This document shows positions 1 through 64,000 of a DNA stretch of 64,000 nt, in pieces. The DNA comes from Acidisoma sp. PAMC 29798. GTDB lineage: Bacteria; Pseudomonadota; Alphaproteobacteria; Acetobacterales; Acetobacteraceae. Both the position numbers and the translations under genes were made by a program. Each line of letters begins with the position of its first letter. The first letter of the stretch is position 1. Location of the stretch: contig NZ_CP126994.1 of assembly GCF_030252425.1 (NCBI RefSeq), positions 3,095,001-3,159,000 of the forward strand, read 5' to 3'. The notes beneath the pieces are model-generated. The model had not been told where the DNA came from. It saw only the letters and a program-made list of their open reading frames with translations, and made no database searches.

Positions 1-99
1 CTCGAAGTAGCGATTGCCAAATCCATCCTGACCGACACCGCGCCCCCTCAAGGAGGTAAATAGGCGCGTGCCCAGATAGCCGATCATGCCGAGTTTCAT
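1..99 (-). CDS. NDUFA12-family complex I accessory subunit (partial, N-terminal 33 residues)
   Basis: The minus strand reads an open frame from ATG at 99 to the window edge. The 33 visible residues contain GTRLFTS, then G-x-x-VG-x-D-x-FGNRYFE, which is the start of the NDUFA12/B17.2 family signature. In mitochondria and alphaproteobacteria this small protein is an accessory subunit of NADH:ubiquinone oxidoreductase on the matrix/cytoplasmic arm. A strong ribosome binding site (AGGAGG on the minus strand, 109-104) sits 4 nt before the start and fixes it. The gene is divergent from the TSCPD gene at 241. Only the N-terminus is in the window, so nothing can be said about its C-terminus. Confidence 0.85.
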   Translation of the reverse strand, partial: MKLGMIGYLGTRLFTSLRGRGVGQDGFGNRYFE

Positions 100-240
100 G
101 CAGCCTCCTATAAGGGATGGGTCGCTGCGGGTCCATGCGGTCCAAGTGGCCGGAGAGGATCACTACTGCTTGTGGGATATCGGCGTTTGAACCCCTAGAT
201 GATGCTTTATCACGCGCATCTCTTCGGTTAATCTGCGGCC

Positions 241-1770
241 ATGAGATTAAGCAAAGCCTGGCACGGTGTTCGCCTTCGTCGCGTCGAGGCATGGGGCGAT
301 CCTGATGGCATGCCGCGCACCGTTTCCCTCCCCGCAAGCTGGGATGGGGCGGCCGCAGCGGCGCTCGCGACCCTCGCGCCCGGCATGCGGCCCATAAGCC
401 TGCCGGACCTCGCGGACGGCTGGGTGAGCATCGCAAGCCGACGCGCCGAAGAAGCCGGGTTGATCGCGGCGCCACAGCTTACAGCGGGCCTCCAGGATAT
501 GCTGCTGCGCCGGCGGGCTGCGCCGGGCGCGGCGATTTGGCGTTCCCCCGAAGGCCTGCCGATAGCGCAAGACGAAGCGGGAGTACCCCGCTTCGTCTTC
601 AATCTGGCCGCCTTTCTGGAGGCAGAGGCCGGTTTCGATCTGGTCGGTTTCCAAAATGCCATCGATATGGCGACGATCGCGCTGACCGTGCTGCGGCCGG
701 GCGCGCGACGCTTGGCGCTGGGCTTCGCCGATCTCGATGGCCTACTCGCGGGGCTTGGCCTTGCCTATGACAGCGTCGAAGCCCGCGCCGTCGCGGCCGA
801 CCTCGCCGCCGTTCTAAGAGGACGCGCGGAATGCGTGTCGGCCCGACTGACAGACGTCACGGGGCGGCAGCCCGCTCCTGCCTCCTGGACCGCGATCCCA
901 ACGAGCGTGGCCATCCCTGGCCTCGCCGCTGCCGCCCGACAGTTTTGCGAACAGGCGAACGCACTGGGCGCCTGCGCCCATGAAGCCGTCGCCGCGCTAT
1001 CCGAGGCCGATGCGGCGGAAGCCCTGCTGGGTGTGGAAACCACCGGCCTCGCACCTGCCTTCGCGAAGACGCGCCATACGGGCGAATTGACGCAAGCCGC
1101 GCGACAGTCTCTCGCTGCGCGCGGCATCTCGGTCGAGGCGGCACTCGCCCTCATGCTGCGCGGCGACACGGTGCTCCCCCTCGCCTCACCCGAGGCGCAT
1201 GCCGCCATGCATGCGGCCGTATGCGCCATCCTTCCGACACCGGCCCTGCGCACGACCGCCAGCCGGTTGGTCAAAGCGCCTGCGGCGCGGTCACCGACAC
1301 CCGCGACGCCTTTAGAACTGCCGGCTCGCCGCAGCGGCACCTTGCAGAAGGCCGCCGTCGGCGGCCATCGCCTATATCTGACGACAGCCGAATATCCGGA
1401 TGGCAAGCTCGGCGAGATCGGTATCACCCTGCAAAAGGAAGGCCCCGCTTTCCGAGGCTTGATGGACGCCTTCGCCAATGCCGTGAGCCTCGGCTTGCAG
1501 CACGGCGTGCCGCTCGACCAGTTCGTCGATGCCTTCATCGGCACCCGGTTCGGGCCCGGTGGGGCTGTGGACGGTGACCCGACGGTCGGCGCCGCCACAT
1601 CGATCATCGACTACGTGTTCCGCCATCTGTCGGTGGCCCACCTGAACCGGTCTATACCGGATCCGGAGGAAAGTCTGATTGCCGGTGCCGAGCCCGCCCT
1701 CACCCTCCCACTGGAACTGCCCCACGAAGCGACGGACGCACGCCGACGGCGCCTTCGCCTCGTTTCCTGA
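241..1770 (+). CDS. TSCPD domain-containing protein (NrdJ C-terminal-like domain)
   Basis: 509 residues. The last third, about 366-470, is a TSCPD domain: GKLGEIGITLQKEG, then SLGLQHGVPLDQFVDAF, RFGPGG and SIIDYVFRHL. This domain normally forms the C-terminus of B12-dependent (class II) ribonucleotide reductase NrdJ. Here it is preceded by about 360 Ala-rich residues with no ribonucleotide reductase barrel, so this is not an intact reductase. Such stand-alone TSCPD proteins are known in alphaproteobacteria but their role is not established; binding to, or regulation of, a nucleotide or the reductase is only a guess. It starts at ATG 241 with no clear Shine-Dalgarno and is followed after 79 nt by ugd on the same strand. 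Confidence 0.8.
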   Translation: MRLSKAWHGVRLRRVEAWGDPDGMPRTVSLPASWDGAAAAALATLAPGMRPISLPDLADGWVSIASRRAEEAGLIAAPQLTAGLQDMLLRRRAAPGAAIWRSPEGLPIAQDEAGVPRFVFNLAAFLEAEAGFDLVGFQNAIDMATIALTVLRPGARRLALGFADLDGLLAGLGLAYDSVEARAVAADLAAVLRGRAECVSARLTDVTGRQPAPASWTAIPTSVAIPGLAAAARQFCEQANALGACAHEAVAALSEADAAEALLGVETTGLAPAFAKTRHTGELTQAARQSLAARGISVEAALALMLRGDTVLPLASPEAHAAMHAAVCAILPTPALRTTASRLVKAPAARSPTPATPLELPARRSGTLQKAAVGGHRLYLTTAEYPDGKLGEIGITLQKEGPAFRGLMDAFANAVSLGLQHGVPLDQFVDAFIGTRFGPGGAVDGDPTVGAATSIIDYVFRHLSVAHLNRSIPDPEESLIAGAEPALTLPLELPHEATDARRRRLRLVS

Positions 1771-1849
1771 GTGGACGCGCGCCTATCGGAGGGTCGTTTC
1801 GTGATGTAGCCTCAAGCTGCACGATACCGCCTGTTGAAGGAGCCTGCCC

Positions 1850-3196
1850 TTGCGAGTCACCATGATCGGCGGCGGTTACGTCGGCCTTGTCTCCGGCGCC
1901 TGTTTCGCTGAATTCGGCATGGAGGTCGTGGTCGTCGAAGTCGATACGCGCAAGCTTGCGGCGTTGCAGGCCGGCAGTATCCCGATCTTCGAGCCCGGTC
2001 TCGACCGGCTGGTCGCTGACAACGTCGCCGCCGGCCGCCTCTCCTTCACCGGCAGCATGGATGAAGGCCTCGAGAATGCGGAGGTGGTCTTCATCGCCGT
2101 CGGCACCCCGACCCGGCGTGGCGATGGCCATGCCGATCTCAGCTATGTCTATCAGGCTGCGGAGCAGATCGCCCGCAAGCTGAAGGGCTATGCTGTCATC
2201 GTCACAAAATCGACCGTGCCTGTGGGCACCGGCCGCCGCGTCGCCGAAATTGTGCGGGAAACCCGCCCCGATCTTGAGTTCGATGTCGCTTCCAACCCCG
2301 AATTCCTCCGCGAGGGCAACGCGATTGGTGATTTCATGCGCCCCGACCGCGTGGTGATTGGGGTCGAGAGCGAGCGCGCCGAGGAGGTTCTGCGGACGCT
2401 GTATCGGCCGCTGTTCCTGATCGAGACGCCGATCATCGTGACGTCGATCGAAACCGCCGAACTCACCAAATACGCCGCCAACTCCTTCCTCGCGATGAAG
2501 GTGACCTTCATCAACGAAGTGGCCGATCTCTGTGAGCGCGTCGGCGCAGACGTGCATGACGTGGCGCGCGGCATGGGGCTCGATGGGCGTATCGGCCGCA
2601 AGTTTCTGCATGCGGGACCGGGTTTCGGCGGCTCCTGCTTTCCCAAGGATACGCTCGCCATGGCCCGCATCGGCCAGGATGCCGGCGCGCCGCAGCGCCT
2701 GGTGGAGACCGTTGTCGCGGTCAACGATAGCCGCAAATCGATCATGGCGCGGCGGGTCATTCTGGCCTGTGGTGGATCGGTGCGCGGCAAGCGCATCGCC
2801 GTCTGGGGGCTGACCTTCAAGCCTGAGACGGATGACATGCGCGATGCGCCCTCCATCCCGATCATCAGCCGGTTGGTGGAAGACGGCGCCGAATTGCATG
2901 TGTTCGATCCCGAGGGGATGGAGCAGGCCAAGCCGCATCTCCCGCCCGGCGTGATTTACGCGAAGGACGCTATCGACGCCGTGGCCGATGTGGATGCCTT
3001 GGTCGTCGTCACCGAATGGAACGTGTTCCGGGCCATTGCACCGGTTCGGCTGAAGGCTCTCATGCGCGGCAATGTCATTGTCGATTTGCGCAATGTCTTC
3101 GATCCGGCCGCCATGCGCGCGGTGGGCTTCAATTACGGCTCGATCGGTCGCGCGCTACCGCCTGTCGAGAGCCAGGAGAAACGTGGCGCGGCTTAG
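1850..3196 (+). CDS. ugd: UDP-glucose 6-dehydrogenase
   Basis: 448 residues, the normal length for the UDP-glucose/GDP-mannose dehydrogenase family. It oxidises UDP-glucose to UDP-glucuronate with two NAD+, feeding exopolysaccharide, capsule or lipid A modification. The N-terminal Rossmann motif GGGYVGLVSG is at 7-16, the central-domain motif NSFLAMKVTFINEVADLCE at 211-229, and the catalytic cysteine lies in GGSCFPKDT (Cys263, Lys266). The C-terminal UDP-binding domain includes WGLTFKPETDDMRDAPS. The start is TTG at 1850, supported by GAAGGAG at 1836-1842 about 8 nt upstream. It converges with the Trm112 gene, with a palindromic element in between. Confidence 0.95.
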   Translation: MRVTMIGGGYVGLVSGACFAEFGMEVVVVEVDTRKLAALQAGSIPIFEPGLDRLVADNVAAGRLSFTGSMDEGLENAEVVFIAVGTPTRRGDGHADLSYVYQAAEQIARKLKGYAVIVTKSTVPVGTGRRVAEIVRETRPDLEFDVASNPEFLREGNAIGDFMRPDRVVIGVESERAEEVLRTLYRPLFLIETPIIVTSIETAELTKYAANSFLAMKVTFINEVADLCERVGADVHDVARGMGLDGRIGRKFLHAGPGFGGSCFPKDTLAMARIGQDAGAPQRLVETVVAVNDSRKSIMARRVILACGGSVRGKRIAVWGLTFKPETDDMRDAPSIPIISRLVEDGAELHVFDPEGMEQAKPHLPPGVIYAKDAIDAVADVDALVVVTEWNVFRAIAPVRLKALMRGNVIVDLRNVFDPAAMRAVGFNYGSIGRALPPVESQEKRGAA

Positions 3197-3209
3197 CGCC
3201 AGCTCGGAC

Positions 3210-3235
3210 GGCGGAAGACGCTGCGCTCTTCCGCC
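3210..3235. repeat. Dispersed palindromic element, copy 1 (hairpin)
   Basis: A 9-bp perfect stem (GGCGGAAGA / TCTTCCGCC) with loop CGCTGCGC lies between the convergent ugd and Trm112 genes. The same arrangement of GGCGGA arms around CGCTGCGC recurs at 31054-31132 and 44546-44571. It could act as a bidirectional transcription barrier here, although neither side has a T-tract. Confidence 0.7.
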
Positions 3236-3243
3236 AAACCCCT

Positions 3244-3474
3244 CTAATCTTCCAGGACGCGCGCCTCATCGGACAACATGATGGGAATGCCGCCCCGGAT
3301 GGGATAGGCGAGACCGGCGGCGCGGCTGACGAGTTCTCCACGAATGCGGTCGTAGACCAACGGCTGCTTGGTGAGCGGGCAAACCAGAATTTCCAGCAAT
3401 CGGGGATCGACCGATTGCTGGACAGGCGTGGCGGGCGCGCTCTGCGCATCTTCTGGCGAAACGGGGTCGGTCAC
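3244..3474 (-). CDS. Trm112 family protein (UPF0434-like)
   Basis: 76 residues, typical of the small Trm112/UPF0434 family. The diagnostic segment is [14 protein letters not shown] followed by the [20 protein letters not shown] region, ending in a leucine-rich tail. In other organisms Trm112 is an activating partner of methyltransferases that act on tRNA, rRNA or translation factors; bacterial members are less well defined. Only one Cys is present, so the four-Cys zinc site of the eukaryotic protein is absent, as usual in bacteria. It is the last gene of a three-gene minus-strand operon, starting 16 nt after the LON-domain gene ends. Confidence 0.85.
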
Positions 3475-3490
3475 AGGGTTGTCCTTTAGA

Positions 3491-4171
3491 TCAGCTCAGC
3501 CGCCGGGCGCCGGCCTCAGCGCCGGACCCGTGCATGCCGATCTCGAGCAGCGCGAGCAGAATCTCGGCGCGTGACGCCAGGGGCTCGGCTTCCAACAGCG
3601 CCTGCTTCTCGGACGTCGTGAAGGGGCACATCATGCACAGGGCCGTCAGCAGGGTCGGGTCATCCATCTCTCCGATGGCGTCCCAATCGACCGACAGACT
3701 CTGCCGATCAAAATAGCCGCGCAAGGTGTCGAGAAGCATCTTGCGAGGCAGCCCGATCTCCGGCGCCTCGGGCTGCAGGTCCTGCGCATAGGGGCTGAAA
3801 TCCGCCATCACCTGCCGGTAGCCCTGCCGCGTCTCCAACTCCTCGGTCACCGCAAAGCGGATGACGCCGAGAACGGAGATAATGATGCGGCCGTCATCCG
3901 TCTCGGTGAAGGAGGTAATGCGGCCGAGGCAGCCGATGCCGAAGAGCGAGGGCCCGTTTTCGACCTCGGGCTTGAGGATGTCAGGCTGGATCATGCCAAA
4001 CATCCGCCCATTGGCGAGCGCCGCGTCGATCAAGGCGAGGTATCGCGGCTCGAACACGTTCAGCGGCATCCGGCCGTAGGGCAGCAGCATCGCGCCCCCA
4101 AGCGGGAAGATCGGGATTCGCGGATCCAGCTCCCCCAATGCCGGCTGGAAGGGACGCATGCCCGAGGCCAT
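3491..4171 (-). CDS. LON peptidase substrate-binding domain protein
   Basis: 226 residues. The N-terminus ([20 protein letters not shown], then [13 protein letters not shown]) matches the N-terminal substrate-binding domain of Lon protease, and there is no AAA+ or protease domain behind it. Such stand-alone proteins are widespread in Alphaproteobacteria next to a YbbN-like thioredoxin gene, as here, and are presumed to bind unfolded or regulatory proteins. ATG 4171 lies 2 nt beyond the ybbN stop (4174-4176), so translation is probably coupled. The family identity is clear; the biochemical role is not demonstrated. Confidence 0.87.
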
Positions 4172-4173
4172 GA

Positions 4174-5106
4174 TCAGCTGAATAGCAAAGCGGAGAGACG
4201 GCGCCGGGCGGCCATGGTCGCGGGGTCTCCAAAACCCCAGGCCTCGAAGAATTTCAGGAGTTGCAGCCGGGCGGCATCCTCGTTCCAGCCGCGCTCGCGC
4301 TTCATGATATCGAGCAGGGCCGCCGCCGCCTCCTCGCGCCGATCCTGGGCATTGAAGGCGGTGGCAAGGTCGTACCGCGCCTCATGGTCGGCCGGATCGG
4401 CCGCAAGCCGCGCTTCCAGCTCCTGCACCTGGCCATTCGCCTTCTCGCCCTCGATGGCGAGCGCCAGAGCACTGCGCGCGCCGACCACTTCTGCGTGTTC
4501 GGCGATCTTCGCCGGAACCTCGGCCAACAGCGCCGTGGCCTCCTCCATCCGTCCCACGGCGAGGAAGCAGCGGATCATGCCACCCCAGGCCTCCGGTCGC
4601 TCCGGCTCCTCGGCCAGCATGGCCTGATACAGCGCGACGGCGGCTTCGTAATCGCCCTCGTCCTGGGCAGCCTTCGCCTCCGCCAACAGGTCGGCGGCGG
4701 GCATGCTGCCGCCCGCGACCTTGAGCATCGCCTCGATAAAGCGGCGAATTTCGCTCTCAGGCAGGGCGCCCTGGAAGATGTCGGCGATCTGGCCCTGCCA
4801 GAAGGCCGCGACCGTCGGGATCGACTGCAAGGGCAGGCCGAGTTGGCTGAGTTGCTGCACCAGGGCCCGGTTGGCGTCGGTATCGATCTTGACCAGCCTG
4901 ACGCGACCGCCAGCGGCGGTCACGACCTTTTCGAGCATGGGCGTCAGGGTCTTGCAGGGGCCGCACCAGGTCGCCCAGAAATCGACGATCACGGGCATCG
5001 TGCGCGATGCCTCGATCACGTCTTTCATGAAGGTCGCCTGCGTTCCGTCCATGATGAAGGAAGCGGTGTCGCCGGCCGGCGGTTTCTGGCCGAGTATCAG
5101 GTCCAT
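4174..5106 (-). CDS. ybbN: YbbN-like thioredoxin/TPR co-chaperone
   Basis: 310 residues from ATG 5106. Residues about 20-125 form a thioredoxin fold with active site WATWCGPCK (Cys48, Cys51). The C-terminal half is made of Ala/Glu-rich TPR-like helices (AQDEGDYEAAVALYQAMLAE and following). This two-domain layout is that of YbbN/CnoX, a chaperone-redoxin that protects proteins from oxidation and aggregation. Unlike E. coli YbbN, which lacks a working CXXC, this protein keeps the canonical CGPC, as Caulobacter-type homologues do. An in-frame ATG 10 codons upstream (5136) is less likely because it adds an unconserved polar tail. First gene of the ybbN-LON-Trm112 operon, divergent from tRNA-Gly. 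Confidence 0.9.
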   Translation of the reverse strand: MDLILGQKPPAGDTASFIMDGTQATFMKDVIEASRTMPVIVDFWATWCGPCKTLTPMLEKVVTAAGGRVRLVKIDTDANRALVQQLSQLGLPLQSIPTVAAFWQGQIADIFQGALPESEIRRFIEAMLKVAGGSMPAADLLAEAKAAQDEGDYEAAVALYQAMLAEEPERPEAWGGMIRCFLAVGRMEEATALLAEVPAKIAEHAEVVGARSALALAIEGEKANGQVQELEARLAADPADHEARYDLATAFNAQDRREEAAAALLDIMKRERGWNEDAARLQLLKFFEAWGFGDPATMAARRRLSALLFS

Positions 5107-5295
5107 CTGTGATCGTCCGTCTCTCTGTGGTCGCATCTGATCGTGGTTCTGATCGTCGTCGTTCGCGCCCGGACCCGGGTGCGGCGAGCCTCATCCCCGC
5201 CGCATGAGAGGCCTGAGGATAGGAGGGTGATCGCATGGCCGGAGTGCGCTTGCAATCGCCGCGGAAGCCGCATAAGAACCGCCCCCACGGAGCGG

Positions 5296-5370
5296 GCGGG
5301 CGTAGCTCAGGGGTAGAGCACAACCTTGCCAAGGTTGGGGTCGTGGGTTCGAATCCCATCGCCCGCTCCA
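5296..5370 (+). tRNA. tRNA-Gly (anticodon GCC)
   Basis: 75 nt with a complete cloverleaf. The acceptor stem is GCGGGCG (5296-5302) paired with CGCCCGC, followed by discriminator T and an encoded CCA end at 5368-5370. The D-arm has GCTCAGGGGTAGAGC, the anticodon loop is TTGCCAA, and the T-loop TTCGAAT is closed by a GTGGG/CCCAT stem. Anticodon GCC reads GGC/GGT. A T7 run follows immediately (5373-5379). The sequence behind it is accessory in character, so the tRNA may have served as an integration site. Confidence 0.98.
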
Positions 5371-5395
5371 GATTTTTTTACGACATCAGAGGGTT

Positions 5396-5421
5396 AAAAA
5401 ATGGCCGCCGCGAGGCGGCCG
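5396..5421 (-). terminator. Intrinsic terminator (minus strand)
   Basis: GGCCGCC (5403-5409), loop GCGA, GGCGGCC (5414-5420) form a perfect 7-bp GC stem. On the minus strand it is followed by a run of six U (A-run 5396-5401 on the plus strand). It would stop leftward transcripts from the 5944-6953 genes before they reach the tRNA and ybbN promoter region. Confidence 0.75.
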
Positions 5422-5556
5422 TTCTCGTGCTCACCGTGGTGTCCACCACCACGTGAAGACGGACACGACTGCTGGTCCTTGCCCTCTGTGCCAGCATCCT
5501 CGGCGCAGTCGTAACTCGCCCAGCGCCCTGACCACGACGTGGCGCTCTAGGCGATC

Positions 5557-5977
5557 ATGACCACGCCGAAGAAGAAAGCCCAGATGTCGGTCTCTCTATC
5601 CCGACGTCATGAAGATGCTTGCGGGCCATGCCGTCTGGCGTGGGCAGCCGCTGTCGCCAATAGCCGAGGCTGCCATCGCCAAGCGTCTCGACCAGATCGA
5701 CCGCCGTATCGCATGGCTCGAACGTGATGTCGGGATGTCCGTCGAGACTCTGGCGCTGTTCGTCCGCTTCTGGATCACGACGACACCCCCGCTCCCAGAG
5801 GCTGCTGCGAAGGCTGCGCGGGCGCAGAAGGGGACGCGCTACGACAACGTCGTCGCCGCCCTCGGTCGGCGGCTCAATCGCCTCCGGCACCAGAACAAGA
5901 GCAGGTTTGATCTATCGTTCTTGCAAATCGATTTACGCCCGAGTCAATGTTCGCGTGCAGCGGCGCTGGCGTTGTGA
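5557..5977 (+). pseudogene. Frameshifted plasmid-type DNA-binding/mobilisation-like protein
   Basis: ATG 5557 opens a basic N-terminus (MTTPKKKAQMSVSL) that falls out of frame around 5596. The downstream frame resumes at about 5600 with DVMKMLAGHAVWRGQPLS, then AKRLDQIDRRIAWLERDVGMSVETLALF and RYDNVVAALGRRL. The pattern, a basic head, 'MSVSLDPDV'-like strand and long helix, resembles ribbon-helix-helix proteins found on alphaproteobacterial plasmids and integrative elements; that resemblance is from memory, not a search. Two bases appear to be missing between the two frames, and the C-terminal part after 'GRRL' reads as unrelated sequence. It is best treated as a decayed remnant of a mobile element next to tRNA-Gly. 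Confidence 0.55.
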
Positions 5978-6174
5978 CCATCGACTGCCCCAGCATCGCG
6001 GCTTTGGCGCATGTCCACCTTCAGTCGTCCAACCTCCTGTTCCAAGCGTTCGATGCGATCGAGCGTATAGTCGAAGCTGGTGGACTCCATCGCTTGCAGG
6101 AAGGCCCAGACGGCCGCGAGGGCGCGACGAAATTTCCCCTGCTCTGGGACGAGATGTATCGCTGTGTCTGTCAT
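5944..6174 (-). CDS. Small hypothetical coiled-coil protein
   Basis: 76 residues, not recognised as a characterised family. The middle part, AFLQAMESTSFDYTLDRIER, runs into a heptad-like stretch (IERLEQEVGRLKVDM) that suggests a short coiled coil. There is no signal peptide or membrane segment. ATG 6174 is preceded by TGAGGAGTTTCCG, a good ribosome binding site 8 nt upstream, which supports real translation. It follows the SDR gene on the same strand (32 nt gap) and may share its transcript. Its 3' end overlaps the tail of the decayed gene on the other strand by 34 nt. Confidence 0.6.
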   Translation of the reverse strand: MTDTAIHLVPEQGKFRRALAAVWAFLQAMESTSFDYTLDRIERLEQEVGRLKVDMRQSRDAGAVDGHNASAAAREH

Positions 6175-6206
6175 CGGAAACTCCTCACCGGCCAGGGTTC
6201 TGTCGG

Positions 6207-6953
6207 TCAGACGGCCGTCAGGCCGCCATCGACCGGAAGGTCGATACCGGCGACGAAGCTGCTTTGGTCCGAGGCGAGGAACAAGGCGGCAGAAGCGATC
6301 TCCTCGGGGCGCGCCAAGCGTGCCAGAGGCGTCATCGCAGTGATCTGCTTTCTGCCTTCGGCCGCGCCCTCCTTGGACGGGAACTGGTCGTCGAACATCG
6401 GCGTATCGACCGCGCCGGGGCTCAAGACGTTGGTCCTGATCTTCCGATCCTTGAGTTCGCTGGTCCAGGTCCGGGCAAAAGACCGGAGCGCCGCTTTGGT
6501 GGCGCTATAGGTGCTGCGGCCCGGAAGGCCTTTGTTCTTCCCGGCGGACGCCACGAGGATGATGGAAGCACCATCATTCAAGTGAGGCAGCGCCTTTTGA
6601 ACGGTGAAATAAGTGCCGCGGGCATTGGTGTTGAAGGTCTTGTCGAAATGCTCGGGTGTTGCCGTGGCGGTCATCTGCTTGTCGACGAAGGCCGCGCCTG
6701 CAAAAATCACATCGATCTTGCCCTTCTTCGCAACGGTTTCGTAGAAACGGTCGAGGTCATCGAGCTTTGAGATATCAGTTTTTACGCCGGCGACGTTCGA
6801 GCCGATCTCCGCGACGGCCTTATCGATTTCGGCCTGACGGCGACCGGCGATGAACACAAAGGCGCCCTCTTCAACGAACCTCTTTGCGGTCGCGAGGCCA
6901 ATGCCGCTGCTGCCGCCCGTGACGACGGCGATCTTGTTTTTCAATAACGACAT
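6207..6953 (-). CDS. SDR family NAD(P)-dependent oxidoreductase
   Basis: 248 residues, the classical short-chain dehydrogenase/reductase length. The cofactor motif VTGGSSGIG is at 11-19, Ser136 and Tyr149-x3-Lys153 (YSATK) form the catalytic set, and the C-terminus ends GIDLPVDGGLTAV as usual. Arg38/Arg39 at the end of the second strand (IAGRRQ) favour NADP(H). The substrate cannot be inferred. ATG 6953 was chosen because it sits behind GAGGGGG and begins at the conserved Rossmann strand; a longer in-frame start at 7061 would run through the neighbouring SDR remnant. It follows a truncated second SDR gene by 13 nt. Confidence 0.88.
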   Translation of the reverse strand: MSLLKNKIAVVTGGSSGIGLATAKRFVEEGAFVFIAGRRQAEIDKAVAEIGSNVAGVKTDISKLDDLDRFYETVAKKGKIDVIFAGAAFVDKQMTATATPEHFDKTFNTNARGTYFTVQKALPHLNDGASIILVASAGKNKGLPGRSTYSATKAALRSFARTWTSELKDRKIRTNVLSPGAVDTPMFDDQFPSKEGAAEGRKQITAMTPLARLARPEEIASAALFLASDQSSFVAGIDLPVDGGLTAV

Positions 6954-6966
6954 AGCCTGCACCCCC

Positions 6967-7169
6967 TCAGAGTTGTGACCAACCCCCGTCGACCGGCAGT
7001 TCGGCGCCGGTCGTGAAGGTTGCGTCGAACGCGAGGAAGAGGACCGCCTTGGCAACTTCATCCGACGTTCCGAAGCGCTTCATCGGAACGGCTTCGGTCA
7101 TCTGCGCCATGGCCTGCGCGGCCATGTCTTTATCGGGCCACACTTTACCGACGACCGGCGTGTCTATGG
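6967..7169 (-). pseudogene. SDR oxidoreductase, C-terminal fragment cut by IS21
   Basis: The frame encodes only the tail of an SDR enzyme: (P)IDTPVVGKVWPDKD, then PMKRFGTSDEVAKAVLFLA and the terminal ELPVDGGWSQL. SDR tails of this type normally begin 'SPGPIDTP', and the frame meets the left IS21 end at 7170 exactly where 'GP' is expected, leaving CC as the last two bases of the Pro codon. The Rossmann head and the Ser-Tyr-Lys set (about 170 residues) are missing from the window. The reading frame continues a few codons into the IS end, so a short peptide could be made, but no enzyme. Confidence 0.85.
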
Positions 7170-7224
7170 TGTCAATCAGCGTTGAATAGTTACCAGGCAA
7201 CAGCGTCCAAAAGTTTCCACTTTC

Positions 7225-8013
7225 TCAGCTGTTTTTCGGCTGTTTCTTTCGCTGCTTGAAGCGGAACGAGTCGTTGCCGGTCTCCAGGATGTCGCAGTGG
7301 TGGGTGACCCGGTCCAGCAGTGCGGTTGTCATCTTTGGGTCACCGAAGACACCCACCCATTCGGCAAAAGAGAGGTTGGTTGTGAAGATCAGCGAGGTCT
7401 TTTCGTAGAGCTGGCTGATCAGGTGGAACAGCAGAGCGCCGCCCGAGGCTGGGAACGGCAGATAGCCGAGTTCGTCGATGATCACGGCGTCGGTCTGCAC
7501 CAGCTGACGGGCGAGATTGCCGGCGCGTCCCTGCTGTTTCTCCCGCTCCAGCTGGTTGACCAGGTCGACGGCGTTGTAGAAGCGCACGCGTTTGCCCTGG
7601 TGGATGGCAGCGACACCCAGCGCCGTCGCGATGTGGGTCTTTCCGGTGCCGGTGCCGCCGACCAGGATCAGATTGTGCGCGGTTGCCATGAAGGCGGCGG
7701 TCGCCAGTTGTTCGATTTGCGCCTGCGGCAATGGGGTTTCGGCCCATTCGATACCGGTCAGGTCGCGATGAACAGGGAAGCGCGCGGCCTTGAGCTGGTA
7801 GCGCAGGCTGCGGACCTGGCGATCGGCAAGCTCGGCTTCGATTAACCGGTCCAGCCATGCCTCGGGCTGCATCGGCCGACGTGGGCCTTCCGCCAGCAAC
7901 TCGCTCCAGGCGGTAGCCATGCCGTAGAGATGTAGCGCACTGAGTTGGCCGAGGCGGTCTACGCCGGAAGCAACCAAGGCAAGAGGCTTAACAGCAAGAT
8001 CAGTGGATGACAT
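7225..8013 (-). CDS. istB: IS21-family helper ATPase IstB
   Basis: 262 residues, normal for IstB. It is an AAA+ ATPase related to DnaC that assembles on target DNA and activates the IstA transposase. Walker A GGTGTGKT is at 119-126 and Walker B is [12 protein letters not shown]. The C-terminus [10 protein letters not shown] is basic. ATG 8013 overlaps the istA stop by 14 nt, the usual coupled arrangement. No disruption is visible. Confidence 0.95.
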
Positions 8014-9499
8014 GGCTCACCTCGCGCAGGTGGTCGTAGCGGCCGCAATCGGCGCGCGGCTCGGTTTGGAGCTTCAGCATGTCGGGCACGTTCAGCATGG
8101 CGGGCGTGCTGGGTGCGACAAGCCGGCGCATCTCGTTCAGCACCACGGCGGCAGTGATGACATTGCCGTCCAATACCAATTCGCAGGCGACCTGCAGCGG
8201 CTCCAGGCCGAACTCGCGTGCCATCATCAGCAACTCGACAAAAGCACGATCGCCTTTCGGCTGCTTGAGAATGCGGTCGCGCACCAGCCGGATGGGCGTG
8301 GGCAAATCCCATTGCTGGAACGGCACACCGTTGCGCAATGCGCCAGGTTTGCGTTCCAGGATCGGCAGATAATGCCACGGATCGCAGATCAGTTGATCAC
8401 GCCCATACCGCCGGGCATGGTCGGCGACGATTGCGCCGTCGGCCACGATGCGCACGCCGGCGGCTGAGGTGCGCACCGAGACAGCGCGGCCGGCGAAGGC
8501 GGCTGGCACGCTGTATCGGTTGCGATCCACCGCCACCAGGCAGGTGCTCGACACGCGCAGCATATGTTCGACATAGCCGTCGAATGTCGCGGTGATCTGC
8601 CGCAGCGACGGCTGCTCCTCGGCAAAGCACGCGGCAATCGAGCGCTCCGGCGTTACCGGGTGTTTGCGCTGCGCCAGCTCCCGGCAGCGCGTGGCCAGCC
8701 AGACGTTCAGCGCATCGAAGCTGATAAAACGGGCCAGCGGCGTGAATAGCCATTCGCGGATGTTGCCAACCTGGTTCTCGACCTGCCCCTTCTCCCATCC
8801 AGAGGCGGGGGTACAGGCGACGGGCTCAAACAGATAGTGGTTGGCCAGCACCATGAAGCGCCGATTGAACTGCCGCTCCTTGCCGGTAAATATCGTCTCC
8901 ACAACGGACTTGAGGTTGTCGTAGACCATGCGCTGGGGCACCCCGCCGAAGAAGGCGAAAGCGCGGTTATGCGCGTCGAAGACCATCTCCTGGGTCTCGC
9001 GTGGGTAGGCCACCACGAACATCTGCCGGCTGAAGGTCAGCCGGAAATGCGCAACCTTGATGGTCTGCATGACGCCGCCGAGTTCGACATGCTCATGGCT
9101 CCAGTCGAACTGGCACACCTCGCCGGGTGCGAAGGCCAGCGGGATAAAGGCGTGCGCCAGCGCCGGGCCCGACTTGTCCGCCTTCCAGCGCCGCACGAAA
9201 CGTTGCACGCTGTCGTAGGCGCCGCGGTAGCCCTCCGCCTGCAAACCTTCGAATAGCCGCTGGGCCGTGCGGCGCTGGGCTTTCGGGAGAAGCCCTTCGG
9301 TCCGCAGCCACGTCTCCAGCGTCTGCTGGACCGCTCCCAGCATCGGCGTTGGCTGCCGGCTGCGCTGGTAGGACGGCTGGGCTTCGGTCCGGCAATGCCG
9401 GCGGACGGTCTGCCGGCACAGCTTAAGGTCCCGCGCGATCGAGCTGATGCTCTCGTGGCGGACCAGATGGCGGCGCCGGATCTCGGCAATCAAGTCCAT
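8000..9499 (-). CDS. istA: IS21-family transposase IstA
   Basis: 500 residues from ATG 9499. The N-terminal helix-turn-helix region starts [20 protein letters not shown] and contains [16 protein letters not shown]. The DDE-type catalytic core shows D in [15 protein letters not shown] in [11 protein letters not shown] and E in [14 protein letters not shown]. The frame is open further upstream to 9601, but that extension lies in the terminal repeats, so 9499 (IstA N-terminus consensus) is preferred. Intact and presumably active together with istB. Confidence 0.93.
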
Positions 9500-9612
9500 G
9501 AGCAGCACCCCAGATTCCCCAGCAAAAATGCCGGATGATCGCACGACCAGGGTGGAAACTATTGGACGCTGTTTACCCCTGGAATCTGGGAACTTTTGCA
9601 CGCTGTTTTACA

Positions 9613-10201
9613 CTGGGGTTCCGTGCTCGGCTTGTACCGCGCTCACCGCTTCCCGGAGCAAATCGCGGGGATTGCGTATATGGAGGCGATCACCCAGCCG
9701 CTGACCTGGGCGCCCTTCGGAGAGGGCGGCGGCGTGTTCGGCATGATGCGCTCGAAGGCGGGCGAGCAGTTCGTGCTGGAGCAAAACGGCTTCATCGAGA
9801 AAGTCCTCCCGGGAGCCATGATACGGACGCTGAGCGAGGAGGAATGGGCCGTCTATCGGGCGCCGTTCCCGGACCCCGTCTCTCGGTTGCCGACGCTGGT
9901 CTGGCCACGCCAAGCCCCGATCGAAGGCGAGCCTGAGGACGTGACAGAGATCGTCCGCGCTTACGGAAAATGGATGAGTGAAAGCCCCCTGCCGAAGCTG
10001 TTCATCAGCGGGGACCCAGGGGCGGTCAACACGGAAGGCAGTCCAGTCCGTGAGTTCTGCCGGACATGGCCGAACCAGAAAGAGGTCACCGTTAAGGGTC
10101 GGCACTTCCTGCAGGAGGACTCGCCCGACGACATTGGTGCGGCGGTTAGGGCGTTTGTCATCGCAACGCGCCACGACGCCGTGGAGAGCGCCAAGCTGTA
10201 G
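9613..10201 (+). pseudogene. Haloalkane dehalogenase-like alpha/beta hydrolase, 5'-truncated by IS21
   Basis: The frame begins at the right IS21 end with WGSVLGLYRAHRFPEQIAGI, then AYMEAI and, near the end, VKGRHFLQEDSPDDIGAAV. In DhaA/LinB-type haloalkane dehalogenases the nucleophile Asp directly precedes this Trp (HDWGS), the Glu of 'MEAI' is the catalytic acid and the His of 'GRHFLQED' the base. Here the first retained base is the last base of the Asp codon, so the nucleophile and about 100 upstream residues are lost while Trp, Glu and His remain. A few codons inside the IS keep a frame open, but the product cannot be an active dehalogenase. 195 codons survive. Confidence 0.85.
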
Positions 10202-10396
10202 AGCGGGGCTTCCAATAAACGAGGCACAAGGGCTGTACTTTCATATCTATGCCTTGTTTGCCGTGCCAATCCCAACTTGTAAGGACAACCCGATCAGACT
10301 CACACGCTCTTAAGTGACCAATGTTCTTTGGCCGGAGCATGCGCAGACAGGGAAGAGACGGTAGACTCTTCAGGCCCCACCGGGCGAGGAACGCTT

Positions 10397-11323
10397 ATGC
10401 CAAAGATGATCGAGGTTTCCACCGTCACCAAAACCTACAAGTCGGGTTTCTCCGCGCTGAAGGGGATCGATCTTGCCATCGAAAAGGGCGAAATCTTTGC
10501 CCTGCTCGGCCCGAATGGTGCTGGCAAGACGACGCTGATCAGTATCATTTGCGGTACCGTCACCATGACCTCGGGCAGAATTCGCGTGGGCGGGCATGAT
10601 ATCCAAAGCGGATATCGTGCCGCTCGGTCACTCATTGGCCTCGTGCCGCAGGAAATCGCTCTCGATATCTTTGCGACCGTATGGAACACGGTGAGCTTCA
10701 GCCGGGGCCTGTTCGGTAGGCCCCCAGACCCTGCACGGATCGAGCGGCTCTTGCGAAGTCTGTCGCTTTGGGACAAGCGAGACAGCCGTGTCCTGGAGCT
10801 TTCTGGTGGCATGAAGCGCCGTGTTATGATCGCCAAAGCGCTTAGCCACGATCCAGAAGTCCTCTTCCTCGACGAGCCGTCCGCAGGTGTCGATGTCAGT
10901 CTCCGGCGCGATATGTGGGCGGTGGTCCGCGGACTGCGAGATGAGGGCGTGACGATTGTCCTCACCACGCATTACATCGAGGAAGCCGAGGAAATGGCTG
11001 ACCGCGTCGGAGTGATCGATGGCGGCCAACTGCTGTTGGTCGAACAAACAGCGACGCTGATGAGAAAGCTTGGCAAACGGCGTTTAACGCTCACCCTCCA
11101 GCAGAGGATGTCGGCAATCCCACCCGCGCTGGCTGGCTGGCCGCTCGCACTTGAGGCAGATGGCCAGCGTCTCGCCTATAGCTTCGATGCTAACGCGGAG
11201 GACACTGGCATTCCGGGGCTACTCAAGCTCCTAAGCGACAATGGTATCGATTTCAAAGACCTGGATACGAGCCGAAGTTCCCTCGAGGACATCTTCGTCA
11301 GTCTCGTGGGGACCCCATCATGA
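10397..11323 (+). CDS. ABC-2 type transporter ATP-binding protein
   Basis: 308 residues. Walker [10 protein letters not shown] is at 38-46, the signature [17 protein letters not shown] is followed by Walker [13 protein letters not shown] and the switch His in [16 protein letters not shown]. The C-terminal 80 residues are the extension typical of ATPases driving ABC-2 permeases (drug, polysaccharide or lipid export). The ATG at 10397 was chosen because it follows GAGGA and begins at [14 protein letters not shown], the usual N-terminus; the frame is open to 10328. The stop overlaps the permease start by 4 nt (11320-11323). Substrate unknown. Confidence 0.92.
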
Positions 11324-12096
11324 ACGGACAGCTGATCAACATAACGGGCGTTTGGACGATCTACCGCAGTGAAATCGCGCGCATGAAGCGGACGGTTTGG
11401 CAGAGCGTGGCCACGCCCGTCATAACAACGATGCTCTATTTTGTCGTCTTCGGGGGCGCCATAGGCTCTCGGATTCAAAATGTCGGAGGCGTCGGTTACG
11501 GCGCATTCATCGTGCCGGGCCTAGTTATGCTGTCCTTGTTGACGCAAAGTGTTTCGAACGCGTCGATCGGCATCTATTTTCCGAAATTCACCAAGACAAT
11601 TTCTGAGATCCTGTCGGCACCCCTGTCCTTCGGCGAAGTAACCTTCGCTTACGTGAGCGCCGCGGCAACCAAATCGTTATTCCTCGCCTCGATCATCATG
11701 GGAACAGCAGCAATTTTCATTCCAGTGCACATTCTGCATCCAGGCTGGATGATAGCGTTCATGCTGCTGACCTCAATCGCCTTCAGCTTGTTCGGCTTCA
11801 TTCTCGGCATATGGGCTGAAAACTTTGAACAGCTCGCCATCGTTCCCACACTGGTCGTCACACCCTTAACCTTCCTGGGAGGCGCCTTCTACGCTGTCGA
11901 TATGCTTCCGCAGCCCTGGCGAACGATCAACATGGTAAACCCGGTCGTCTATCTGGTCAGCGGGTTTCGATGGAGTTTCTACGGCACTGGGGATGTCGGC
12001 GTGGGAGCCAGTCTCGCCTTTACGGCTCTCTTCATGGCGCTTTGTCTCGGGGTTCTTTGGTGGATGTTCCGCACGGGGTATCGGCTCAAGCCATAA
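11320..12096 (+). CDS. ABC-2 type transporter permease
   Basis: 258 residues with about six predicted transmembrane segments, starting near [20 protein letters not shown] and ending with [19 protein letters not shown]. The loop [16 protein letters not shown] with the preceding [17 protein letters not shown] matches the ABC-2 permease (YadH/NodJ-like) signature. It forms an exporter with the ATPase whose gene overlaps it by ATGA. No substrate can be assigned; the pair sits in an accessory patch between an IS-truncated gene and a truncated glycosyltransferase. Confidence 0.92.
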
Positions 12097-12243
12097 CGAC
12101 GCTGGCGGTTGCGAAAGCCAGCCGGAGATGACCCGCTCGGGCTAGTCCCCGTTCCGAGTATATGCGTGCGTCGCACCAAACTGTGTGTCGACGAGACAGA
12201 AAAGATTGAGACAGGTAAAGCAAACCCGTAAAGGCGTCATGTG

Positions 12244-12370
12244 TGCTATCCGTGCTGCCGCGATCGGCGATGATGATGTCGCGCGCGAAAGCCGGTGGAA
12301 TTTCGCGAATGACGTCCCCGATCGTCCCCACCTCATTCAGCGTGGGGATGACGACGGCTACAGGCTCCAT
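12244..12370 (-). pseudogene. Family 2 glycosyltransferase, N-terminal fragment
   Basis: ATG 12370 begins MEPVAVVIPTLNEVGTIGDV, followed by DIIIADRGSTDST, the nucleotide-sugar binding start of GT2/dolichyl-phosphate-mannose-synthase-like enzymes. Resemblance ends at about 12244; the next codons (TFTG-like, lower GC) do not continue the fold and soon merge with sequence behind the ABC transporter. Only about 42 of 230 or more residues remain. The start overlaps the end of the radical SAM gene by 13 nt, so the two once formed a coupled pair. The usual DGGS motif reads DRGS here, which also suggests decay. Confidence 0.75.
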
Positions 12371-13437
12371 CGCATTCCGCAATTCTGGCAAGGCGCGGGC
12401 GGCACGTCGGACAGCAAGGACGTCCGGAAGTCGGTATAGGCCGGGCTGTTCCAGATCTCGCGCAGAGTTTGCTGCGTCGCGTCACCTAGCGTGTAGTTGC
12501 TATAGCCACGCACCGAGAAGGGCGCGATGCAGCAGGGCAGCGCGCGGCCATGGGCGGTGAAATACATCAGCGACCACGGCCGCCGACAGGTCGCCCAGGG
12601 CTGATCCTCCGACTGCCGCTTGAGGCTCATGCCGGGCTCGGTCGCGCCGGAGGCATCGAGCGTCACGCCGAGGGCCAGACCGATGGCCTGCGCGGCGGTG
12701 ATGACCGCCTGTTCCTCCGCCTGCGTGCTTTCGAAGAGGGAACTTTCGGCACGCGCCATGCCATAGCCCTGCTCGTCGAAGACCAGCCGTTGGAGATGGA
12801 CTTCGGACACGCCCATCGAAGCCGATAGCCGCACAAAGGCGGGCAGTTGATCGACGGTTTCTTTCATACCCGTGAGCCAAAGCGAGACGCGCGGCGTCGT
12901 CGCGCCGACTTGCTTCTGATAGGCGATGAACTTGCCGACGTCGCGCACGATGCGGTTGAAGTAATCTTTGCCGCGCACCTTTGCATAGGTCTCGCGATCG
13001 GCAGCATCCAGAGACACGCGCAACTCGTCGAGCCCGGTATCGATCAGTTCCTGAAAGCGCCGTGGCTGCATCAGCGTGCCATTGGTATTGAACAGCACAT
13101 AGGTGCCGCGATCCTTCAGGTAACGGATCATGCGCGGCAGGTCGCGCACCAGCATGGGCTCACCCACACCATGCAGAACCACGCGGGCGACATTGGGCAC
13201 CTGATCGACGATGCGGGTGAAGAGATCCCAACTCATATCCGCCGGCGGTTCCAAAACCTCGAAGGTGCGCGGGCAGGTTTCGCACAGCAGATTGCAGCGG
13301 TTGGTCACTTCCAGATACAGGCAGACGGGCGGCGTCTCGGCCACCGTGCGTCTGTCCGTCGCGATATCCTCGAAATAGCGTCGGGGATCACGCAGTGTCG
13401 TCGGCACAGTCATTTGGGCAATCATTTGATCGGTCAT
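12358..13437 (-). CDS. Radical SAM/SPASM domain protein
   Basis: 359 residues from ATG 13437, which has AAAGGA upstream. The radical SAM cluster motif is CNLLCETC (Cys48, Cys52, Cys55), followed by GVGEPML and a partial TIM barrel. The C-terminal region carries a SPASM-type Cys set (CRRPWS, LPCCIAPF, CQNCGMRW) for extra FeS clusters. Such enzymes modify peptides or sugars/lipids; members next to a glycosyltransferase often belong to cell-surface or secondary pathways. Here the downstream glycosyltransferase partner is truncated. Upstream, nrsF ends 23 nt before the start, so the gene may be read from the ECF sigma operon. The exact substrate is unknown. Confidence 0.9.
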   Translation of the reverse strand: MTDQMIAQMTVPTTLRDPRRYFEDIATDRRTVAETPPVCLYLEVTNRCNLLCETCPRTFEVLEPPADMSWDLFTRIVDQVPNVARVVLHGVGEPMLVRDLPRMIRYLKDRGTYVLFNTNGTLMQPRRFQELIDTGLDELRVSLDAADRETYAKVRGKDYFNRIVRDVGKFIAYQKQVGATTPRVSLWLTGMKETVDQLPAFVRLSASMGVSEVHLQRLVFDEQGYGMARAESSLFESTQAEEQAVITAAQAIGLALGVTLDASGATEPGMSLKRQSEDQPWATCRRPWSLMYFTAHGRALPCCIAPFSVRGYSNYTLGDATQQTLREIWNSPAYTDFRTSLLSDVPPAPCQNCGMRWSL

Positions 13438-13460
13438 TTTGAATGTCCTTTTGAAGCCGC

Positions 13461-14102
13461 TCACCACCGCGACACCCTCAGCAAAGCGACCTGCCCTAAC
13501 ACGGTCACGATCCCGCAGCCGATGGTGTACCAAACGGCGATATAGAGAGGATCATCGGACGGACAAGCGAACACGAAGACGAAGGCGCCCCAAGCAGCCG
13601 ACGCCAAACCGGCAGCGAGTGCGGTGCCGGCACGGTCGGTTGACGCGCCCCTACGAATCAAGACGCCAAGCCCGATCGCCAGGGGGACCGACAAGACGAC
13701 CATCTCCCACACGCATTGGATACCTTGTGTCCAATTCAACCGGAGCAGCAGGCCCGATAGGCCGTTATGCGCGGCATCGATAAGCCAGCCGCTCGCGAAG
13801 ATCAGGGCTATGCAAGCGAGCATCCAGCGTAGGCCGGGTCGTGGCGAGCGCACCGGATCGTTCGAGACAATGGCGACACCTGCGCCCAGCACCGCAATCA
13901 GACCGGTGCTCGCGAGCTTCCACCAAAAGGAAGGGGCCGCCATAGCGGTCGGCATGTCGGGCCGCATGAAGCCCATCGCAAAGAAAGCGGCAAGTTCGAC
14001 AAGGCCGAGCGCGATCAGGATCGCCGCCTCACGCAGGATCTTCCGTGGCCGGATCGGACGAAGATCGCGGCTGAGCCGCTCGACCAGAGACTCAGTCCGC
14101 AT
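13461..14102 (-). CDS. nrsF: NrsF-type anti-sigma factor (DUF1109), membrane protein
   Basis: 213 residues with six hydrophobic segments (for example ILIALGLVELAAFFAMGF and LASTGLIAVLGAGVAIV) after a 28-residue cytoplasmic head. This is the layout of DUF1109/NrsF proteins, integral-membrane anti-sigma factors which in Caulobacter hold SigF inactive until metal or oxidative stress. Two Cys residues, in CIALIF and CVWEM, lie within or near the membrane, and one more in FACPSDD; in Caulobacter NrsF two Cys are needed for sensing. The start overlaps the sigma gene's end by 11 nt, so the pair is translationally coupled. Confidence 0.87.
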   Translation of the reverse strand: MRTESLVERLSRDLRPIRPRKILREAAILIALGLVELAAFFAMGFMRPDMPTAMAAPSFWWKLASTGLIAVLGAGVAIVSNDPVRSPRPGLRWMLACIALIFASGWLIDAAHNGLSGLLLRLNWTQGIQCVWEMVVLSVPLAIGLGVLIRRGASTDRAGTALAAGLASAAWGAFVFVFACPSDDPLYIAVWYTIGCGIVTVLGQVALLRVSRW

Positions 14103-14664
14103 CTTGCCATTTTTGAATTACGGAGGTCAGACGATTGATCCCGCGATGAATATTCACTTTGACAAGCGACACGGACTGACCACTCGCCTTCGAGGCCTCC
14201 TCGATACTGTAACCTTCTATCTTCACGAGCCGGATCACTTCAGCCTGGGCCGGTTTAAGATGCGCGAGCAGCCGTCGAAATGTCGACTGCGCCACAACAG
14301 CATCACCATGGTCCGGTATCCCAAAATTCTCATCCAGCGGTTCCGACGCTTCGCGTTTCGTGGCTCTTAAGCGATCGATCCATTTATAGCGCGCAATCGC
14401 GGCGAGCCACGGCCCGAAGGGACGCGACGGGTCGTAGGTGTGCCGCTTTTCATGGATCGCGAGCAGGACGTCCTGTATGGCATCTTCGGTCGCGGCAGGA
14501 GGAAGACGGCGGAGATAGTACCGGCGCAGCCAGGGTATCAATTCGGAGAGAAGCCTCCGATACGCATCAGCATCCCCGGCCTGCGCGGCCGCCATCAATG
14601 TCTGCCAATCTAGCTCCACCGTTCTGGTGACAGGTAACGTCACCATGCGCGCTGCGGCATCCAT
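14092..14664 (-). CDS. ECF sigma-70 factor (SigF-like, NrsF-controlled)
   Basis: 190 residues from ATG 14664. Sigma region 2 runs from about 30 to 95 (LRRYYLRRLPPAATEDAIQD, then FGPWLAAIARYKWIDRLR) and region 4 from about 130 to 180 (LKPAQAEVIRLVKIEGYSIE, then VSLVKVNIHRGINRL). Its pairing with a NrsF-type anti-sigma factor places it in the SigF-like ECF group known from Caulobacter. ATG 14646 is a possible alternative start; a GTG at 14829 would add 55 unconserved residues and has a Shine-Dalgarno directly abutting it. Two SigF-like promoters lie nearby (17755-17779 and 18839-18864), before the DoxD/NDH-2 genes and a small exported protein. No such promoter was seen in front of the sigma gene. 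Confidence 0.88.
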   Translation of the reverse strand: MDAAARMVTLPVTRTVELDWQTLMAAAQAGDADAYRRLLSELIPWLRRYYLRRLPPAATEDAIQDVLLAIHEKRHTYDPSRPFGPWLAAIARYKWIDRLRATKREASEPLDENFGIPDHGDAVVAQSTFRRLLAHLKPAQAEVIRLVKIEGYSIEEASKASGQSVSLVKVNIHRGINRLTSVIQKWQDAD

Positions 14665-14891
14665 CGATTGCGAAGACGCTCTCGCTTGACGTGGCGCCCA
14701 CAGATGGGTCTTCCCGAGTTCAGAAGATCCACTGCATCCCCGCGTTGCTGTTCCGCCGCATTCAATCCACAACCGGTCCCTTACTCGCGGTCTAGAGATG
14801 ACCGGGGAGCGGGTGGTTTCGAGCTTCACTCCTTTCTAGAACGAGTAAACTAGAATGGCTAGACTGCTTTGAAAAAGAACCGGGATCGACT

Positions 14892-17060
14892 CTAGCGCTC
14901 AGGTCCGGGCCGGGATGATTGCTTGGCGACGCTCGTTGATCCCTCAGTGATGAGGCGAGTGCTTCGACGATAGGTGAGATAGGCCCAGAGCCAGTTCAAC
15001 ACGACCACGGCCCGGTTACGGCCGCCGATCAGAAACATGAGATGCGCGATGCCCCAAAACCACCAAGCGGGCGCACCCCAGAGACGAAGTCCGTTGAACT
15101 CCGCGACCGCCGCGAGCCGCCCGATGGTCGCAAGATTGCCATAGTGCCGGTACCGGAAAGGCGGTGGCGCCGACTGGCCCGCAATGGCCGCTCTGATCAC
15201 GCGGGCGACGTAATCGCCCTGCTGCTTGGCGGCAGGCGCGAGCCCCGGGACCATGGCGCCATCCCAGCCATTCGACGCCGCGGTGTCGCCGATGGCGAAA
15301 ATCCCGCGTGAGCCGGGCACAGACAGGTCCTCGCCGACGATGATGCGGCCGGCCCGGTCGCCGGTTTGATTGAGCCAGCCGGCCGCTGGTGAAGCGGCTA
15401 CGCCCGCTGCCCAGAATGTCGTTCGGGCGGGGATGCGCTCCTCATCGATCTCCACCCCATCGCGATCAATCGCGGTCACTTTCGCATCTGTCCGGACCTC
15501 GACACCGAGGTCGCGCAGAGCCTGCTCCGCGTGACGCGAGAGATGAGGCGAGAAGGCGGGCAGAACGCGGGGCCCCGATTGAACCAGGATGACGCGTGCC
15601 ATCGCCGGATCGATGGCACGATATTCCTGGTCAAGTCCGGTTCGCGCCAGTTCTGCCACGGCGCCGGCGAGCTCAACGCCGGTCGGTCCGCCGCCGACAA
15701 CGACGAAGGTGAGCCAAGCCAGACGCTCAAGGGGGTCCGTCTCACATTCGGCCTGTTCGAAGGCTCGCAGCATCCGGCTGCGCATGGCTGTCGCATCCTC
15801 GATGCTCTTGAGGCCAGGGGCATCAATCGCCCAATCGTCGCGGCCGAAATAACTGTGCCGTGCGCCCGTCGCCACGATAAGGTAGTCGAATGCTATGCGT
15901 CCGCCTTCCAACAGCACCTCTCTCGCCATGGTGTCCACGCCGACAACCTCCCCGAGGCGAACGGCGACATTCTCCTGACCGCGAACGACGCTTCGGATGG
16001 GGATCGCAATATCGGCGGGTGATAAGGCAGCTGTTGCCACTTGATACAACAACGGCTGGAACAAATAGTAATTGCGCCGGTCAATCAGAGTGATCTGGCA
16101 ACCAACGCTTCGGAGAGCGCGTACGGCGGCAACTCCGCCAAATCCGCCTCCGACCACAACAACGTGCGGAGTCTCGTCCCTCGCCTGCCCTCTCGAATGA
16201 AGGCCGCTATCGACGCGTCGGGCCAGGAGCCAGTCGATCGAGAGTTTGCCGGGCCCTCCTGCCGCGACGAGCAATAACAGAAACATCGCCCCAGGGCGGT
16301 CGCCCATCATCAGGCCCATAAGTGGTGCCACGCCACACAGGATGAGCGCGGTCGGGCGGGTTGCCAGGCCAACGATCAACGCCCAGGCTAGAAGAATGAC
16401 CCACCAGGGCGCGGTTACGAGCTCGCCGGAGATCGGGTTCGGCCACATGGCAATGCCCGACCCCGCAGCGACGGCAAGGGCAAGGCACAAGCGTGTCCCT
16501 AGCGGCAGAAGGAAGTCGGATAGGCGATCAAGGTTGGCGTAGAGCCGACTAACGGTCCTGAAGGCCGCGACAGGCACCTGTGCCAGGCCGCGCCGCATTA
16601 AGAAATCCAGGGAGAGCGGACCGGCGCCTCGGGCTGCAAGCCAGATCAGAAGAACTACGCGGGGCCAGGTCAGATCTGATCCGGCTCCCTCGACCCCTAT
16701 CCCGAGCAAAAGGATCAGCGCCACGGGCCGTGTCGCCAGACCCATGGCAAGCAGGAGCGGGTCGATGCCTTGCATCAGCGTGGCCCAACCGGAAGGCGCG
16801 CGGGTAAAGCCCCCCGCCGACATCATCATCATCATCATCAGCCCGTGGACGAAGACCGTTTGGCTCAGCCAAATCCGCGTGGCAAGAAGCAAAGCGGCAT
16901 GGGCGACCGTCCCTACGCTCCCGACCGAACGACCGCAGGTGGCCAGAAGCGCCTGTGCCCTCGCGGCAGAGTGTTCGAGCGTGCCCAGGGCTTCGAGGAT
17001 CACCTTCAGGCGCACACTCGCACCCGTCCAACGACCGGGAGGAGAAGGGTCGGGTGTCAT
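14892..17060 (-). CDS. DoxX-like membrane domain fused to type II NADH dehydrogenase-like flavoprotein
   Basis: 722 residues. Residues about 50-290 hold two consecutive DoxX-like hydrophobic blocks, each with RPVALILLL/RPTALILCG-type motifs. From about 298 a pyridine nucleotide-disulfide oxidoreductase begins: VVVVGGGFGGVAAVRALR (FAD site), LIDRRNYYLFQPLLYQVATA, and FVVVGGGPTGVELAGAVAEL (NADH site), then GIFAIGDTA. This half resembles type II NADH:quinone dehydrogenase (Ndh), a non-proton-pumping membrane-peripheral enzyme. The fusion would tether it to the membrane next to DoxX, a family linked to quinone-coupled sulfur or thiol oxidation. The gene begins directly behind the doxD-like stop, with a SigF-like promoter upstream of both. 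A run of six Met comes from (CAT)6 in the sequence. Confidence 0.88.
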   Translation of the reverse strand: MTPDPSPPGRWTGASVRLKVILEALGTLEHSAARAQALLATCGRSVGSVGTVAHAALLLATRIWLSQTVFVHGLMMMMMMSAGGFTRAPSGWATLMQGIDPLLLAMGLATRPVALILLLGIGVEGAGSDLTWPRVVLLIWLAARGAGPLSLDFLMRRGLAQVPVAAFRTVSRLYANLDRLSDFLLPLGTRLCLALAVAAGSGIAMWPNPISGELVTAPWWVILLAWALIVGLATRPTALILCGVAPLMGLMMGDRPGAMFLLLLVAAGGPGKLSIDWLLARRVDSGLHSRGQARDETPHVVVVGGGFGGVAAVRALRSVGCQITLIDRRNYYLFQPLLYQVATAALSPADIAIPIRSVVRGQENVAVRLGEVVGVDTMAREVLLEGGRIAFDYLIVATGARHSYFGRDDWAIDAPGLKSIEDATAMRSRMLRAFEQAECETDPLERLAWLTFVVVGGGPTGVELAGAVAELARTGLDQEYRAIDPAMARVILVQSGPRVLPAFSPHLSRHAEQALRDLGVEVRTDAKVTAIDRDGVEIDEERIPARTTFWAAGVAASPAAGWLNQTGDRAGRIIVGEDLSVPGSRGIFAIGDTAASNGWDGAMVPGLAPAAKQQGDYVARVIRAAIAGQSAPPPFRYRHYGNLATIGRLAAVAEFNGLRLWGAPAWWFWGIAHLMFLIGGRNRAVVVLNWLWAYLTYRRSTRLITEGSTSVAKQSSRPGPER
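16821..16838. repeat. Trinucleotide repeat (CAT)6 within the DoxX/NDH-2 gene
   Basis: Six perfect CAT units on the plus strand encode six consecutive Met residues on the minus strand, near the first DoxX transmembrane segment. Copy-number change would stay in frame, altering segment length without breaking the gene. Confidence 0.9.
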
Positions 17061-17714
17061 TTAGGTGGTCAGAGCGATCGCGCGGGCCACCGCCCCATCA
17101 TAGCGAAAACCGGGGATCAGGCGCTTGGCGAATAGGTTATCGATGCCGAAGCTGCGGCCGGCTTGGGTCGCCGCAAACATGCCGTGCGCGCAGATGATAC
17201 CGACGTAGGTCCAAGGCCATTCTGTCGGATCGTTGTAAAGTCCGATCAACAGATTGAGGGTAAACAGTGCGGCCACGATGCCGGATAGCCTCACCATGAA
17301 GCCGAGCATCAGCGATGCTGTAAAGAAGACCTCAAGCAGATAGACGAGGGGCTGCACGAGGGCGATATTGTCGAGAAAAATCTGCATCAAGGAGGCATGT
17401 AGATGGAACGAGCTGTATTTAACGCTGGCCCCGAGCCAGTAGTGGAACCCAGCCGCGACCGGAAAAGGCAGTTTCCAAAGTGTACCAAGATACCACATGC
17501 CGGCGATGACAACCCGCATCGCGTAAATGCTGATGTGGGTCACTGTCCGCTGCATCGAATCTAGCCGCCAATTGGCAAAGAAGACTGCTAGGCTTCCGAT
17601 CAGAAACATCCAGTAGAGCACGACCGTAAACCATCGCAGTGCTCCGAGGCTGAGTTGATCGGGTATTCCTCCCACAAGGAACAAGACGAACGTGTGGATC
17701 GGATTATCGAGCAT
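17061..17714 (-). CDS. DoxX/DoxD-like integral membrane protein
   Basis: 217 residues with about five hydrophobic segments (for example WFTVVLYWMFLIGSLAVFFA and VVIAGMWYLGTLWKLP). The C-terminal signature LIGLYNDPTEWPWTYVGIIC, followed by HGMFAATQAGRSFGIDNLF, resembles DoxD/DoxX-type proteins (small subunit of thiosulfate:quinone oxidoreductase and relatives). The exact reaction is unknown. Its stop abuts the start of the DoxX/NDH-2 fusion, so the two probably form one membrane electron-transfer unit. The start lies 41 nt downstream of a SigF-like promoter. Confidence 0.75.
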   Translation of the reverse strand: MLDNPIHTFVLFLVGGIPDQLSLGALRWFTVVLYWMFLIGSLAVFFANWRLDSMQRTVTHISIYAMRVVIAGMWYLGTLWKLPFPVAAGFHYWLGASVKYSSFHLHASLMQIFLDNIALVQPLVYLLEVFFTASLMLGFMVRLSGIVAALFTLNLLIGLYNDPTEWPWTYVGIICAHGMFAATQAGRSFGIDNLFAKRLIPGFRYDGAVARAIALTT

Positions 17715-17754
17715 GGCGGCGTGTCACCAGGTTTATGATTGTCATATCCTTTTG

Positions 17755-17779
17755 TTCGGGAAAGGATCTCCTTGGTTAC
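17755..17779 (-). promoter_or_regulatory. SigF-like ECF promoter of the DoxD/NDH-2 operon
   Basis: On the minus strand GTAACC (17779-17774) and CGAA (17758-17755) are separated by 15 nt. The Caulobacter SigF promoter, as I recall it, is GTAACC-N16-CGAA. The -10 element ends 41 nt before the ATG at 17714. A cognate-type ECF sigma/NrsF pair lies just downstream of the operon. Confidence 0.65.
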
Positions 17780-17804
17780 AGACGATCGCAGATGAGCCAC
17801 GTGG

Positions 17805-17816
17805 GGCATGCATGCC
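17805..17816. promoter_or_regulatory. Palindrome GGCATGCATGCC, possible operator
   Basis: A 12-bp perfect palindrome, with weaker symmetry outside (GTGG/ACCC), lies in the divergent region between the DoxD-like gene and the TetR gene. It could be a TetR-type operator, but it is 225 nt from the tetR start and no second copy was seen. Confidence 0.3.
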
Positions 17817-18043
17817 ACCCACACGACGGTTTGAAGTCGACTGGTGTAACCTTTGGGCTTTACGGTCCCTGGTCGCAGGGAACGATTTCCCGCGCCCATC
17901 GATGACGATGCCCTTTTTGCCGACCGTGCTGAGCCACCGACTTGAATCCTAGGTGTCGCGCCCCCTATTTGGTGAGCGCTATGAAATGACGCCGACTGTC
18001 AAATATGCCAGAAAGACGTCAAAGCTGTTGAATGGATGATGGG

Positions 18044-18640
18044 ATGCCGAGGCCGAGGGAATTTGACGAAGGGGTTGTTCTCGATGCGGCGGTCCAGTGC
18101 TTCTGGGGGCACGGCTATGAGTCAACGTCCGTGAAAGACCTGGTCGAAGGGACGGGCATTGCCGCCGCCAGCCTGTACAATGCCTATGGCGACAAGCGCT
18201 CGATCTACCGGGCCGCTCTCGACCGTTACATTGAGAGCAGCATTGGGGCACGCATAGAGCGCTGCGAAGCTCTTCCACCTCGTGCGGCGATCGTCGCGTT
18301 TTTCGATGAGATATTACGCCGATCCCTGAACGACAGAGAACACAAAGGGTGTCTGGTCGTGAACTCGGCCTTGGAGTTGGCGCCGCACGACCCGGAAATC
18401 CGTAAGTGTATCGCTGCTGTGCTCAAGCGCATCGAGGCTTTCTTCCTAGCCTGCGTGAAGACGGGCCAGGCGGAGGGCACGATCGCACGATCAATGGCCG
18501 CGGAAGCCCTCGCCCAACACTTTCTGGGCGTACTGATGGGCGTTCGCGTTCTAGCGCGCGTGCGCCCTGAGCGTGCCCTCTTGGAGGGTGTCGTCAGCAC
18601 TGCCCTCTCTCTTCTCGGGCCTCCGCTGCACGCATCATAG
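18044..18640 (+). CDS. TetR/AcrR family transcriptional regulator
   Basis: 198 residues from ATG 18044, the usual MPRPREFD start of this subgroup; an in-frame ATG at 18032 would add four residues. The N-terminal helix-turn-helix is clear: ILDAA-like VLDAAVQCFWGHGYESTSVK, then GIAAASLYNAYGDKRSIY. The C-terminal ligand domain (about 75-195) contains GCLVVNSALEL, typical of TetR_C subfamilies that sense quinones, aldehydes or other electrophiles. It is divergent from the DoxD/NDH-2 operon, which may be its target; the ligand is unknown. Confidence 0.9.
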   Translation: MPRPREFDEGVVLDAAVQCFWGHGYESTSVKDLVEGTGIAAASLYNAYGDKRSIYRAALDRYIESSIGARIERCEALPPRAAIVAFFDEILRRSLNDREHKGCLVVNSALELAPHDPEIRKCIAAVLKRIEAFFLACVKTGQAEGTIARSMAAEALAQHFLGVLMGVRVLARVRPERALLEGVVSTALSLLGPPLHAS

Positions 18641-18838
18641 CGGAGATTGACCGTCTGATCCGGTCCCTTCGGGGTGCTTCGCCCGCGCCGAAATTACCCG
18701 CGGTTTGCATAACTCAACATGCAATTTCACTCAGGTTCGTTGGTCCCGCTATGCCAGGCCGTGACAGCTTCCTCAGTCGGTTACTTCGGACTGAGACGCT
18801 GTTGAGTCTGCGCGATCATCATTAGCCACGATCTGCTT

Positions 18839-18864
18839 GTAACTTCGAGATCATTCTGTGCGAA
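18839..18864 (+). promoter_or_regulatory. SigF-like ECF promoter of the small exported protein
   Basis: GTAACT (18839-18844), a 16-nt spacer and CGAA (18861-18864) closely match the SigF-type promoter also seen before the DoxD/NDH-2 operon. The -10 element ends 46 nt before ATG 18911. Confidence 0.6.
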
Positions 18865-18910
18865 CCTTCTGATTGTTGGCCAGTGTCTAAACCAGCAGAA
18901 AGGTCTCGAG

Positions 18911-19189
18911 ATGTTCAGCAAGACAATCGTATTTGCATTTGTCGCTGCATTTTCCTGTGTGGGAAGTGGGTTTGCGCATGCCGCATGTTCACCGCACGAT
19001 GTTAAACTCAAGTATACCGAGATCGGACAACTCATCCAAGCGGAGATGGCTGGAAGCTCGTCCGACGCGGAGGCTATGACAACAAAGATGCATTCGATTC
19101 AGGGTAAGTTGACATCAGGAGACATCAATACAGATCAGTTCTGTAGGGAGTATGATTCGTTGATAGAGGAAATGAAGGCAAATCGTTAA
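18911..19189 (+). CDS. Small exported hypothetical protein, putative SigF-like regulon member
   Basis: 92 residues, family not recognised. Residues 1-24 are a Sec signal peptide (MFSKTIVFAFVAAFSCVGSG, cut after AHA). The mature 68 residues contain two Cys (positions 26 and about 78) and two helices, one with EIGQLIQAEM; a single periplasmic disulfide is plausible. GAAAGG lies about 10 nt before the ATG. A SigF-like promoter lies upstream, and small periplasmic proteins are known targets of SigF/NrsF systems, so a role in envelope or redox stress is a reasonable inference. Base composition is less GC-rich than the neighbours. Confidence 0.7.
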   Translation: MFSKTIVFAFVAAFSCVGSGFAHAACSPHDVKLKYTEIGQLIQAEMAGSSSDAEAMTTKMHSIQGKLTSGDINTDQFCREYDSLIEEMKANR

Positions 19190-19280
19190 CGTCTATTGCG
19201 CTGAGTGTGAGGGGCTTGATGTACGAAGAATTCAACACATTCTGCAAGACCCTCCCTGCCGCCTCCTATGTGGTCCAATG

Positions 19281-20603
19281 GGGACTGTCAGGAATTCCGT
19301 GTGTGGGGCCTGGTTCACTGATCAGGCCTGAGCTTTGGTAAAGCGTTCGCCGAAGAGGATGGCGAATTGAGCTTTGGCCATGGTCCACTCACGTGCGGGC
19401 ATGATCCATGCCTTCTCAGTTCGGTGCAACACCAGAAACAGCAGCTTTATCGCAGCCTCGTCGTTTGGAAAATGACCCCGGGCCCGAACCGCGCGCCGTA
19501 GCTTGGCGTTGAGCGCTTCTATAGCGTTGGTTGTGTAGAGGCTCCGACGCACCTCTCCAGGAAAAGCATAGAAGGGAATGACCTCGACCCAAGCCCGGCG
19601 CCAACTCTGCACGATGGCCGGGTATTTCTGGCCCCAAGGCCCTGCCTCGAAGGCATCAAGCGCTGTCTCAGCCGCGTCGTCGTCGATGGCCCGGTAGATA
19701 TCCTTCAGGGCGGTGGCGACGGCTTTGCGGTCCTTGTAGGAGACGAAGTCCAAAGAGTGCCGCAAGAGATGAACGATGCAGGTCTGAACCGTGACCTCCG
19801 GAAAGACGGCCCGGATCGCCTCAGGAAACCCCTTCAGGCCATCCACCACGGCGAGCAGGATGTCCTCGGTGCCACGGTTTTTGAGCTCGTTCATGACGCG
19901 CAGCCAGAACTTGGCGCCCTCGTTTTGCTCAATCCAAAGGCCGAGCACCTCCTTGATGCCGTCTGCCCGAACGCCGAGTGCGATGTGGATGGCTTTGTTG
20001 CGCACCAGGCCTTCGTCGCGGACCTTGATCCGGAGGGCGTCGAAGAACACCAGGGGATAGACGGGCTCGAGCGGGCGGTTCTGCCAGACGGCGACCTCGT
20101 CCAGAACGGCGTCGGTGATGGCGCTGACCAGGTCGGGCGAAACGTCGATGCCGTAGAGTTCGCGGAGATGGCCCTGGATCTCGCGCACGCTCATGCCGCG
20201 CGCATACATGGAGACGATCTTCTCGTCGAAGCCAGGGAACCGGCGCTGGTATTTGGCGATCAACTGGGGGTCGAAGGTGCCCTGGCGATCCCGTGGAATA
20301 TCAAGCGCCAGCCGCCCGGTGTCAGTCAGCACGGTCTTCTGGCCATAGCCGTTGCGGGTGTTCGTGCGCCCGTCGGCGGCCTCGCCTTCCAGATGCTGGT
20401 CCATCTCCGCGTTCAACATCCGCTCGGCCAGTGCCTTCTTCAGGGCATCAAGGACGCCGTCCGGATTGAAGGCCGCCCGTGGGTCCGTCCCATCGAGAAG
20501 CTGGTCAAGAAGGGCATCCGGAATGGAGGGCAGTTTGCGCCGGGGCATGGCCGAACTCCTTTGGGGGGATTATCACCCCACACACGGAATTCCTGACAGT
20601 CCC
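19281..20603 (-). mobile_element. IS256-family insertion sequence (1323 bp, complete)
   Basis: The ends are perfect 28-bp inverted repeats (19281-19308 and 20576-20603) beginning GGGACTGTCAGGAATTCC. They are flanked by the 8-bp direct duplication GTCCAATG at 19273-19280 and 20604-20611. One intact transposase gene fills the element. Perfect ends, perfect target duplication and a clean gene break point to a recent insertion. Confidence 0.97.
19322..20548 (-). CDS. IS256-family transposase
   Basis: 408 residues, the standard length of the IS256/Mutator family. The DDE catalytic residues lie in VFFDALRIKV (D), LAVVDGLKGFPEAI (D) and NAIEALNAKLRRAVR (E); the last is the family signature together with YTTNAIE. 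N-terminal MPRRKLPSIPDALLDQLLDG and the central GMSVREIQGHLRELYG are also typical. No frameshift or stop is seen, so the element is probably functional. Confidence 0.96.
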   Translation of the reverse strand: MPRRKLPSIPDALLDQLLDGTDPRAAFNPDGVLDALKKALAERMLNAEMDQHLEGEAADGRTNTRNGYGQKTVLTDTGRLALDIPRDRQGTFDPQLIAKYQRRFPGFDEKIVSMYARGMSVREIQGHLRELYGIDVSPDLVSAITDAVLDEVAVWQNRPLEPVYPLVFFDALRIKVRDEGLVRNKAIHIALGVRADGIKEVLGLWIEQNEGAKFWLRVMNELKNRGTEDILLAVVDGLKGFPEAIRAVFPEVTVQTCIVHLLRHSLDFVSYKDRKAVATALKDIYRAIDDDAAETALDAFEAGPWGQKYPAIVQSWRRAWVEVIPFYAFPGEVRRSLYTTNAIEALNAKLRRAVRARGHFPNDEAAIKLLFLVLHRTEKAWIMPAREWTMAKAQFAILFGERFTKAQA

Positions 20604-21025
20604 GTCCAATGGGGCGGTTCGCATGTCTGGAAAGTCGGCGGCAAAGTCTTTGCGATCGGCGGCTGGAACGATCACGAGCCGAGCTTCACCTTCAAGGTCA
20701 GCGACATTTCATACGAGATGCTCAAGGCGCAGCCGGGCTTGCGGCCGGCACCCTATCTCGCGTCGCGCGGCTTGAAATGGATCCAGCATTACGCAAAGCC
20801 TGGACTGAGCGACGGCGCGCTGCGGGACTACATCCGCCAATCGCACATGATCGTCTCGCAGGGGCTATCAAAGAAGCGACGGATCGAACTCGGGCTTGTC
20901 ACACTGTGATCGGCGTTGTGGAACGGGTCTGGTCCAATGACCGCGCGCAGTTCGACGCGACCATCACCGATCTCCAACGTCTTCACCGGCTCGGCGCAAT
21001 GTGACGTAAGGCCGTCTTGGCCCTC

Positions 21026-21481
21026 TCATCCTCGTGGAGCGTCGATGCTCGCGATCCGATCGAGATTTGCGATCAGGCGCGTGAGCAGGTCCACGAGCAG
21101 CCCGGCCTCCTGGTCCGTGAAGTCGTGCAGTGCCTCATGATTACCCCGAAGTAAGACCGCAACAGCGTCCGGCAGGCGCGCTTCTGCAATTTCCGTGAGT
21201 GTGATGCGGCTGCTGCGCCCATCGGCCGGGTCAGGCGCGCGCCTGATCAGGCCGTCGCGCTCCATGCGGGCGAGCATCTGTGCCATCGGTGGCTGCTCGA
21301 TCTTGGCGAAGCGGGCTAGATCACGTTGCTTGCTCGCCCGCCCATTCTGAAGCGCGACCAGCACCGGCAGATGGCCAAGACCGAAGCCAAGGGGCTTGAG
21401 CCGCGCCTCACTCAGGCGGGCGAACCCACGCGCCGCAAGACTGATCAGATGCCCAGGCGTCGAAAGCACATCCAGGTCCAT
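21026..21481 (-). CDS. MarR family transcriptional regulator
   Basis: 151 residues. The winged helix is seen as KQRDLARFAKIEQPPMAQML, then RMERDGLIRRAPDPADGRSS and RITLTE, the typical MarR recognition helix and wing. It is divergent from the SnoaL-like gene, with a dyad (21515-21528) in the 99-nt space between them, so it probably represses itself and that gene until a small phenolic or oxidant binds. Start ATG 21481 fits the MarR N-terminus (MDLDVLSTPGHLISLAARGF). Confidence 0.9.
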   Translation of the reverse strand: MDLDVLSTPGHLISLAARGFARLSEARLKPLGFGLGHLPVLVALQNGRASKQRDLARFAKIEQPPMAQMLARMERDGLIRRAPDPADGRSSRITLTEIAEARLPDAVAVLLRGNHEALHDFTDQEAGLLVDLLTRLIANLDRIASIDAPRG

Positions 21482-21514
21482 GGTATCGCACCCCTTGCAG
21501 TCGCAGTCGCCCTA

Positions 21515-21528
21515 ATGCATATGTGCAT
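21515..21528. promoter_or_regulatory. Probable MarR operator
   Basis: The inverted repeat ATGCA-TATG-TGCAT sits midway between the divergent marR and SnoaL-like genes and directly precedes the AT-rich TATATAAAA stretch that looks like a -10 region. MarR proteins bind such short dyads over promoters. Confidence 0.5.
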
Positions 21529-21580
21529 ATATAAAAGACTTCAACCTTAGCGCAGCACACATCTGACAGGGAGCGGACGA

Positions 21581-21988
21581 ATGGACGGTGACGCCAAAGT
21601 TCTAGAACTGATCTACGATCGCTTTAACGCACGTGACATAGACGGTGTCCTGGCCGTCCTCACGGATGATGTCGCCTGGGCGAATGGGATGGAGGGTGGC
21701 CATGTTCATGGTCGCGAGGCCGTGCGCGCGTATTGGACGCGCCAGTGGGCCATGGTCGATCCGCATGTCGAGCCTGTAGGCTTTCACCGGACTGTCGATG
21801 GCGCGCTCGTCGCAGAGGTTCATCAATCCGTTCGCGATCTCGAAGGCAACCCGCTTCAAGGGCAGACGCATGGATTGAAGGACAAGACCGTCGAACATAT
21901 TTTTCGTTTTAGAGACGGCAAGATCGCGCGCTTCGACATCCAAGAAGCGGCCTCGGAAAGCCGCTTCCCCCCAGAAACCTCGTATTGA
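21581..21988 (+). CDS. Nuclear transport factor 2 (SnoaL-like) family protein
   Basis: 135 residues. The NTF2/SnoaL cone fold is indicated by LELIYDRFNARDIDGVLAVL at the start, DDVAWANGMEGGHVHGREAV, YWTRQWAM and the C-terminal strand HIFRFRDGKIARFDIQEA. Members bind or turn over small hydrophobic molecules; this one has no assignable substrate. ATG 21581 follows CAGGGAG with good spacing. It is divergent from marR and is its most likely target. Confidence 0.85.
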   Translation: MDGDAKVLELIYDRFNARDIDGVLAVLTDDVAWANGMEGGHVHGREAVRAYWTRQWAMVDPHVEPVGFHRTVDGALVAEVHQSVRDLEGNPLQGQTHGLKDKTVEHIFRFRDGKIARFDIQEAASESRFPPETSY

Positions 21989-21997
21989 GCTGTCACC

Positions 21998-22177
21998 CTA
22001 ACGCACGGAAGACCAATCGAGCGGGATGAAGGCATAAGCCTCGCCTTGCTTCTTCGCATGACCAAAGGGAATGGAATCAAGATGCATTCCAGCCGCAAGA
22101 AGTCGCTCAGAGGCCGGCATATCTAAGACACGCAGGCGATAGCCCACACGAAGCCTGACGAGAAAGAAGCGGATCAA
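21998..22177 (-). CDS. Small hypothetical protein (59 residues)
   Basis: A TTG start at 22177 opens a 59-residue frame ending in TAG at 21998-22000. The product reads IRFFLVRLRVGYRLRVLDMP, then SERLLAAGMHLDSIPFGHAK and ends AYAFIPLDWSSVR. Codon use matches its neighbours, with GC in third positions, and AAGGGG lies about 11 nt before the TTG. The alternating hydrophobic and charged residues look like a genuine folded miniprotein, but the family is not recognised. The start codon is uncertain; GTG 11 codons later is possible. Confidence 0.4.
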   Translation of the reverse strand: MIRFFLVRLRVGYRLRVLDMPASERLLAAGMHLDSIPFGHAKKQGEAYAFIPLDWSSVR

Positions 22178-22385
22178 GGGAGTGTCATCCCCTTAACGTC
22201 AGTCGGGCCCAAATAGAGGCGAGCCGGACCTCAGGCGCTGCTTCACACCCTAGGCGGACCTCCCATTTTGAGCCGCCGTAACCACTTCCCCCCTTCGCTC
22301 GTCGATGCAGTGGCTTTTTTAGACACCCGAGTTCTAAATCTTTATGTTGACCAACGCTTAGACTATTTTGAAGGATTTGACCCCA

Positions 22386-22772
22386 ATGACCACGGCCGAC
22401 GATGAACAGGTTTCTGGCACGGCCTTCGGCGCGATCACGATAGCAGCCCTCGACGCGGCTGATGATCTCGCCCTCGACGATTTGCCGTTTGGCGTCGTGG
22501 GTATGGACGCCGAAGGCGTCGTGAAGCGCTACAATCGCGTCGAGAGCCGGCTGGCCGGCCTGTCGCGCGACAATGTCCTAGGTGAAAGCTTTTTCCTCAC
22601 CACGGGCGTCTGCATGAACAACTATCTTGTCGCGCAGCGGTTTGAAGACGAGGCGGTGCTCGATGTCACTCTGGATTACGTGCTGACCTTCAGGATGCGG
22701 CCGACGCCTGTGAAGCTCAGGCTGCTGAAGCAGTTGGATGGTCCCTTTCACTACGTTCTCATCCAGCGCTGA
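22386..22772 (+). CDS. pyp: Photoactive yellow protein (PYP)-like blue-light sensor
   Basis: 128 residues from ATG 22386 (AAGGA 10 nt upstream; a TTG six codons earlier is unlikely). The whole protein aligns with Halorhodospira PYP at a constant offset of +7 through the chromophore region: Tyr49 = Tyr42, Glu53 = Glu46, and Cys76 = Cys69, which bonds p-coumaric acid. LGESFFLTTGVC matches IGKNFFKDVAPC, and FRMRPTPVK matches YQMTPTKVK near the end. Arg52 of PYP is Leu59 here. PYP is a soluble PAS-fold sensor whose chromophore isomerises in blue light. The next two genes encode a diguanylate cyclase and the ligase that activates the chromophore, which strongly supports a functional PYP. Confidence 0.9.
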   Translation: MTTADDEQVSGTAFGAITIAALDAADDLALDDLPFGVVGMDAEGVVKRYNRVESRLAGLSRDNVLGESFFLTTGVCMNNYLVAQRFEDEAVLDVTLDYVLTFRMRPTPVKLRLLKQLDGPFHYVLIQR

Positions 22773-22780
22773 CATCCTCC

Positions 22781-24124
22781 ATGGGTGACACGACCGACAT
22801 AGAGGCCGAATACGAGAGTCTTCTCGGCTTCCTCTATATCTGCCCGGTAGGGGTGTTGCGGGTTACCGCGACAGGCGAGGTGGAGATGATAAACCCCTAT
22901 GCCGCGCAGATGCTTGTCCCGCTCGCGCGGACACCGGTCCTGCGGAACCTGTTTGACGTTCTGGATGCCTATGCGCCGGAGCTGCGCGGAATGGTGGATC
23001 ATTTCACCGCGCCAAGCGGCTCCATTTGCCAAAATCACCGCATCACGGTCAGCCGGAGCGGCCCCGGTGCGCGCGTGATCGCCTGCACACTTCTGAAGAT
23101 CAACCCCGACGTTTTGATGGGCGTCCTCCAAGACATCACGGAGATGGTGGAACAGGAGCGTCAGCTCCGCCAGAACGAGGCGATGTTCGCGGCGCTTGTC
23201 GTCGGCGTGAAGGACTTCGCCCTGTTTTCCCTCGACCGGAGCGGCCTGATCGATAGCTGGAACATGTCTGGACGGCAGCAAACCGGATACGGCGTGGACG
23301 AGGTGATCGGCCACGACCTCCAGGTTCTCGCCGAACCGGATAGTGACAGCGCCGACGGTGTCGCAAACCAGATCGAGGAAGCGATTCGCGAAGGCTGGAG
23401 CCTGCGCGAGTGCTGGTGCCTGCGGCGCGATGGCAGCCGCTACTGGTCCCAGGTCATGGTTGCCTCCAATCAAGTGACGGATGTGGCCGCCGATGGCAGC
23501 GATGGCAGCACGACGACGGACCCCCGGGACATCACCGGGTTCGCCGTGGTGTTGCGTGACATCACGGAGCGCCATGTCTCCGGCGAGGAGTTGCGCCGGC
23601 TATTGACGACGGACCATCTGACAGGCGCCACCAACCGGGCGCGCTTCTTCGATCTCGCGGAGATCGAGATCGCGCGGCATCAGGCGAACCGTCGCCCGCT
23701 ATCGGCCGTCATGCTGGATGTCGACTACTTCAAGCAGGTCAACGATCGCTACGGTCATGCCGCCGGAGACGCGCTCCTCCAGCGCATGGTCACGCTCTGC
23801 CGCGTCGAGTTGCGCAGCCGGGACGTTCTGGCCCGCATGGGCGGCGAGGAATTCGCCATCCTTCTTCCGAATGCCACCCTGGATCAGGCCGTGGCCATCG
23901 CCGAGCGTATCAGGGCCAGCCTTGAGGCCGCCTTTACGGAGGGCTCGCCCACCTTCGACGACAGCGCCCCCGTGCCGATCACCGGCATTACGGTGAGCCT
24001 TGGCTGCGCCGAATTGAACCCGTCGGTAACGGGGGTCGATGCGCTGCTCCATGCGGCGGACACCGCTCTCTATGACGCCAAGCGTGGTGGGCGGAACCAG
24101 GTTCAGGTCGCACCACCGGGATGA
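22781..24124 (+). CDS. PAS-PAS-GGDEF diguanylate cyclase
   Basis: 447 residues. PAS-like domain 1 spans about 10-125 (GVLRVTATGEVEMINPYAAQ, then LQDITE), PAS domain 2 about 130-265 (TGYGVDEVIGHDL, then VLRDITERHV), and the GGDEF domain 275-440. The active site GGEEF is at 354-358 with metal-binding Asp in LDVDYFKQVNDRYGH, and the inhibitory I-site RSRD (345-348) lies exactly five residues upstream, so product feedback is expected. It makes c-di-GMP from GTP. No transmembrane segment is present. The start lies 8 nt after the pyp stop and the end overlaps the ligase gene by ATGA, so it is part of the PYP operon and the obvious output candidate. Confidence 0.93.
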   Translation: MGDTTDIEAEYESLLGFLYICPVGVLRVTATGEVEMINPYAAQMLVPLARTPVLRNLFDVLDAYAPELRGMVDHFTAPSGSICQNHRITVSRSGPGARVIACTLLKINPDVLMGVLQDITEMVEQERQLRQNEAMFAALVVGVKDFALFSLDRSGLIDSWNMSGRQQTGYGVDEVIGHDLQVLAEPDSDSADGVANQIEEAIREGWSLRECWCLRRDGSRYWSQVMVASNQVTDVAADGSDGSTTTDPRDITGFAVVLRDITERHVSGEELRRLLTTDHLTGATNRARFFDLAEIEIARHQANRRPLSAVMLDVDYFKQVNDRYGHAAGDALLQRMVTLCRVELRSRDVLARMGGEEFAILLPNATLDQAVAIAERIRASLEAAFTEGSPTFDDSAPVPITGITVSLGCAELNPSVTGVDALLHAADTALYDAKRGGRNQVQVAPPG

Positions 24125-25338
24125 CGCCATTGGCCGTCGATGCACGGCATTGGTGGCGCGCGTCCGGTGCGCTGGAGCGCTATCTGACCGATCTGGTAGC
24201 GGTCGAGGTGCGGATTCTGCGGCCGGGCGGTCCCTGGCCGCCCCACATCGATCCACATCAGGTCAGGACGACAACACTGGGCCCGGACGGTCTTGGTCTG
24301 GACTCCCTCGAATGCATCGCGGTGGCTGCCGCCCTGTCGGAGGCGTTGCACCTGCACCGTGGTGGCCTTGCCGACACGCTGCTCACCGCGCCCCTATTGG
24401 GCGCCTGGGTGGACGCTGCTGCGGCGGCGCTCGACAGGTTCAGCGACCTCATGACGGTTCGCTCCTCGGGAAGCACCGGTCGATCGCGCAGTCATGTTCA
24501 CAAGACGGACGCCTTGGCGATGGAAGTCGGCCTTTGGGCTGAGATGCTGCCCGGCCGGCGCCGTATTCGCACGGCCGTCGCCTGTCATCACATTTACGGC
24601 TTTCTGTTCACCCTGATGCTGCCTGCCGCGATGGCGCTTCCGGTGGAGGATGCGCGCTCGTTCTCACCAGGCGCGGTCGCCGCGACAATGCGGCCTGGGG
24701 ATGTGATCATCGGCCATCCGGTGTTCTGGGACTCCCTGCTCCGTGCCGCACCATCGGGCTGGCCGCCCGACGTAATAGGCGTCACATCCGGCGCGCCTTG
24801 CGCCGCGGCGATATTTTCCGGCGTGAGGGCGGCGGGCCTTCTGCGTCTGATCGACGTCTATGGCAGCAGCGAGACGGCGGGCATCGGCTGGCGCGACGAA
24901 CCCGCTGCCTACCAGCTTCTCCCCTTGTGGGAGAGACGCCAGGACGGGGTACAAGCCGCAAGTGGCGGGCCCGCGGCTGCGCTGCCTGACAGGCTGGACT
25001 GGGACGGCGGGCAGCGTTTCCGGATCGGGGCCCGGAACGACGGGGCGGTGATGGTCGGCGGTATAAACGTCGACCTGGGTCGGGTTCGCGCCGTGCTGCG
25101 TGAGCATCCAGACGTGGCTGACGCCGTGGTCAGGCTGATGCGGCCGTCAGAAGGCGCGCGGCTGAAGGCGTTCTTGAAGCCGCTGGAGGACAGCAGCGTG
25201 AATGTAGAGGCGCTGCGCCTTTCGGTTTTAGATTTTGCCGAAGCGCGGCTCTCGGTGCCCGAGCGCCCGAGAGCCTATCGCTTTGGACGCGATCTTCCTC
25301 AAAGCGAAACGGGCAAGCCGACAGACTGGGATGTCTGA
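24121..25338 (+). CDS. pcl: p-Coumarate:CoA ligase of the PYP-activation type
   Basis: 405 residues, matching the short PYP-linked ligases (about 390-400 residues) and well below plant 4CL (about 540). The adenylation loop is RSSGSTGRSRSHVHKT, the ATP motif is VYGSSETAGIG, and the C-terminal catalytic Lys lies in LPQSETGKPTDW. Such enzymes adenylate p-coumarate and make p-coumaroyl-CoA, from which the chromophore is transferred to the PYP cysteine. Its overlap with the cyclase gene and place two genes behind pyp reproduce the pyp-pcl pairing known from Rhodobacter. A tyrosine ammonia-lyase, needed to make p-coumarate from tyrosine, is not in the window. Confidence 0.9.
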   Translation: MTPLAVDARHWWRASGALERYLTDLVAVEVRILRPGGPWPPHIDPHQVRTTTLGPDGLGLDSLECIAVAAALSEALHLHRGGLADTLLTAPLLGAWVDAAAAALDRFSDLMTVRSSGSTGRSRSHVHKTDALAMEVGLWAEMLPGRRRIRTAVACHHIYGFLFTLMLPAAMALPVEDARSFSPGAVAATMRPGDVIIGHPVFWDSLLRAAPSGWPPDVIGVTSGAPCAAAIFSGVRAAGLLRLIDVYGSSETAGIGWRDEPAAYQLLPLWERRQDGVQAASGGPAAALPDRLDWDGGQRFRIGARNDGAVMVGGINVDLGRVRAVLREHPDVADAVVRLMRPSEGARLKAFLKPLEDSSVNVEALRLSVLDFAEARLSVPERPRAYRFGRDLPQSETGKPTDWDV

Positions 25339-25345
25339 CGACAGT

Positions 25346-25753
25346 TCAGACCGAAACGGTGCCCTCAGGAAGCTGGCCATTCGGGGTCATAGCGTTGACA
25401 GCATTCGGCAGGTGCTGCGCCAATTGACCGAGGAAGTCATTGGGCTCCATGCCCGCTTGGGCCGCCATGCCGTTCACCCGATCCTGGCCCAAGACGCTTT
25501 GAAGCTGACCCGGAGATACGGACTGGTTGGGCCCATTGCTGATCCAAGATTGCACGACCTGACCTAACCCGGCCTGCTGGAATGCGGACAGAAGCCCACC
25601 CAGGCCACCGCCTGCTCCCATTCCGCCGGTGGGAGCTTGCTGCGACCCCGCGCCGCCCTGCCCGCTGAGGAGACTGGTCAACACGCCTCCCATTGAGGAC
25701 GAGCCGCCGGAACTTTGCATCAAGTCACCGACAACCGACTCTAATAGACCCAT
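25346..25753 (-). CDS. YidB family protein (DUF937)
   Basis: 135 residues. The N-terminus MGLLESVVGDLMQ, the low-complexity Gly/Ser/Gln middle (GGMGAGGGLGGLLSAFQQAG) and the C-terminal WISNGPNQSVSPGQLQSVLG are characteristic of YidB/DUF937 proteins. Their function is unknown. The gene converges with pcl (7 nt between stop codons). Confidence 0.88.
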   Translation of the reverse strand: MGLLESVVGDLMQSSGGSSSMGGVLTSLLSGQGGAGSQQAPTGGMGAGGGLGGLLSAFQQAGLGQVVQSWISNGPNQSVSPGQLQSVLGQDRVNGMAAQAGMEPNDFLGQLAQHLPNAVNAMTPNGQLPEGTVSV

Positions 25754-25781
25754 GGTGCTTGATCCTTCATGATCGGTGTGG

Positions 25782-25801
25782 CGGCCCGTTCATCCGGGCC
25801 G
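25782..25801. terminator. Hairpin upstream of yidB, possible terminator
   Basis: CGGCCCG (25782-25788) and CGGGCCG (25795-25801) form a 7-bp perfect stem with a 6-nt loop, followed on the plus strand by TTATG. There is no long T-tract, so a role in termination is uncertain. Confidence 0.35.
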
Positions 25802-25973
25802 TTATGTCTCCGCCCACAACTGGCCCCCTCAGCCTGCAATGCGAGCCGCCTCGCCGGAACTTGAACCATGGCCCGGTCATTGAGGCTGCAAGCGCCAACC
25901 ACGACTTCCTGATTTCATACGGGCTGCAGTAGACTAATCCTCCTGGGCAAGTCGCCCACCAGACAGGGTCCCG

Positions 25974-26669
25974 ATGGTCGCGGCCGCTTGGAATCTCTTG
26001 ATCGCGGCGTGGTCTCACGCGCTGGACATAGTCGGGTCGCCTCTTCTCTCCGGCCTCGCCAGTGTGGCGCTGCTCTTGGCCTTCGTCCTGGTGAGCGGAC
26101 TGCCGCGCGAGCGGGCGTCCTGGTTTGCGCGTTTCGGATGGGGCCTGTGTCTCGTCCTGGTTCTTTGGTGCGGGCTGGCGCAGTGGTCGGCCGTGACGAC
26201 GGTCTATCAGGACCACGTCGCCCTGGTCGCCCTGGCGCAGCAGCGCCGCTCTGAAATCGATAGGCTGCGTGTTCAGAACGCGACCCTTCGCGGCCAGCTA
26301 CAGCACCTGAACACTGCGATAAGCCAGGTCAAAACCGCGACCGCAACCGACACCGCCCGCCCGTCCAGCACAACCGCACCAAGCTCATCCGCAGGCTTAT
26401 CCTCCGCTCATGATCCCGATGGGCTTTACCAATTTGGGGAGAAAGTTGCCGACGTCACGGGCGTGCGCATCGATCGGCCAGACGGCGTCGTTTCCTTCGA
26501 TCGCCTGACGACCAGATCTCATATCACCTTCGAAAGCGTTGCAGATTTCGGCACACTGCACCTTCAAGCCTGTAGCAGTCAGACGAAATGGTCCGAACTC
26601 GCCATCAGCAATGTGACCGTAACGAACTATCTCGGTGTGCTGTGCAAGATCGTTAATCCCGGCAGATGA
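25974..26669 (+). CDS. Hypothetical membrane-anchored protein with coiled coil
   Basis: 231 residues, family not recognised. Two hydrophobic segments (about 25-45, LLSGLASVALLLAFVLVSGL; and about 55-72, GWGLCLVLVLWCGLAQW) are followed by a helical, heptad-like segment (ALAQQRRSEIDRLRVQNATL). A Ser/Thr/Ala-rich linker (TARPSSTTAPSSSAG) leads to a C-terminal beta-rich domain of about 90 residues ending CKIVNPGR with two Cys. A periplasmic C-terminal domain is likely. ATG 25974 is the only good start. The function is not known. Confidence 0.7.
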   Translation: MVAAAWNLLIAAWSHALDIVGSPLLSGLASVALLLAFVLVSGLPRERASWFARFGWGLCLVLVLWCGLAQWSAVTTVYQDHVALVALAQQRRSEIDRLRVQNATLRGQLQHLNTAISQVKTATATDTARPSSTTAPSSSAGLSSAHDPDGLYQFGEKVADVTGVRIDRPDGVVSFDRLTTRSHITFESVADFGTLHLQACSSQTKWSELAISNVTVTNYLGVLCKIVNPGR

Positions 26670-26792
26670 TGCTGCGCCAGGCGGCGCGGCCCTCTCCAAG
26701 CGCGGTGTTGGCTTAATGTCAGAAGCAGAGTAAGCGGCGACATCCGGCACAGTGATAGAACTGACCGACGGTTACCAAGGAGCGCAGAGCGA

Positions 26793-27686
26793 ATGGCCAG
26801 TGTGCCTCATACGCCATTGCTTGGGGATCGTCCGTTCGACCCTCGGATGGAGGGCGGTTCATACCGCCGGATAGATCGCCGGTATATCTACGGCGGTGTA
26901 GCGGCCGTGATCGTCATCTGCTTCTTGGCCCTCAATCCTTTCCGGGAAGTGGGCCCAGGCAGCCGTGGCGTCTTGATGACCTTCAGCAGCGTCCACGGCG
27001 ACGTGCTCGCGCCTGGCCTGCACCTGATCCTGCCCATTGCGCAGTCAGTCGTGCAGATGAATGTCCAGGTGCAGAACTTCCAGAACAAGGAAGAGGCGGC
27101 CTCCCGCGACCTGCAGACGGTCCATACGGAGGTGGCGATCAACTATCACATCACGCCCGAGGATGCCGCGTGGATCTACCAGCATGTCGGCACGCTATCT
27201 GAGGTCGAAAGCCGCGTCATCGCGCCGGCTATTTCGAACGCGGTGAAGGCAGCAACCGCCCATTACGATGCGGCGGACCTGATCGTTCAACGGGATAAGG
27301 TCGCCCTGGAAATCGACACACTGTTGCGAACGGCGCTGCAGTCCTACCGGGTTATCATCGACGCGGTGAACATCACGGACTTCCAGTTTTCCGACGAATT
27401 CACGGCAGCCATTGAGGCCAAGCAGGTCGCGCAACAGCAGGCCCAGCAGGCCGCCTTCACTCTCGACAAGGTTCGGGTGGACGCTCAGCAGCAGGTCCTT
27501 CAGGCGCAGGCCCATGCGACGGCTCAGGTGGCGGCTGCCGAAGGTCAGGCCAAGGCGAACACGATGGTGACGGCGACCTTGAGCCCGTCCATCCTCCAGC
27601 AGCTGGCCATCGAACGATGGAATGGCGTTCTGCCGATCTATCTCGGCGCCGGCGCCCCGATGCCCTTCCTCAGCGCCGGTCGCTGA
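26793..27686 (+). CDS. Prohibitin-type SPFH domain protein
   Basis: 297 residues. One transmembrane segment (about 29-48, YIYGGVAAVIVICFLALNPF) precedes a prohibitin-type SPFH domain (VGPGSRGVLMTFSSVHGDVL onwards), and the C-terminal third is a long Gln/Ala-rich helix (EAKQVAQQQAQQAAFTLDKV). Prohibitins form large ring or scaffold assemblies at membranes. AAGGAG about 11 nt upstream supports ATG 26793. It is unrelated in position to the three HflK/C-like genes at 47-51 kb. Confidence 0.9.
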   Translation: MASVPHTPLLGDRPFDPRMEGGSYRRIDRRYIYGGVAAVIVICFLALNPFREVGPGSRGVLMTFSSVHGDVLAPGLHLILPIAQSVVQMNVQVQNFQNKEEAASRDLQTVHTEVAINYHITPEDAAWIYQHVGTLSEVESRVIAPAISNAVKAATAHYDAADLIVQRDKVALEIDTLLRTALQSYRVIIDAVNITDFQFSDEFTAAIEAKQVAQQQAQQAAFTLDKVRVDAQQQVLQAQAHATAQVAAAEGQAKANTMVTATLSPSILQQLAIERWNGVLPIYLGAGAPMPFLSAGR

Positions 27687-27706
27687 GAGGCACCGCACGG
27701 CGGCGG

Positions 27707-27736
27707 AGGCCGCGCCCTTCCGCAGGGTCGCGGCCT
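27707..27736. terminator. Hairpin between convergent genes
   Basis: AGGCCGCG pairs with CGCGGCCT and CCCT with AGGG (one bulged T). It lies between the stop of the prohibitin gene and that of the GST gene and probably terminates both; the T-tract is weak. Confidence 0.55.
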
Positions 27737-27744
27737 TATCGCGA

Positions 27745-28374
27745 TCAGGGGTCGGTCGTGTGGAAGCTGCCTAGCCCCGAAACCAGGCTCCACCAGGCAC
27801 TGACGCCGGGAAGGGCAAGAAACTCGTCCTTATGCGGCGTGAGCATCACATAGGCCATGATCGGCGCGAGATAGAAGTCAGCGAGGCTGACATGGTCCCC
27901 GGCCAAATAGGACGCGTCGCCCTTGATGCCCATCAAGGTGCTCACCGTCAGCTTACCGTCCTCAAGACCCTTGTGATGCGCCGCTTCGTTCTTGCCGCCG
28001 ACGAAATCGGGGAAGAGGTGATACGCAACCACGCCGCCGAGCAGGGCGCCGTAGCCGTAGCTGTCGATGATGGACAGAACCATGTCCATGCGCGCGACGT
28101 CCTTGGGCTCGGACGGAACCAGGGACGGGCCGGGAAGCACGGTATTGAGATAGCGCGCAATCGCCGGCGTCTCGATAATGCGGAACCCGTCGATGTCCAC
28201 CACCGGCACCTTGCCAAAGGGATGGCGCTCAAGGTGCTCCGGCGTCTTCGGCTCACCTTCGAGCACGTTCAGCGGCACCTGCTCATAGTCCTGCACGCCC
28301 TTCTCAGCCAGCAGCATGCGGATGGTCCGAACATAGGTGGAGTGGCTGAAGCCCCAGAGGATGATCTTGCTCAT
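27745..28374 (-). CDS. Glutathione S-transferase family protein
   Basis: 209 residues from ATG 28374. The N-terminal thioredoxin-like domain has IILWGFSHSTYVRTIRMLLA and the conserved cis-Pro segment GKVPVVDIDGFRIIETPAIA with the glutathione-binding E-T/S pair. The all-helical C-terminal domain includes YLAGDHVSLADFYLAPIMAY. The Ser/Thr residues near position 10 favour a serine-type (beta/zeta-like) enzyme. The frame is open for ten more codons upstream, but these are not conserved. Substrate unknown. Confidence 0.88.
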   Translation of the reverse strand: MSKIILWGFSHSTYVRTIRMLLAEKGVQDYEQVPLNVLEGEPKTPEHLERHPFGKVPVVDIDGFRIIETPAIARYLNTVLPGPSLVPSEPKDVARMDMVLSIIDSYGYGALLGGVVAYHLFPDFVGGKNEAAHHKGLEDGKLTVSTLMGIKGDASYLAGDHVSLADFYLAPIMAYVMLTPHKDEFLALPGVSAWWSLVSGLGSFHTTDP

Positions 28375-28682
28375 GCAGTCGGACCTTTTCGTTGAGAATG
28401 ACACGCGACGCGCGATCCGGGCCGCCCCTCGGGACTTGCTCGAAAGCGACCTTATATCTAGGGAGAGTTCCCCCGGTCGCTACGTCCTTATCCTCTCTTT
28501 GCCGTCCCGAGTGGAGCGAATTTGAGGTTTCATCGTCTCGCGTAGGCGGGATGGCCCGCCGACCTGAAACTGTCACATGTCCGGGGTGGACGACGCTGCG
28601 CCCTCCCTCCAGTGGACCACCCGAGGGCCGCATCGTCGTTGCCTTGCCCCTGCCTTGCTCCCCGCCTTGCTGAGGATCCCCC
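28375..28682. other. 308-nt divergent intergenic region
   Basis: It separates the GST gene and the decarboxylase gene and must contain both promoters. A short stem GGCGGG-ATGG-CCCGCC lies near 28541-28556. No gene, known riboswitch or convincing operator was seen. Confidence 0.4.
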
Positions 28683-31055
28683 ATGGAATACGCGCGTCGC
28701 TTCAAGTTCCTGATCTGCGTTCCGGCCTTTAACGAGGCGGATCTGGAGGGCGCCCGCCTTCTCCAGATCCTCGGCGAAATCGAGGAGGACGGCTATACCA
28801 TCATGCGCGCCCGGCGGGACGATGACGCCGAACTGGCGATCCGCACCGACGCTGCCATCGGCTGCGTGGTGGTCGATTGGGGCAAGAAGGGCGCGAGCGG
28901 CAAATCCGCCGACCTGATCCAGTTGATCCGCAGGCGCGGCCTCGACATGCCGATCATCGTGCTGGTCCGACGCCAGACGTTGGAGCAGATCCCGGTCGAT
29001 GTGCTGGACCATGTCGATGGCTTCATCTTTCTGGGCGAGGAGACGCCCGACTTCATCGCCAAGACGCTTATCGCGCGCCTGCGGCAATATGCGGACAGCC
29101 TCAAGACGCCGTTCTTCGGCGCCCTGGTCGATTATGCCGAACAGGGCAATATGCTGTGGACCTGCCCCGGCCATAATGGCGGCGCCTTTTATCGCCGCAG
29201 CCCAATCGGCCGCATCTTCGTGGAGCATCTGGGCGAAGCGGTATTCCGCGACGATCTCGACAATTCGGTGCTGCAACTCGGCGATCTGCTGACCCACGAG
29301 GGTCCGGCGCTGCGGGCGCAGCAGGAGGCAGCGAAGATCTTTGGCGCCGAACGCACCTATTTCGTGCTCAACGGCACCTCGACCTCCAACAAGATCGCCC
29401 TCAGCGCGATCCTGGCGGAAGGCGACGTGGTGCTGTTCGACCGCAACAACCACAAGGCTGCGCATCACGGCGCGCTGTTCCTGGCCGGTGCCACGCCCAT
29501 CTTCGTCGAAACAGCCCGCAATCCGCATGGCATGATCGGCCCGATGCGCTATGCGGCCCTGGACGAAGCCCATTTGCGCGATGCCATTCGCGCCCATCCG
29601 CTGATCCCGGATGGCGAGGAGATTTCGCGCCGCCCTCGCCCCTTCCGCGCGGCAGTGATCGAGCAATGCACCTATGACGGCACGATCGGCTCGGCCGATG
29701 ACGTGCTCGATCGCATCGGGCATCTCTGCGACTACATCCTGTTCGATGAGGCCTGGGCCGGCTTCATGAAGTTTCATCCGCTGTTCCGGGGCCGCTACGG
29801 CATGGGGCTGCGCCCGCTGGGGCCGGACGATCCCGGCATCATCGTGACGCAGAGCACGCATAAGCAGCTTGCGAGCTTTTCCCAGGCGTCGCAGATCCAT
29901 GTGAAGGACAGCCATCTCGATGGGCAGCGCCGCCAGGTCGGGCATCGGCGCTTCAACGAGATGTTCCTGCTCCATGCCTCGACCAGCCCGTTCTATCCGC
30001 TCTTTGCCTCGCTCGATGTCGGCGCGCAGATGATGAAGGGGCGCTCGGGTGAGGTCTTGTGGGACGATACGGTGCGGCTCGGGATCGAGATGCGGAAGAA
30101 GATCCGCATGGCGAAACGCGAATACGTCGAGAACGAACCCGATGTCGCGCGTCGCTGGTTCTTCGAGCCCTTCGTGCCGAAATTCGTGCAGGCGTCCCAG
30201 CATAGCGCGGACTATGCGGGTGCGCGCTGGGAAGATGCGCCGACCGATCTTTTGGCAAGCGACGTCGCGCAATGGGAGTTGCGCCCGGGCGAGGAATGGC
30301 ATGGCTTTCCGCATAGCCGGGCGGGCTGGGCGATCACCGACCCGAACAAGCTGACGCTGCTGACACCGGGCTTCGATGAGACATCGCCGGACGGCTATGC
30401 TGACCACGGCGTGCCGGCGCCGATCGTCGCGGAATACCTGCGGCAGAACAATATCGTGGCCGAGAAGAACGACCTCAACTCCCTGCTATTCCTGCTGACG
30501 CCGGGCGTGGAGAGCAGCAAGGCCGGAACCTTGCTGGCGCATCTCGTCACCTTCAAGAAGCTGCATGACGAGAACCGGTTGCTGCATGAGGTCATTCCCG
30601 ATTTCGTGCAGCGGCGGCCGCAGCGCTATGCGGGCGTCAGGCTGCGCGACCTCTGCGCCGACATGCACGCCTTCTATCGCGCGGCGGGCACCAGTGCGTT
30701 GCAGGCGGCACAGTTTCGCGCCGAGCATCTGCCGGAACTCGCCATGCATCCAAGCCAGGCGAGCCGCGAACTGGTGCGCAACAATGTCGATTACATACCG
30801 CTGGATGAGACACCGGGGCGGATCGCCGCCACGCTATGGCTGGTTTATCCGCCGGGCATCGCGACCGTCGTCGCCGGTGAGCGCCTAGGGCGCCAAGCGA
30901 GCCCGATGATCGCCTATCTGAAGGTGTTCGAGCAGGCGGCCAACCTTTTCCCCGGCTTCGATACCGAGGTTCAGGGCCTGTATCGGGAGACGAAGGATGG
31001 CCGGATGCGGTTCTATACCTATGTGGTGCGGGAGGAGTCGCCCGGCGGTCGATGA
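28683..31055 (+). CDS. Orn/Lys/Arg decarboxylase, fold type I PLP enzyme
   Basis: 790 residues, in the range of large inducible bacterial ornithine, lysine or arginine decarboxylases. An N-terminal receiver-like wing (about 1-130) is followed by the PLP domain with WTCPGHNGGAFYRRSPIGR, the PLP-Asp/Ala region LFDEAWAGFMKFHPLF and the Schiff-base Lys in VTQSTHKQLASFSQASQIH. The C-terminal domain starts about 600. Decarboxylation of a basic amino acid yields a polyamine (putrescine, cadaverine or agmatine) and consumes a proton, so it may serve acid resistance. Which amino acid is used cannot be read from the sequence. A 35-bp inverted repeat lies right behind the stop. Confidence 0.9.
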   Translation: MEYARRFKFLICVPAFNEADLEGARLLQILGEIEEDGYTIMRARRDDDAELAIRTDAAIGCVVVDWGKKGASGKSADLIQLIRRRGLDMPIIVLVRRQTLEQIPVDVLDHVDGFIFLGEETPDFIAKTLIARLRQYADSLKTPFFGALVDYAEQGNMLWTCPGHNGGAFYRRSPIGRIFVEHLGEAVFRDDLDNSVLQLGDLLTHEGPALRAQQEAAKIFGAERTYFVLNGTSTSNKIALSAILAEGDVVLFDRNNHKAAHHGALFLAGATPIFVETARNPHGMIGPMRYAALDEAHLRDAIRAHPLIPDGEEISRRPRPFRAAVIEQCTYDGTIGSADDVLDRIGHLCDYILFDEAWAGFMKFHPLFRGRYGMGLRPLGPDDPGIIVTQSTHKQLASFSQASQIHVKDSHLDGQRRQVGHRRFNEMFLLHASTSPFYPLFASLDVGAQMMKGRSGEVLWDDTVRLGIEMRKKIRMAKREYVENEPDVARRWFFEPFVPKFVQASQHSADYAGARWEDAPTDLLASDVAQWELRPGEEWHGFPHSRAGWAITDPNKLTLLTPGFDETSPDGYADHGVPAPIVAEYLRQNNIVAEKNDLNSLLFLLTPGVESSKAGTLLAHLVTFKKLHDENRLLHEVIPDFVQRRPQRYAGVRLRDLCADMHAFYRAAGTSALQAAQFRAEHLPELAMHPSQASRELVRNNVDYIPLDETPGRIAATLWLVYPPGIATVVAGERLGRQASPMIAYLKVFEQAANLFPGFDTEVQGLYRETKDGRMRFYTYVVREESPGGR

Positions 31056-31132
31056 TCGTAGAGCGGAAAAGCGCAGCGTAGTCCGCCATCCCGGAGGTGG
31101 CGGACTACGCTGCGCTTTTCCGCCCTACGATC
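31054..31132. repeat. Dispersed palindromic element, copy 2 (long double form); terminator
   Basis: Arms 31054-31088 and 31098-31132 are 35-nt inverted repeats with one mismatch and a 9-nt loop. Each arm carries the GCGGAAAAGCGCAGCG motif of the single copies at 3210 and 44546, here as a head-to-head pair. It lies between the convergent decarboxylase and ppk2 genes, where its extreme hairpin would block transcription from both sides. Confidence 0.85.
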
Positions 31133-31141
31133 CGGCTCTGC

Positions 31142-32068
31142 CTAATAAATCGGCGGCACGAACATCTCAGGCGGCACCGGCCCCCGGATATAGTCGGGAT
31201 TGCGCACCCGCTCCGGCAGCACGATCGGGTCGTGCTGAACCTCTTCATAGGGAATCTGGCTGAGCAGGTGGTGGATGCAGTTCAGCCGCGCCTTCTTCTT
31301 GTCGACCGCCTTGACCACCCACCAGGGCGCCTCGGGGATATGAGTCGCTTCCATCATCGCTTCTTTGGCATGGGTATACTGCTCCCACCGGACCCGTGAC
31401 TGCAGGTCCATCGGGCTCAGCTTCCACTGCTTGATGGGATCGTGGATGCGCATGTCGAAGCGCAGATGCTGCTCGTCATCCGTGATCGAGAACCAGTATT
31501 TGATCAGGATGGTGCCCGAGCGGATGAGCATCCGCTCGAAATCGGGCACACTGCGGAAGAACTCGGCAACGTCATCCTCAGTGCAAAAGCCCATGACGCG
31601 CTCTACGCCGGCGCGGTTGTACCAGCTGCGGTCGAACAGCACGATCTCCCCGCCGGCCGGCAGGTGCGAGACATAGCGCTGAAAATACCACTGCGTTTTT
31701 TCGCGCTCGGTCGGTGCCGGCAACGCCGCCACCCGGCAGACGCGCGGGTTGAGGCGCTGCGTGATCCGCTTGATCACGCCGCCCTTGCCCGCAGAATCCC
31801 GGCCCTCGAACAGGACGACGACCTTGAGCTTGTTCTTGACCACCCAGTCTTGCAGCTTCACCAGCTCGGACTGGAGCCGAAACAGCTCCTTGAAATAGAC
31901 CGCGCGATCAAGCCGATCATCCTGCAAGGGATCGTCGGACGTATTGCGCAGATGACGCTCCATCCGCGCTTCGTCCATTTCCATTTCCAGCTCTTCGTCC
32001 AAGCTGTCCATGATCTCAGCGCGAACGCTTTCGAAGGCGGCATTCGCGTTCATGGAGTCATCGGTCAT
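31142..32068 (-). CDS. ppk2: Polyphosphate kinase 2
   Basis: 308 residues, class I PPK2 length. Walker A is EGRDSAGKGGVIKRITQRLN, the lid/Walker B segment is DRSWYNRAGVERVMGF, and the family also shows the SHLPAGGEIVLF strand and RSGTILIKYWFSITDDEQ. PPK2 enzymes use polyphosphate to phosphorylate GDP or ADP (or the reverse), storing phosphate and nucleotide energy. An acidic N-terminal helix (EEELEMEMDE-like) is usual. ATG 32068 is the family start. The MFS gene ends 44 nt upstream. Confidence 0.95.
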   Translation of the reverse strand: MTDDSMNANAAFESVRAEIMDSLDEELEMEMDEARMERHLRNTSDDPLQDDRLDRAVYFKELFRLQSELVKLQDWVVKNKLKVVVLFEGRDSAGKGGVIKRITQRLNPRVCRVAALPAPTEREKTQWYFQRYVSHLPAGGEIVLFDRSWYNRAGVERVMGFCTEDDVAEFFRSVPDFERMLIRSGTILIKYWFSITDDEQHLRFDMRIHDPIKQWKLSPMDLQSRVRWEQYTHAKEAMMEATHIPEAPWWVVKAVDKKKARLNCIHHLLSQIPYEEVQHDPIVLPERVRNPDYIRGPVPPEMFVPPIY

Positions 32069-32112
32069 GCGTCATCTGTCCTTGCGCGGGATGGGTCAGA
32101 AAGGGTGTCGTG

Positions 32113-33627
32113 TCAGACCTGGGGCTGGACGCGTTCGAGGTTGACGCCGACATCTTCCAGCGTGCCACGGGTTTCGATGCGGAAGATCCAGGTGACCACG
32201 GCGCCCGCGAGGGAGGAGATGATCAGCAGGATCAGCAGCATCTGGGTGCCGATGTCCTTCAGGAGGAAGGGAAACAGGAAGGCGGTCAGCACGGCGCCGA
32301 TCTTGGCGAAGGACGCGGCGAAACCTGCGCCATAGCCACGGATATGGGTCGGGAAGACCTCACCCGCCAGAAGATAGGTCTGCGCGTTCGGGCCCATATT
32401 GGTCATGAAGTTGAACAGCATGAAGCCGGCGAACAGCAGCACGATCTGCGCCTCGCCCGTCATACCCTGAGACAGGGCGGCGAGGCCCAGGCCCACGGCG
32501 CAGCCGATGAAGCCCACGATCTGCAGCCGGATGCGACCGGCGCGCTCGACCATGAAGATCGCCGCGATGATGCCGACGATCAGCAGCACATCGAGCATCG
32601 CCGTGCCTTTGGCGGAAAGCTCCACCTTGCTGACGATCTGGGCGACCGTATCCGTCTTGCCGGCCGAGCCGAGGGTCTTCGCTAGGATGACCGGAGTGAA
32701 GATGCCGATGCCGTAGGTCGAGAGATCCTGAAGGAACCAGGGGATCGACGCCAGGAAGGTCGCCCGACGATGGGGCGCGTTGTCGAACAACGACGCGACG
32801 CCGCCGCGCGGCGCCACATGACCGCCCGCCGCCTCGTCATGATGCGGATTGATCAGCTCGACGATCTTCGGATACTGCGGCTCGCGATGCAGCAATTCCA
32901 TGGTCGCGGTCCGCGCCTCGGCCATGCGGCCACGCGAAACCAGCCAATGGGCGCTGTCGCAGACGAAGAAGCGACCGATGACCACCAGGATCGCCGGGAT
33001 GATCGCCATGGCGAACATATAGCGCCAGGCATCGAGGCTCGGGAAAAAGGACAGGATCAGCACGCCTAGAAGCGCACCGCAGATGGCGCCGACCGCCTGG
33101 AAGGCGAAAGCGCCGAGGATGAGGCCGCCACGACCGCGGCTCGGCACCGCTTCCGCGATGACCACATGCGCCGTCGGATAATCGCAGCCCAAGGCCAGGC
33201 CGATGCCGAACAGGCAGATCGCCATCCAGATGAAGCTTTGGGCCAAGGTCAGCAGGATCAGGAAGATCACGAACAGCACCATTTCGGCGATGAACATGCG
33301 CTTGCGGCCGAAGACATCGGCCAAGCCGCCGAGCAGCGTCGCGCCGATGAGAATTCCGAAGAGAGTGGCCGCCGTCACGACACTGTTCTGCGCCGCATGC
33401 AGCCCGAAATCCTTATCGATGAGCGGCAGCGCGACGCCGGTCATGAACACGACCAGGCCTTCGAAGAACTTGCCGGCAATGGCCAAGCCCCAGATGCGCT
33501 TCTGCATGCCGGTCATCGGCAGGGAGTCCACCGCAGTCCCGTCCGCCCAGACCGGGATTTCGTCAATATACTGCTGGACAGTGCGGCCGGAGGTGTTCCG
33601 GCGGAGCGGCTCGGTGATCTGGTCCAT
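32113..33627 (-). CDS. MFS transporter
   Basis: 504 residues with twelve predicted transmembrane segments. The signature loop LGGLADVFGRKRMF lies between TM2 and TM3, and ALGCDYPTAHVVIAEAVPSR in the first half is typical of the sugar/organic anion branch. Two halves are joined by a long cytoplasmic loop containing PHHDEAAGGHVAPRGGV. The substrate is not predictable; relatives carry sugars or aromatic acids. It begins 129 nt from the Rieske gene stop and probably has its own promoter there. Confidence 0.88.
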   Translation of the reverse strand: MDQITEPLRRNTSGRTVQQYIDEIPVWADGTAVDSLPMTGMQKRIWGLAIAGKFFEGLVVFMTGVALPLIDKDFGLHAAQNSVVTAATLFGILIGATLLGGLADVFGRKRMFIAEMVLFVIFLILLTLAQSFIWMAICLFGIGLALGCDYPTAHVVIAEAVPSRGRGGLILGAFAFQAVGAICGALLGVLILSFFPSLDAWRYMFAMAIIPAILVVIGRFFVCDSAHWLVSRGRMAEARTATMELLHREPQYPKIVELINPHHDEAAGGHVAPRGGVASLFDNAPHRRATFLASIPWFLQDLSTYGIGIFTPVILAKTLGSAGKTDTVAQIVSKVELSAKGTAMLDVLLIVGIIAAIFMVERAGRIRLQIVGFIGCAVGLGLAALSQGMTGEAQIVLLFAGFMLFNFMTNMGPNAQTYLLAGEVFPTHIRGYGAGFAASFAKIGAVLTAFLFPFLLKDIGTQMLLILLIISSLAGAVVTWIFRIETRGTLEDVGVNLERVQPQV

Positions 33628-33756
33628 GGGATACCTGTCGTGGGAGTTCAGGGGATCACGCTACAGGGTCCGCACGCCCCTGTTTGCGACAGAAGCGTTA
33701 AACAAACTCCTGCGATCTTAAAGCGGTTGATGAAACCAACGCCGGAACGAAGCCGA

Positions 33757-34329
33757 TTAATCCGTCCGCCCGGTCGTGCCGCCGAGCCGCCCTGAAAACG
33801 GGCCTGCAACCAGGACGAGACCATCCACCACCTCAAGTGGCAGTGACGGCAGCGGCTTGGGCGCCGGCCCTGCCACCACCTCTGCATTCCGCGCCGGATC
33901 GTATTCCGAGCCATGACAGGGGCAGAGCAACAGCCGGTCCGTCGCTTTCCAGGACGAGACGATGCAGCCGGCATGGGTGCAGACGGCGGTGAACGCGACC
34001 AGCGCGCCCCCATGCGCCTCATCGCGGTCACCGAGCAGGCGCAGCAGGAGCACCTGATTAGCCACGGCGCCGTCTCGCACGGTGCCGGTCTTCAGGTCCA
34101 TCGGCCAAGTGAGCACCGGTGGCGCACCGCGACGGAAATCACGGGGCCGCAGCGCGACATGCCCGGTGTCGCCGACCGCCACCAGAGCATCCCCAGGCTG
34201 CGGACCCATGGTTCTGGCATCCGTCGCATGAGCGATCGCGGGCGCCGCCACCGAGGCGGCGGCACAGAGGCCGAGATCCAGCACCCGCCGTCTGGATAGG
34301 GGGCGTCGGGAGAGCGTTTCATGGGTCAT
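33757..34329 (-). CDS. Tat-exported Rieske [2Fe-2S] protein
   Basis: 190 residues. The N-terminus has a twin-arginine signal (SRRRVLDLGLCAAASVAAPA) ending near AHA. The Rieske cluster box 1 is CTHAGC and box 2 CPCHGSEYD, with the Cys-x-His pairs intact. The protein resembles the iron-sulfur subunit of bc1 complexes but no cytochrome b gene is adjacent, so it is a stand-alone periplasmic electron carrier. ATG 34329 was chosen because the signal begins there. It starts 17 nt behind gspJ and is likely co-transcribed with the type II secretion genes, an odd pairing. Its electron partner is unknown. Confidence 0.88.
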   Translation of the reverse strand: MTHETLSRRPLSRRRVLDLGLCAAASVAAPAIAHATDARTMGPQPGDALVAVGDTGHVALRPRDFRRGAPPVLTWPMDLKTGTVRDGAVANQVLLLRLLGDRDEAHGGALVAFTAVCTHAGCIVSSWKATDRLLLCPCHGSEYDPARNAEVVAGPAPKPLPSLPLEVVDGLVLVAGPFSGRLGGTTGRTD

Positions 34330-34346
34330 GCGTTCAATCCTTTCGT

Positions 34347-34943
34347 TCAGTCGCTGTCGGCCTCGCGCATCGGCGCCACGATCACATCCGGCCAATGCCG
34401 GGACGTATCGTCGATATGCACACGCACGAGTTCAGGCGGCTCGATGCCCTGCCATTGATCCACCCAGCCCGCCGGTTGATGGCGCGACGGCGGGCGGAAA
34501 TAGGCGAAGGTCACCCGCCGCACGCCGGACAACAGCGTCGCCGACTGGGTGACGAATGGCACCAGCCGCCGGGCATGCAGATGCGGCGTCCAGCGCAGCA
34601 CAAGCCCATGCGCGTCATCGACGCTCAAGATGATATCGGCGAGGCGCGTGGGGTTCGCCGGCGCATTCGCCGGCAGTTCCGTCGTGAAGATCAGGCGCCC
34701 GGCATCACCCCGGATGGTCGGCGCATGCGGATCGTCCCCCGGCGCCATCCGCGCCAGCAGCGCACGCAAGGTACGGTCCGTGGAATCGAGGGCGCTGTCG
34801 CGGTCGATGCCCCGCGCCTGCCTATCGGACACCGCCACGCCGAAGCGCAGGCCCTGCGCCAATCCAGCGACGATGAAGCCGAGCACCACGAGAGAGACGA
34901 GCGTTTCGACCAGCGTGAAACCGGCCTCAGGGTCCGGCCTCAT
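34347..34943 (-). CDS. gspJ: Type II secretion minor pseudopilin GspJ
   Basis: 198 residues. The prepilin site is EAG|FTLVETLVSLVVLGFIVA with Glu at +5. Size, place behind gspI and motifs such as RRVTFAYFRPP fit GspJ. The mature protein joins GspI and GspK in the tip of the pseudopilus. The start overlaps gspI by 4 nt. Confidence 0.85.
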   Translation of the reverse strand: MRPDPEAGFTLVETLVSLVVLGFIVAGLAQGLRFGVAVSDRQARGIDRDSALDSTDRTLRALLARMAPGDDPHAPTIRGDAGRLIFTTELPANAPANPTRLADIILSVDDAHGLVLRWTPHLHARRLVPFVTQSATLLSGVRRVTFAYFRPPSRHQPAGWVDQWQGIEPPELVRVHIDDTSRHWPDVIVAPMREADSD

Positions 34944-35338
34944 GGCGTCGCCGCCGCGAAGCCGACCACGCGTTCGGTATCGAGTTGCACGCGGCGGCCC
35001 GGTGCATCGCCCCAGGACACAGCGACGCTCACAGCCAGCAGCGTCTCATGACCGGATGCCAGCGCACTTGTGGCCAGCGGCACGATGCGAAGATGCCAAT
35101 GATAGCCGTCTCCCTCATCGCCTTGGCGATCGCTCGGCTGCGGCGCATCCCCGATGGCGGCGAGGTGGGATTGGGCGCGGGCCATCGCCTCCTGATAGCG
35201 GGCCGAAAGGCTGGTCGCCCGCAACCCGTCCAGCCCGGCATGGGCCAGCACGCCCAGTGCCAGGCCGGCGATGATGAAGGCGACCAGAACCTCAATCAAC
35301 GTAAAGCCCGCTTCGGTTCTGCGGTGGTCAATGCGCAT
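34940..35338 (-). CDS. gspI: Type II secretion minor pseudopilin GspI
   Basis: 132 residues, the usual GspI size. The prepilin cleavage site is TEAG|FTLIEVLVAFIIAGLA with Glu at +5, processed by the peptidase GspO (53584). The remainder has GspI-like strands (DGYHWHLRIVPLA). GspI, J and K form the pseudopilus tip. It overlaps gspH by 11 nt. Confidence 0.85.
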   Translation of the reverse strand: MRIDHRRTEAGFTLIEVLVAFIIAGLALGVLAHAGLDGLRATSLSARYQEAMARAQSHLAAIGDAPQPSDRQGDEGDGYHWHLRIVPLATSALASGHETLLAVSVAVSWGDAPGRRVQLDTERVVGFAAATP

Positions 35339-35783
35339 TGATCACATCGACCCGCCCGCTCAGCCAATCCACGCCGACCAGGATGCGCCGCCCCGGCATG
35401 CCGAGCACGACAGCGCCGCCGGTGGCGCTGCCGTCCGGCGCAAAACTGAACAGAGCGCGGCGGGGCGCGGTGCCGTCGGCCATCTGTGCCGCGAGCGGGA
35501 GCCAGGCGGGAAGCGCCGGCCGCGCGACACCGTCCATCGTCAGGCGATGCGAGGGCAGGTCAAGCATGACCAGCACGGCGCGGTCATTTGCGATGGCGCG
35601 GCTGCGGCCGAGGCGAAAGGTCTGCGCCACCTCACTCGCCGCCGCCCGCGCCTCCATGCCGGGGCTGCGCGATGGTCCGCGTGCCAGCAGCAAGGCGCCC
35701 GTGAGGCCCATGATGACGATCACGACCAAAAGCTCGATCAAGGTGAAGCCCGCCTCGGTTGACCTCTCATTGCGCGAGATCAT
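35328..35783 (-). CDS. gspH: Type II secretion minor pseudopilin GspH
   Basis: 151 residues. The N-terminus NERSTEAG|FTLIELLVVIVIMG is a prepilin signal with Glu at +5. The body contains ASEVAQTFRLGRSRAIANDR, the GspH/FimT helix signature. GspH links the tip to the GspG shaft. It overlaps gspF by 17 nt. Confidence 0.88.
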   Translation of the reverse strand: MISRNERSTEAGFTLIELLVVIVIMGLTGALLLARGPSRSPGMEARAAASEVAQTFRLGRSRAIANDRAVLVMLDLPSHRLTMDGVARPALPAWLPLAAQMADGTAPRRALFSFAPDGSATGGAVVLGMPGRRILVGVDWLSGRVDVINAH

Positions 35784-36984
35784 TGAGACCCAGCATGGCT
35801 TGCATCAGCGAGCCGACGATCAGGGCGATCACGCCGCCCATGCCGATGGTGATGGCAGGGGTGAGCAGCGACACCATGCGCTGCACCGCCAGACTCGTCT
35901 TTTCCTCATGGATATCAGCGGCGCGCAAGGCCATCGGGCCGAGTTGCGCCGTCTCCTCCCCCAATTGCAGCAGATGGATGGTCCGCTGCGGGAAAAGCCC
36001 AGATTCTCCGAGTGGCCGCGCGAGCCCGGCACCGCCGCGCGCGCCGATGGTCGCCGTATCGAGCGCGCGCACACCGGCGGCATTGCCCAAAACCTCGCGC
36101 ACGATGTCGAGCGCGGTGATCAGCGGCATGCCATTGATGAGCAGGGTGCCGAGCGTGCGCGTGAAGCGCGCGGCCATAATCTCCCGCGCCAATCCACCGA
36201 TCACCGGCAGGCGCAAGCGCATCCGATCGAAGGTAAAGCGCGGCCCCGGTTGACGCAGCAATCGGTTGGCGCCGAGCACCAGAAGGGCGAGCGCGCCAAG
36301 GCCCGGCAAGCCCCAATGGCCGAGCAGGCTGCCAGCATCGATCATCAAACGCGTCGATGTCGGCAAGGACGCGCCATTCTCCGCGAACAGGGGCACGAAT
36401 TGGGGCAGCACATCCGTCAGCAGCAGTACGATGGAGCCGACTGCCGCGAGCATCAGCACAGCGGGATAGATCAAAGCCGAGGTCACCGTCGATGCCAAAG
36501 CGCGCTCCCGCTCCAGCAGCGTCGCAAGCCGTTCCAAAGTCGGCGCCAGAGCGCCACCCGCCTCCCCCGCGCGCACCAGACCGACGTAAAGGCGCGAGAA
36601 GGTGGAAGGATGTTTGGACAAGGCTACGGCGAAGGCGCTGCCATCCCGCACGGCATCGCGCAGGCTGTTGAGCAGACGCGCGGAGCGGGCATTCGGCGCC
36701 GTCTCGACCAGAAAGCGCAGCGCGCGATCCAGATCCTGTCCCGCCCCGAGCATGACGGCGAGTTCGCGCGTCATGTCGGACACTTCCTGGGCACGCAGAC
36801 CATTGCGGCGGAAGGCACCGATGTCGATGCCGCTGAGGCGTCGCCTGCCATCCGTTTCGACCCGCATCAGGATGCTGCCCTGGCGGCGCAGACGCTCCAC
36901 CAGCGCCGCTTCGTCTGGCGCGTCCAGCACGCCCTGGCTGAGCTTACCGCCGCTGCCGATGGCGACGTATCGGAAGGTCGGCAT
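35767..36984 (-). CDS. gspF: Type II secretion inner-membrane platform protein GspF
   Basis: 405 residues with two homologous cytoplasmic four-helix domains and three transmembrane segments (ALIYPAVLMLAAVGSIVLLL is the first). The start MPTFRYVAIGSGGKLSQGVL and the repeat LREVL/LGQVLRE-like elements are typical. GspF sits beneath the pseudopilus and couples to the ATPase GspE. Its start codon overlaps the gspE stop by one base. Confidence 0.93.
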   Translation of the reverse strand: MPTFRYVAIGSGGKLSQGVLDAPDEAALVERLRRQGSILMRVETDGRRRLSGIDIGAFRRNGLRAQEVSDMTRELAVMLGAGQDLDRALRFLVETAPNARSARLLNSLRDAVRDGSAFAVALSKHPSTFSRLYVGLVRAGEAGGALAPTLERLATLLERERALASTVTSALIYPAVLMLAAVGSIVLLLTDVLPQFVPLFAENGASLPTSTRLMIDAGSLLGHWGLPGLGALALLVLGANRLLRQPGPRFTFDRMRLRLPVIGGLAREIMAARFTRTLGTLLINGMPLITALDIVREVLGNAAGVRALDTATIGARGGAGLARPLGESGLFPQRTIHLLQLGEETAQLGPMALRAADIHEEKTSLAVQRMVSLLTPAITIGMGGVIALIVGSLMQAMLGLNDLAQ

Positions 36985-38681
36985 CAGGCATCCGCCCGAA
37001 TGCTGCGCATGACTTCCTCGATCGTCGTTGTCCCATCCAGGGCGGCATCGAGCCCCGCATCGAACATGGTCTGCATGCCGGCCGCGACGGCCGCGCGCTC
37101 GACCTCGCTATGGTCGGCGCGGGCGAAGATCAATCGTTCGACCGCCTCGTCCGGCACCAGGAACTCGCAAATGGCGAGCCGGCCGCGATAGCCGGTGTTG
37201 CGGCATTTCTCGCAGCCGACCGGATGCCACAGCGTGACGGTGTTTTGGCCTCGCCGGTCGAGGCCGAAGCGACGCACAAGTTCGGGCGGTGCCTCGGCGG
37301 CGCGGCGGCATTCGGGGCAGAGCCGCCGCACCAGGCGTTGCGCCAGCACCCCGCGCAGCACCGCTGTCATCAGGTAATCCTCCAACCCCATGTCGCGCAG
37401 GCGGGTGATGGTGGCGGCGGCGGAATTGGTATGCAGCGTCGACAGCACGAGATGCCCGGTCAACGCCGCCTGCACGGCGATCTGCGCCGTCTCGATATCG
37501 CGGATTTCGCCGACCATGATGACATCCGGATCCTGCCGCAGGATCGACCGCAGCAGCGAGGCGAAGTTGAGCCCGATTTGCGGACGCACTTGAATTTGGT
37601 TGATGCCACCGAGCTGAAACTCGATCGGATCTTCGATGGTGACGACTTTCCGGCTGACGGAGTTCAGACCGAGCAGACCGGTGTAGAGCGTGGTCGTCTT
37701 GCCGCTGCCCGTGGGGCCCGTGACCAGCACGATGCCATTGGGCAGATTGAGCGCCTCCGTGAACTGCCGCGCGATGGCGGGCGGCAGGCCAAGACGCGCA
37801 TAATCGAAGGCGACGGCGCTGCGGTCGAGCACGCGCAGCACGACGCTCTCCCCATACAGAGACGGCACGGTGGAGACGCGAAAATCCACATCCTGGCCGC
37901 GCACCGCCAGCCGGATGCGTCCATCCTGCGGCAGGCGGCGTTCGGCGATATCGAGATGCGCCATGATCTTGATGCGTGAGGTGATGGCCGCTGTCATTTG
38001 CGACGATGGGCTGTCGATTTCATGCAGCACGCCATCGAAGCGATAGCGCACACGCAGCCGGTCCTCGAAAGGCTCGATATGAATGTCGCTCGCCTGCGTC
38101 TCGACCGCACGCCAGATCAGTTGATTGACGAGGCGAATAACCGGTGCGTCACTCGCGAGATCGCGCAGCCGCTCGGTATCTTCCTCCAAGGGCGCGGCAT
38201 TTGCGTCTGCATCCTCCGTCTCCTCTTTCTGATCGGGATAGAGCCGCTCGAAGGCGGCTTCCAACTCGATCGGGACGGCGATTTCCAAGCGTATGCTTTG
38301 GCCAGTGGCGGCCGCCACGGCCTCAGGCGTGAAGGCATCGAGCGGATCGGCAACCGCGAGGACCAACGTGTCCCCATCCTGCCCGATCGGCATCACGCGC
38401 GCCGCGCGCAAGAACGGCACCGACAGACGCTCGGGCCATAGCGCCTCGGCCGGATAGCCGCCTACCGTCGTCATCGGCAGATCCAGGAGCCGCGCATAAG
38501 CGCCCGCGAGGCTACGCTCCGTCACCAATCCGAGTTGACTGAGCACCCGATCAAGCCGCTGGCCGTTATCCTCCGCGACGCGGCGCCCACGCTCCACCGC
38601 CTTCGCGTCGCAATGGCCTTCACTCACCAGAAGGTCGATCAGCGCCTCCAGCGGCGTCACCTCTTGTCTCAAAACTGTCAT
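36984..38681 (-). CDS. gspE: Type II secretion ATPase GspE
   Basis: 565 residues. Walker A GPTGSGKTT is at 322-330, with the Asp box (VTIEDPIEF) and His box (LVLSTLHTNSAAATITRL) behind it. The zinc-finger four-Cys set is CPEC and CEKC in the C2 domain. The N-terminal domain (1-150) should contact GspL. It powers pseudopilus growth. The ATG at 38681 overlaps the lytic transglycosylase stop by 4 nt, so the two are coupled. Confidence 0.95.
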   Translation of the reverse strand: MTVLRQEVTPLEALIDLLVSEGHCDAKAVERGRRVAEDNGQRLDRVLSQLGLVTERSLAGAYARLLDLPMTTVGGYPAEALWPERLSVPFLRAARVMPIGQDGDTLVLAVADPLDAFTPEAVAAATGQSIRLEIAVPIELEAAFERLYPDQKEETEDADANAAPLEEDTERLRDLASDAPVIRLVNQLIWRAVETQASDIHIEPFEDRLRVRYRFDGVLHEIDSPSSQMTAAITSRIKIMAHLDIAERRLPQDGRIRLAVRGQDVDFRVSTVPSLYGESVVLRVLDRSAVAFDYARLGLPPAIARQFTEALNLPNGIVLVTGPTGSGKTTTLYTGLLGLNSVSRKVVTIEDPIEFQLGGINQIQVRPQIGLNFASLLRSILRQDPDVIMVGEIRDIETAQIAVQAALTGHLVLSTLHTNSAAATITRLRDMGLEDYLMTAVLRGVLAQRLVRRLCPECRRAAEAPPELVRRFGLDRRGQNTVTLWHPVGCEKCRNTGYRGRLAICEFLVPDEAVERLIFARADHSEVERAAVAAGMQTMFDAGLDAALDGTTTIEEVMRSIRADA

Positions 38682-39094
38682 GAGCTGGGCTCGGCATTTT
38701 CGAACATCAGGGTGGCTGCGCGAAGCACCTGGTTCTGATAGTCTCGATTGAGGACGGCGGTGTGGGAGTGGTAATCGCCGACCGCGCGCAGCAGATCACC
38801 GCCCGTCTCATTTAGATAGGTTCGCATGATGGCGCCGGCGGCCGCGATGTTGAAACATGGCACATTCGTCAGACGATCGCGCACGATGTCCTGCGATAGA
38901 TGGGTATAGGCTTGAAGAGCGGGGAGCCAGCTTGTGTTGATCTGCATCACGCCGAGATCGGCGGTGCCATTCGTATCGGCGCGGACCATGCCGGGGCTGC
39001 CGCCTTCCACCGCTTGGATGGATGGCAGCACGCGCGGCGGCAGCGCATAAAGATGCGCGACAAGAGCCATGCAAGCGAGATAGGGAACGGCCAT
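38678..39094 (-). CDS. Lytic transglycosylase-like protein
   Basis: 138 residues from ATG 39094 (GAGGA six nt upstream). After a hydrophobic signal-like start (ACMALVAHLYALPPRVLP), the SLT core shows AVEGGSPGMVRADTNGTADL with Glu probably catalytic, GVMQINTSWLP, and NIAAAGAIMRTYLNE. Such enzymes cleave peptidoglycan between MurNAc and GlcNAc. Here the gene is first in the block that continues into gspE and gspF, so it may open the wall for the secretion machine. It is divergent from gspG. Confidence 0.83.
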   Translation of the reverse strand: MAVPYLACMALVAHLYALPPRVLPSIQAVEGGSPGMVRADTNGTADLGVMQINTSWLPALQAYTHLSQDIVRDRLTNVPCFNIAAAGAIMRTYLNETGGDLLRAVGDYHSHTAVLNRDYQNQVLRAATLMFENAEPSS

Positions 39095-39139
39095 CAACTT
39101 TCCTCGTCACGCACATCTATGAGAATACAAGAGGCGACA

Positions 39140-39595
39140 ATGAGCAACGACACTCCGACGACATCGACCGATCAGCCTACCGATCGCGAAAGCGGCTTTA
39201 CGCTTCTGGAACTTTTGGTGGTCATCGTGATCATCGGGCTTCTCGTGGGCTTTGTGGCACCCGCGGCGCTGCGCCAATTGGGCGGCGCACGCGTCTCCGT
39301 CGCAAAGCAGTCGATCACGCGCATGGGTGCGATCCTGGACATGTACAAGCTCGATGTCGGCAGCTATCCGGCAACCTCCGACGGATTGCACGCGCTGATC
39401 GAAAAGCCGTCCGACGCCACGAATTGGAACGGCCCCTATCTCAAGAGCGACACCGGTGCGGTCGATCCTTGGAACCACCCTTATGTCTATCGCTTCCCCT
39501 CCGACCGCAGCGGACATGATTATGATCTCTGCTCGCGCGGACCGAACGGCACGGCGTCGGATACTTCCGACAGCGGCATGATCTGCAATCCGTAA
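39140..39595 (+). CDS. gspG: Type II secretion major pseudopilin GspG (inverted)
   Basis: 151 residues from ATG 39140 (AGAGG 7 nt upstream). The prepilin site is ESG|FTLLELLVVIVIIGLLVG with Glu at +5, followed by the GspG-specific core SITRMGAILDMYKLDVGSYP, AWNGPYLKSD-like NWNGPYLKSD and the C-terminal calcium-loop region. GspG builds the pseudopilus shaft. Unlike all other gsp genes here it is on the plus strand, between the divergent transglycosylase gene and the convergent gspK. Confidence 0.93.
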   Translation: MSNDTPTTSTDQPTDRESGFTLLELLVVIVIIGLLVGFVAPAALRQLGGARVSVAKQSITRMGAILDMYKLDVGSYPATSDGLHALIEKPSDATNWNGPYLKSDTGAVDPWNHPYVYRFPSDRSGHDYDLCSRGPNGTASDTSDSGMICNP

Positions 39596-39636
39596 CGACT
39601 GTATGAGACGGAGTTCGACGCCCGACCATGACACCG

Positions 39637-40437
39637 TCACAGCGACTGCCAATTCAAGATACGAAACGGCCGCCCGCGCGGATCGGGCACCAGGCGCACA
39701 GTCGCGCGACGCGTGAAGCGCGCACCGCCTCGCCCGACAGCCGTCGCCGTAATCGTCACCGTCGGGTCGCCACCCTCGTCTATGCCGGCGGCCGCTGCGC
39801 CACCCGACTGTTGCGCGACCAAGGCCAAGGCGCGCGCCACAAAAGGATCGGCGGCGGCAAGCGCCGGTGTGTCATTCTCTTGATAGATCGATATATGCGG
39901 TAGAAGGCAGGCCCGCAGCGCGGGTGTTATGCCAATGACAAGACCGATCTCATCGCTCGTCTCGAAGGGCGCCCCAGGCGGCGCATAGCCTAATCCCGCC
40001 GCGCGATACGCGACTGAGGGATCAACGCCGCTCGCCGGCGCGCGCCAGGCGAGAATCGCCTGTGTGATGGCCGCAGATTGCGGAGCGGATGCGCCGCACA
40101 GCGTCAGCATGGCGCCGAGCAGAGGCTCGTCTGCCGCATTCGGGTTGATCTTGCCGGCGACATTCTCGACCGTCACATCGGCGACGCCCGCGGATAGCAC
40201 CAAATGATGGCGCCCTTGCAAGGGCCAATGCTGCGGTGGCGGCTCCAAAAGATGAAACATTGTGTCCTGGACCGCGCCATCCGCGACCGCTTCGGCCACC
40301 GCCGAAGCGCGCAGATTGCTCGCGAGCTGCGCCTCGCTGCGGCCGGCCGATAGCACTTGCGTCAGGATCAAGGATAGCAGAACGAGCGACCAGAGGACGA
40401 TGAGCAGAGCGAACCCCGCCTGCCTCCGGTCAGGCAT
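39637..40437 (-). CDS. gspK: Type II secretion minor pseudopilin GspK
   Basis: 266 residues from ATG 40437. The prepilin-like start is RQAG|FALLIVLWSLVLLSLIL; position +5 is Ile instead of Glu, as is normal for GspK. The body has KINPNAADEPLLGAMLTLCG, the GspK signature ('INVNTA'). GspK caps the pseudopilus tip. The ATG overlaps the gspD stop in TAATG. Confidence 0.9.
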   Translation of the reverse strand: MPDRRQAGFALLIVLWSLVLLSLILTQVLSAGRSEAQLASNLRASAVAEAVADGAVQDTMFHLLEPPPQHWPLQGRHHLVLSAGVADVTVENVAGKINPNAADEPLLGAMLTLCGASAPQSAAITQAILAWRAPASGVDPSVAYRAAGLGYAPPGAPFETSDEIGLVIGITPALRACLLPHISIYQENDTPALAAADPFVARALALVAQQSGGAAAAGIDEGGDPTVTITATAVGRGGARFTRRATVRLVPDPRGRPFRILNWQSL

Positions 40438-42770
40438 TACTGCGACCCACCCCATTGCCGGATGCGGGCGTCCGGATCGTCCGATCCGCTCGGCCTCAGA
40501 CCTTGCAGATATTGCGGTACGGCGGCGGCCGAGGGCAATTGCTCACGCAAATCCTGGGTCAAGGCCAGCGCGTCTCGCTGGTCATGCACCACATGGGGCG
40601 TGATCAGCACCAAAAGCTCGTTGCGCGTGCGCGAATTGCTCTGCTGCCCAAAGAGCGATCCGATAATGGGCACATCTTTCAGGAACGGCACGCCCTGATT
40701 GCTTTTGGTGACGCTGTCCTGAATCAACCCAGCGAGACCGATGGTCTGGCCATCCTGCACCACGACGCGGGACTGCACGTCGCGCTGCGTGAAGGTCGGC
40801 GAAGAGATTCCGCCGGTGCTGATCGTCGTGCTCGCCGCCGTGTTCACGTTGCTGACCTCTTGCGAGATGTCGAGCGTGACCAGCCCTTCACTGCTGACGC
40901 GCGGCGTGACTTCCAGAATAACGCCGGTCTGCTCATAGGCGACCGAGTTGATGACGTCCGAGGTGCTGGTCACTGTGCTCTGCGCCTGCTGCGTCAGATA
41001 CGGCACGAGGTCACCCACTTCCAGTCGCGCGGGCTGATTGTCCAGCACCATCAGCTCGGGCGATGACAGCACATGCACGGTACTCACGGCCTGGAGAAGA
41101 CTGAGTGCGACCTGGGATGCATTGCTGCCGGCCAAGAAGTAGCCGGCAAAGCTGTTGGTGGCATTGAAGACAGACGACAGCGTGCCATTCAAGCCGCCCG
41201 ACTTGAAGAAGAATTGCGTGCCATATTGCAGCGCATCGTTGAGCTCGACTTCGGCGATGACAGCGTCGATCCGGACCTGCAAGGGGATGATGTCGATCTT
41301 GCGCAGCGTTGCCATGACTGTGTCGAGTTCCTGCTGTGTGCCGTAGATCAGCAGGGAGTTGTTGACGGAATCAGGGATGATCCGCATCGTATTCGCGTTG
41401 GAGGCGCCGGAACCGGAACTGCCGCCGCTCGCGTCCAGTCCGCCGAGCAAGGGATTAGCGGAACTCGCCGCAGCTCCGGACGATGTCGTGCTGCCCAAAC
41501 CGCCGCCGGTGGTGCCCAGGCCACCGAGGCTTCCGCCGCCGATTCCGCCGACACCATCACTGCCGGCACCGCCCTGCCCGATGCTGGTGATGCCGCCGCT
41601 GCTGGACCCGGAAGCGCTGCCCGAACCCGACTTGAGCTGTGCGGTCGGCGTGGGTGTCGCCGTCACATGGTCAGGCGTGAAGGCCTGTTGGAGGACATAG
41701 GCGACGTCGTTGCTGTGGCCGTTTTGCAGATAGTAGACCGTCCAGCTGCGCACCGTGTTCTGCTGACGCTGCTGCATCATTGCAAAGACTCGTTGCGCTT
41801 CTTGAATGGTACGGGGTTCGGTTGCGGCGACCAGAACGGCGTTGATCCGCTCCATGGGAATGACGCGCGGCGCACCGCCCCGCGTACTCGTCGTCTGGCT
41901 CCCGGATGAGGCGCTGCCACCCAAAGCCTGCTGCAAGGCCGTCGCGACATCCTTGGCGTTGCCCTCGTCCACCGGGAACAATGCGAGAGATTGCCCGGCC
42001 AAACTGTCGACATCGAAAGCCGCAATCAGTCCGACCAAGGCATCCCGCGATTGCGGATCACCCGAAACGACGATCGCGTTGCTGCCACTATCGGCCGCCA
42101 GTTTCGTGCCCTGAGTGACAAAGGGTTGCAGCACGCGGGCCAATTCTTCGGCCGAGGCATAGTGCAGCGGAATAACCTGGCCGCCGCCATCGCCGGGTGC
42201 TGAGGCGAGGCCCGGCTGATTGGCGCCCCCTGCCGGCACGATGCGATACAGTGGCCCGTTATTGATCAGCGTCGCGCCCGCCTGGCTCAGCAAGACCTGC
42301 AAGGTCGGAAGGAGCTGGTCGTTGGAAATCGGCACCGAGGTGTGAAGTGTCGCAGTGCCATGTACAGCAGGATCGATCGTGTAATTGACATGCAGAATGC
42401 CACCGAGAATCTGGGCCACCACATCCCGGATATCGGTATCGGCAAAGTTCAACGATGCGCCGCCGTCGGTGACGGCGCCACTCGTGCCAGATGCCGCGGT
42501 CTGGTTGCTGGCAGCCGCCACGCCCGAGCCGTAGCTCACCGATGTGCGACCGAGCGAGGCGATGCTGCCGACAGAACCATTCTCGCGAACGGAGGCCTCG
42601 CCCGTGCCAGGTGGCACTGGTGTCAAAGCCTGCGGCGCAGGCGGAAGAGACGGTTTCGTGCAACTCGCGAGCAAAAGCAGGGCAAGGCCGCAGAAGAGCC
42701 GGTGTACAGACCGGTCGCGTTGTCGATTGCGCGTCACGTCAATCCCATCTCTCGGGCATCCATTGATCAA
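40437..42770 (-). CDS. gspD: Type II secretion secretin GspD
   Basis: 777 residues. A lipobox (LLAS|C at Cys37) suggests a lipidated outer-membrane anchor, unusual but not unknown. The N0-N3 domains extend to about 470, interrupted by a long Gly/Ser-rich loop, and the secretin domain ends with VPFLKDVPIIGSLFGQQSNS, then LLVLITPHVV. GspD forms the outer-membrane pore. Its start overlaps the gspM stop by 4 nt (ATGA). Confidence 0.95.
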   Translation of the reverse strand: MINGCPRDGIDVTRNRQRDRSVHRLFCGLALLLLASCTKPSLPPAPQALTPVPPGTGEASVRENGSVGSIASLGRTSVSYGSGVAAASNQTAASGTSGAVTDGGASLNFADTDIRDVVAQILGGILHVNYTIDPAVHGTATLHTSVPISNDQLLPTLQVLLSQAGATLINNGPLYRIVPAGGANQPGLASAPGDGGGQVIPLHYASAEELARVLQPFVTQGTKLAADSGSNAIVVSGDPQSRDALVGLIAAFDVDSLAGQSLALFPVDEGNAKDVATALQQALGGSASSGSQTTSTRGGAPRVIPMERINAVLVAATEPRTIQEAQRVFAMMQQRQQNTVRSWTVYYLQNGHSNDVAYVLQQAFTPDHVTATPTPTAQLKSGSGSASGSSSGGITSIGQGGAGSDGVGGIGGGSLGGLGTTGGGLGSTTSSGAAASSANPLLGGLDASGGSSGSGASNANTMRIIPDSVNNSLLIYGTQQELDTVMATLRKIDIIPLQVRIDAVIAEVELNDALQYGTQFFFKSGGLNGTLSSVFNATNSFAGYFLAGSNASQVALSLLQAVSTVHVLSSPELMVLDNQPARLEVGDLVPYLTQQAQSTVTSTSDVINSVAYEQTGVILEVTPRVSSEGLVTLDISQEVSNVNTAASTTISTGGISSPTFTQRDVQSRVVVQDGQTIGLAGLIQDSVTKSNQGVPFLKDVPIIGSLFGQQSNSRTRNELLVLITPHVVHDQRDALALTQDLREQLPSAAAVPQYLQGLRPSGSDDPDARIRQWGGSQ

Positions 42771-43402
42771 GGTTGTGGATCAGCCTGCGCATGCAGGTCG
42801 TCTGCGCGACCGGCGGCCAAGCGGAGTGCCAGCACGACGAAGCTCGCTTCCAGCGGCGCATGGCCGGTGGCACCCGGACTCTGCGGACCAGCGTCTGCCA
42901 CGGCGTGAAACTCCAGGTCATCGACCAGAAGGCGCAGATCGCTGGCGTCGATCGCTTGGAGCAGGGCGATCAGCACCGGCCAGCGGCCGCTCAGGGCGAT
43001 GCGAAGCGCGATCTGCCGGAACCCGCCTTGCTGCACGCCCGGCAAGGCTTCGGTGCTGGTCAGCGTCGCGCCCGCGGCCGTCGCCATGTCTTGAATTTCG
43101 CCCTGCAAGGTCGCGGCGGCGATGGCGTCGCTGTCGCCGCCGAGCAAACTGGCGGAGGGTGCGGCACCGGCCTGGCTCGCTGCGGCCAGCCGGCGGAGCG
43201 CCGGCAAATCGCGCGCGCGCGCCGCCATGTGCTCAAGCAAGATGCGCGACGCGGCAAGATCGTCCGACCGCGCTGTGTACCAACCGATGAGAGGCGACGC
43301 CACGGCGAGCCACAGGAAGGCCGCTGCGACCAAGGCCAGGGCGACCGCCAGCATCTGTCCGCGCGGTCCCTCCGGCAGACCGTCGCTCCCTTTCTGGATC
43401 AT
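42767..43402 (-). CDS. gspM: Type II secretion protein GspM
   Basis: 211 residues. A short cytoplasmic tail is followed by one transmembrane segment (about 17-38, MLAVALALVAAAFLWLAVAS) and a periplasmic ferredoxin-like domain. Position between gspL and gspD and the size identify it as GspM, which binds GspL. The start overlaps the gspL stop by 4 nt. Confidence 0.85.
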   Translation of the reverse strand: MIQKGSDGLPEGPRGQMLAVALALVAAAFLWLAVASPLIGWYTARSDDLAASRILLEHMAARARDLPALRRLAAASQAGAAPSASLLGGDSDAIAAATLQGEIQDMATAAGATLTSTEALPGVQQGGFRQIALRIALSGRWPVLIALLQAIDASDLRLLVDDLEFHAVADAGPQSPGATGHAPLEASFVVLALRLAAGRADDLHAQADPQP

Positions 43403-44454
43403 GGCGCGACATCCGCGCTGATGGAGAACAGGTCGGCGTGGGTGCTGTCATCCCGTGTGACAGGCGCCGCGAAGGCGGGGTCGATGATCGTGGGATCGGC
43501 GGCGAGCCGCGCGATCAACTGCACCGCCGTGCGGGATTCCCCGTCGATCCGCAGCTTGCGCTGCTGCAAGGTGAGGTCGGTCAGCCAGCTATCGTCGGGC
43601 AGCGCATTCGTCACCGCCGCGATCGCACGCAAGGGGTCGCCGACTTGCTGGCGCGCCGCAGCCAGCATGCTGCCGCCGGCGGCCTGAGCCTCGATGTCAC
43701 GCCGGAGGCGTGCCGCCTCGGCAACGGTCGGGCGCAGCGCCGCGATCCGCGCCCCCACATCCCCGAGCGCGATGGACTGGCGCAGAAACGGCAGGCCGAT
43801 GAGGGCCAGAAGCAACACCGCGCAAAGGGCTATGCCGGCACGCAGCGCGGGCGTGACGCGCGCGCCACCTTTCCCCTCTCGCGACGAAAGGTCGATCCGC
43901 CGCACACGGTCACCCTCCGGTGTGGCAGGCGCCTCCAGCAGCGCCGGGCGGGCTCCCGCAGAGGCAAGCGTGTCGATGATCGGCGCGACGGCGCCGCGTG
44001 GCCCGAGCGTCAACCGCAGGTGAAGCCGCGCATGGGCACGGTCCCTGCGGGTGACGGTCCATCCCCAAAAGGTTTCGGCGGCGGTGAAGGGCGTCAGCCG
44101 GTCCATTTCGTATTGCAGGACCTGGTCCAGCCCCCGCTCCGCCGCCAGGGGCAGAACCACGTCCCGCTCCAGCAGGCTGCCGGCGCGCAGGCGAAGCCGC
44201 ACGACGGCACGCGGCGCGCGGGCACGCAGAGCGCGCAGCCGCGCCAAACCGCTGTCATCGAGCAGCAGGCGTTCGAATGCCCCGTGCCGCGATCCCGTAT
44301 GGGGGCTGACATCGACCGTGTCATGCGTGGCGCCGGGCACCGAGACCAGGGAGATGAGAAAGCCTTGCCCCTCATCGGCCTCGCGCCCCCGCATCCTGTC
44401 GGGGAGCAGACTGAGGAGCTGCCGGGCCCACCAGCCCATGAATTGATTGATCAT
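43399..44454 (-). CDS. gspL: Type II secretion assembly protein GspL
   Basis: 351 residues from ATG 44454; a TTG at 44472 is possible. The cytoplasmic part (about 1-210) has an actin-like fold with RAVVRLRLRAGSLLERDVVL; a transmembrane segment at about 222-242 (GIALCAVLLLALIGLPFL) and a periplasmic PilN-like part follow. GspL recruits GspE to the membrane. The GspC/N-like gene lies 156 nt upstream, separated by a palindromic element. Confidence 0.88.
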   Translation of the reverse strand: MINQFMGWWARQLLSLLPDRMRGREADEGQGFLISLVSVPGATHDTVDVSPHTGSRHGAFERLLLDDSGLARLRALRARAPRAVVRLRLRAGSLLERDVVLPLAAERGLDQVLQYEMDRLTPFTAAETFWGWTVTRRDRAHARLHLRLTLGPRGAVAPIIDTLASAGARPALLEAPATPEGDRVRRIDLSSREGKGGARVTPALRAGIALCAVLLLALIGLPFLRQSIALGDVGARIAALRPTVAEAARLRRDIEAQAAGGSMLAAARQQVGDPLRAIAAVTNALPDDSWLTDLTLQQRKLRIDGESRTAVQLIARLAADPTIIDPAFAAPVTRDDSTHADLFSISADVAP

Positions 44455-44545
44455 ATTTGTCGGTCTTGCCAAGCCGGCGACTGTTTAGCGGCTCAGTCCC
44501 AGCTGTCTGTCGCAGTTTGATGACAACTTGGCGCGGTGCTCGGAA

Positions 44546-44571
44546 GGCGGATAACGCTGCGCTCATCCGCC
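44546..44571. repeat. Dispersed palindromic element, copy 3
   Basis: GGCGGAT (44546-44552) and ATCCGCC (44565-44571) enclose AACGCTGCGCTC, and CTACGAT follows. The loop and the CCTACGAT tail are shared with the copy at 31054-31132. It lies between the GspC/N-like gene and gspL, in an intergenic space where an operon boundary or partial terminator is likely. Confidence 0.75.
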
Positions 44572-44610
44572 CTACGATGTAACAGTGACTGTCGCCAAAC
44601 GTCTCGCGGT

Positions 44611-45150
44611 CTAAGGCTGCCAGAAGACGTTGCTGCGCTTGCCATGAAGCACGCGCGACCCGACCTTGCCGAGCTTACGCGGCTGGATGGGCAGGTTGGC
44701 GTAGCTCAGGCGGAGACTCGCGATGCGCCCGTCGCGCATCAAAGTCACGCCGCCATTGTCGATGTCCGTGATGGTCCAACCCGAGAGCGTGGCGCCCTGC
44801 CCCACCACGACCGACTTGGCGCTGCCATCGGCGCTTAGAGGCTGGAAGATCGCCAGGGACGTCGTCGCGAAGTGGATCGTGCCGGACAGGCGCGGCAGCA
44901 CATCCTGCCCTGGGCCGACGACAGCATCCGGCCGCCGGTCCAACGCGAACAAGGGGCGGCCCAGCGTCGTGCTCGCCCAGTCGTCGATCGGTGGCGCGTC
45001 CGGCGCGGTCGCGGCGGCGACCGTCATCGGCGCCGAAGGGCTGTCGGAAACCGGAACGCGCATCGGCGGCAACGCCTCGGCCGCAACCCCGCCGGCCAGC
45101 AGAAGCGCCAGGCCGCCGACAGCCCAGGAAAGGCGACCGCTCGGCGTCAT
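44611..45150 (-). CDS. GspC/GspN-like type II secretion protein
   Basis: 179 residues. After an N-terminal hydrophobic segment (about 8-25, SWAVGGLALLLAGGVAAEAL) a short proline-rich linker leads to a homology-region-like domain: LGRPLFALDRRPD, then LPRLSGTIHFATTSLAIF and GATLSGWTITDIDNGGVTL. This matches the HR domain of GspC (or the GspN proteins of alphaproteobacteria), which binds the secretin. No PDZ domain is present. It overlaps the P-type ATPase gene by 4 nt, so it is expressed with the SPFH/ATPase genes. Confidence 0.72.
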   Translation of the reverse strand: MTPSGRLSWAVGGLALLLAGGVAAEALPPMRVPVSDSPSAPMTVAAATAPDAPPIDDWASTTLGRPLFALDRRPDAVVGPGQDVLPRLSGTIHFATTSLAIFQPLSADGSAKSVVVGQGATLSGWTITDIDNGGVTLMRDGRIASLRLSYANLPIQPRKLGKVGSRVLHGKRSNVFWQP

Positions 45151-47126
45151 TCAGCCGCCTGGAGAATCGGCGACTCCATCACTACACGGCCGCGCGGCGC
45201 GATCAGCCCGGTCTCATCGAACAGCAACAGGCGGCCGGAATTCGCCATGCCGAGCAAGGTGCTGAAGTTGTGCACCACCGCCGCGACAATGGCGCCCTCG
45301 GCGCCCAGCAATCCGCAGGCCGCCAGCACGATCAGGATCACGGTCCAACCCAGGCCGAGCGCGACATTGATGTGGATGGTGCGCCGGCAGCGGCGGCTGA
45401 GGCGGATGCAGGTCGCGAGCCGCCGCAAGTCGCTCGTCATCAGCACGAGATCGGCCGAGGCCAGAGCAACGTCGGTCCCCTGCGCGCCCATCGCCACCCC
45501 GACCGCGCCGGCCTTGAGGGCCAGGCTGTCATTGATGCCGTCACCGACCACCAAAGGCCGAAAGCCTTGCCGCACCTCATCCAGCACGCGCTGCATCTTC
45601 TGCTCGGGCAGCGCTTCGGCGGCGATATCGGTGATGCCGAGCAAGCCCGCGATGCGGCGGGCCACGGTCGCGCGGTCGCCCGTCAGCAGCAATTGACGGT
45701 TCAGGCCGAGAGCGCGGAGCGAGGCCATCGCCTCCCGCGACTCGGGGCGCGGCTCATCCGCCAGCATCACCCATCCAAGGAAGCGGCTGCCCCGGCTCAG
45801 GCCGACCATCGGCCCGTCATGCATCGGCACGGGGCCGGTCATGGCGCCAAAGGTCGCGAGCAGAGCGGGCCGACCCATCGCCACCTGCGCGTCTCCTTGC
45901 CAGGCGTGCATGCCGAGCCCCCGCTCCTCGCGCGGTTCGCGCAGCAGCGGGCGTTCATCGACAGGGGCCACCTCGGCGAGGGCGCGGCTGACGGGATGGC
46001 TGCTGGCGCTGCCCAGGCTCGCGGCCAGGCCGAGCAGATCGGCTTCCGACACGCCTTGGGCCGGACGCGCGCCGACCAGCGTGAGTTCACCTGTCGTCAC
46101 TGTGCCGGTCTTATCGACCACCACGGAGGTGACTTCGGCGAGTTGCTCCAGGAAGGCGGAGCTTTTGATCAGGATGCCGTGCCGCGCGGCGACAGCAATA
46201 GCCGCCACCGCCGTCGCCGGCGCCGCCAGCACCAGGGCGCAGGGGCAGGAGGCGACGAGCACGGCCAGCATGGCCGGCGTATTGCCGGTGGCAAACCAGA
46301 CGCCGGCGGCCACCAGCAGGATCAGCACCATGTAATGGCCGGAATAGGCTTCCAGCAGGCGCGTAACGGGCGGCTTGGCGGCCTCCGCCTTGTGCATCAG
46401 GGCGACGATCTTGCCGAGCGTGGTTTCGCCGCCAACCTTGGTGACTTCCACCGTCAGGCCGCCGTCGAGGTCGATCGACCCGGCCAGCACCACATCGCCT
46501 TCGACCGCATCGATCGGCACGGATTCGCCGGTGAGGGAGGCAGTGTCGATGCTGGCGGCGCCCTGGCGGATGACGCCGTCCACCGGCACACGGTCACCGG
46601 CATGAAGGGCGATCAGGTCGCCCACCCGCAAATGCTGCGTCGATACTTCCTCATGCGTGCCGTCGGGCCGCACGCGAATGGAAGTGCTCTGCACCAGGCG
46701 GCTGAGGGCGTCGATCGCTTCCCGCGAGCCGAGCAGGCTGCGCTCCTCCAGCACATGGCCGATGATCATGACGATGGGCAGGATCGCCGCCGTCATCAGG
46801 TCGCCCGTCGCCCAGCAGGCGACCAGCGCGAGGGCGACAAGCTGGTCGCTCATGCCATGCAGGCTGGGATGGCGCAGACTGGCCCAGGCGGCGGACAGGA
46901 CCGGCACCGCGACGAGCAGGGCGGCGAGCCCAGCCACCAGCTCCGCGATGCCGCCATCGGCCGGGAAGACCACGCGCCAGAGCAAGGCGATGCCCAGCAG
47001 GCCGGCGGCGAACATCGACAGCGTCAGACGCATCGCCAGCGACCAGCGCTCCCCGAAGCTCAGTAGGGACGTTGTGCGCGTTTCCTTGGTGCGCGGTTCG
47101 GCCGCGCCCATTGCAAGGCCGCTCAT
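45147..47126 (-). CDS. Heavy-metal-type P-type ATPase (P1B)
   Basis: 659 residues. The CPC metal motif SCPCALVLAAP, phosphorylation site DKTGTVTTGE, TGES and the hinge VVGDGINDSLALKAG are all present. There is no N-terminal heavy-metal-associated domain. A Cu+, Zn2+ or Cd2+ exporter is expected; the metal cannot be chosen. It overlaps the SPFH gene (start 47126) and the GspC/N-like gene (end 45147) by 4 nt each, giving a tightly coupled block. Confidence 0.92.
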   Translation of the reverse strand: MSGLAMGAAEPRTKETRTTSLLSFGERWSLAMRLTLSMFAAGLLGIALLWRVVFPADGGIAELVAGLAALLVAVPVLSAAWASLRHPSLHGMSDQLVALALVACWATGDLMTAAILPIVMIIGHVLEERSLLGSREAIDALSRLVQSTSIRVRPDGTHEEVSTQHLRVGDLIALHAGDRVPVDGVIRQGAASIDTASLTGESVPIDAVEGDVVLAGSIDLDGGLTVEVTKVGGETTLGKIVALMHKAEAAKPPVTRLLEAYSGHYMVLILLVAAGVWFATGNTPAMLAVLVASCPCALVLAAPATAVAAIAVAARHGILIKSSAFLEQLAEVTSVVVDKTGTVTTGELTLVGARPAQGVSEADLLGLAASLGSASSHPVSRALAEVAPVDERPLLREPREERGLGMHAWQGDAQVAMGRPALLATFGAMTGPVPMHDGPMVGLSRGSRFLGWVMLADEPRPESREAMASLRALGLNRQLLLTGDRATVARRIAGLLGITDIAAEALPEQKMQRVLDEVRQGFRPLVVGDGINDSLALKAGAVGVAMGAQGTDVALASADLVLMTSDLRRLATCIRLSRRCRRTIHINVALGLGWTVILIVLAACGLLGAEGAIVAAVVHNFSTLLGMANSGRLLLFDETGLIAPRGRVVMESPILQAAE

Positions 47127-48220
47127 GGCGTCGGCCCCGGCAGCACGAGCTGTTTTCCGCCCCGCATGTCGATCGCCGTCACATCGCCGACGCGCTGCAA
47201 GATGGCGGCAATCTGGTCCTGATAGGCATGGCTAAGCAGCGTATCGCGATTGGCCGGCGTTTCCTGCGCTTCCAGCGCATCCACGGGATCGGTGCTGGCC
47301 ATCGCCGTGCGAATGCGCTCATCCGCGGCGGCCGAGGCAGCGGCGAGCAATTCGTCCCGCTGGCGGTCGGCTTCCTGCGTCATCCGCGCGGCATCGGTGC
47401 GGGCGGCGGCGGCGCCCTGGTCGGCGATCTGCGCCGCCGTCAGCACGGCATCGAAGGCGGCCTTGGCCACCGGCGGCAGCAAAGCCACGAGATCGACGCG
47501 ACTGATGGACACGCCCAGATCCTGGCCTGTGGCGCGGAGCGCCGTCAGCCGCTCATTCATCGTGGCGACCAGGTCGCTTCGCAACGCCTGGCGGCGCGCC
47601 GCCAGCGCCACGACCTTGGGGTCGCTGGCATTGTTCGCGTCTACATCCGTCTGGTCGGGCTGCGCGACCAGGAAGTCATCCAGATGGCGCGACGCCGCGA
47701 GATAAATTGCGCTCGCCAGAAAGGTCCGCTGCAAGGCCGGCAGAACGTGATCCTCGACCAGCAGATAGGCCGTCGGATCGGTGATGGTGTAAAACAAGGT
47801 CGCGTCCAGGGACACGACATTGCCGTCACCCGTCATGATATAGGCGGAGTTGTTCAAGTCCCGATCACCTTGAAGATGGATGACGTCGTCATTGGGTTCG
47901 AGCTGCATGTCGGTCTCGTCCGATTGGAAGCCGGTCTGCTGCGCCTGCACCTTGTAGGCGATCTGCTTGTCGGGCGCGGGCAGCAGCCGCACCTGCTCGA
48001 TCGGCGTCGGCCAGGCGAGCAACAAGCCCGCTTCCTGCACCCGGTTCACCCGCCCGAAGCGGAAGACCACGGCCCGGCTGTCAGGTGGCACCTGGCGCAG
48101 ATTGGTGGTGAGCCACCCGGCGGCCAGCACGAAGACCATGGCGTAGAGCATCAGGAAGCCGAGCCGCACTGAGCCCGCGAGCGGCCCCTTCAGCGCCGGA
48201 TCGGCGGTGGCGGCGCTCAT
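47123..48220 (-). CDS. SPFH domain protein (HflK-like), third of three
   Basis: 365 residues with one N-terminal transmembrane segment (about 26-46, LMLYAMVFVLAAGWLTTNL), an SPFH/Band 7 domain (VPPDSRAVVFRFGRVNRVQE, then LLLAWPTPIEQV) and a coiled-coil tail (AARTDAARMTQEADRQRDEL). HflK and HflC form a large membrane cage around the FtsH protease. This third homologue lies after an HflC- and an HflK-like gene and before a P-type ATPase, linked by 4-nt overlaps. Confidence 0.88.
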   Translation of the reverse strand: MSAATADPALKGPLAGSVRLGFLMLYAMVFVLAAGWLTTNLRQVPPDSRAVVFRFGRVNRVQEAGLLLAWPTPIEQVRLLPAPDKQIAYKVQAQQTGFQSDETDMQLEPNDDVIHLQGDRDLNNSAYIMTGDGNVVSLDATLFYTITDPTAYLLVEDHVLPALQRTFLASAIYLAASRHLDDFLVAQPDQTDVDANNASDPKVVALAARRQALRSDLVATMNERLTALRATGQDLGVSISRVDLVALLPPVAKAAFDAVLTAAQIADQGAAAARTDAARMTQEADRQRDELLAAASAAADERIRTAMASTDPVDALEAQETPANRDTLLSHAYQDQIAAILQRVGDVTAIDMRGGKQLVLPGPTP

Positions 48221-49302
48221 GGGGCACCGGTGGCGTGGCTCTGGTCGAGCAAGCCCATGACCGAGGATGCCCCCCCATCGGGCTTGTCGTCTTTTGGCGG
48301 TTCGGGGTCCTGGGCGTCTGGCGGTGTCGTCTTGGTTGTGAAGTCAATCGGCGGCCCTTGCACCAGCACATTGAAGGGCGCGGCATCCGTGCGCAGGATC
48401 AAACGAGTATGCGGGCCGACCACGGCGCTGACCGTATCGAGCGAGCGGAGCAGCATGTAGAGTTGCGGGTCACGCGCATAGCTCGCGGCATAGATCTGCG
48501 CCGCCTTCTGGCGGGACTGCGCCTCGATCGCAGCGGCATCCGATTGGGCGTCGGCGATGGTGATGCGGGCGTCGCGCGCGGCGTCGGACCGGATCTGCGC
48601 GGCGACACGCAGGCCTTCCGCCGCGCGTTGCGCCGCCACCGTCTCCCGCTCAGCGCGCATGCGCGCGACAGTCGCGGCCAAGGTTTCGGACGGAAGACTG
48701 AGACGCTCGACGCCGACCTGCTCGATCTGAACGCCGTAAATGTCGAGCACCTGCTGCGCCACATTGCCCTGAAGCTGTTGCTCGAAGGCCGCGAGGCGCA
48801 CCTTGCTGGGGTCCGTGTTCACGAGATCGGCGAGGTTGAAGTTGCTCGCGGTGATCTGCAGTGCGGAGCCCACGAAGCTGCGCAATTGTCGCGCCGCCTC
48901 ATCGGGATTGTTGCCTGCAGCGCGCAGGAACTGGCGGATATGGCCAGGGTCGGCAGGCACGCGCCAAGCGAGGTAGGTCTGCACCAGGATGCGAAGTCCG
49001 TCCCGCGTGCCGACATCCTCCAGCCCGCTCGACGTGGTGCGCAGGCGCAGGTCAACGTTGATGGTGCCTTCGATCGGCGCCGGCACCTTCCAGGCGAGGC
49101 CAGGCCGCGTCAGCACCCGCAGAGGATCGCCGAAACGCGTGACGACCACGGCCTGCCCGTCTGACACCATGATCTGCGAGGACACCACGACCGCGCCCAG
49201 CAGGATGACGGCGGCGAAAACCATGCGGATGGCGCGGCGTCCGCGCGGGCGCGGAAGGGGCGCCGCATCCGGATCTTCGATGGCGATGTCATGTGCGGTC
49301 AT
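48217..49302 (-). CDS. SPFH domain protein (HflC-like), second of three
   Basis: 361 residues, HflC size. The N-terminal transmembrane segment (AIRMVFAAVILLGAVVVSSQ) is followed by the HflC-type start of the SPFH domain (VSDGQAVVVTRFGDPLRVL, RPGLAWKVPAPIEGT) and the coiled-coil region VARMRAERETVAAQRAAEGL. HflC is the partner of HflK in FtsH regulation; whether this copy binds FtsH is unknown. It overlaps both flanking genes by 4 nt. Confidence 0.9.
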   Translation of the reverse strand: MTAHDIAIEDPDAAPLPRPRGRRAIRMVFAAVILLGAVVVSSQIMVSDGQAVVVTRFGDPLRVLTRPGLAWKVPAPIEGTINVDLRLRTTSSGLEDVGTRDGLRILVQTYLAWRVPADPGHIRQFLRAAGNNPDEAARQLRSFVGSALQITASNFNLADLVNTDPSKVRLAAFEQQLQGNVAQQVLDIYGVQIEQVGVERLSLPSETLAATVARMRAERETVAAQRAAEGLRVAAQIRSDAARDARITIADAQSDAAAIEAQSRQKAAQIYAASYARDPQLYMLLRSLDTVSAVVGPHTRLILRTDAAPFNVLVQGPPIDFTTKTTPPDAQDPEPPKDDKPDGGASSVMGLLDQSHATGAP

Positions 49303-51227
49303 TGCGAATTGTCCTGATTATCGAGCGCCGGCAGAGACGACCCCGCCGCGCCCGCGGGTGGCCTCAGGTCGAGCATCGGCGCATTGGGATAGCCGAGCCG
49401 GCTATCGATGATTTCCAGTGCCGCCTTGCTCAACGCCACGCGAAGATTTCCGAAATACCGCTCGACCAGGAAGGCCCGTCCTGAGTCGCGGTACGCGAGG
49501 GTATCGGCGTTGGACTGCCAACGCTCGACCGATGCCGAACTGACGAGTTCGGCCGCAGTTGCCTGCGCATTGTCGCGCATGTCATGGCCTTGCGCTGCGG
49601 CGACGCTCAAGGTGCTCTGCGCCCGCCCCTTCTCCTGCGAATCCTGCATGGAGGCGACGATCTGCTCCGTCTGCACGCCGCGATAGGCCGCCGCCGCGCC
49701 GCTGGGCGGATGTAGCGATTCCACCACCAGGGCCACGACCTGCAGGCCGGTCCGTTCGCGGTCGAGGTCGGCCTGCACGGCACCCCGCAACTGTGTCTCG
49801 ATCTCCTGATTACGCTCTCCCAGAACCTGGGGAAGGGTGCGCGTGGCGAAGAAGTGGGAAAGTTCGCGACCCGCCAAGGACCGGACAAGCGCCGTGGAGT
49901 CGACCTCACCATACAGCGCCCGGCGGGCCGAATCGTCATCGAGACCGATGCGATACAGCACGGTGATATTGACGCTGACCGTCTCGAAACTCTGCCGATC
50001 CGCACTCTGGCTCGCGATAATATACGAGGTATCGTTGCTAAGTTGCTGATCCCACAGTTTGTTGGCGCTGGTCGGCGCTGGCCCATCGGCGGTCGAGAGA
50101 TCCGGCGGCACCCTGCCGCCGCTGATCGTCGCACCGACCGGCAGGGCATGGATCACACCGTATTCGACCAGGCGGACGCGGCCGAAGGGCCAAGGCAGCA
50201 GCAGATGCAAGCCGGGCCGCAGCATAGCGACCGGGGCGCCGAACCGCTCATAAGAGCCGCGCTGGTTCAGGTCGATGCGCGCGACGCCGGAGAGGGCCCA
50301 GGTGAAGACCAGCAGGGCCAGCAGAACCGGCGCGGCGGCAGTGCGGGCATAAGCGACCGCCCAACTGCGCGTAATGTCGATGCCGAATTGCGTGCGCATA
50401 CGCCGCGCCATCTCTCCGGGCCGGAGAGCGCCAGGCTGCAACAGGGACGCGAAGGCACTGCCGATGGCGGCCTTAGCGGCTTCCGGCACGGGAAGCGGCA
50501 GGAACCAAACGGCCAAGGTGCGCACGGCCAGTTCCGCCGCAACGGCATACAGGAAAATTGCCACCAGCGTCGCGGCCCAGGTGCCGACCGGCAAGCCGAA
50601 GCCGGCGGCGGCGAGGATGGCGATATGGGCGAAGATGGCCAGCGGCGGCAGACGCAGCAGCGCCGCCAGTCGCGCGATTTCGGGGAGCCTGGCAGGTGAG
50701 GTCGCGGACATTGTCCGCTCGATCACCATGAGCAGGAAAGCGGGAACCATCATCAGGCCGGCCGTCACGGGCCAGGCCGGCAACCCGGCTTCCATGATGT
50801 TCGGTAGCGGAGGCCATGCATGGAGGATCGCCAGAGCGACGAGCGCACCCGCCAGGACCAGCACGGCTTGCGGCCAACCCGCGACGACGGTGGCAGGGGC
50901 TCGGCGGACCCGCGTATCCAGACCCTCTGTCCGCAGGGTGCGATGCCGACCCCAGGCCAGAAGAAGACAGGCGAGCGTTCCGGTCAGGGAGAGTGCAAGA
51001 GCGCCACCAAGGGCGCCGAGGGTGCCCGCCCGCAGGAAAGCATCCAGGGCCGGCATGCGGCCAAAATGATGGTGGGCCCAGATGGCCAGGCCCACGGCAA
51101 GAAGCAGAAACAGGCCTTGCAAAACCGCGATCCGACCGAGCATCCGCATGATGCCCCTGGCGTCCGCGAAGGCGGGTAGCGACGTCAATGGGATCTCGAC
51201 GACGGGAGAAGACACCGGTCGCGTCAT
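49299..51227 (-). CDS. HflK-like SPFH protein with multi-TM N-terminus, first of three
   Basis: 642 residues, far longer than HflK (about 400). Residues about 25-290 hold six or more hydrophobic segments (IAVLQGLFLLLAVGLAIWAH is the first). The HflK-type SPFH domain starts near 325: LNQRGSYERFGAPVAMLRPG, LHLLLPWPFGRVRLVEYGV, followed by FETVSVNITVLYRIG. A C-terminal helix ends at QDNSQ. The extra membrane module suggests a variant scaffold. It is the first gene of the SPFH/ATPase operon; its promoter must lie between it and the phosphoesterase gene terminator. Confidence 0.85.
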   Translation of the reverse strand: MTRPVSSPVVEIPLTSLPAFADARGIMRMLGRIAVLQGLFLLLAVGLAIWAHHHFGRMPALDAFLRAGTLGALGGALALSLTGTLACLLLAWGRHRTLRTEGLDTRVRRAPATVVAGWPQAVLVLAGALVALAILHAWPPLPNIMEAGLPAWPVTAGLMMVPAFLLMVIERTMSATSPARLPEIARLAALLRLPPLAIFAHIAILAAAGFGLPVGTWAATLVAIFLYAVAAELAVRTLAVWFLPLPVPEAAKAAIGSAFASLLQPGALRPGEMARRMRTQFGIDITRSWAVAYARTAAAPVLLALLVFTWALSGVARIDLNQRGSYERFGAPVAMLRPGLHLLLPWPFGRVRLVEYGVIHALPVGATISGGRVPPDLSTADGPAPTSANKLWDQQLSNDTSYIIASQSADRQSFETVSVNITVLYRIGLDDDSARRALYGEVDSTALVRSLAGRELSHFFATRTLPQVLGERNQEIETQLRGAVQADLDRERTGLQVVALVVESLHPPSGAAAAYRGVQTEQIVASMQDSQEKGRAQSTLSVAAAQGHDMRDNAQATAAELVSSASVERWQSNADTLAYRDSGRAFLVERYFGNLRVALSKAALEIIDSRLGYPNAPMLDLRPPAGAAGSSLPALDNQDNSQ

Positions 51228-51242
51228 TATTCACCGACTCTC

Positions 51243-51280
51243 AAAAAGGAAGTCGGAGCCGCACGCGTGCGGCTCCGACT
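51243..51280 (-). terminator. Intrinsic terminator of the phosphoesterase gene
   Basis: A perfect 30-nt palindrome (51251-51280, AGTCGGAGCCGCACG and its complement) is followed on the minus strand by CCTTTTT (51249-51243). Stem, GC content and T-tract make this a textbook intrinsic terminator 30 nt beyond the stop codon at 51311. Confidence 0.9.
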
Positions 51281-51310
51281 GTGGTCTCAGGCTAGGTGGT
51301 AGAGCGACAG

Positions 51311-53284
51311 TTAACGGCTGCCGTAGAAGTTAAACATGTCCATCATATCACCGATCGCGGGGCTGTTGACCGGCGCATAGGGATTGTCGGCATAGGCAAC
51401 CGGGTCGGGCAGATTGTCACGGCTCGTCTTGGACACCGTCTCAAGACCCCAGTTACGTTCGACGAACTTCAGGAAAGACACGTGGTCCGAATAGACATGC
51501 GAGACATGGCCGCCGGTCGAGTAGGGCGAGACCATGATGGCAGGAATACGCGTGCCGTCACCGAAGAAGTCGAGCGGCTGGATATAGCCCGAGTCCCAGT
51601 ATCCGCCGCCTTCGTCGAAGGTGATCAGGATCGCGGTATGGGCCCAAAGCTTCGGATTGGCCTTCACTTCATTGATGATGTTGGCGCTGAAGGATTCAAA
51701 CAGGCTCAGCTTCGACGAAGCGGGATGGCCGTCGAGCAAACCATCCGGCTTCACGATCGAAACCGCCGGGAGATTGCCCGCCTTGATGTCGGACACGAGG
51801 TCCGGCACGTCCTTAAGATGCGTCGCGCGCTGGGTAGCGCTTGTCATGATCGACGTCTCGTACTGGAAGGGATTGCAGATGTTGCAATAGATTTCGCCCA
51901 AGTCGCTGGACGGGTCCTTCACGTAATTGTCCCAACCAGCGCCGTAATACTTCCACGAGATGTTATGCTCGTTCAGCGTATCGGCGATGGTGTGAACTGC
52001 GGACGGCGGAATGGTGAAGGTCGAGGTATTGACCGTGCCATCGCCGAGATAGCCCGGGTTGTAGTTGTTCAGAAGGTAGTAGGCGTCCTTCTTGCACTTC
52101 ATCGCCGGATGGCTCGGAATCGCCTTCAGAAACTTGTGGATCGAGTCCACGCCGGGCTGCGTATCGTCGGAGCAGTTGCTGTACGAACCGCCCGAATACC
52201 CGTCCTGAACCCACCAGTTGTTCGTGCCGGCCTGGGAATTCGGATTTTCGATTTCATTGGCCGGCGGCGTGGCGACATGGCCCTGGCCATCTGTGTAGTA
52301 GATCGCGAGGCCGGTGCCGAGGGCGATATGGTTGGCGCCCGTGCCGCCCATGATCGACTGATGGAAGTTGTCGCTGATGGTGTACTGGTCAGCGAGGGCC
52401 TTGAAGGTCGGAACGTCGCCCTTCGCCATGTTGTAGAAGCCCATCGAGGTCGAGCCTTCGCCCGTCGACAGAGCGTTGAAGCCAGCCGCCTGCGGCTTGC
52501 CGTTGGTGCCGGCGCCTTCGGTGGTTTCGGTCCAGGGGAAGAGGTCGTTCAAGCAGCCGGAGGGATTGCCCGCGGTGATGTGCGCGGCGGAGCAATCGGT
52601 TTCCTGCCACATCTGGTAGAAGCGATGCACCGGGCTCGCGGTGTATGCGTCATACGGCATCTTCGGGCCGGTCAGCTCGAACGGGCCGTTCGGAAGGTTC
52701 GCGGCATTGGGGATGCGGGTATCGACGACGTCCGACGCGAGGCCGGTGGCGCCCGTGGTCAGCAGCTTGTAGTCGGCCGGCGGCAGGCCGTCCTTGAGTT
52801 CCGTTTCGACGGCGGCGACGGCCGCGACTGTCGCGAAGGGCGGCGGGTTGTTGTCAGCGGCCTTGCTCGGCGCGCCATCGGTCGAAGGAGCCGGAAGGGT
52901 CGAGTACAGGGTCTTGGATTTGGGGTTATGCGTGTAGTCAGCCTTCTGCTGCGCCGAGAACTGGCCGGCGTCGCGGAAGTTCTGACCCGGCTTCCCGTCG
53001 GCCGTAACGATGCCTTCGGACAGCAGGTTGAACACCCGTTCGCCATGCTGCGGCTTATACGTCGCAAAGACATGGTCGAAGGTGCGGTTTTCACCGACGA
53101 TGACGATGATGTGCTGGATCGGCGTAATGGCGCGGGGCGAACCGACCATGTTGTCGACGCTCTGGCTGGTCGGGCTCTGCGCGAATGACGGAACGACAGG
53201 CGCCACGATGAAAGAAGCCGCCGTTGCTGCGAGAATCGCTGCGCGCAGCGGTCTCCTTGTTTGTATCCACATACGAGATTCCAC
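51311..53284 (-). CDS. Secreted phosphoesterase (phospholipase C/acid phosphatase type)
   Basis: 657 residues from GTG 53284, which has GGAGG eight nt upstream. A Sec signal peptide (RPLRAAILAATAASFIVAPV, cut near SFA-Q) leads into the phosphoesterase domain with the metal motif VGENRTFDHVFATYKP; later come LITFDEGGGYWDSG and DHVSFLKFVERNWGLETVSK, which build the remaining metal sites. The family includes bacterial phospholipases C and AcpA-type acid phosphatases that hydrolyse phosphate esters outside the cell. Substrate type is not decidable. It lies between the type II secretion components and gspO, so it is a plausible substrate of that exporter. Confidence 0.87.
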   Translation of the reverse strand: MESRMWIQTRRPLRAAILAATAASFIVAPVVPSFAQSPTSQSVDNMVGSPRAITPIQHIIVIVGENRTFDHVFATYKPQHGERVFNLLSEGIVTADGKPGQNFRDAGQFSAQQKADYTHNPKSKTLYSTLPAPSTDGAPSKAADNNPPPFATVAAVAAVETELKDGLPPADYKLLTTGATGLASDVVDTRIPNAANLPNGPFELTGPKMPYDAYTASPVHRFYQMWQETDCSAAHITAGNPSGCLNDLFPWTETTEGAGTNGKPQAAGFNALSTGEGSTSMGFYNMAKGDVPTFKALADQYTISDNFHQSIMGGTGANHIALGTGLAIYYTDGQGHVATPPANEIENPNSQAGTNNWWVQDGYSGGSYSNCSDDTQPGVDSIHKFLKAIPSHPAMKCKKDAYYLLNNYNPGYLGDGTVNTSTFTIPPSAVHTIADTLNEHNISWKYYGAGWDNYVKDPSSDLGEIYCNICNPFQYETSIMTSATQRATHLKDVPDLVSDIKAGNLPAVSIVKPDGLLDGHPASSKLSLFESFSANIINEVKANPKLWAHTAILITFDEGGGYWDSGYIQPLDFFGDGTRIPAIMVSPYSTGGHVSHVYSDHVSFLKFVERNWGLETVSKTSRDNLPDPVAYADNPYAPVNSPAIGDMMDMFNFYGSR

Positions 53285-53583
53285 TGGATTAACCTCCACA
53301 ATTTAAATCGCCGTCCCGATAGGTGCTGACATACCTCGGGTAATTGGCTGGGAGGCGTTTTGTAATATGGCGCGCATGGCGTCGTTGTCATCGAGGTTAC
53401 GATTTGATGAAACCGCAGTGTACGTGAGAACTGTTCGCAACTCCGCTGCCGATAAATCTGTACGATCACGCACCGTATTGCCCGCGCTTTCAAGCACCGA
53501 GCCGAGTCAACCACGGTCTTAAAATGTTCACACACGAAAGGGGTGAATGGCCTCCGCAATGATATTCGGCTAGAGGCAGCGTC
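53285..53583. other. 299-nt divergent intergenic region
   Basis: It separates the divergent phosphoesterase and gspO genes and should hold both promoters. I saw no convincing Pho box, riboswitch or operator; the sequence is less GC-rich than its flanks. Confidence 0.4.
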
Positions 53584-54339
53584 GTGATCGCAGGTTCAAC
53601 CGTCTGGCTTTATCCTCTGCTTACCGCGCCGGTCGTCGGTAGTTTTCTCGGTGTTCTCATCCGTCGGCTGCCGCAGCGGCTGCCGATCGCGCTGGACCGC
53701 TCACGCTGCGATCATTGCGGTCATACGCTCAGGCCATTCGATCTCATCCCGCTCATCAGCTACGTCGCTTTGGGCGGGAAATGCCGCTTCTGCGGCGCGC
53801 CAATCGGGGCGTTCCATGTCGTAATTGAGATTGCCGCCGTCGCTATCGCCGCGACGGCAATCTGGTCCAGCGGTGATCCGGCCGCCATCTGGTGTGGCTG
53901 CATCCTCGGCTGGGCGCTTCTGGCACTAGCCTGGATCGACTGGCAGCATATGATCCTGCCGGATGCGCTGACCCTGCCATTGGTCGTGCTGGGGCTTGGC
54001 GCCACCTGGTGGCTGGATCCGGGCGCCATCGCGGATCATGGCATCGCAGCCGCCTTCGGCTACCTGGCGCTACGCGGCCTCGCCATCCTGTATCGTCGCC
54101 TTCGGGGGCGGGACGGGCTGGGCGAGGGCGACGCCAAGCTCCTGGCTGCAGCGGGCGCCTGGGTGGGCCTGGCGTCGCTGTCCTACGTCCTGGTCGGCGG
54201 CGCGTTGCTGACCTTGGCGGCGGTCACCGCCAAGTCCGTATGGACACGTCAGCCGATCAGGTCATCGACGCGCCTTCCCCTTGGCACAGGGCTATGCTTG
54301 GCCTTGTGGATCGTCTGGCTCTACGCGCGCATCGCTTGA
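53584..54339 (+). CDS. gspO: Prepilin peptidase GspO
   Basis: 251 residues, eight transmembrane segments. The zinc motif is CDHCGHTL and CRFCGAPIG, and the two catalytic Asp of the aspartyl protease lie in ALAWIDWQHMILPDALTLPL and GEGDAKLLAA (the GxGD motif). It cleaves and N-methylates GspG, H, I, J and K. The start is GTG 53584 with GAGGCAG upstream. It stands apart from the main gsp cluster, divergent from the phosphoesterase gene. Confidence 0.93.
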   Translation: MIAGSTVWLYPLLTAPVVGSFLGVLIRRLPQRLPIALDRSRCDHCGHTLRPFDLIPLISYVALGGKCRFCGAPIGAFHVVIEIAAVAIAATAIWSSGDPAAIWCGCILGWALLALAWIDWQHMILPDALTLPLVVLGLGATWWLDPGAIADHGIAAAFGYLALRGLAILYRRLRGRDGLGEGDAKLLAAAGAWVGLASLSYVLVGGALLTLAAVTAKSVWTRQPIRSSTRLPLGTGLCLALWIVWLYARIA

Positions 54340-54361
54340 CGATTGAGCAAGGATCGCGGGC

Positions 54362-56083
54362 TCAAACCCCGAATTGCACGTCATACAAGCGGCGATAGGC
54401 ACCGTCTGCCGCGATCAGCGCATCATGCCGCCCCTGCTCGATCACGCCGTGATTGCCGACCACCACGATGCGGTCTGCATTGCGGATCGTGGCCAGGCGG
54501 TGAGCGATCACGAGGCTGGTGCGCCCCGTCGCCAGTTCCGACAGCGACTGTTGAATGGCCCGCTCGGTTTCGCTGTCGAGCGCACTGGTCGCCTCATCCA
54601 GAATCAGGATGGGCGGGTTCTTCAGAAACATGCGGGCGATGGCGATGCGTTGCCTCTGACCGCCTGACAGCTTCACGCCACGCTCACCGATAAGCGTATC
54701 CAAACCGTCAGGCAGATCCGCGATCATTCCACCCAGACGCGCGCGATCCGCCGCCGCGACAATGTCATCCTCGCTCGCGCCCAAGCGGCCATAGGCAATA
54801 TTCTCCCGCAAAGTGCCGCCGAACATGAACACGTCCTGCTGAACCACGCCGATCTGTTGGCGGAGCGAAGCGAGCGTCATCGATCCGATGTCGATACCAT
54901 CGATGGTAATCCGGCCCTGCTGGATATCGTAGAAGCGCGGCAGCAGCGCACAGAGCGTGCTTTTCCCCGCGCCCGAGGGTCCGACGAAAGCCACGGTTTC
55001 ACCGGCCGCAATACGCAGACTGACATCGCGGAGCACCGGCCGCCGCGCATCATAGCCGAAGGTCACATGGTCATAGACAATCGCCCCGGCGAGCGGCGGT
55101 GCCGGGCGCGCATCGGGGCGATCTTCCAACATCGGCTTGGTATCGATGAGATCGCAATACCGCCGAAATCCCGCGATGCCTTTGGGGTAGGTCTCCAGCA
55201 CGGCGCTGATCTTATCGACGGGTCGAAAGAACACGCCGACCAGCAGAAGAAAACCCACGAAGCCGCCCGGCGTCAGCGTGCCATGCAGAACGAAATAGGT
55301 GCCTGCGACCATGACGATCATCTGCGTCGACCGCATCGACAGATAGGTCATGGCGGTGCTCGCCGCCATCATGCGGTAGCCCTGCTGCTTGGTCTGGCGG
55401 TAGGATTCATTGTCGCGCGCGAACAGCCGTCGCTCATGCGCTTCATTGGCGAAAGCCTGAACCACCCGCATACCGCCGATGTTTTCTTCAACACGAGCGT
55501 TGAAGACACCGATACCCTCGAAGATCGCCCGAAAGTTTTGCGTGAGGCGATTGCCATAGGTGGTGGCAACAAGAAGGATCGGCGGCACGACAAGAACCGT
55601 CAGTACGGCGAGATCGACGTTGATGGTGAACATCACCGCGAAGGCACCGAGGAAGGTCATCACCGCAATGAACAGATCCTCGGGACCATGATGGGCGACC
55701 TCACCAATATCCTCGAGGTCCTTAGTCACGCGCCCGATGAGATGGCCGGTCTTCTGCTCGTCATAGAAGGAGAAGGACAGACGCTGAAGATGATCGAAGG
55801 CGCGGCGGCGCATTTCGGTTTCCAAGGCGATGCCGAGCACATGTCCCCAATAGGTCACCACGGCCATCAGGCCGGTATTGATAAGGTAAAGTACGACAAG
55901 GCCGGCGGCGCAAGCGGCGATAATCCGCCAATCATGCCCAGGAAGCAGACGATCGACGAAGACGCTGACAGCGATCGGGAAGGCCAGTTCCAACAATCCC
56001 GACAAGACGGCACATCCGAAATCGAGGATGAACAAGCGGCGATGTGGGCGATAATAGCTTGCGAAGCGACGGATCAAGGACAT
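54362..56083 (-). CDS. ABC exporter, fused permease-ATPase (MsbA-like)
   Basis: 573 residues. Six transmembrane helices (about 15-310) are followed by the nucleotide-binding domain with Walker A GPSGAGKST, LSGGQRQRIAIARMFL, Walker B ILDEATSALD and the H-loop IAHRLATIR. This single-chain half-transporter works as a homodimer, exporting lipids, drugs or peptides; the substrate is unknown. It begins 50 nt behind the LigD gene end. In E. coli MsbA moves lipid A; this protein cannot be placed in that role without further data. Confidence 0.93.
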   Translation of the reverse strand: MSLIRRFASYYRPHRRLFILDFGCAVLSGLLELAFPIAVSVFVDRLLPGHDWRIIAACAAGLVVLYLINTGLMAVVTYWGHVLGIALETEMRRRAFDHLQRLSFSFYDEQKTGHLIGRVTKDLEDIGEVAHHGPEDLFIAVMTFLGAFAVMFTINVDLAVLTVLVVPPILLVATTYGNRLTQNFRAIFEGIGVFNARVEENIGGMRVVQAFANEAHERRLFARDNESYRQTKQQGYRMMAASTAMTYLSMRSTQMIVMVAGTYFVLHGTLTPGGFVGFLLLVGVFFRPVDKISAVLETYPKGIAGFRRYCDLIDTKPMLEDRPDARPAPPLAGAIVYDHVTFGYDARRPVLRDVSLRIAAGETVAFVGPSGAGKSTLCALLPRFYDIQQGRITIDGIDIGSMTLASLRQQIGVVQQDVFMFGGTLRENIAYGRLGASEDDIVAAADRARLGGMIADLPDGLDTLIGERGVKLSGGQRQRIAIARMFLKNPPILILDEATSALDSETERAIQQSLSELATGRTSLVIAHRLATIRNADRIVVVGNHGVIEQGRHDALIAADGAYRRLYDVQFGV

Positions 56084-56133
56084 GCCGACCGGCTCTAGCA
56101 GGCCGCTGTCAGATGGTCGATACCGCGAACCGC

Positions 56134-58758
56134 CTAGGCGCTGAGACGCTTGATCGCCTCCGCGAGCGGCTGCTCGGCGTCAAAATACTCGTCCCAGGCC
56201 TTGGTCTTGGCCAGCAGGTCGGGCACGCTGCGGATGGTGTAGTCCAGCGGGTCCAGACCGTCCTTCACTTGGCCCCAGGTCAGCGGCATCGACACCGGGG
56301 CGCCGGCCCGGCCGCGCGGCGACAACGGCGCCACGGCCGTCGCCATCCGGTCGTTACGCAGGTAGTCCAGAAAAATGCGCCCGGTGCGCAGCTTCTTGGC
56401 CATGTTGATGACGTAGCGATCGGGCGCGGCTTCGGCCATGACCTGGCAAATTGCCCGCGCAAAGGCCTTCGTCTCGGGCCAGCTCGGGTTGCCCTGCTTC
56501 TTGCGCGCCAAGGGCGTCACGACATGCAACCCCTTGCCGCCCGTCGTCTTGCAGAAACTGACGAGGCCGATCTGGGCCAGAAGGTCACGCACTTCCTTCG
56601 CGGCCGCGATGACGGTCGGGAAGTCCACGTCAGGTCCGGGATCAAGATCGAAGACCAGGCGGCCCGGGACCTCGTAATGGAAGGGATCGTTGTTCCAGGG
56701 ATGCAGCTCCAGCGCGCCGGTCTGCGCGACCGCCGCCAGACCCTCGACCCGATCGATTTCGATATACGGCTTCCGGTCGCCGCTCACGGTGACCAGTTCC
56801 AGCAGATTGGAGGAGCCTGGCATCGCGTGGCGCTGGAAGAAGGTCTCCCCGCCAAACCCATCGGGCGCGCGGATGATCGAACACGGCCGCCCCTTGAGGT
56901 GCCGGATCAACCACGGGCCGACGGCTTCGTAATAGCGGGCAAGGTCGAGCTTGGTGACCGGCGTGCCGTCGCCGCCGGCCTCCGGCCACAGGACCTTGTC
57001 GGGCCGGGAGATCGTCACGCCCATGACGGCGGCGCTGCCCTCGCTCTTTGGAGCGGGCGCCTTTGCGGCCTTTTTGGCCGGTGGTGCGGCGAGTTCGGTC
57101 GTTGCCGCCGGAGCCGGCTCTTCGGCCTCGACCTCAGCGGCGGGCTTGTCGTCCCGCAGACCCTTGAAGGCCGCTTGGCGAACCATGCCCGAGCCAGTCC
57201 AGCCCGCGAACTCAATCTCCGCCACCAATTCCGGCCGAACCCAATGGATGTTGGGGGCCGATTTTGGCGCGCCTGGCCCGGTGAAGGGGCTCGTGTCGCT
57301 GCCGACCGCCTTCAGGCGCTTGATGAGACTGTCGAGCTTGGCGCCGCCGAAGCCGGTGCCGACGCGCCCGACATGGATGAAGTGCGACCCCCGATGCACA
57401 CCCACGATCAGGGATCGGAACCGGCCACCCGTATCGGCCCAGGCGCCGATCACCACTTCATGGCCGGCGCGGCACTTCGCTTTGGTCCAGCTTTCGCTCC
57501 GCCCTGAGTGATACGGCGCATCCGTCCGCTTGGAGACGATGCCTTCCAGCGACAGCTTGCAGGCCGATAGCAGCACGGCATCGCCGCCCGTCTCGAAATG
57601 ATCGACATAGCGGAGCAGCGGGCCGCCCTGATTCGGAAGCGCCACCATAACGCTTTGCAACCGGCTTTTGCGTTCGGTCAGGGGCAGCGGGCGCAGATCC
57701 TCCCCCGCCGCGAACAGAAGGTCGAAGACGAAGAAGACCAGGTTCGCCGTATCGCCCTCCGACAGCGCCGCCTGCAAGGCCGCGAAATCCGGCGCGCCAT
57801 TGCTGTCGAGGGCCACAATCTCCCCATCGATGATCGTGTCGGGCAGGTCTTTGCAGGCGGCCGCGACATGCGAAAACTTCGCCGTCCAGTCCAACCCCTT
57901 CCGCGTGCGCAGCACGGTTTCGCCGCCGGCGGTGCGTGCCTGAACGCGGTAGCCATCGAACTTGATCTCATGCACCCAGCCCGGCCCATTCTCAGGCCGA
58001 TCAACGGACTGGCAGAGCTGTGGGTCGATGAAGTCTGGCATAGCTGCCGGCTTCGCCTTGGGCGTCTTTTTCCGCGCGGCACGCAAATCGGGCGCCAGCC
58101 CGACATTGGAATCCCAAACCGCGTCCTTGGTGACGCCAGCGGGCGCATCCGGCACCATGAACGGTTTGGGGGCTTTGCCCGTCCCGGCCTCGATCTCGGC
58201 CATCGCCCGACCGGAGGCGACCGAGCGGTCTTCGGCCAGCAACGCATCCGCGTCGCCCTCATGGGCGTGCTCATCCCGATGCTTGATCAACAGCCAATTG
58301 ACCCGCTTGCCGCTCCAGTTCTTCATCCGCACCAGCACCCAACTGCCATGCAGATGCTCGCCCTCCAGCGTGAACTTGAGGTCGCCGGAGTCGAGCCCGG
58401 CCTCGGCCGTCATGCCCTGGGGCGCCCAGTAGCCGCGGTCCCAAAGCTGGACCGTGCCGCCACCATACTGGCCCTTGGGAATTGTGCCCTCGAAGTCCCC
58501 GTAGTCGAGCGGATGGTCCTCAACCTCGACCGCCAGGCGCTTATCATGGGGGTCGAGGGACGGGCCTTTGGCCACCGCCCAGGACTTGAAGACCCCATCC
58601 AACTCTAGGCGCAGGTCGTAGTGGAGCCGCGTCGCGGCATGCTTCTGCACCACGAAGCGCAGGCGCGACCCTTGCCGAAGCGGCATATCGCCGCTCGGCT
58701 CGTTTGTCAGCGTGAAATCCCGCTTGGCTTGATAGGCTGAGAGCTTACGTGTCGCCAC
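56134..58758 (-). CDS. ligD: ATP-dependent DNA ligase D (LigD)
   Basis: 874 residues from GTG 58758, which has GGGAGG at five nt; ATG 58761 is only two nt from it and less likely. Domain order is 3'-phosphoesterase (about 10-180, [20 protein letters not shown]), ligase (about 245-560, catalytic Lys in [12 protein letters not shown], then [13 protein letters not shown]) and polymerase/primase (about 600-874, [24 protein letters not shown]). An acidic-Ala linker precedes the polymerase part. LigD repairs double-strand breaks with Ku by end joining; no Ku gene is in the window. It is divergent from the substrate-binding protein gene. Confidence 0.95.
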
Positions 58759-58908
58759 CATGACCTCCCGGACGCTCATGTCATGTGGTGGCAACCTGAC
58801 CCGCAACAACCGACTCTTCCGCACAACGGCACGTCAATTGCTAGTGCAATGATGAACCAGTGGGTCGGCCCCGCGCCGGCCTTGGGCACAAGCAGACAGG
58901 AGCGTTGC

Positions 58909-60132
58909 ATGCGGATACGAGGCAGGCTGCGGGCGACCCTCATGGGCGCTTTGTCGGCAGCGATGGCGGCAACGGCCTGGCCAGCCCAGGGGCAGGCTGC
59001 GGGCAATGACATCGTCGTCGGCTTCGCGGTGGCGCTGTCCGGCGGACTGAACAGCGTGGATGGCGACGCCACCAAGATGGCGCAGCTCTGGATCGACCAG
59101 ACCAATGCCCACGGCGGCTTGCTCGGTCGGCAGATCAAGTCTGTCTACGCGGACACCAAGACCGACCGCGTGGAGGGTGCCCGCGCTGGGCTGAAGGTTC
59201 TGGGGGAAGGCGCTCAGCTTGTTTTCGTGACCGCTGACTACGACTACGGCGCCCCGGCCGCGTTGCAGGCGCAAAAGGCGGGCAAGATGTCGGTCTTCCT
59301 GGGCGCCTCCGATGCCAAGGCCGGCGTGATCGGCGTCGGGCCCTATTCCTTCACCGCCGAGAAGGTGGCGCAGCTTGAAGGCGCCATGATGGCCGAGTGG
59401 GGCTACGAGAAGAAGGGCTATCGCCGCGCCTATGTGCTGGAAGACAGCTCGATCGAATATGACAAGTCAACCTGCGCGGGATTTCAATGGGCCTTCCCAA
59501 AGGAAGGCGGCACCATCATCGGTACCGATACGTTCAAGAACGACGATCCTTCCATCAGTTCGCAGGTCACGCGCATTAGCAATGCTGTGCGCGACCACAA
59601 GGTGGATGCGCTGATGCTCTGCACCTATAATCCGGGCGGATCGAGCGCGATTCGCCAAATTCGCGATGGCGGCGTCACCTTGCCGATCCTGAGTGGCTCT
59701 TCCATGGACGGCACTTATTGGATCGACGCCGTGCCGGGGCTCAAGGATTTCTATCTGCCGGTGGAGGCCGTCGTCTCGGGTGATCCGCGCCCGGCCGTGC
59801 AGCAGTTGACGGCGGAATACGCAGCGAAATACGGCAAGGCGCCGAGTTCCCAATATGCCTATCCGATCTATGCCTGGCTGCAGCTTTGGGCCAAGGCCGT
59901 GACCACCGCTGGCACCACCGATGCGAAAGCCGTGTCGGCGATCATGCAGACCTATACCGATCAGCCGACGGTATTAGGTCCGCGCAGCTTCACGCCCCGG
60001 ATGCATATCCAGACCAATATTCCCATGACGATCGTGGATATCGCCGGCGGCAAGCAGATCGCCATCACCCAATGGCAGGTCAAAGCGCCCATTCCGCTGG
60101 CTGTGATCTATCGGTTGAAAAAGGCGCCCTGA
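58909..60132 (+). CDS. ABC transporter substrate-binding protein, branched-chain amino acid type
   Basis: 407 residues from ATG 58909, with AGGAG seven nt upstream; the open frame to 58783 has no conserved start. The signal peptide MRIRGRLRATLMGALSAAMA is cut near GQA-AG. The mature protein follows the LivJ-type fold: DIVVGFAVALSGGLNSVDGD, INAHGG-like NAHGGLLGRQIKSVYADTK and VDALMLCTYNPGG. The ligand could be an amino acid, amide or urea. No permease or ATPase genes are next to it, so it is an orphan or shares another system. Confidence 0.88.
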   Translation: MRIRGRLRATLMGALSAAMAATAWPAQGQAAGNDIVVGFAVALSGGLNSVDGDATKMAQLWIDQTNAHGGLLGRQIKSVYADTKTDRVEGARAGLKVLGEGAQLVFVTADYDYGAPAALQAQKAGKMSVFLGASDAKAGVIGVGPYSFTAEKVAQLEGAMMAEWGYEKKGYRRAYVLEDSSIEYDKSTCAGFQWAFPKEGGTIIGTDTFKNDDPSISSQVTRISNAVRDHKVDALMLCTYNPGGSSAIRQIRDGGVTLPILSGSSMDGTYWIDAVPGLKDFYLPVEAVVSGDPRPAVQQLTAEYAAKYGKAPSSQYAYPIYAWLQLWAKAVTTAGTTDAKAVSAIMQTYTDQPTVLGPRSFTPRMHIQTNIPMTIVDIAGGKQIAITQWQVKAPIPLAVIYRLKKAP

Positions 60133-60208
60133 GAGCCGAAACGTGTGACCCATCGAGGCGGTAGCGACTGGTGGCGCGGCGGCGCCATCAACGCTATCTA
60201 CGGCAACG

Positions 60209-61012
60209 ATGGGTAACTCCGAACTCGAGGATTTCGTCGGCCGCCACCGGCGTCTGTTCATTCTCACCGGCGCTGGATGCAGCACCGGTTCGGGCATACC
60301 CGACTACCGCGATGCCGATGGCCACTGGAAGCGTCCGCAGCCGGTCATGTTCCAGGCCTTCATGGGCAGCCCTGCAACGCGCCAACGCTATTGGGCGCGC
60401 AGTCTTGTCGGGTGGCAGCATTTCGGCGGCGCGGTGCCGAACGAGACGCATCGGGCCCTCGCGCGGCTGGAAGAGGCAGGCAAAAGCGAATTGCTGGTGA
60501 CGCAGAATGTGGACCGCCTGCATCAGGCCGCCGGGAGCATCGGTGTGGTCGATCTGCACGGAACCCTCGACCGCGTGCGCTGCATGGGCTGTGAGCGCAG
60601 GACGCCGCGTGAGGCGCTGCAGATGCAGTTGCTGCGGCTCAATCCGGGCTGGATCGACAGCGAGGCCGCTCGCGCGCCGGATGGCGATGCCGATCTGATC
60701 CACACCGACTTCTCGTCCTTCATCGTGCCGCCATGCGGGGAATGCGGCGGCATCTTGAAACCAGACGTCGTGTTCTTTGGCGAGAGCGTGCCGATGGACC
60801 GCGTCATTGCGGCGAGCCACGCGCTCAAGGCAGCCGACGCCATGCTCGTCGTCGGCTCGTCCCTGATGGTCTATTCCGGTTTTCGCTTCGTGCAAGCGGC
60901 GGTTCAGGCCGGAAAGCCCGTCGCCGTCGTCAACCTCGGACGCACGCGGGCGGATGCGATCCTGACGCTGAAAGTCGAACAGCCCTGCGCGGATGCGCTT
61001 GCCTTTCTGTGA
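60209..61012 (+). CDS. Sir2-family NAD-dependent protein deacetylase
   Basis: 267 residues. The NAD-binding GAGCSTGSGIPDYRD, TQNVDRLHQAAG and the catalytic His in DLHGTLDRVRC are all seen. The zinc site is CMGC and CGECGG. The family removes acetyl (or other acyl) groups from Lys with NAD+. Resembles class II sirtuins (SIRT4-like) in GIPDYRDADG. Starts 76 nt after the binding-protein gene; whether they share a transcript is unclear. Confidence 0.93.
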   Translation: MGNSELEDFVGRHRRLFILTGAGCSTGSGIPDYRDADGHWKRPQPVMFQAFMGSPATRQRYWARSLVGWQHFGGAVPNETHRALARLEEAGKSELLVTQNVDRLHQAAGSIGVVDLHGTLDRVRCMGCERRTPREALQMQLLRLNPGWIDSEAARAPDGDADLIHTDFSSFIVPPCGECGGILKPDVVFFGESVPMDRVIAASHALKAADAMLVVGSSLMVYSGFRFVQAAVQAGKPVAVVNLGRTRADAILTLKVEQPCADALAFL

Positions 61013-61030
61013 ACCCAAGGAGAAATCATC

Positions 61031-61921
61031 ATGGTCAAGCGTAGCCTTCGCACCGCCCTCGAAGCCGACGAATTTATCGCAGCGCCTGGCATCCAGGACA
61101 TGATCACGGCCGTGATCAGCAATGATGTCGGGTTCGATTTCGTCTATGCGACCGGCTACTGGCTGACGGCATCGGCCTATGGGCTGCCCGATGCCGGCAT
61201 CGCGACCTATAGCCAGATGCTCGACCGTGTCACCACGCTCACGCGCACCGTCAATGCGAGCGTCATCGCCGATGCCGATACCGGCTATGGCGGCCTGCTC
61301 AACGTGCATCATACCGTGCGTGGGTATGAGGAAGCGGGCGTATCGGCGATCCAGATCGAGGATCAGGAATTCCCCAAGAAATGCGGCCATACGCCGTTCA
61401 AGCGGCTCGTGCCGATGATCGACATGGTCGAGAAGATCAAGGTCGCTTGTGAGGCGCGGCGCAATCCCCGCGAAACGCTGATCGTCGCGCGTACCGATGT
61501 CCGCCAGAGCGAAGGGTATGAGGGCGCCCTCCGTCGTGGCCTGGCTTATGGCGAGGCCGGCGCGGACATCATCTTCCTCGAAGCACTGGAAAGCGAGGAG
61601 GAGATGCGCATGGCCGGGCGGCAGGTGACCAAGCCGCTGATGGCCAATATGGCCGATGGCGGCAAGACACCCATCCGCTCGGCCGATGAATTGAAGGCGC
61701 TCGGCCATAGCCTTGCGATCTATCCGTCATTGACCGGTTTGGCGGCAGCCCAGGCCGCGCATAATGCTTTGAGCGAATTCAAGCGGCTGGGCACCAGCGA
61801 TGCCCCTTCGATTCCGCTGTTCCCCTTCAAAGCCTTTAACAGGCTGATCGGCTTCGAGGAGGTTTGGGCGTTCGAACGGCGTTGGGCGCGCGACGCACAG
61901 CGCCCGGAGTCTGAGGGCTAG
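61031..61921 (+). CDS. Isocitrate lyase/PEP mutase family protein
   Basis: 296 residues. The signature KKCGHTPFKR, with catalytic Cys, follows QIEDQEFP, and the metal site includes ADADTGYGG. The family includes methylisocitrate lyase, oxaloacetate decarboxylase and PEP mutase; the KKCGH motif favours a lyase or carboxyvinyl-type activity, but the substrate is not certain. CAAGGAG about nine nt upstream fits ATG 61031; the gene follows sir2 by 18 nt. Confidence 0.88.
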   Translation: MVKRSLRTALEADEFIAAPGIQDMITAVISNDVGFDFVYATGYWLTASAYGLPDAGIATYSQMLDRVTTLTRTVNASVIADADTGYGGLLNVHHTVRGYEEAGVSAIQIEDQEFPKKCGHTPFKRLVPMIDMVEKIKVACEARRNPRETLIVARTDVRQSEGYEGALRRGLAYGEAGADIIFLEALESEEEMRMAGRQVTKPLMANMADGGKTPIRSADELKALGHSLAIYPSLTGLAAAQAAHNALSEFKRLGTSDAPSIPLFPFKAFNRLIGFEEVWAFERRWARDAQRPESEG

Positions 61922-61968
61922 TCTAGAGCACAATGGATTAAAGCCGGTTCAACGACCAAGTCTCCCGT

Positions 61969-61992
61969 CATGGCATGCGAAGGCATGCCATG
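61969..61992 (+). terminator. Hairpin behind the lyase gene
   Basis: A perfect 10-bp stem (CATGGCATGC / GCATGCCATG) with loop GAAG lies 48 nt beyond the stop codon, without a T-tract. It lies near a sequence ending GCCGGTTCAAC that resembles dispersed alphaproteobacterial intergenic repeats. Confidence 0.5.
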
Positions 61993-62040
61993 GTGAGGGC
62001 CGAGCGATTCAGACCCAGCGCATGCCGCTCTCAGCCAGCC

Positions 62041-62265
62041 TCACCTCTTGCGCGCCGACCGCATCGACCCCCACACGAGAATTGCCGCGAGGCCCGCGAA
62101 GAGCACAAGCGCGGGCAACGGCGCCGCCAATCCAAGACGTGGCAGCACCAGCCAGACCATCGCCAGCCACGACACGATCGATCCGGCATAAACGCCGTCA
62201 TCGACGAAGACGGACCAGATCTCGTTCCGCACCATCGTCAAACTCGCCAGCACCCGGTTGCTCAT
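62041..62265 (-). CDS. Small two-TM membrane protein
   Basis: 74 residues from ATG 62265, family not recognised. After MSNRVLASLTMVRNEIWSVF, two hydrophobic segments follow (about 27-45 and 50-68), ending with a basic tail (MRSARKR) that should stay in the cytoplasm. The ATG overlaps the COG4280-like stop in ATGA, so it is probably a small partner of that permease-like protein. A longer start at 62397 would run inside that gene. Confidence 0.6.
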   Translation of the reverse strand: MSNRVLASLTMVRNEIWSVFVDDGVYAGSIVSWLAMVWLVLPRLGLAAPLPALVLFAGLAAILVWGSMRSARKR

Positions 62266-63005
62266 CGCACGACACCCGCAACGCTGCGGCGACACAGCGA
62301 TACAGTGCCGAGTGCCACGACCAGAAAGCCGATGCCGAGTGCCACGAGCGAGACATCGCCGCCGGGCCAGACGATCGCCGCGCCCTCCCCGATCCAAAAT
62401 GTCCCAAAGGCACAGAGCAAAACACCGACGATGAACTTCAGCGCGTTCTCGGGGATCATCGATACCGGCCGGCGCAATGCGAAGCCCAGCAATATGACGA
62501 GCGCCAGCGCCGCCAAGGCGCCGAGGGAGGCCGGCAGCAATAACCCGCGCCCTGCCGCGCCCACCGCGATAACGATGAAGACCACCTCGATCCCCTCGAT
62601 CATCGTAATTTTAAACGCGGTCGTGACGGCGAGCGCGTCCCAGCCGACAGCCGCAGGCGCCGCGCCAAGAGTGTGCCGTTGCCGGTGATAGAGCGCATCT
62701 TCGTCGTGCAGGGCAATCACCCCCGCGCTGCGGAGAATGGCCTTCCTGAGCCACCGCATGCCGAACAGCAGCAGCAAGGCGCCGACGCCCAATTGCACCG
62801 CGTGAAGCGGAATGCGCGTCAGCAGCGGGCCGAGCACCGCCACCAACAGCAACAGGACCAACAGGCCGAGCGCACTGCCGCCCAGGGCGCTGCGCCAGCC
62901 CCGCGTGGCGCCGACCGCCAGCACGACGGTCAAGGCCTCCACGAACTCCACCAGGGAGGCGAGAAAGGCCGCAAGCACGGAAGGTCCGGCATGAAGCAGA
63001 TCCAC
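62262..63005 (-). CDS. COG4280-type predicted membrane protein
   Basis: 247 residues from GTG 63005 (GGAGAG about ten nt upstream); TTG 63077 and GTG 62978 are alternatives. There are about seven transmembrane segments. Two related Glu motifs, ASLVEFVEALTVVLAVG and KITMIEGIEVVFIVIAV, recall the REGxE motifs of FTR1 iron permeases and other seven-TM transporters. The central loop RWLRKAILRSAG-x-IALHDED is typical of COG4280. Transport of a metal is possible but unproven. Divergent from the AtoE-like gene. Confidence 0.65.
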   Translation of the reverse strand: MDLLHAGPSVLAAFLASLVEFVEALTVVLAVGATRGWRSALGGSALGLLVLLLLVAVLGPLLTRIPLHAVQLGVGALLLLFGMRWLRKAILRSAGVIALHDEDALYHRQRHTLGAAPAAVGWDALAVTTAFKITMIEGIEVVFIVIAVGAAGRGLLLPASLGALAALALVILLGFALRRPVSMIPENALKFIVGVLLCAFGTFWIGEGAAIVWPGGDVSLVALGIGFLVVALGTVSLCRRSVAGVVR

Positions 63006-63089
63006 AGGCTTCGCTCTCTCCGTTAGTGCGGCGTCTATATCGCCCAATGCGGATCCTGCATAAGCCGCGCAGAACAATGGGACGATGAC

Positions 63090-64000
63090 ATGCCGACCAG
63101 CACCGCACCGCGCGCCACAGGCGGCGCGCCGCTCGCCCGCATCACCAGCGTCTTCGTCTATCTGTTCGAGCGCCTGCTGCCGGAGCCCTTCGTCTTCGCC
63201 ATCCTGCTGTCGGTGATGACGGCCATCCTCGCCTTCATCTTCGCCCCCAAGAACACGGTGCCGGAGGTGCTGTCAGGTTGGTATGCCGGTATCTTCCAGA
63301 TTTTCCCCTTCGCCTTTCAGATGGTGCTGATCCTGGTCACGGGCTATGCGCTGACCAGTTCGCGCCCGGTCTCGGCCGTGCTGCGGGCCCTCGCTGCCCT
63401 GCCGCGCACGCCGCGTCAGGCCGTGGCGCTGACCGTGCTGGTCGCGCTCGTCACCGTCGCACTCAACTGGGGCTTCGGCCTCGTCGCCTCCGCGATCTTC
63501 GCGCGGGAAGTGGCCAAGCGCCACAGGCTCGATTTCGCCTGGCTGCTGGCCGGGGCCTATAGCGGCTTCCTGATGTTCCCGCCGGGCCTTTCGAGTTCCA
63601 TCGCCCTCGCGCAGGCGACACCCGGCTCACCGCTCAATATCACGCAGAAGCTCACCGGTCAGATCGTGCCGCTCAGCCACTCCCTGCTAGCGCCCTTCAA
63701 CATCGTGCCGGTGGTCATCCTGTTCATCGTCCTGCCGTTCGTCTTCAGCCGCATGGAGCCGGCGGAATCAGATATGCAGCCGGCCGACCAAGCGCGGCTG
63801 GTAGCCGAGGATGTGCCCAAGGTGCGGGCGCCTGATGCGGGCTTGGGCGGTCTGCTCGACCGCGCCTGGATCCTCAACCTGTGTCTGGTGGTCGCGGCCT
63901 TCGGCTATCTCGGCATGCAGATGGCGCGCGGCACCTTCCATCTCGACATCAATTCGCTGATCCTGATCTTCCTCGCCCTGGGCCTACTGCTGCATTGGCG
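63090..64000 (+). CDS. Short-chain fatty acid transporter AtoE-like (partial)
   Basis: 303 codons are visible; the frame stays open at the window edge. The AtoE/TIGR00366 pattern is clear: ITSVFVYLFERLLPEPFVFA, then QIFPFAFQMVLILVTGYALT, LNWGFGLVASAIFAREVAKR and GAYSGFLMFPPGLSSSIALA. This 10-12 TM permease family is associated with acetoacetate and short-chain fatty acid uptake. ATG 63090 fits the family start. The gene needs sequence beyond 64000 to be completed. Confidence 0.85.
   Translation, partial: MPTSTAPRATGGAPLARITSVFVYLFERLLPEPFVFAILLSVMTAILAFIFAPKNTVPEVLSGWYAGIFQIFPFAFQMVLILVTGYALTSSRPVSAVLRALAALPRTPRQAVALTVLVALVTVALNWGFGLVASAIFAREVAKRHRLDFAWLLAGAYSGFLMFPPGLSSSIALAQATPGSPLNITQKLTGQIVPLSHSLLAPFNIVPVVILFIVLPFVFSRMEPAESDMQPADQARLVAEDVPKVRAPDAGLGGLLDRAWILNLCLVVAAFGYLGMQMARGTFHLDINSLILIFLALGLLLHW

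Follow-up and report, generated by a model that had tools for sequence, protein, structure and literature searches.

A predicted clade C photoactive yellow protein of Acidisoma sp. PAMC 29798 is encoded beside a putative diguanylate cyclase with an N-terminal domain genetically paired with such receptors

The window analyzed here, a stretch of 64,000 nucleotides from Acidisoma sp. PAMC 29798, contains three genes that lie head to tail on the + strand between positions 22386 and 25338 and encode a photoactive yellow protein (PYP), a GGEEF cyclase, and a putative p-coumarate:CoA ligase (pCL). The pyp and cyclase genes are separated by 8 nt, and the cyclase and ligase genes share a 4-nt ATGA overlap; open reading frames, strands, gap, and overlap were all as the initial annotation had described them. 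Published PYP-GGDEF operons are characterized by a single-domain pyp immediately 5' of a same-strand GGDEF gene, and the window has this arrangement. The features of the locus are as follows.

22370..22375, + strand: Shine-Dalgarno-like GAAGGA, 10 nt 5' of the pyp ATG (sequence inspection)
22386..22772, + strand: pyp, 128 aa, clade C type (TIGR02373, phmmer against PDB, alignment, tree)
22530-22532, 22542-22544, and 22611-22613, + strand: codons of pyp Tyr49, Glu53, and Cys76, equivalent to Tyr42, Glu46, and Cys69 of H. halophila PYP
22781..24124, + strand: putative diguanylate cyclase gene, 447 aa, with partner, PAS, and GGDEF domains (open reading frame, Pfam)
22808..23179, + strand: PYP-partner domain, cyclase residues 10-133, divergent and PAS-like, proposed docking/relay domain (alignment, profile scans)
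23225..23569, + strand: PAS domain, cyclase residues 149-263 (PAS_9, E 1.2e-6)
23594..24106, + strand: GGDEF domain (Pfam GGDEF, E 5e-38), with an RSRD I-site at 23813-23824 and GGEEF at 23840-23854
24121..25338, + strand: putative pCL gene, 405 aa (TIGR02372, E 3e-77), found in the same place in L024, L025, L113, L117, L118, and L122

The gene 3' of pCL is YidB-like and lies on the opposite strand, and no EAL gene follows pCL in the window. The order pyp, cyclase, pCL was found in 7 of 45 pairs with the window counted, which rules out chance gene order; the six other loci are L024 (from the same genus), L025, Methylobacterium sp. FF17, Sphingomonas insulae, and two Rhizobium plasmids. Among the 45 fetched stretches, many of which end at contig ends, 18 contain pCL and 27 an EAL domain. 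Elsewhere in the window are type II secretion genes (T2SSF, T2SSE ATPase, and secretin; 35767-42770) and a gene for a LigD-type DNA repair ligase-polymerase (56134-58824).

The window PYP matches TIGR02373 with an E value of 5.5e-21, its 74.9 bits falling short of the curated cut-off (143.05 bits). Since a profile tried in PMC9664959 covers only 20% of PYP homologues, we did not take this cut-off as defining a PYP. When PDB sequences were searched with phmmer, all 33 that matched, engineered forms included, bore the names PYP or PPR; they comprised the Ppr-PYP (1mzu, 2.7e-15) as well as H. halophila PYP and its engineered forms. The conserved Tyr, Glu, and chromophore Cys singled out by the initial annotation do align with Tyr42, Glu46, and Cys69, and retention of this triad rules out a decayed PYP. 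Across a clade C alignment of 45 rows, including the window, Cys69 and Glu46 are present in every row and Tyr42 in 42 (Phe in the other 3), so that relatives without the Cys, which the annotation had regarded as counterevidence to its reading, did not turn up.

Other positions of the window PYP have changed: Thr50 is replaced by Ala and Arg52 by Leu, and T73-G74-V75 stands in the pocket in place of the usual V66-A67-P68. In clade C PYPs, Phe92, Phe96, and Trp119 are no longer conserved, while Met100 is retained (PMC9664959). The window PYP bears these marks, with L96, L100, and Y123 at the lost aromatic positions and M104 at that of Met100. In the PYP tree it falls into one 48-row group (support, 99/97) with clade A type rows outside; the nearest row outside the group, L040, is a long branch. 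By these sequence criteria, we classify the window PYP as a clade C PYP. A TIGR02373 scan found no second PYP in the window's genome, although at E 0.001 the scan also matches 1 of 14 control genomes, under its cut-off. A scan of genome contigs with the PYP itself returned two short relatives. The protein is a chain of 128 aa, whereas Ppr and Ppd photoreceptors are fusions of PYP with a phytochrome and an output. Public plasmid records label clade C PYPs as "phosphonate transporter" (hits H18-H20, H22, and H23).

Inspection of the cyclase revealed that both its GGEEF active site and its RxxD I-site (RSRD) are intact, and the protein is by its GG(D/E)EF and RxxD motifs a predicted diguanylate cyclase. 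Pfam recognizes the GGDEF domain and a single PAS domain, at residues 149-263. The ~124 residues at positions 10-133, which we call the partner domain, are matched by the N termini of genes behind clade C PYPs. No Pfam or NCBIfam family was recognized in it, the window's copy matching PAS_8 with an E value of 0.04, below cut-off. The PAS-PAS-GGDEF architecture initially proposed thus holds for the second PAS, the GGDEF domain, and its GGEEF motif, while the first "PAS" goes unrecognized.

When 16 partner-domain members were compared with the models, 3 touched PAS_8 (best E, 0.034), 1 touched PAS_4 (E, 0.0012), and 2 touched a DivJ histidine kinase model (best E, 0.0013). The best match of the partner-domain profile among PDB sequences was the PAS domain of WalK (E, 0.07), and its comparison with the PYP profile gave a probability of 26%. 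Given these scattered, weak matches to PAS and DivJ models and the match to the WalK PAS domain, the partner domain probably represents a divergent PAS domain. The cyclase N terminus is not simply an ordinary PAS domain, since the profile scores at least 99 bits for members versus 27 to 38 bits for others in a phylum sample. A single-sequence fold of the domain (pLDDT, 46.9) was too poor for use.

We searched 299 genomes of the window's family for PYPs and found 51 places in 29 genomes, of which 18 were called clade C (at least 43% identity and at least 51 bits); a 46-residue match in G270:C345 (46%, 28 bits) was counted among the other 33. The neighborhood search suggested by the initial annotation located a partner-domain gene directly behind 17 of the 18 clade C PYPs, compared with 0 of the 33 other places; neighborhoods were inspected at 25 of the 51 places, and for the other 26 absence was read from a genome-wide profile scan scoring up to 14 candidates per genome. 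The exception is a tandem pair in G143, in which the first PYP is followed by the second PYP and then by the partner. The profile scan of the same 299 genomes returned 20 partner domains in 15 genomes, all above 100 bits. The 13 genomes with a clade C PYP are all among these 15 and account for all but two, G156 and G235, which have no detectable PYP. Per genome, the partner domain was therefore present in 13/13 with a clade C PYP versus 2/286 without one (P = 6e-21).

The pairing was also seen in other samples. Among 398 genomes of the phylum sample, the partner domain exceeded 100 bits only in G000 and G591, with seven other genomes at 27 to 38 bits. Clade C PYPs were likewise confined to G000 and G591, three more genomes having weaker PYP matches in chains of ~900 residues, so that the per-genome comparison was 2/2 versus 0/396 (P = 1e-5). 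Of 195 genomes of f71, the family of G591, the partner domain occurs in 38 and a clade C PYP in 37, and every one of these 37 has both (37/37 with versus 1/158 without a clade C PYP; P = 4e-39). By coordinates, the partner domain lies 29 to 87 nt behind the PYP match for 40 of 41 clade C PYPs in f71, the exception being located at a contig end, whereas 0 of 11 PYPs of other types have a partner domain behind them. The 74 partner domains of f71 comprise 40 directly behind a PYP, 27 in second position in that run (including one in L102 that shares a chain with the first), and 7 elsewhere.

Eleven records of a plasmid collection encode the partner domain, each with a PYP directly before it; 9 of the 11 were retrieved, Caballeronia SBC2 with two loci, and the other two were judged by coordinates. 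Conversely, 13 records have a PYP, and 11 of the 12 with a clade C PYP have the partner domain; the two records lacking it are Comamonadaceae OTU4NAUVB1 (clade C, L120) and Niveispirillum (clade A). Taken together, these results demonstrate a tight genetic pairing of the clade C PYP with the partner domain. Partner-domain genes do occur in G760 as well as in G156 and G235, all genomes without a detectable PYP, and loci L060, L061, and L107 encode partner-domain EAL or GGDEF proteins in such genomes.

What follows the partner domain varies. Among 60 partner domains, distributed over 59 chains of the fetched loci, the remainder of the chain was GGDEF in 36, GGDEF-EAL in 15, EAL in 3, and GGDEF plus histidine kinase in 2, with no output recognized by the models used in 4. 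The last four consist of two with a PAS domain and a C-terminal stretch, L031, and L112. Truncation may explain L031 (a stand-alone partner domain of 137 aa), and the L112 gene is interrupted by a stop, so that we counted neither as a stand-alone form. On the partner-domain tree, the output label changes at least nine times, or 7 times without the two changes that come from possibly broken genes. None of the 59 chains combines the partner domain with a PYP match above 20 bits. Among individual proteins, a partner domain-GGDEF-HisKA-HATPase protein is encoded behind tandem PYPs (L033:6425-8893), a 930-residue chain has two partner domains ahead of GGDEF-EAL (L102:5124-7916), and partner domain-PAS proteins have a ~125-residue C-terminal stretch that contains a GKGDSF motif (L025:588-1700 and L029:4833-5957).

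A common run in f71 consists of pyp, a partner-PAS-GGDEF gene, and a partner-GGDEF-EAL gene, the two partners having the partner domain and a GGDEF domain in common. All 8 second-position partners inspected, of the 27 in f71, are GGDEF-EAL proteins. The EALVR, DDFGTG, KID, and EGIE motifs are present in 9/9 second partners inspected, including L094 (elsewhere in its genome), and their GGDEF motif reads GGDEF in 6/9 and GSDEF in 3/9. Because the EAL motifs are kept and the GGDEF motif reads in this way, the second partners may be bifunctional. At L063, L097-L100, L103, L106, and L116, one PYP is followed by two partner-domain genes, the cyclase first and the GGDEF-EAL protein second; one receptor possibly serves opposing enzymes at these loci.

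The reading that we prefer, to which we assign a probability of roughly 0.6, is that the operon makes a soluble blue-light receptor together with its effector and that the PYP signals in trans through the partner domain; we infer the contact, the chromophore loading, the control by light, and the direction of the effect. The pCL would activate p-coumarate for loading onto Cys76 of the PYP, and light would isomerize the chromophore. The changed PYP would then act in trans on the PAS-like partner domain at the N terminus of the cyclase, which would relay the change via its neighboring PAS to GGDEF, thereby altering c-di-GMP. Relatives would couple this PYP-partner domain pair to a cyclase, a GGDEF-EAL or EAL protein, or a histidine kinase. 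This reading is supported by the retained PYP triad, the intact GGEEF and RxxD motifs, the pCL in the operon, the tie between the partner domain and the clade C PYP, the changes of output behind that domain, and the second-position partners of f71. The clade C PYP of L120, which lacks a partner domain, counts against it, as do the partner-domain genes in genomes without a detectable PYP, the unusual pocket of the window PYP, and the lack of a recognizable tyrosine ammonia-lyase in the genome (see below). More tentatively, and at slightly less than even odds, we suggest a docking domain dedicated to clade C PYPs, namely, a PAS-like module of ~124 residues at effector N termini that has moved among cyclases, GGDEF-EAL proteins, EAL proteins, and a histidine kinase and would let one diffusible blue-light receptor feed several outputs.

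An unlikely but serious alternative is that PYP, cyclase, and pCL are co-transcribed and have spread as a unit without contact between the proteins, the PYP acting on another target or the cyclase answering its own ligand. Distances between PYPs correlate with those between partner domains (r = 0.63 for 42 pairs, reduced from 45; 0 of 2,000 permutations were as high). When near-copies were dropped from the 39 pairs that have a single partner domain plus a GGDEF domain, leaving 36, however, the correlation of PYP with the partner domain (r = 0.61) was no stronger than that with the GGDEF domain (r = 0.64; the difference had a bootstrap interval of -0.23 to 0.26). The correlation therefore does not single out the partner domain as the contact, which we infer, and it is compatible with co-inheritance alone, as are the partner-domain proteins in genomes without a detectable PYP and the several plasmid loci, which favor transfer as a cassette. 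Yet the partner domain stays beside the PYP while the outputs change, which argues against a plain cassette, in which the N-terminal domain would not be the sole part retained. The pairing is also specific to the clade C PYP, even in the 11 f71 genomes that have a second PYP type.

The supply of chromophore bears on whether the PYP would respond to light. TIGR02372, a 4-coumarate:CoA ligase model, is the closest model of the ligase and matches residues 51-399 with 260 bits, a score below the cut-off of 334.7; the p-coumarate:CoA ligase of the initial annotation is a putative assignment. We recognized no tyrosine ammonia-lyase (TAL) in the window's genome, which has one histidine ammonia-lyase, over its model cut-off, and one distant homologue. 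Both lyase genes lie away from the pyp operon, which differs in this from a classic pyp-pcl-tal operon, and p-coumarate may come from outside. The distant homologue (L126:1339-3477) has GEGD where the other lyase has ASGD; because of this replacement, it may be inactive as an ammonia-lyase. On an Indioceanicola profundi plasmid (L119:1115-6272), canonical pyp, pcl, an aromatic ammonia-lyase gene, clade C pyp, and its cyclase gene form one same-strand run, and on Caballeronia plasmids (L115, L123, and L124), the clade C pyp run faces a canonical pyp-pCL pair encoded on the other strand. The 113 predicted pyp operons of PMC12826048 include 29 with GGDEF, 22 with EAL, 42 with pCL, and 7 with TAL, so that TAL is absent from most. 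That the PYP goes without chromophore in this host, as a constitutive PAS partner or a sensor of something besides light, would fit the unrecognized TAL and the unusual T73-G74-V75 pocket but is improbable given the pCL within the operon, the retained Cys, Tyr, and Glu, the general rarity of TAL in pyp operons, and the Indioceanicola run.

A two-protein light-to-c-di-GMP switch, as proposed in the initial annotation, remains the most likely reading of these genes, with Cys69 kept in all 45 clade C rows, whereas the novelty claimed for it does not hold. PYP was held there to be known only from fusions or beside tal and pcl, yet free-standing PYPs next to GGDEF genes have been published (PMC9664959 and PMC12826048). 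Since the window PYP has the clade C changes and falls into the matching tree group, the operon belongs to this published kind. It resembles the clade C PYPs that often adjoin GGDEF or EAL genes (PMC9664959), having a single-domain PYP beside a c-di-GMP gene, the same residue losses, and a retained Met100, and it resembles the 113-operon set (PMC12826048) in its downstream GGDEF gene and its pCL. The functional precedent cited in both papers is Idiomarina loihiensis, which also has a free PYP and an adjacent GGDEF protein and in which blue light lowers biofilm formation (van der Horst 2009, via PMC12826048), although its PYP belongs to clade A (PMC9664959). Ppr and Ppd photoreceptors similarly couple PYP input to kinase or GGDEF/EAL output, but in one polypeptide with a phytochrome, whereas the window's receptor and cyclase are separate proteins (PMC9664959 and PMC12826048).

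Single-domain PYPs are the commonest sort (83%; PMC12826048), and their signal output is called an open question in both PMC12826048 and PMC9664959. In the portions of the two papers covered here, neighbors are named only by their GGDEF or EAL domains (PMC9664959) or genes and domains are counted (PMC12826048), and the shared N-terminal partner domain is mentioned neither there nor in titles and abstract openings of related literature. A defined partner domain that accompanies the clade C PYP and is otherwise nearly absent from the searched genomes turns the signaling question into a two-protein binding test. If the docking domain is real, it would be a general partner for the single-domain PYPs of clade C, which in f71 would often serve both a cyclase and a GGDEF-EAL protein encoded in one run, and the system would amount to a compact, naturally occurring light switch of two parts whose outputs can be exchanged.
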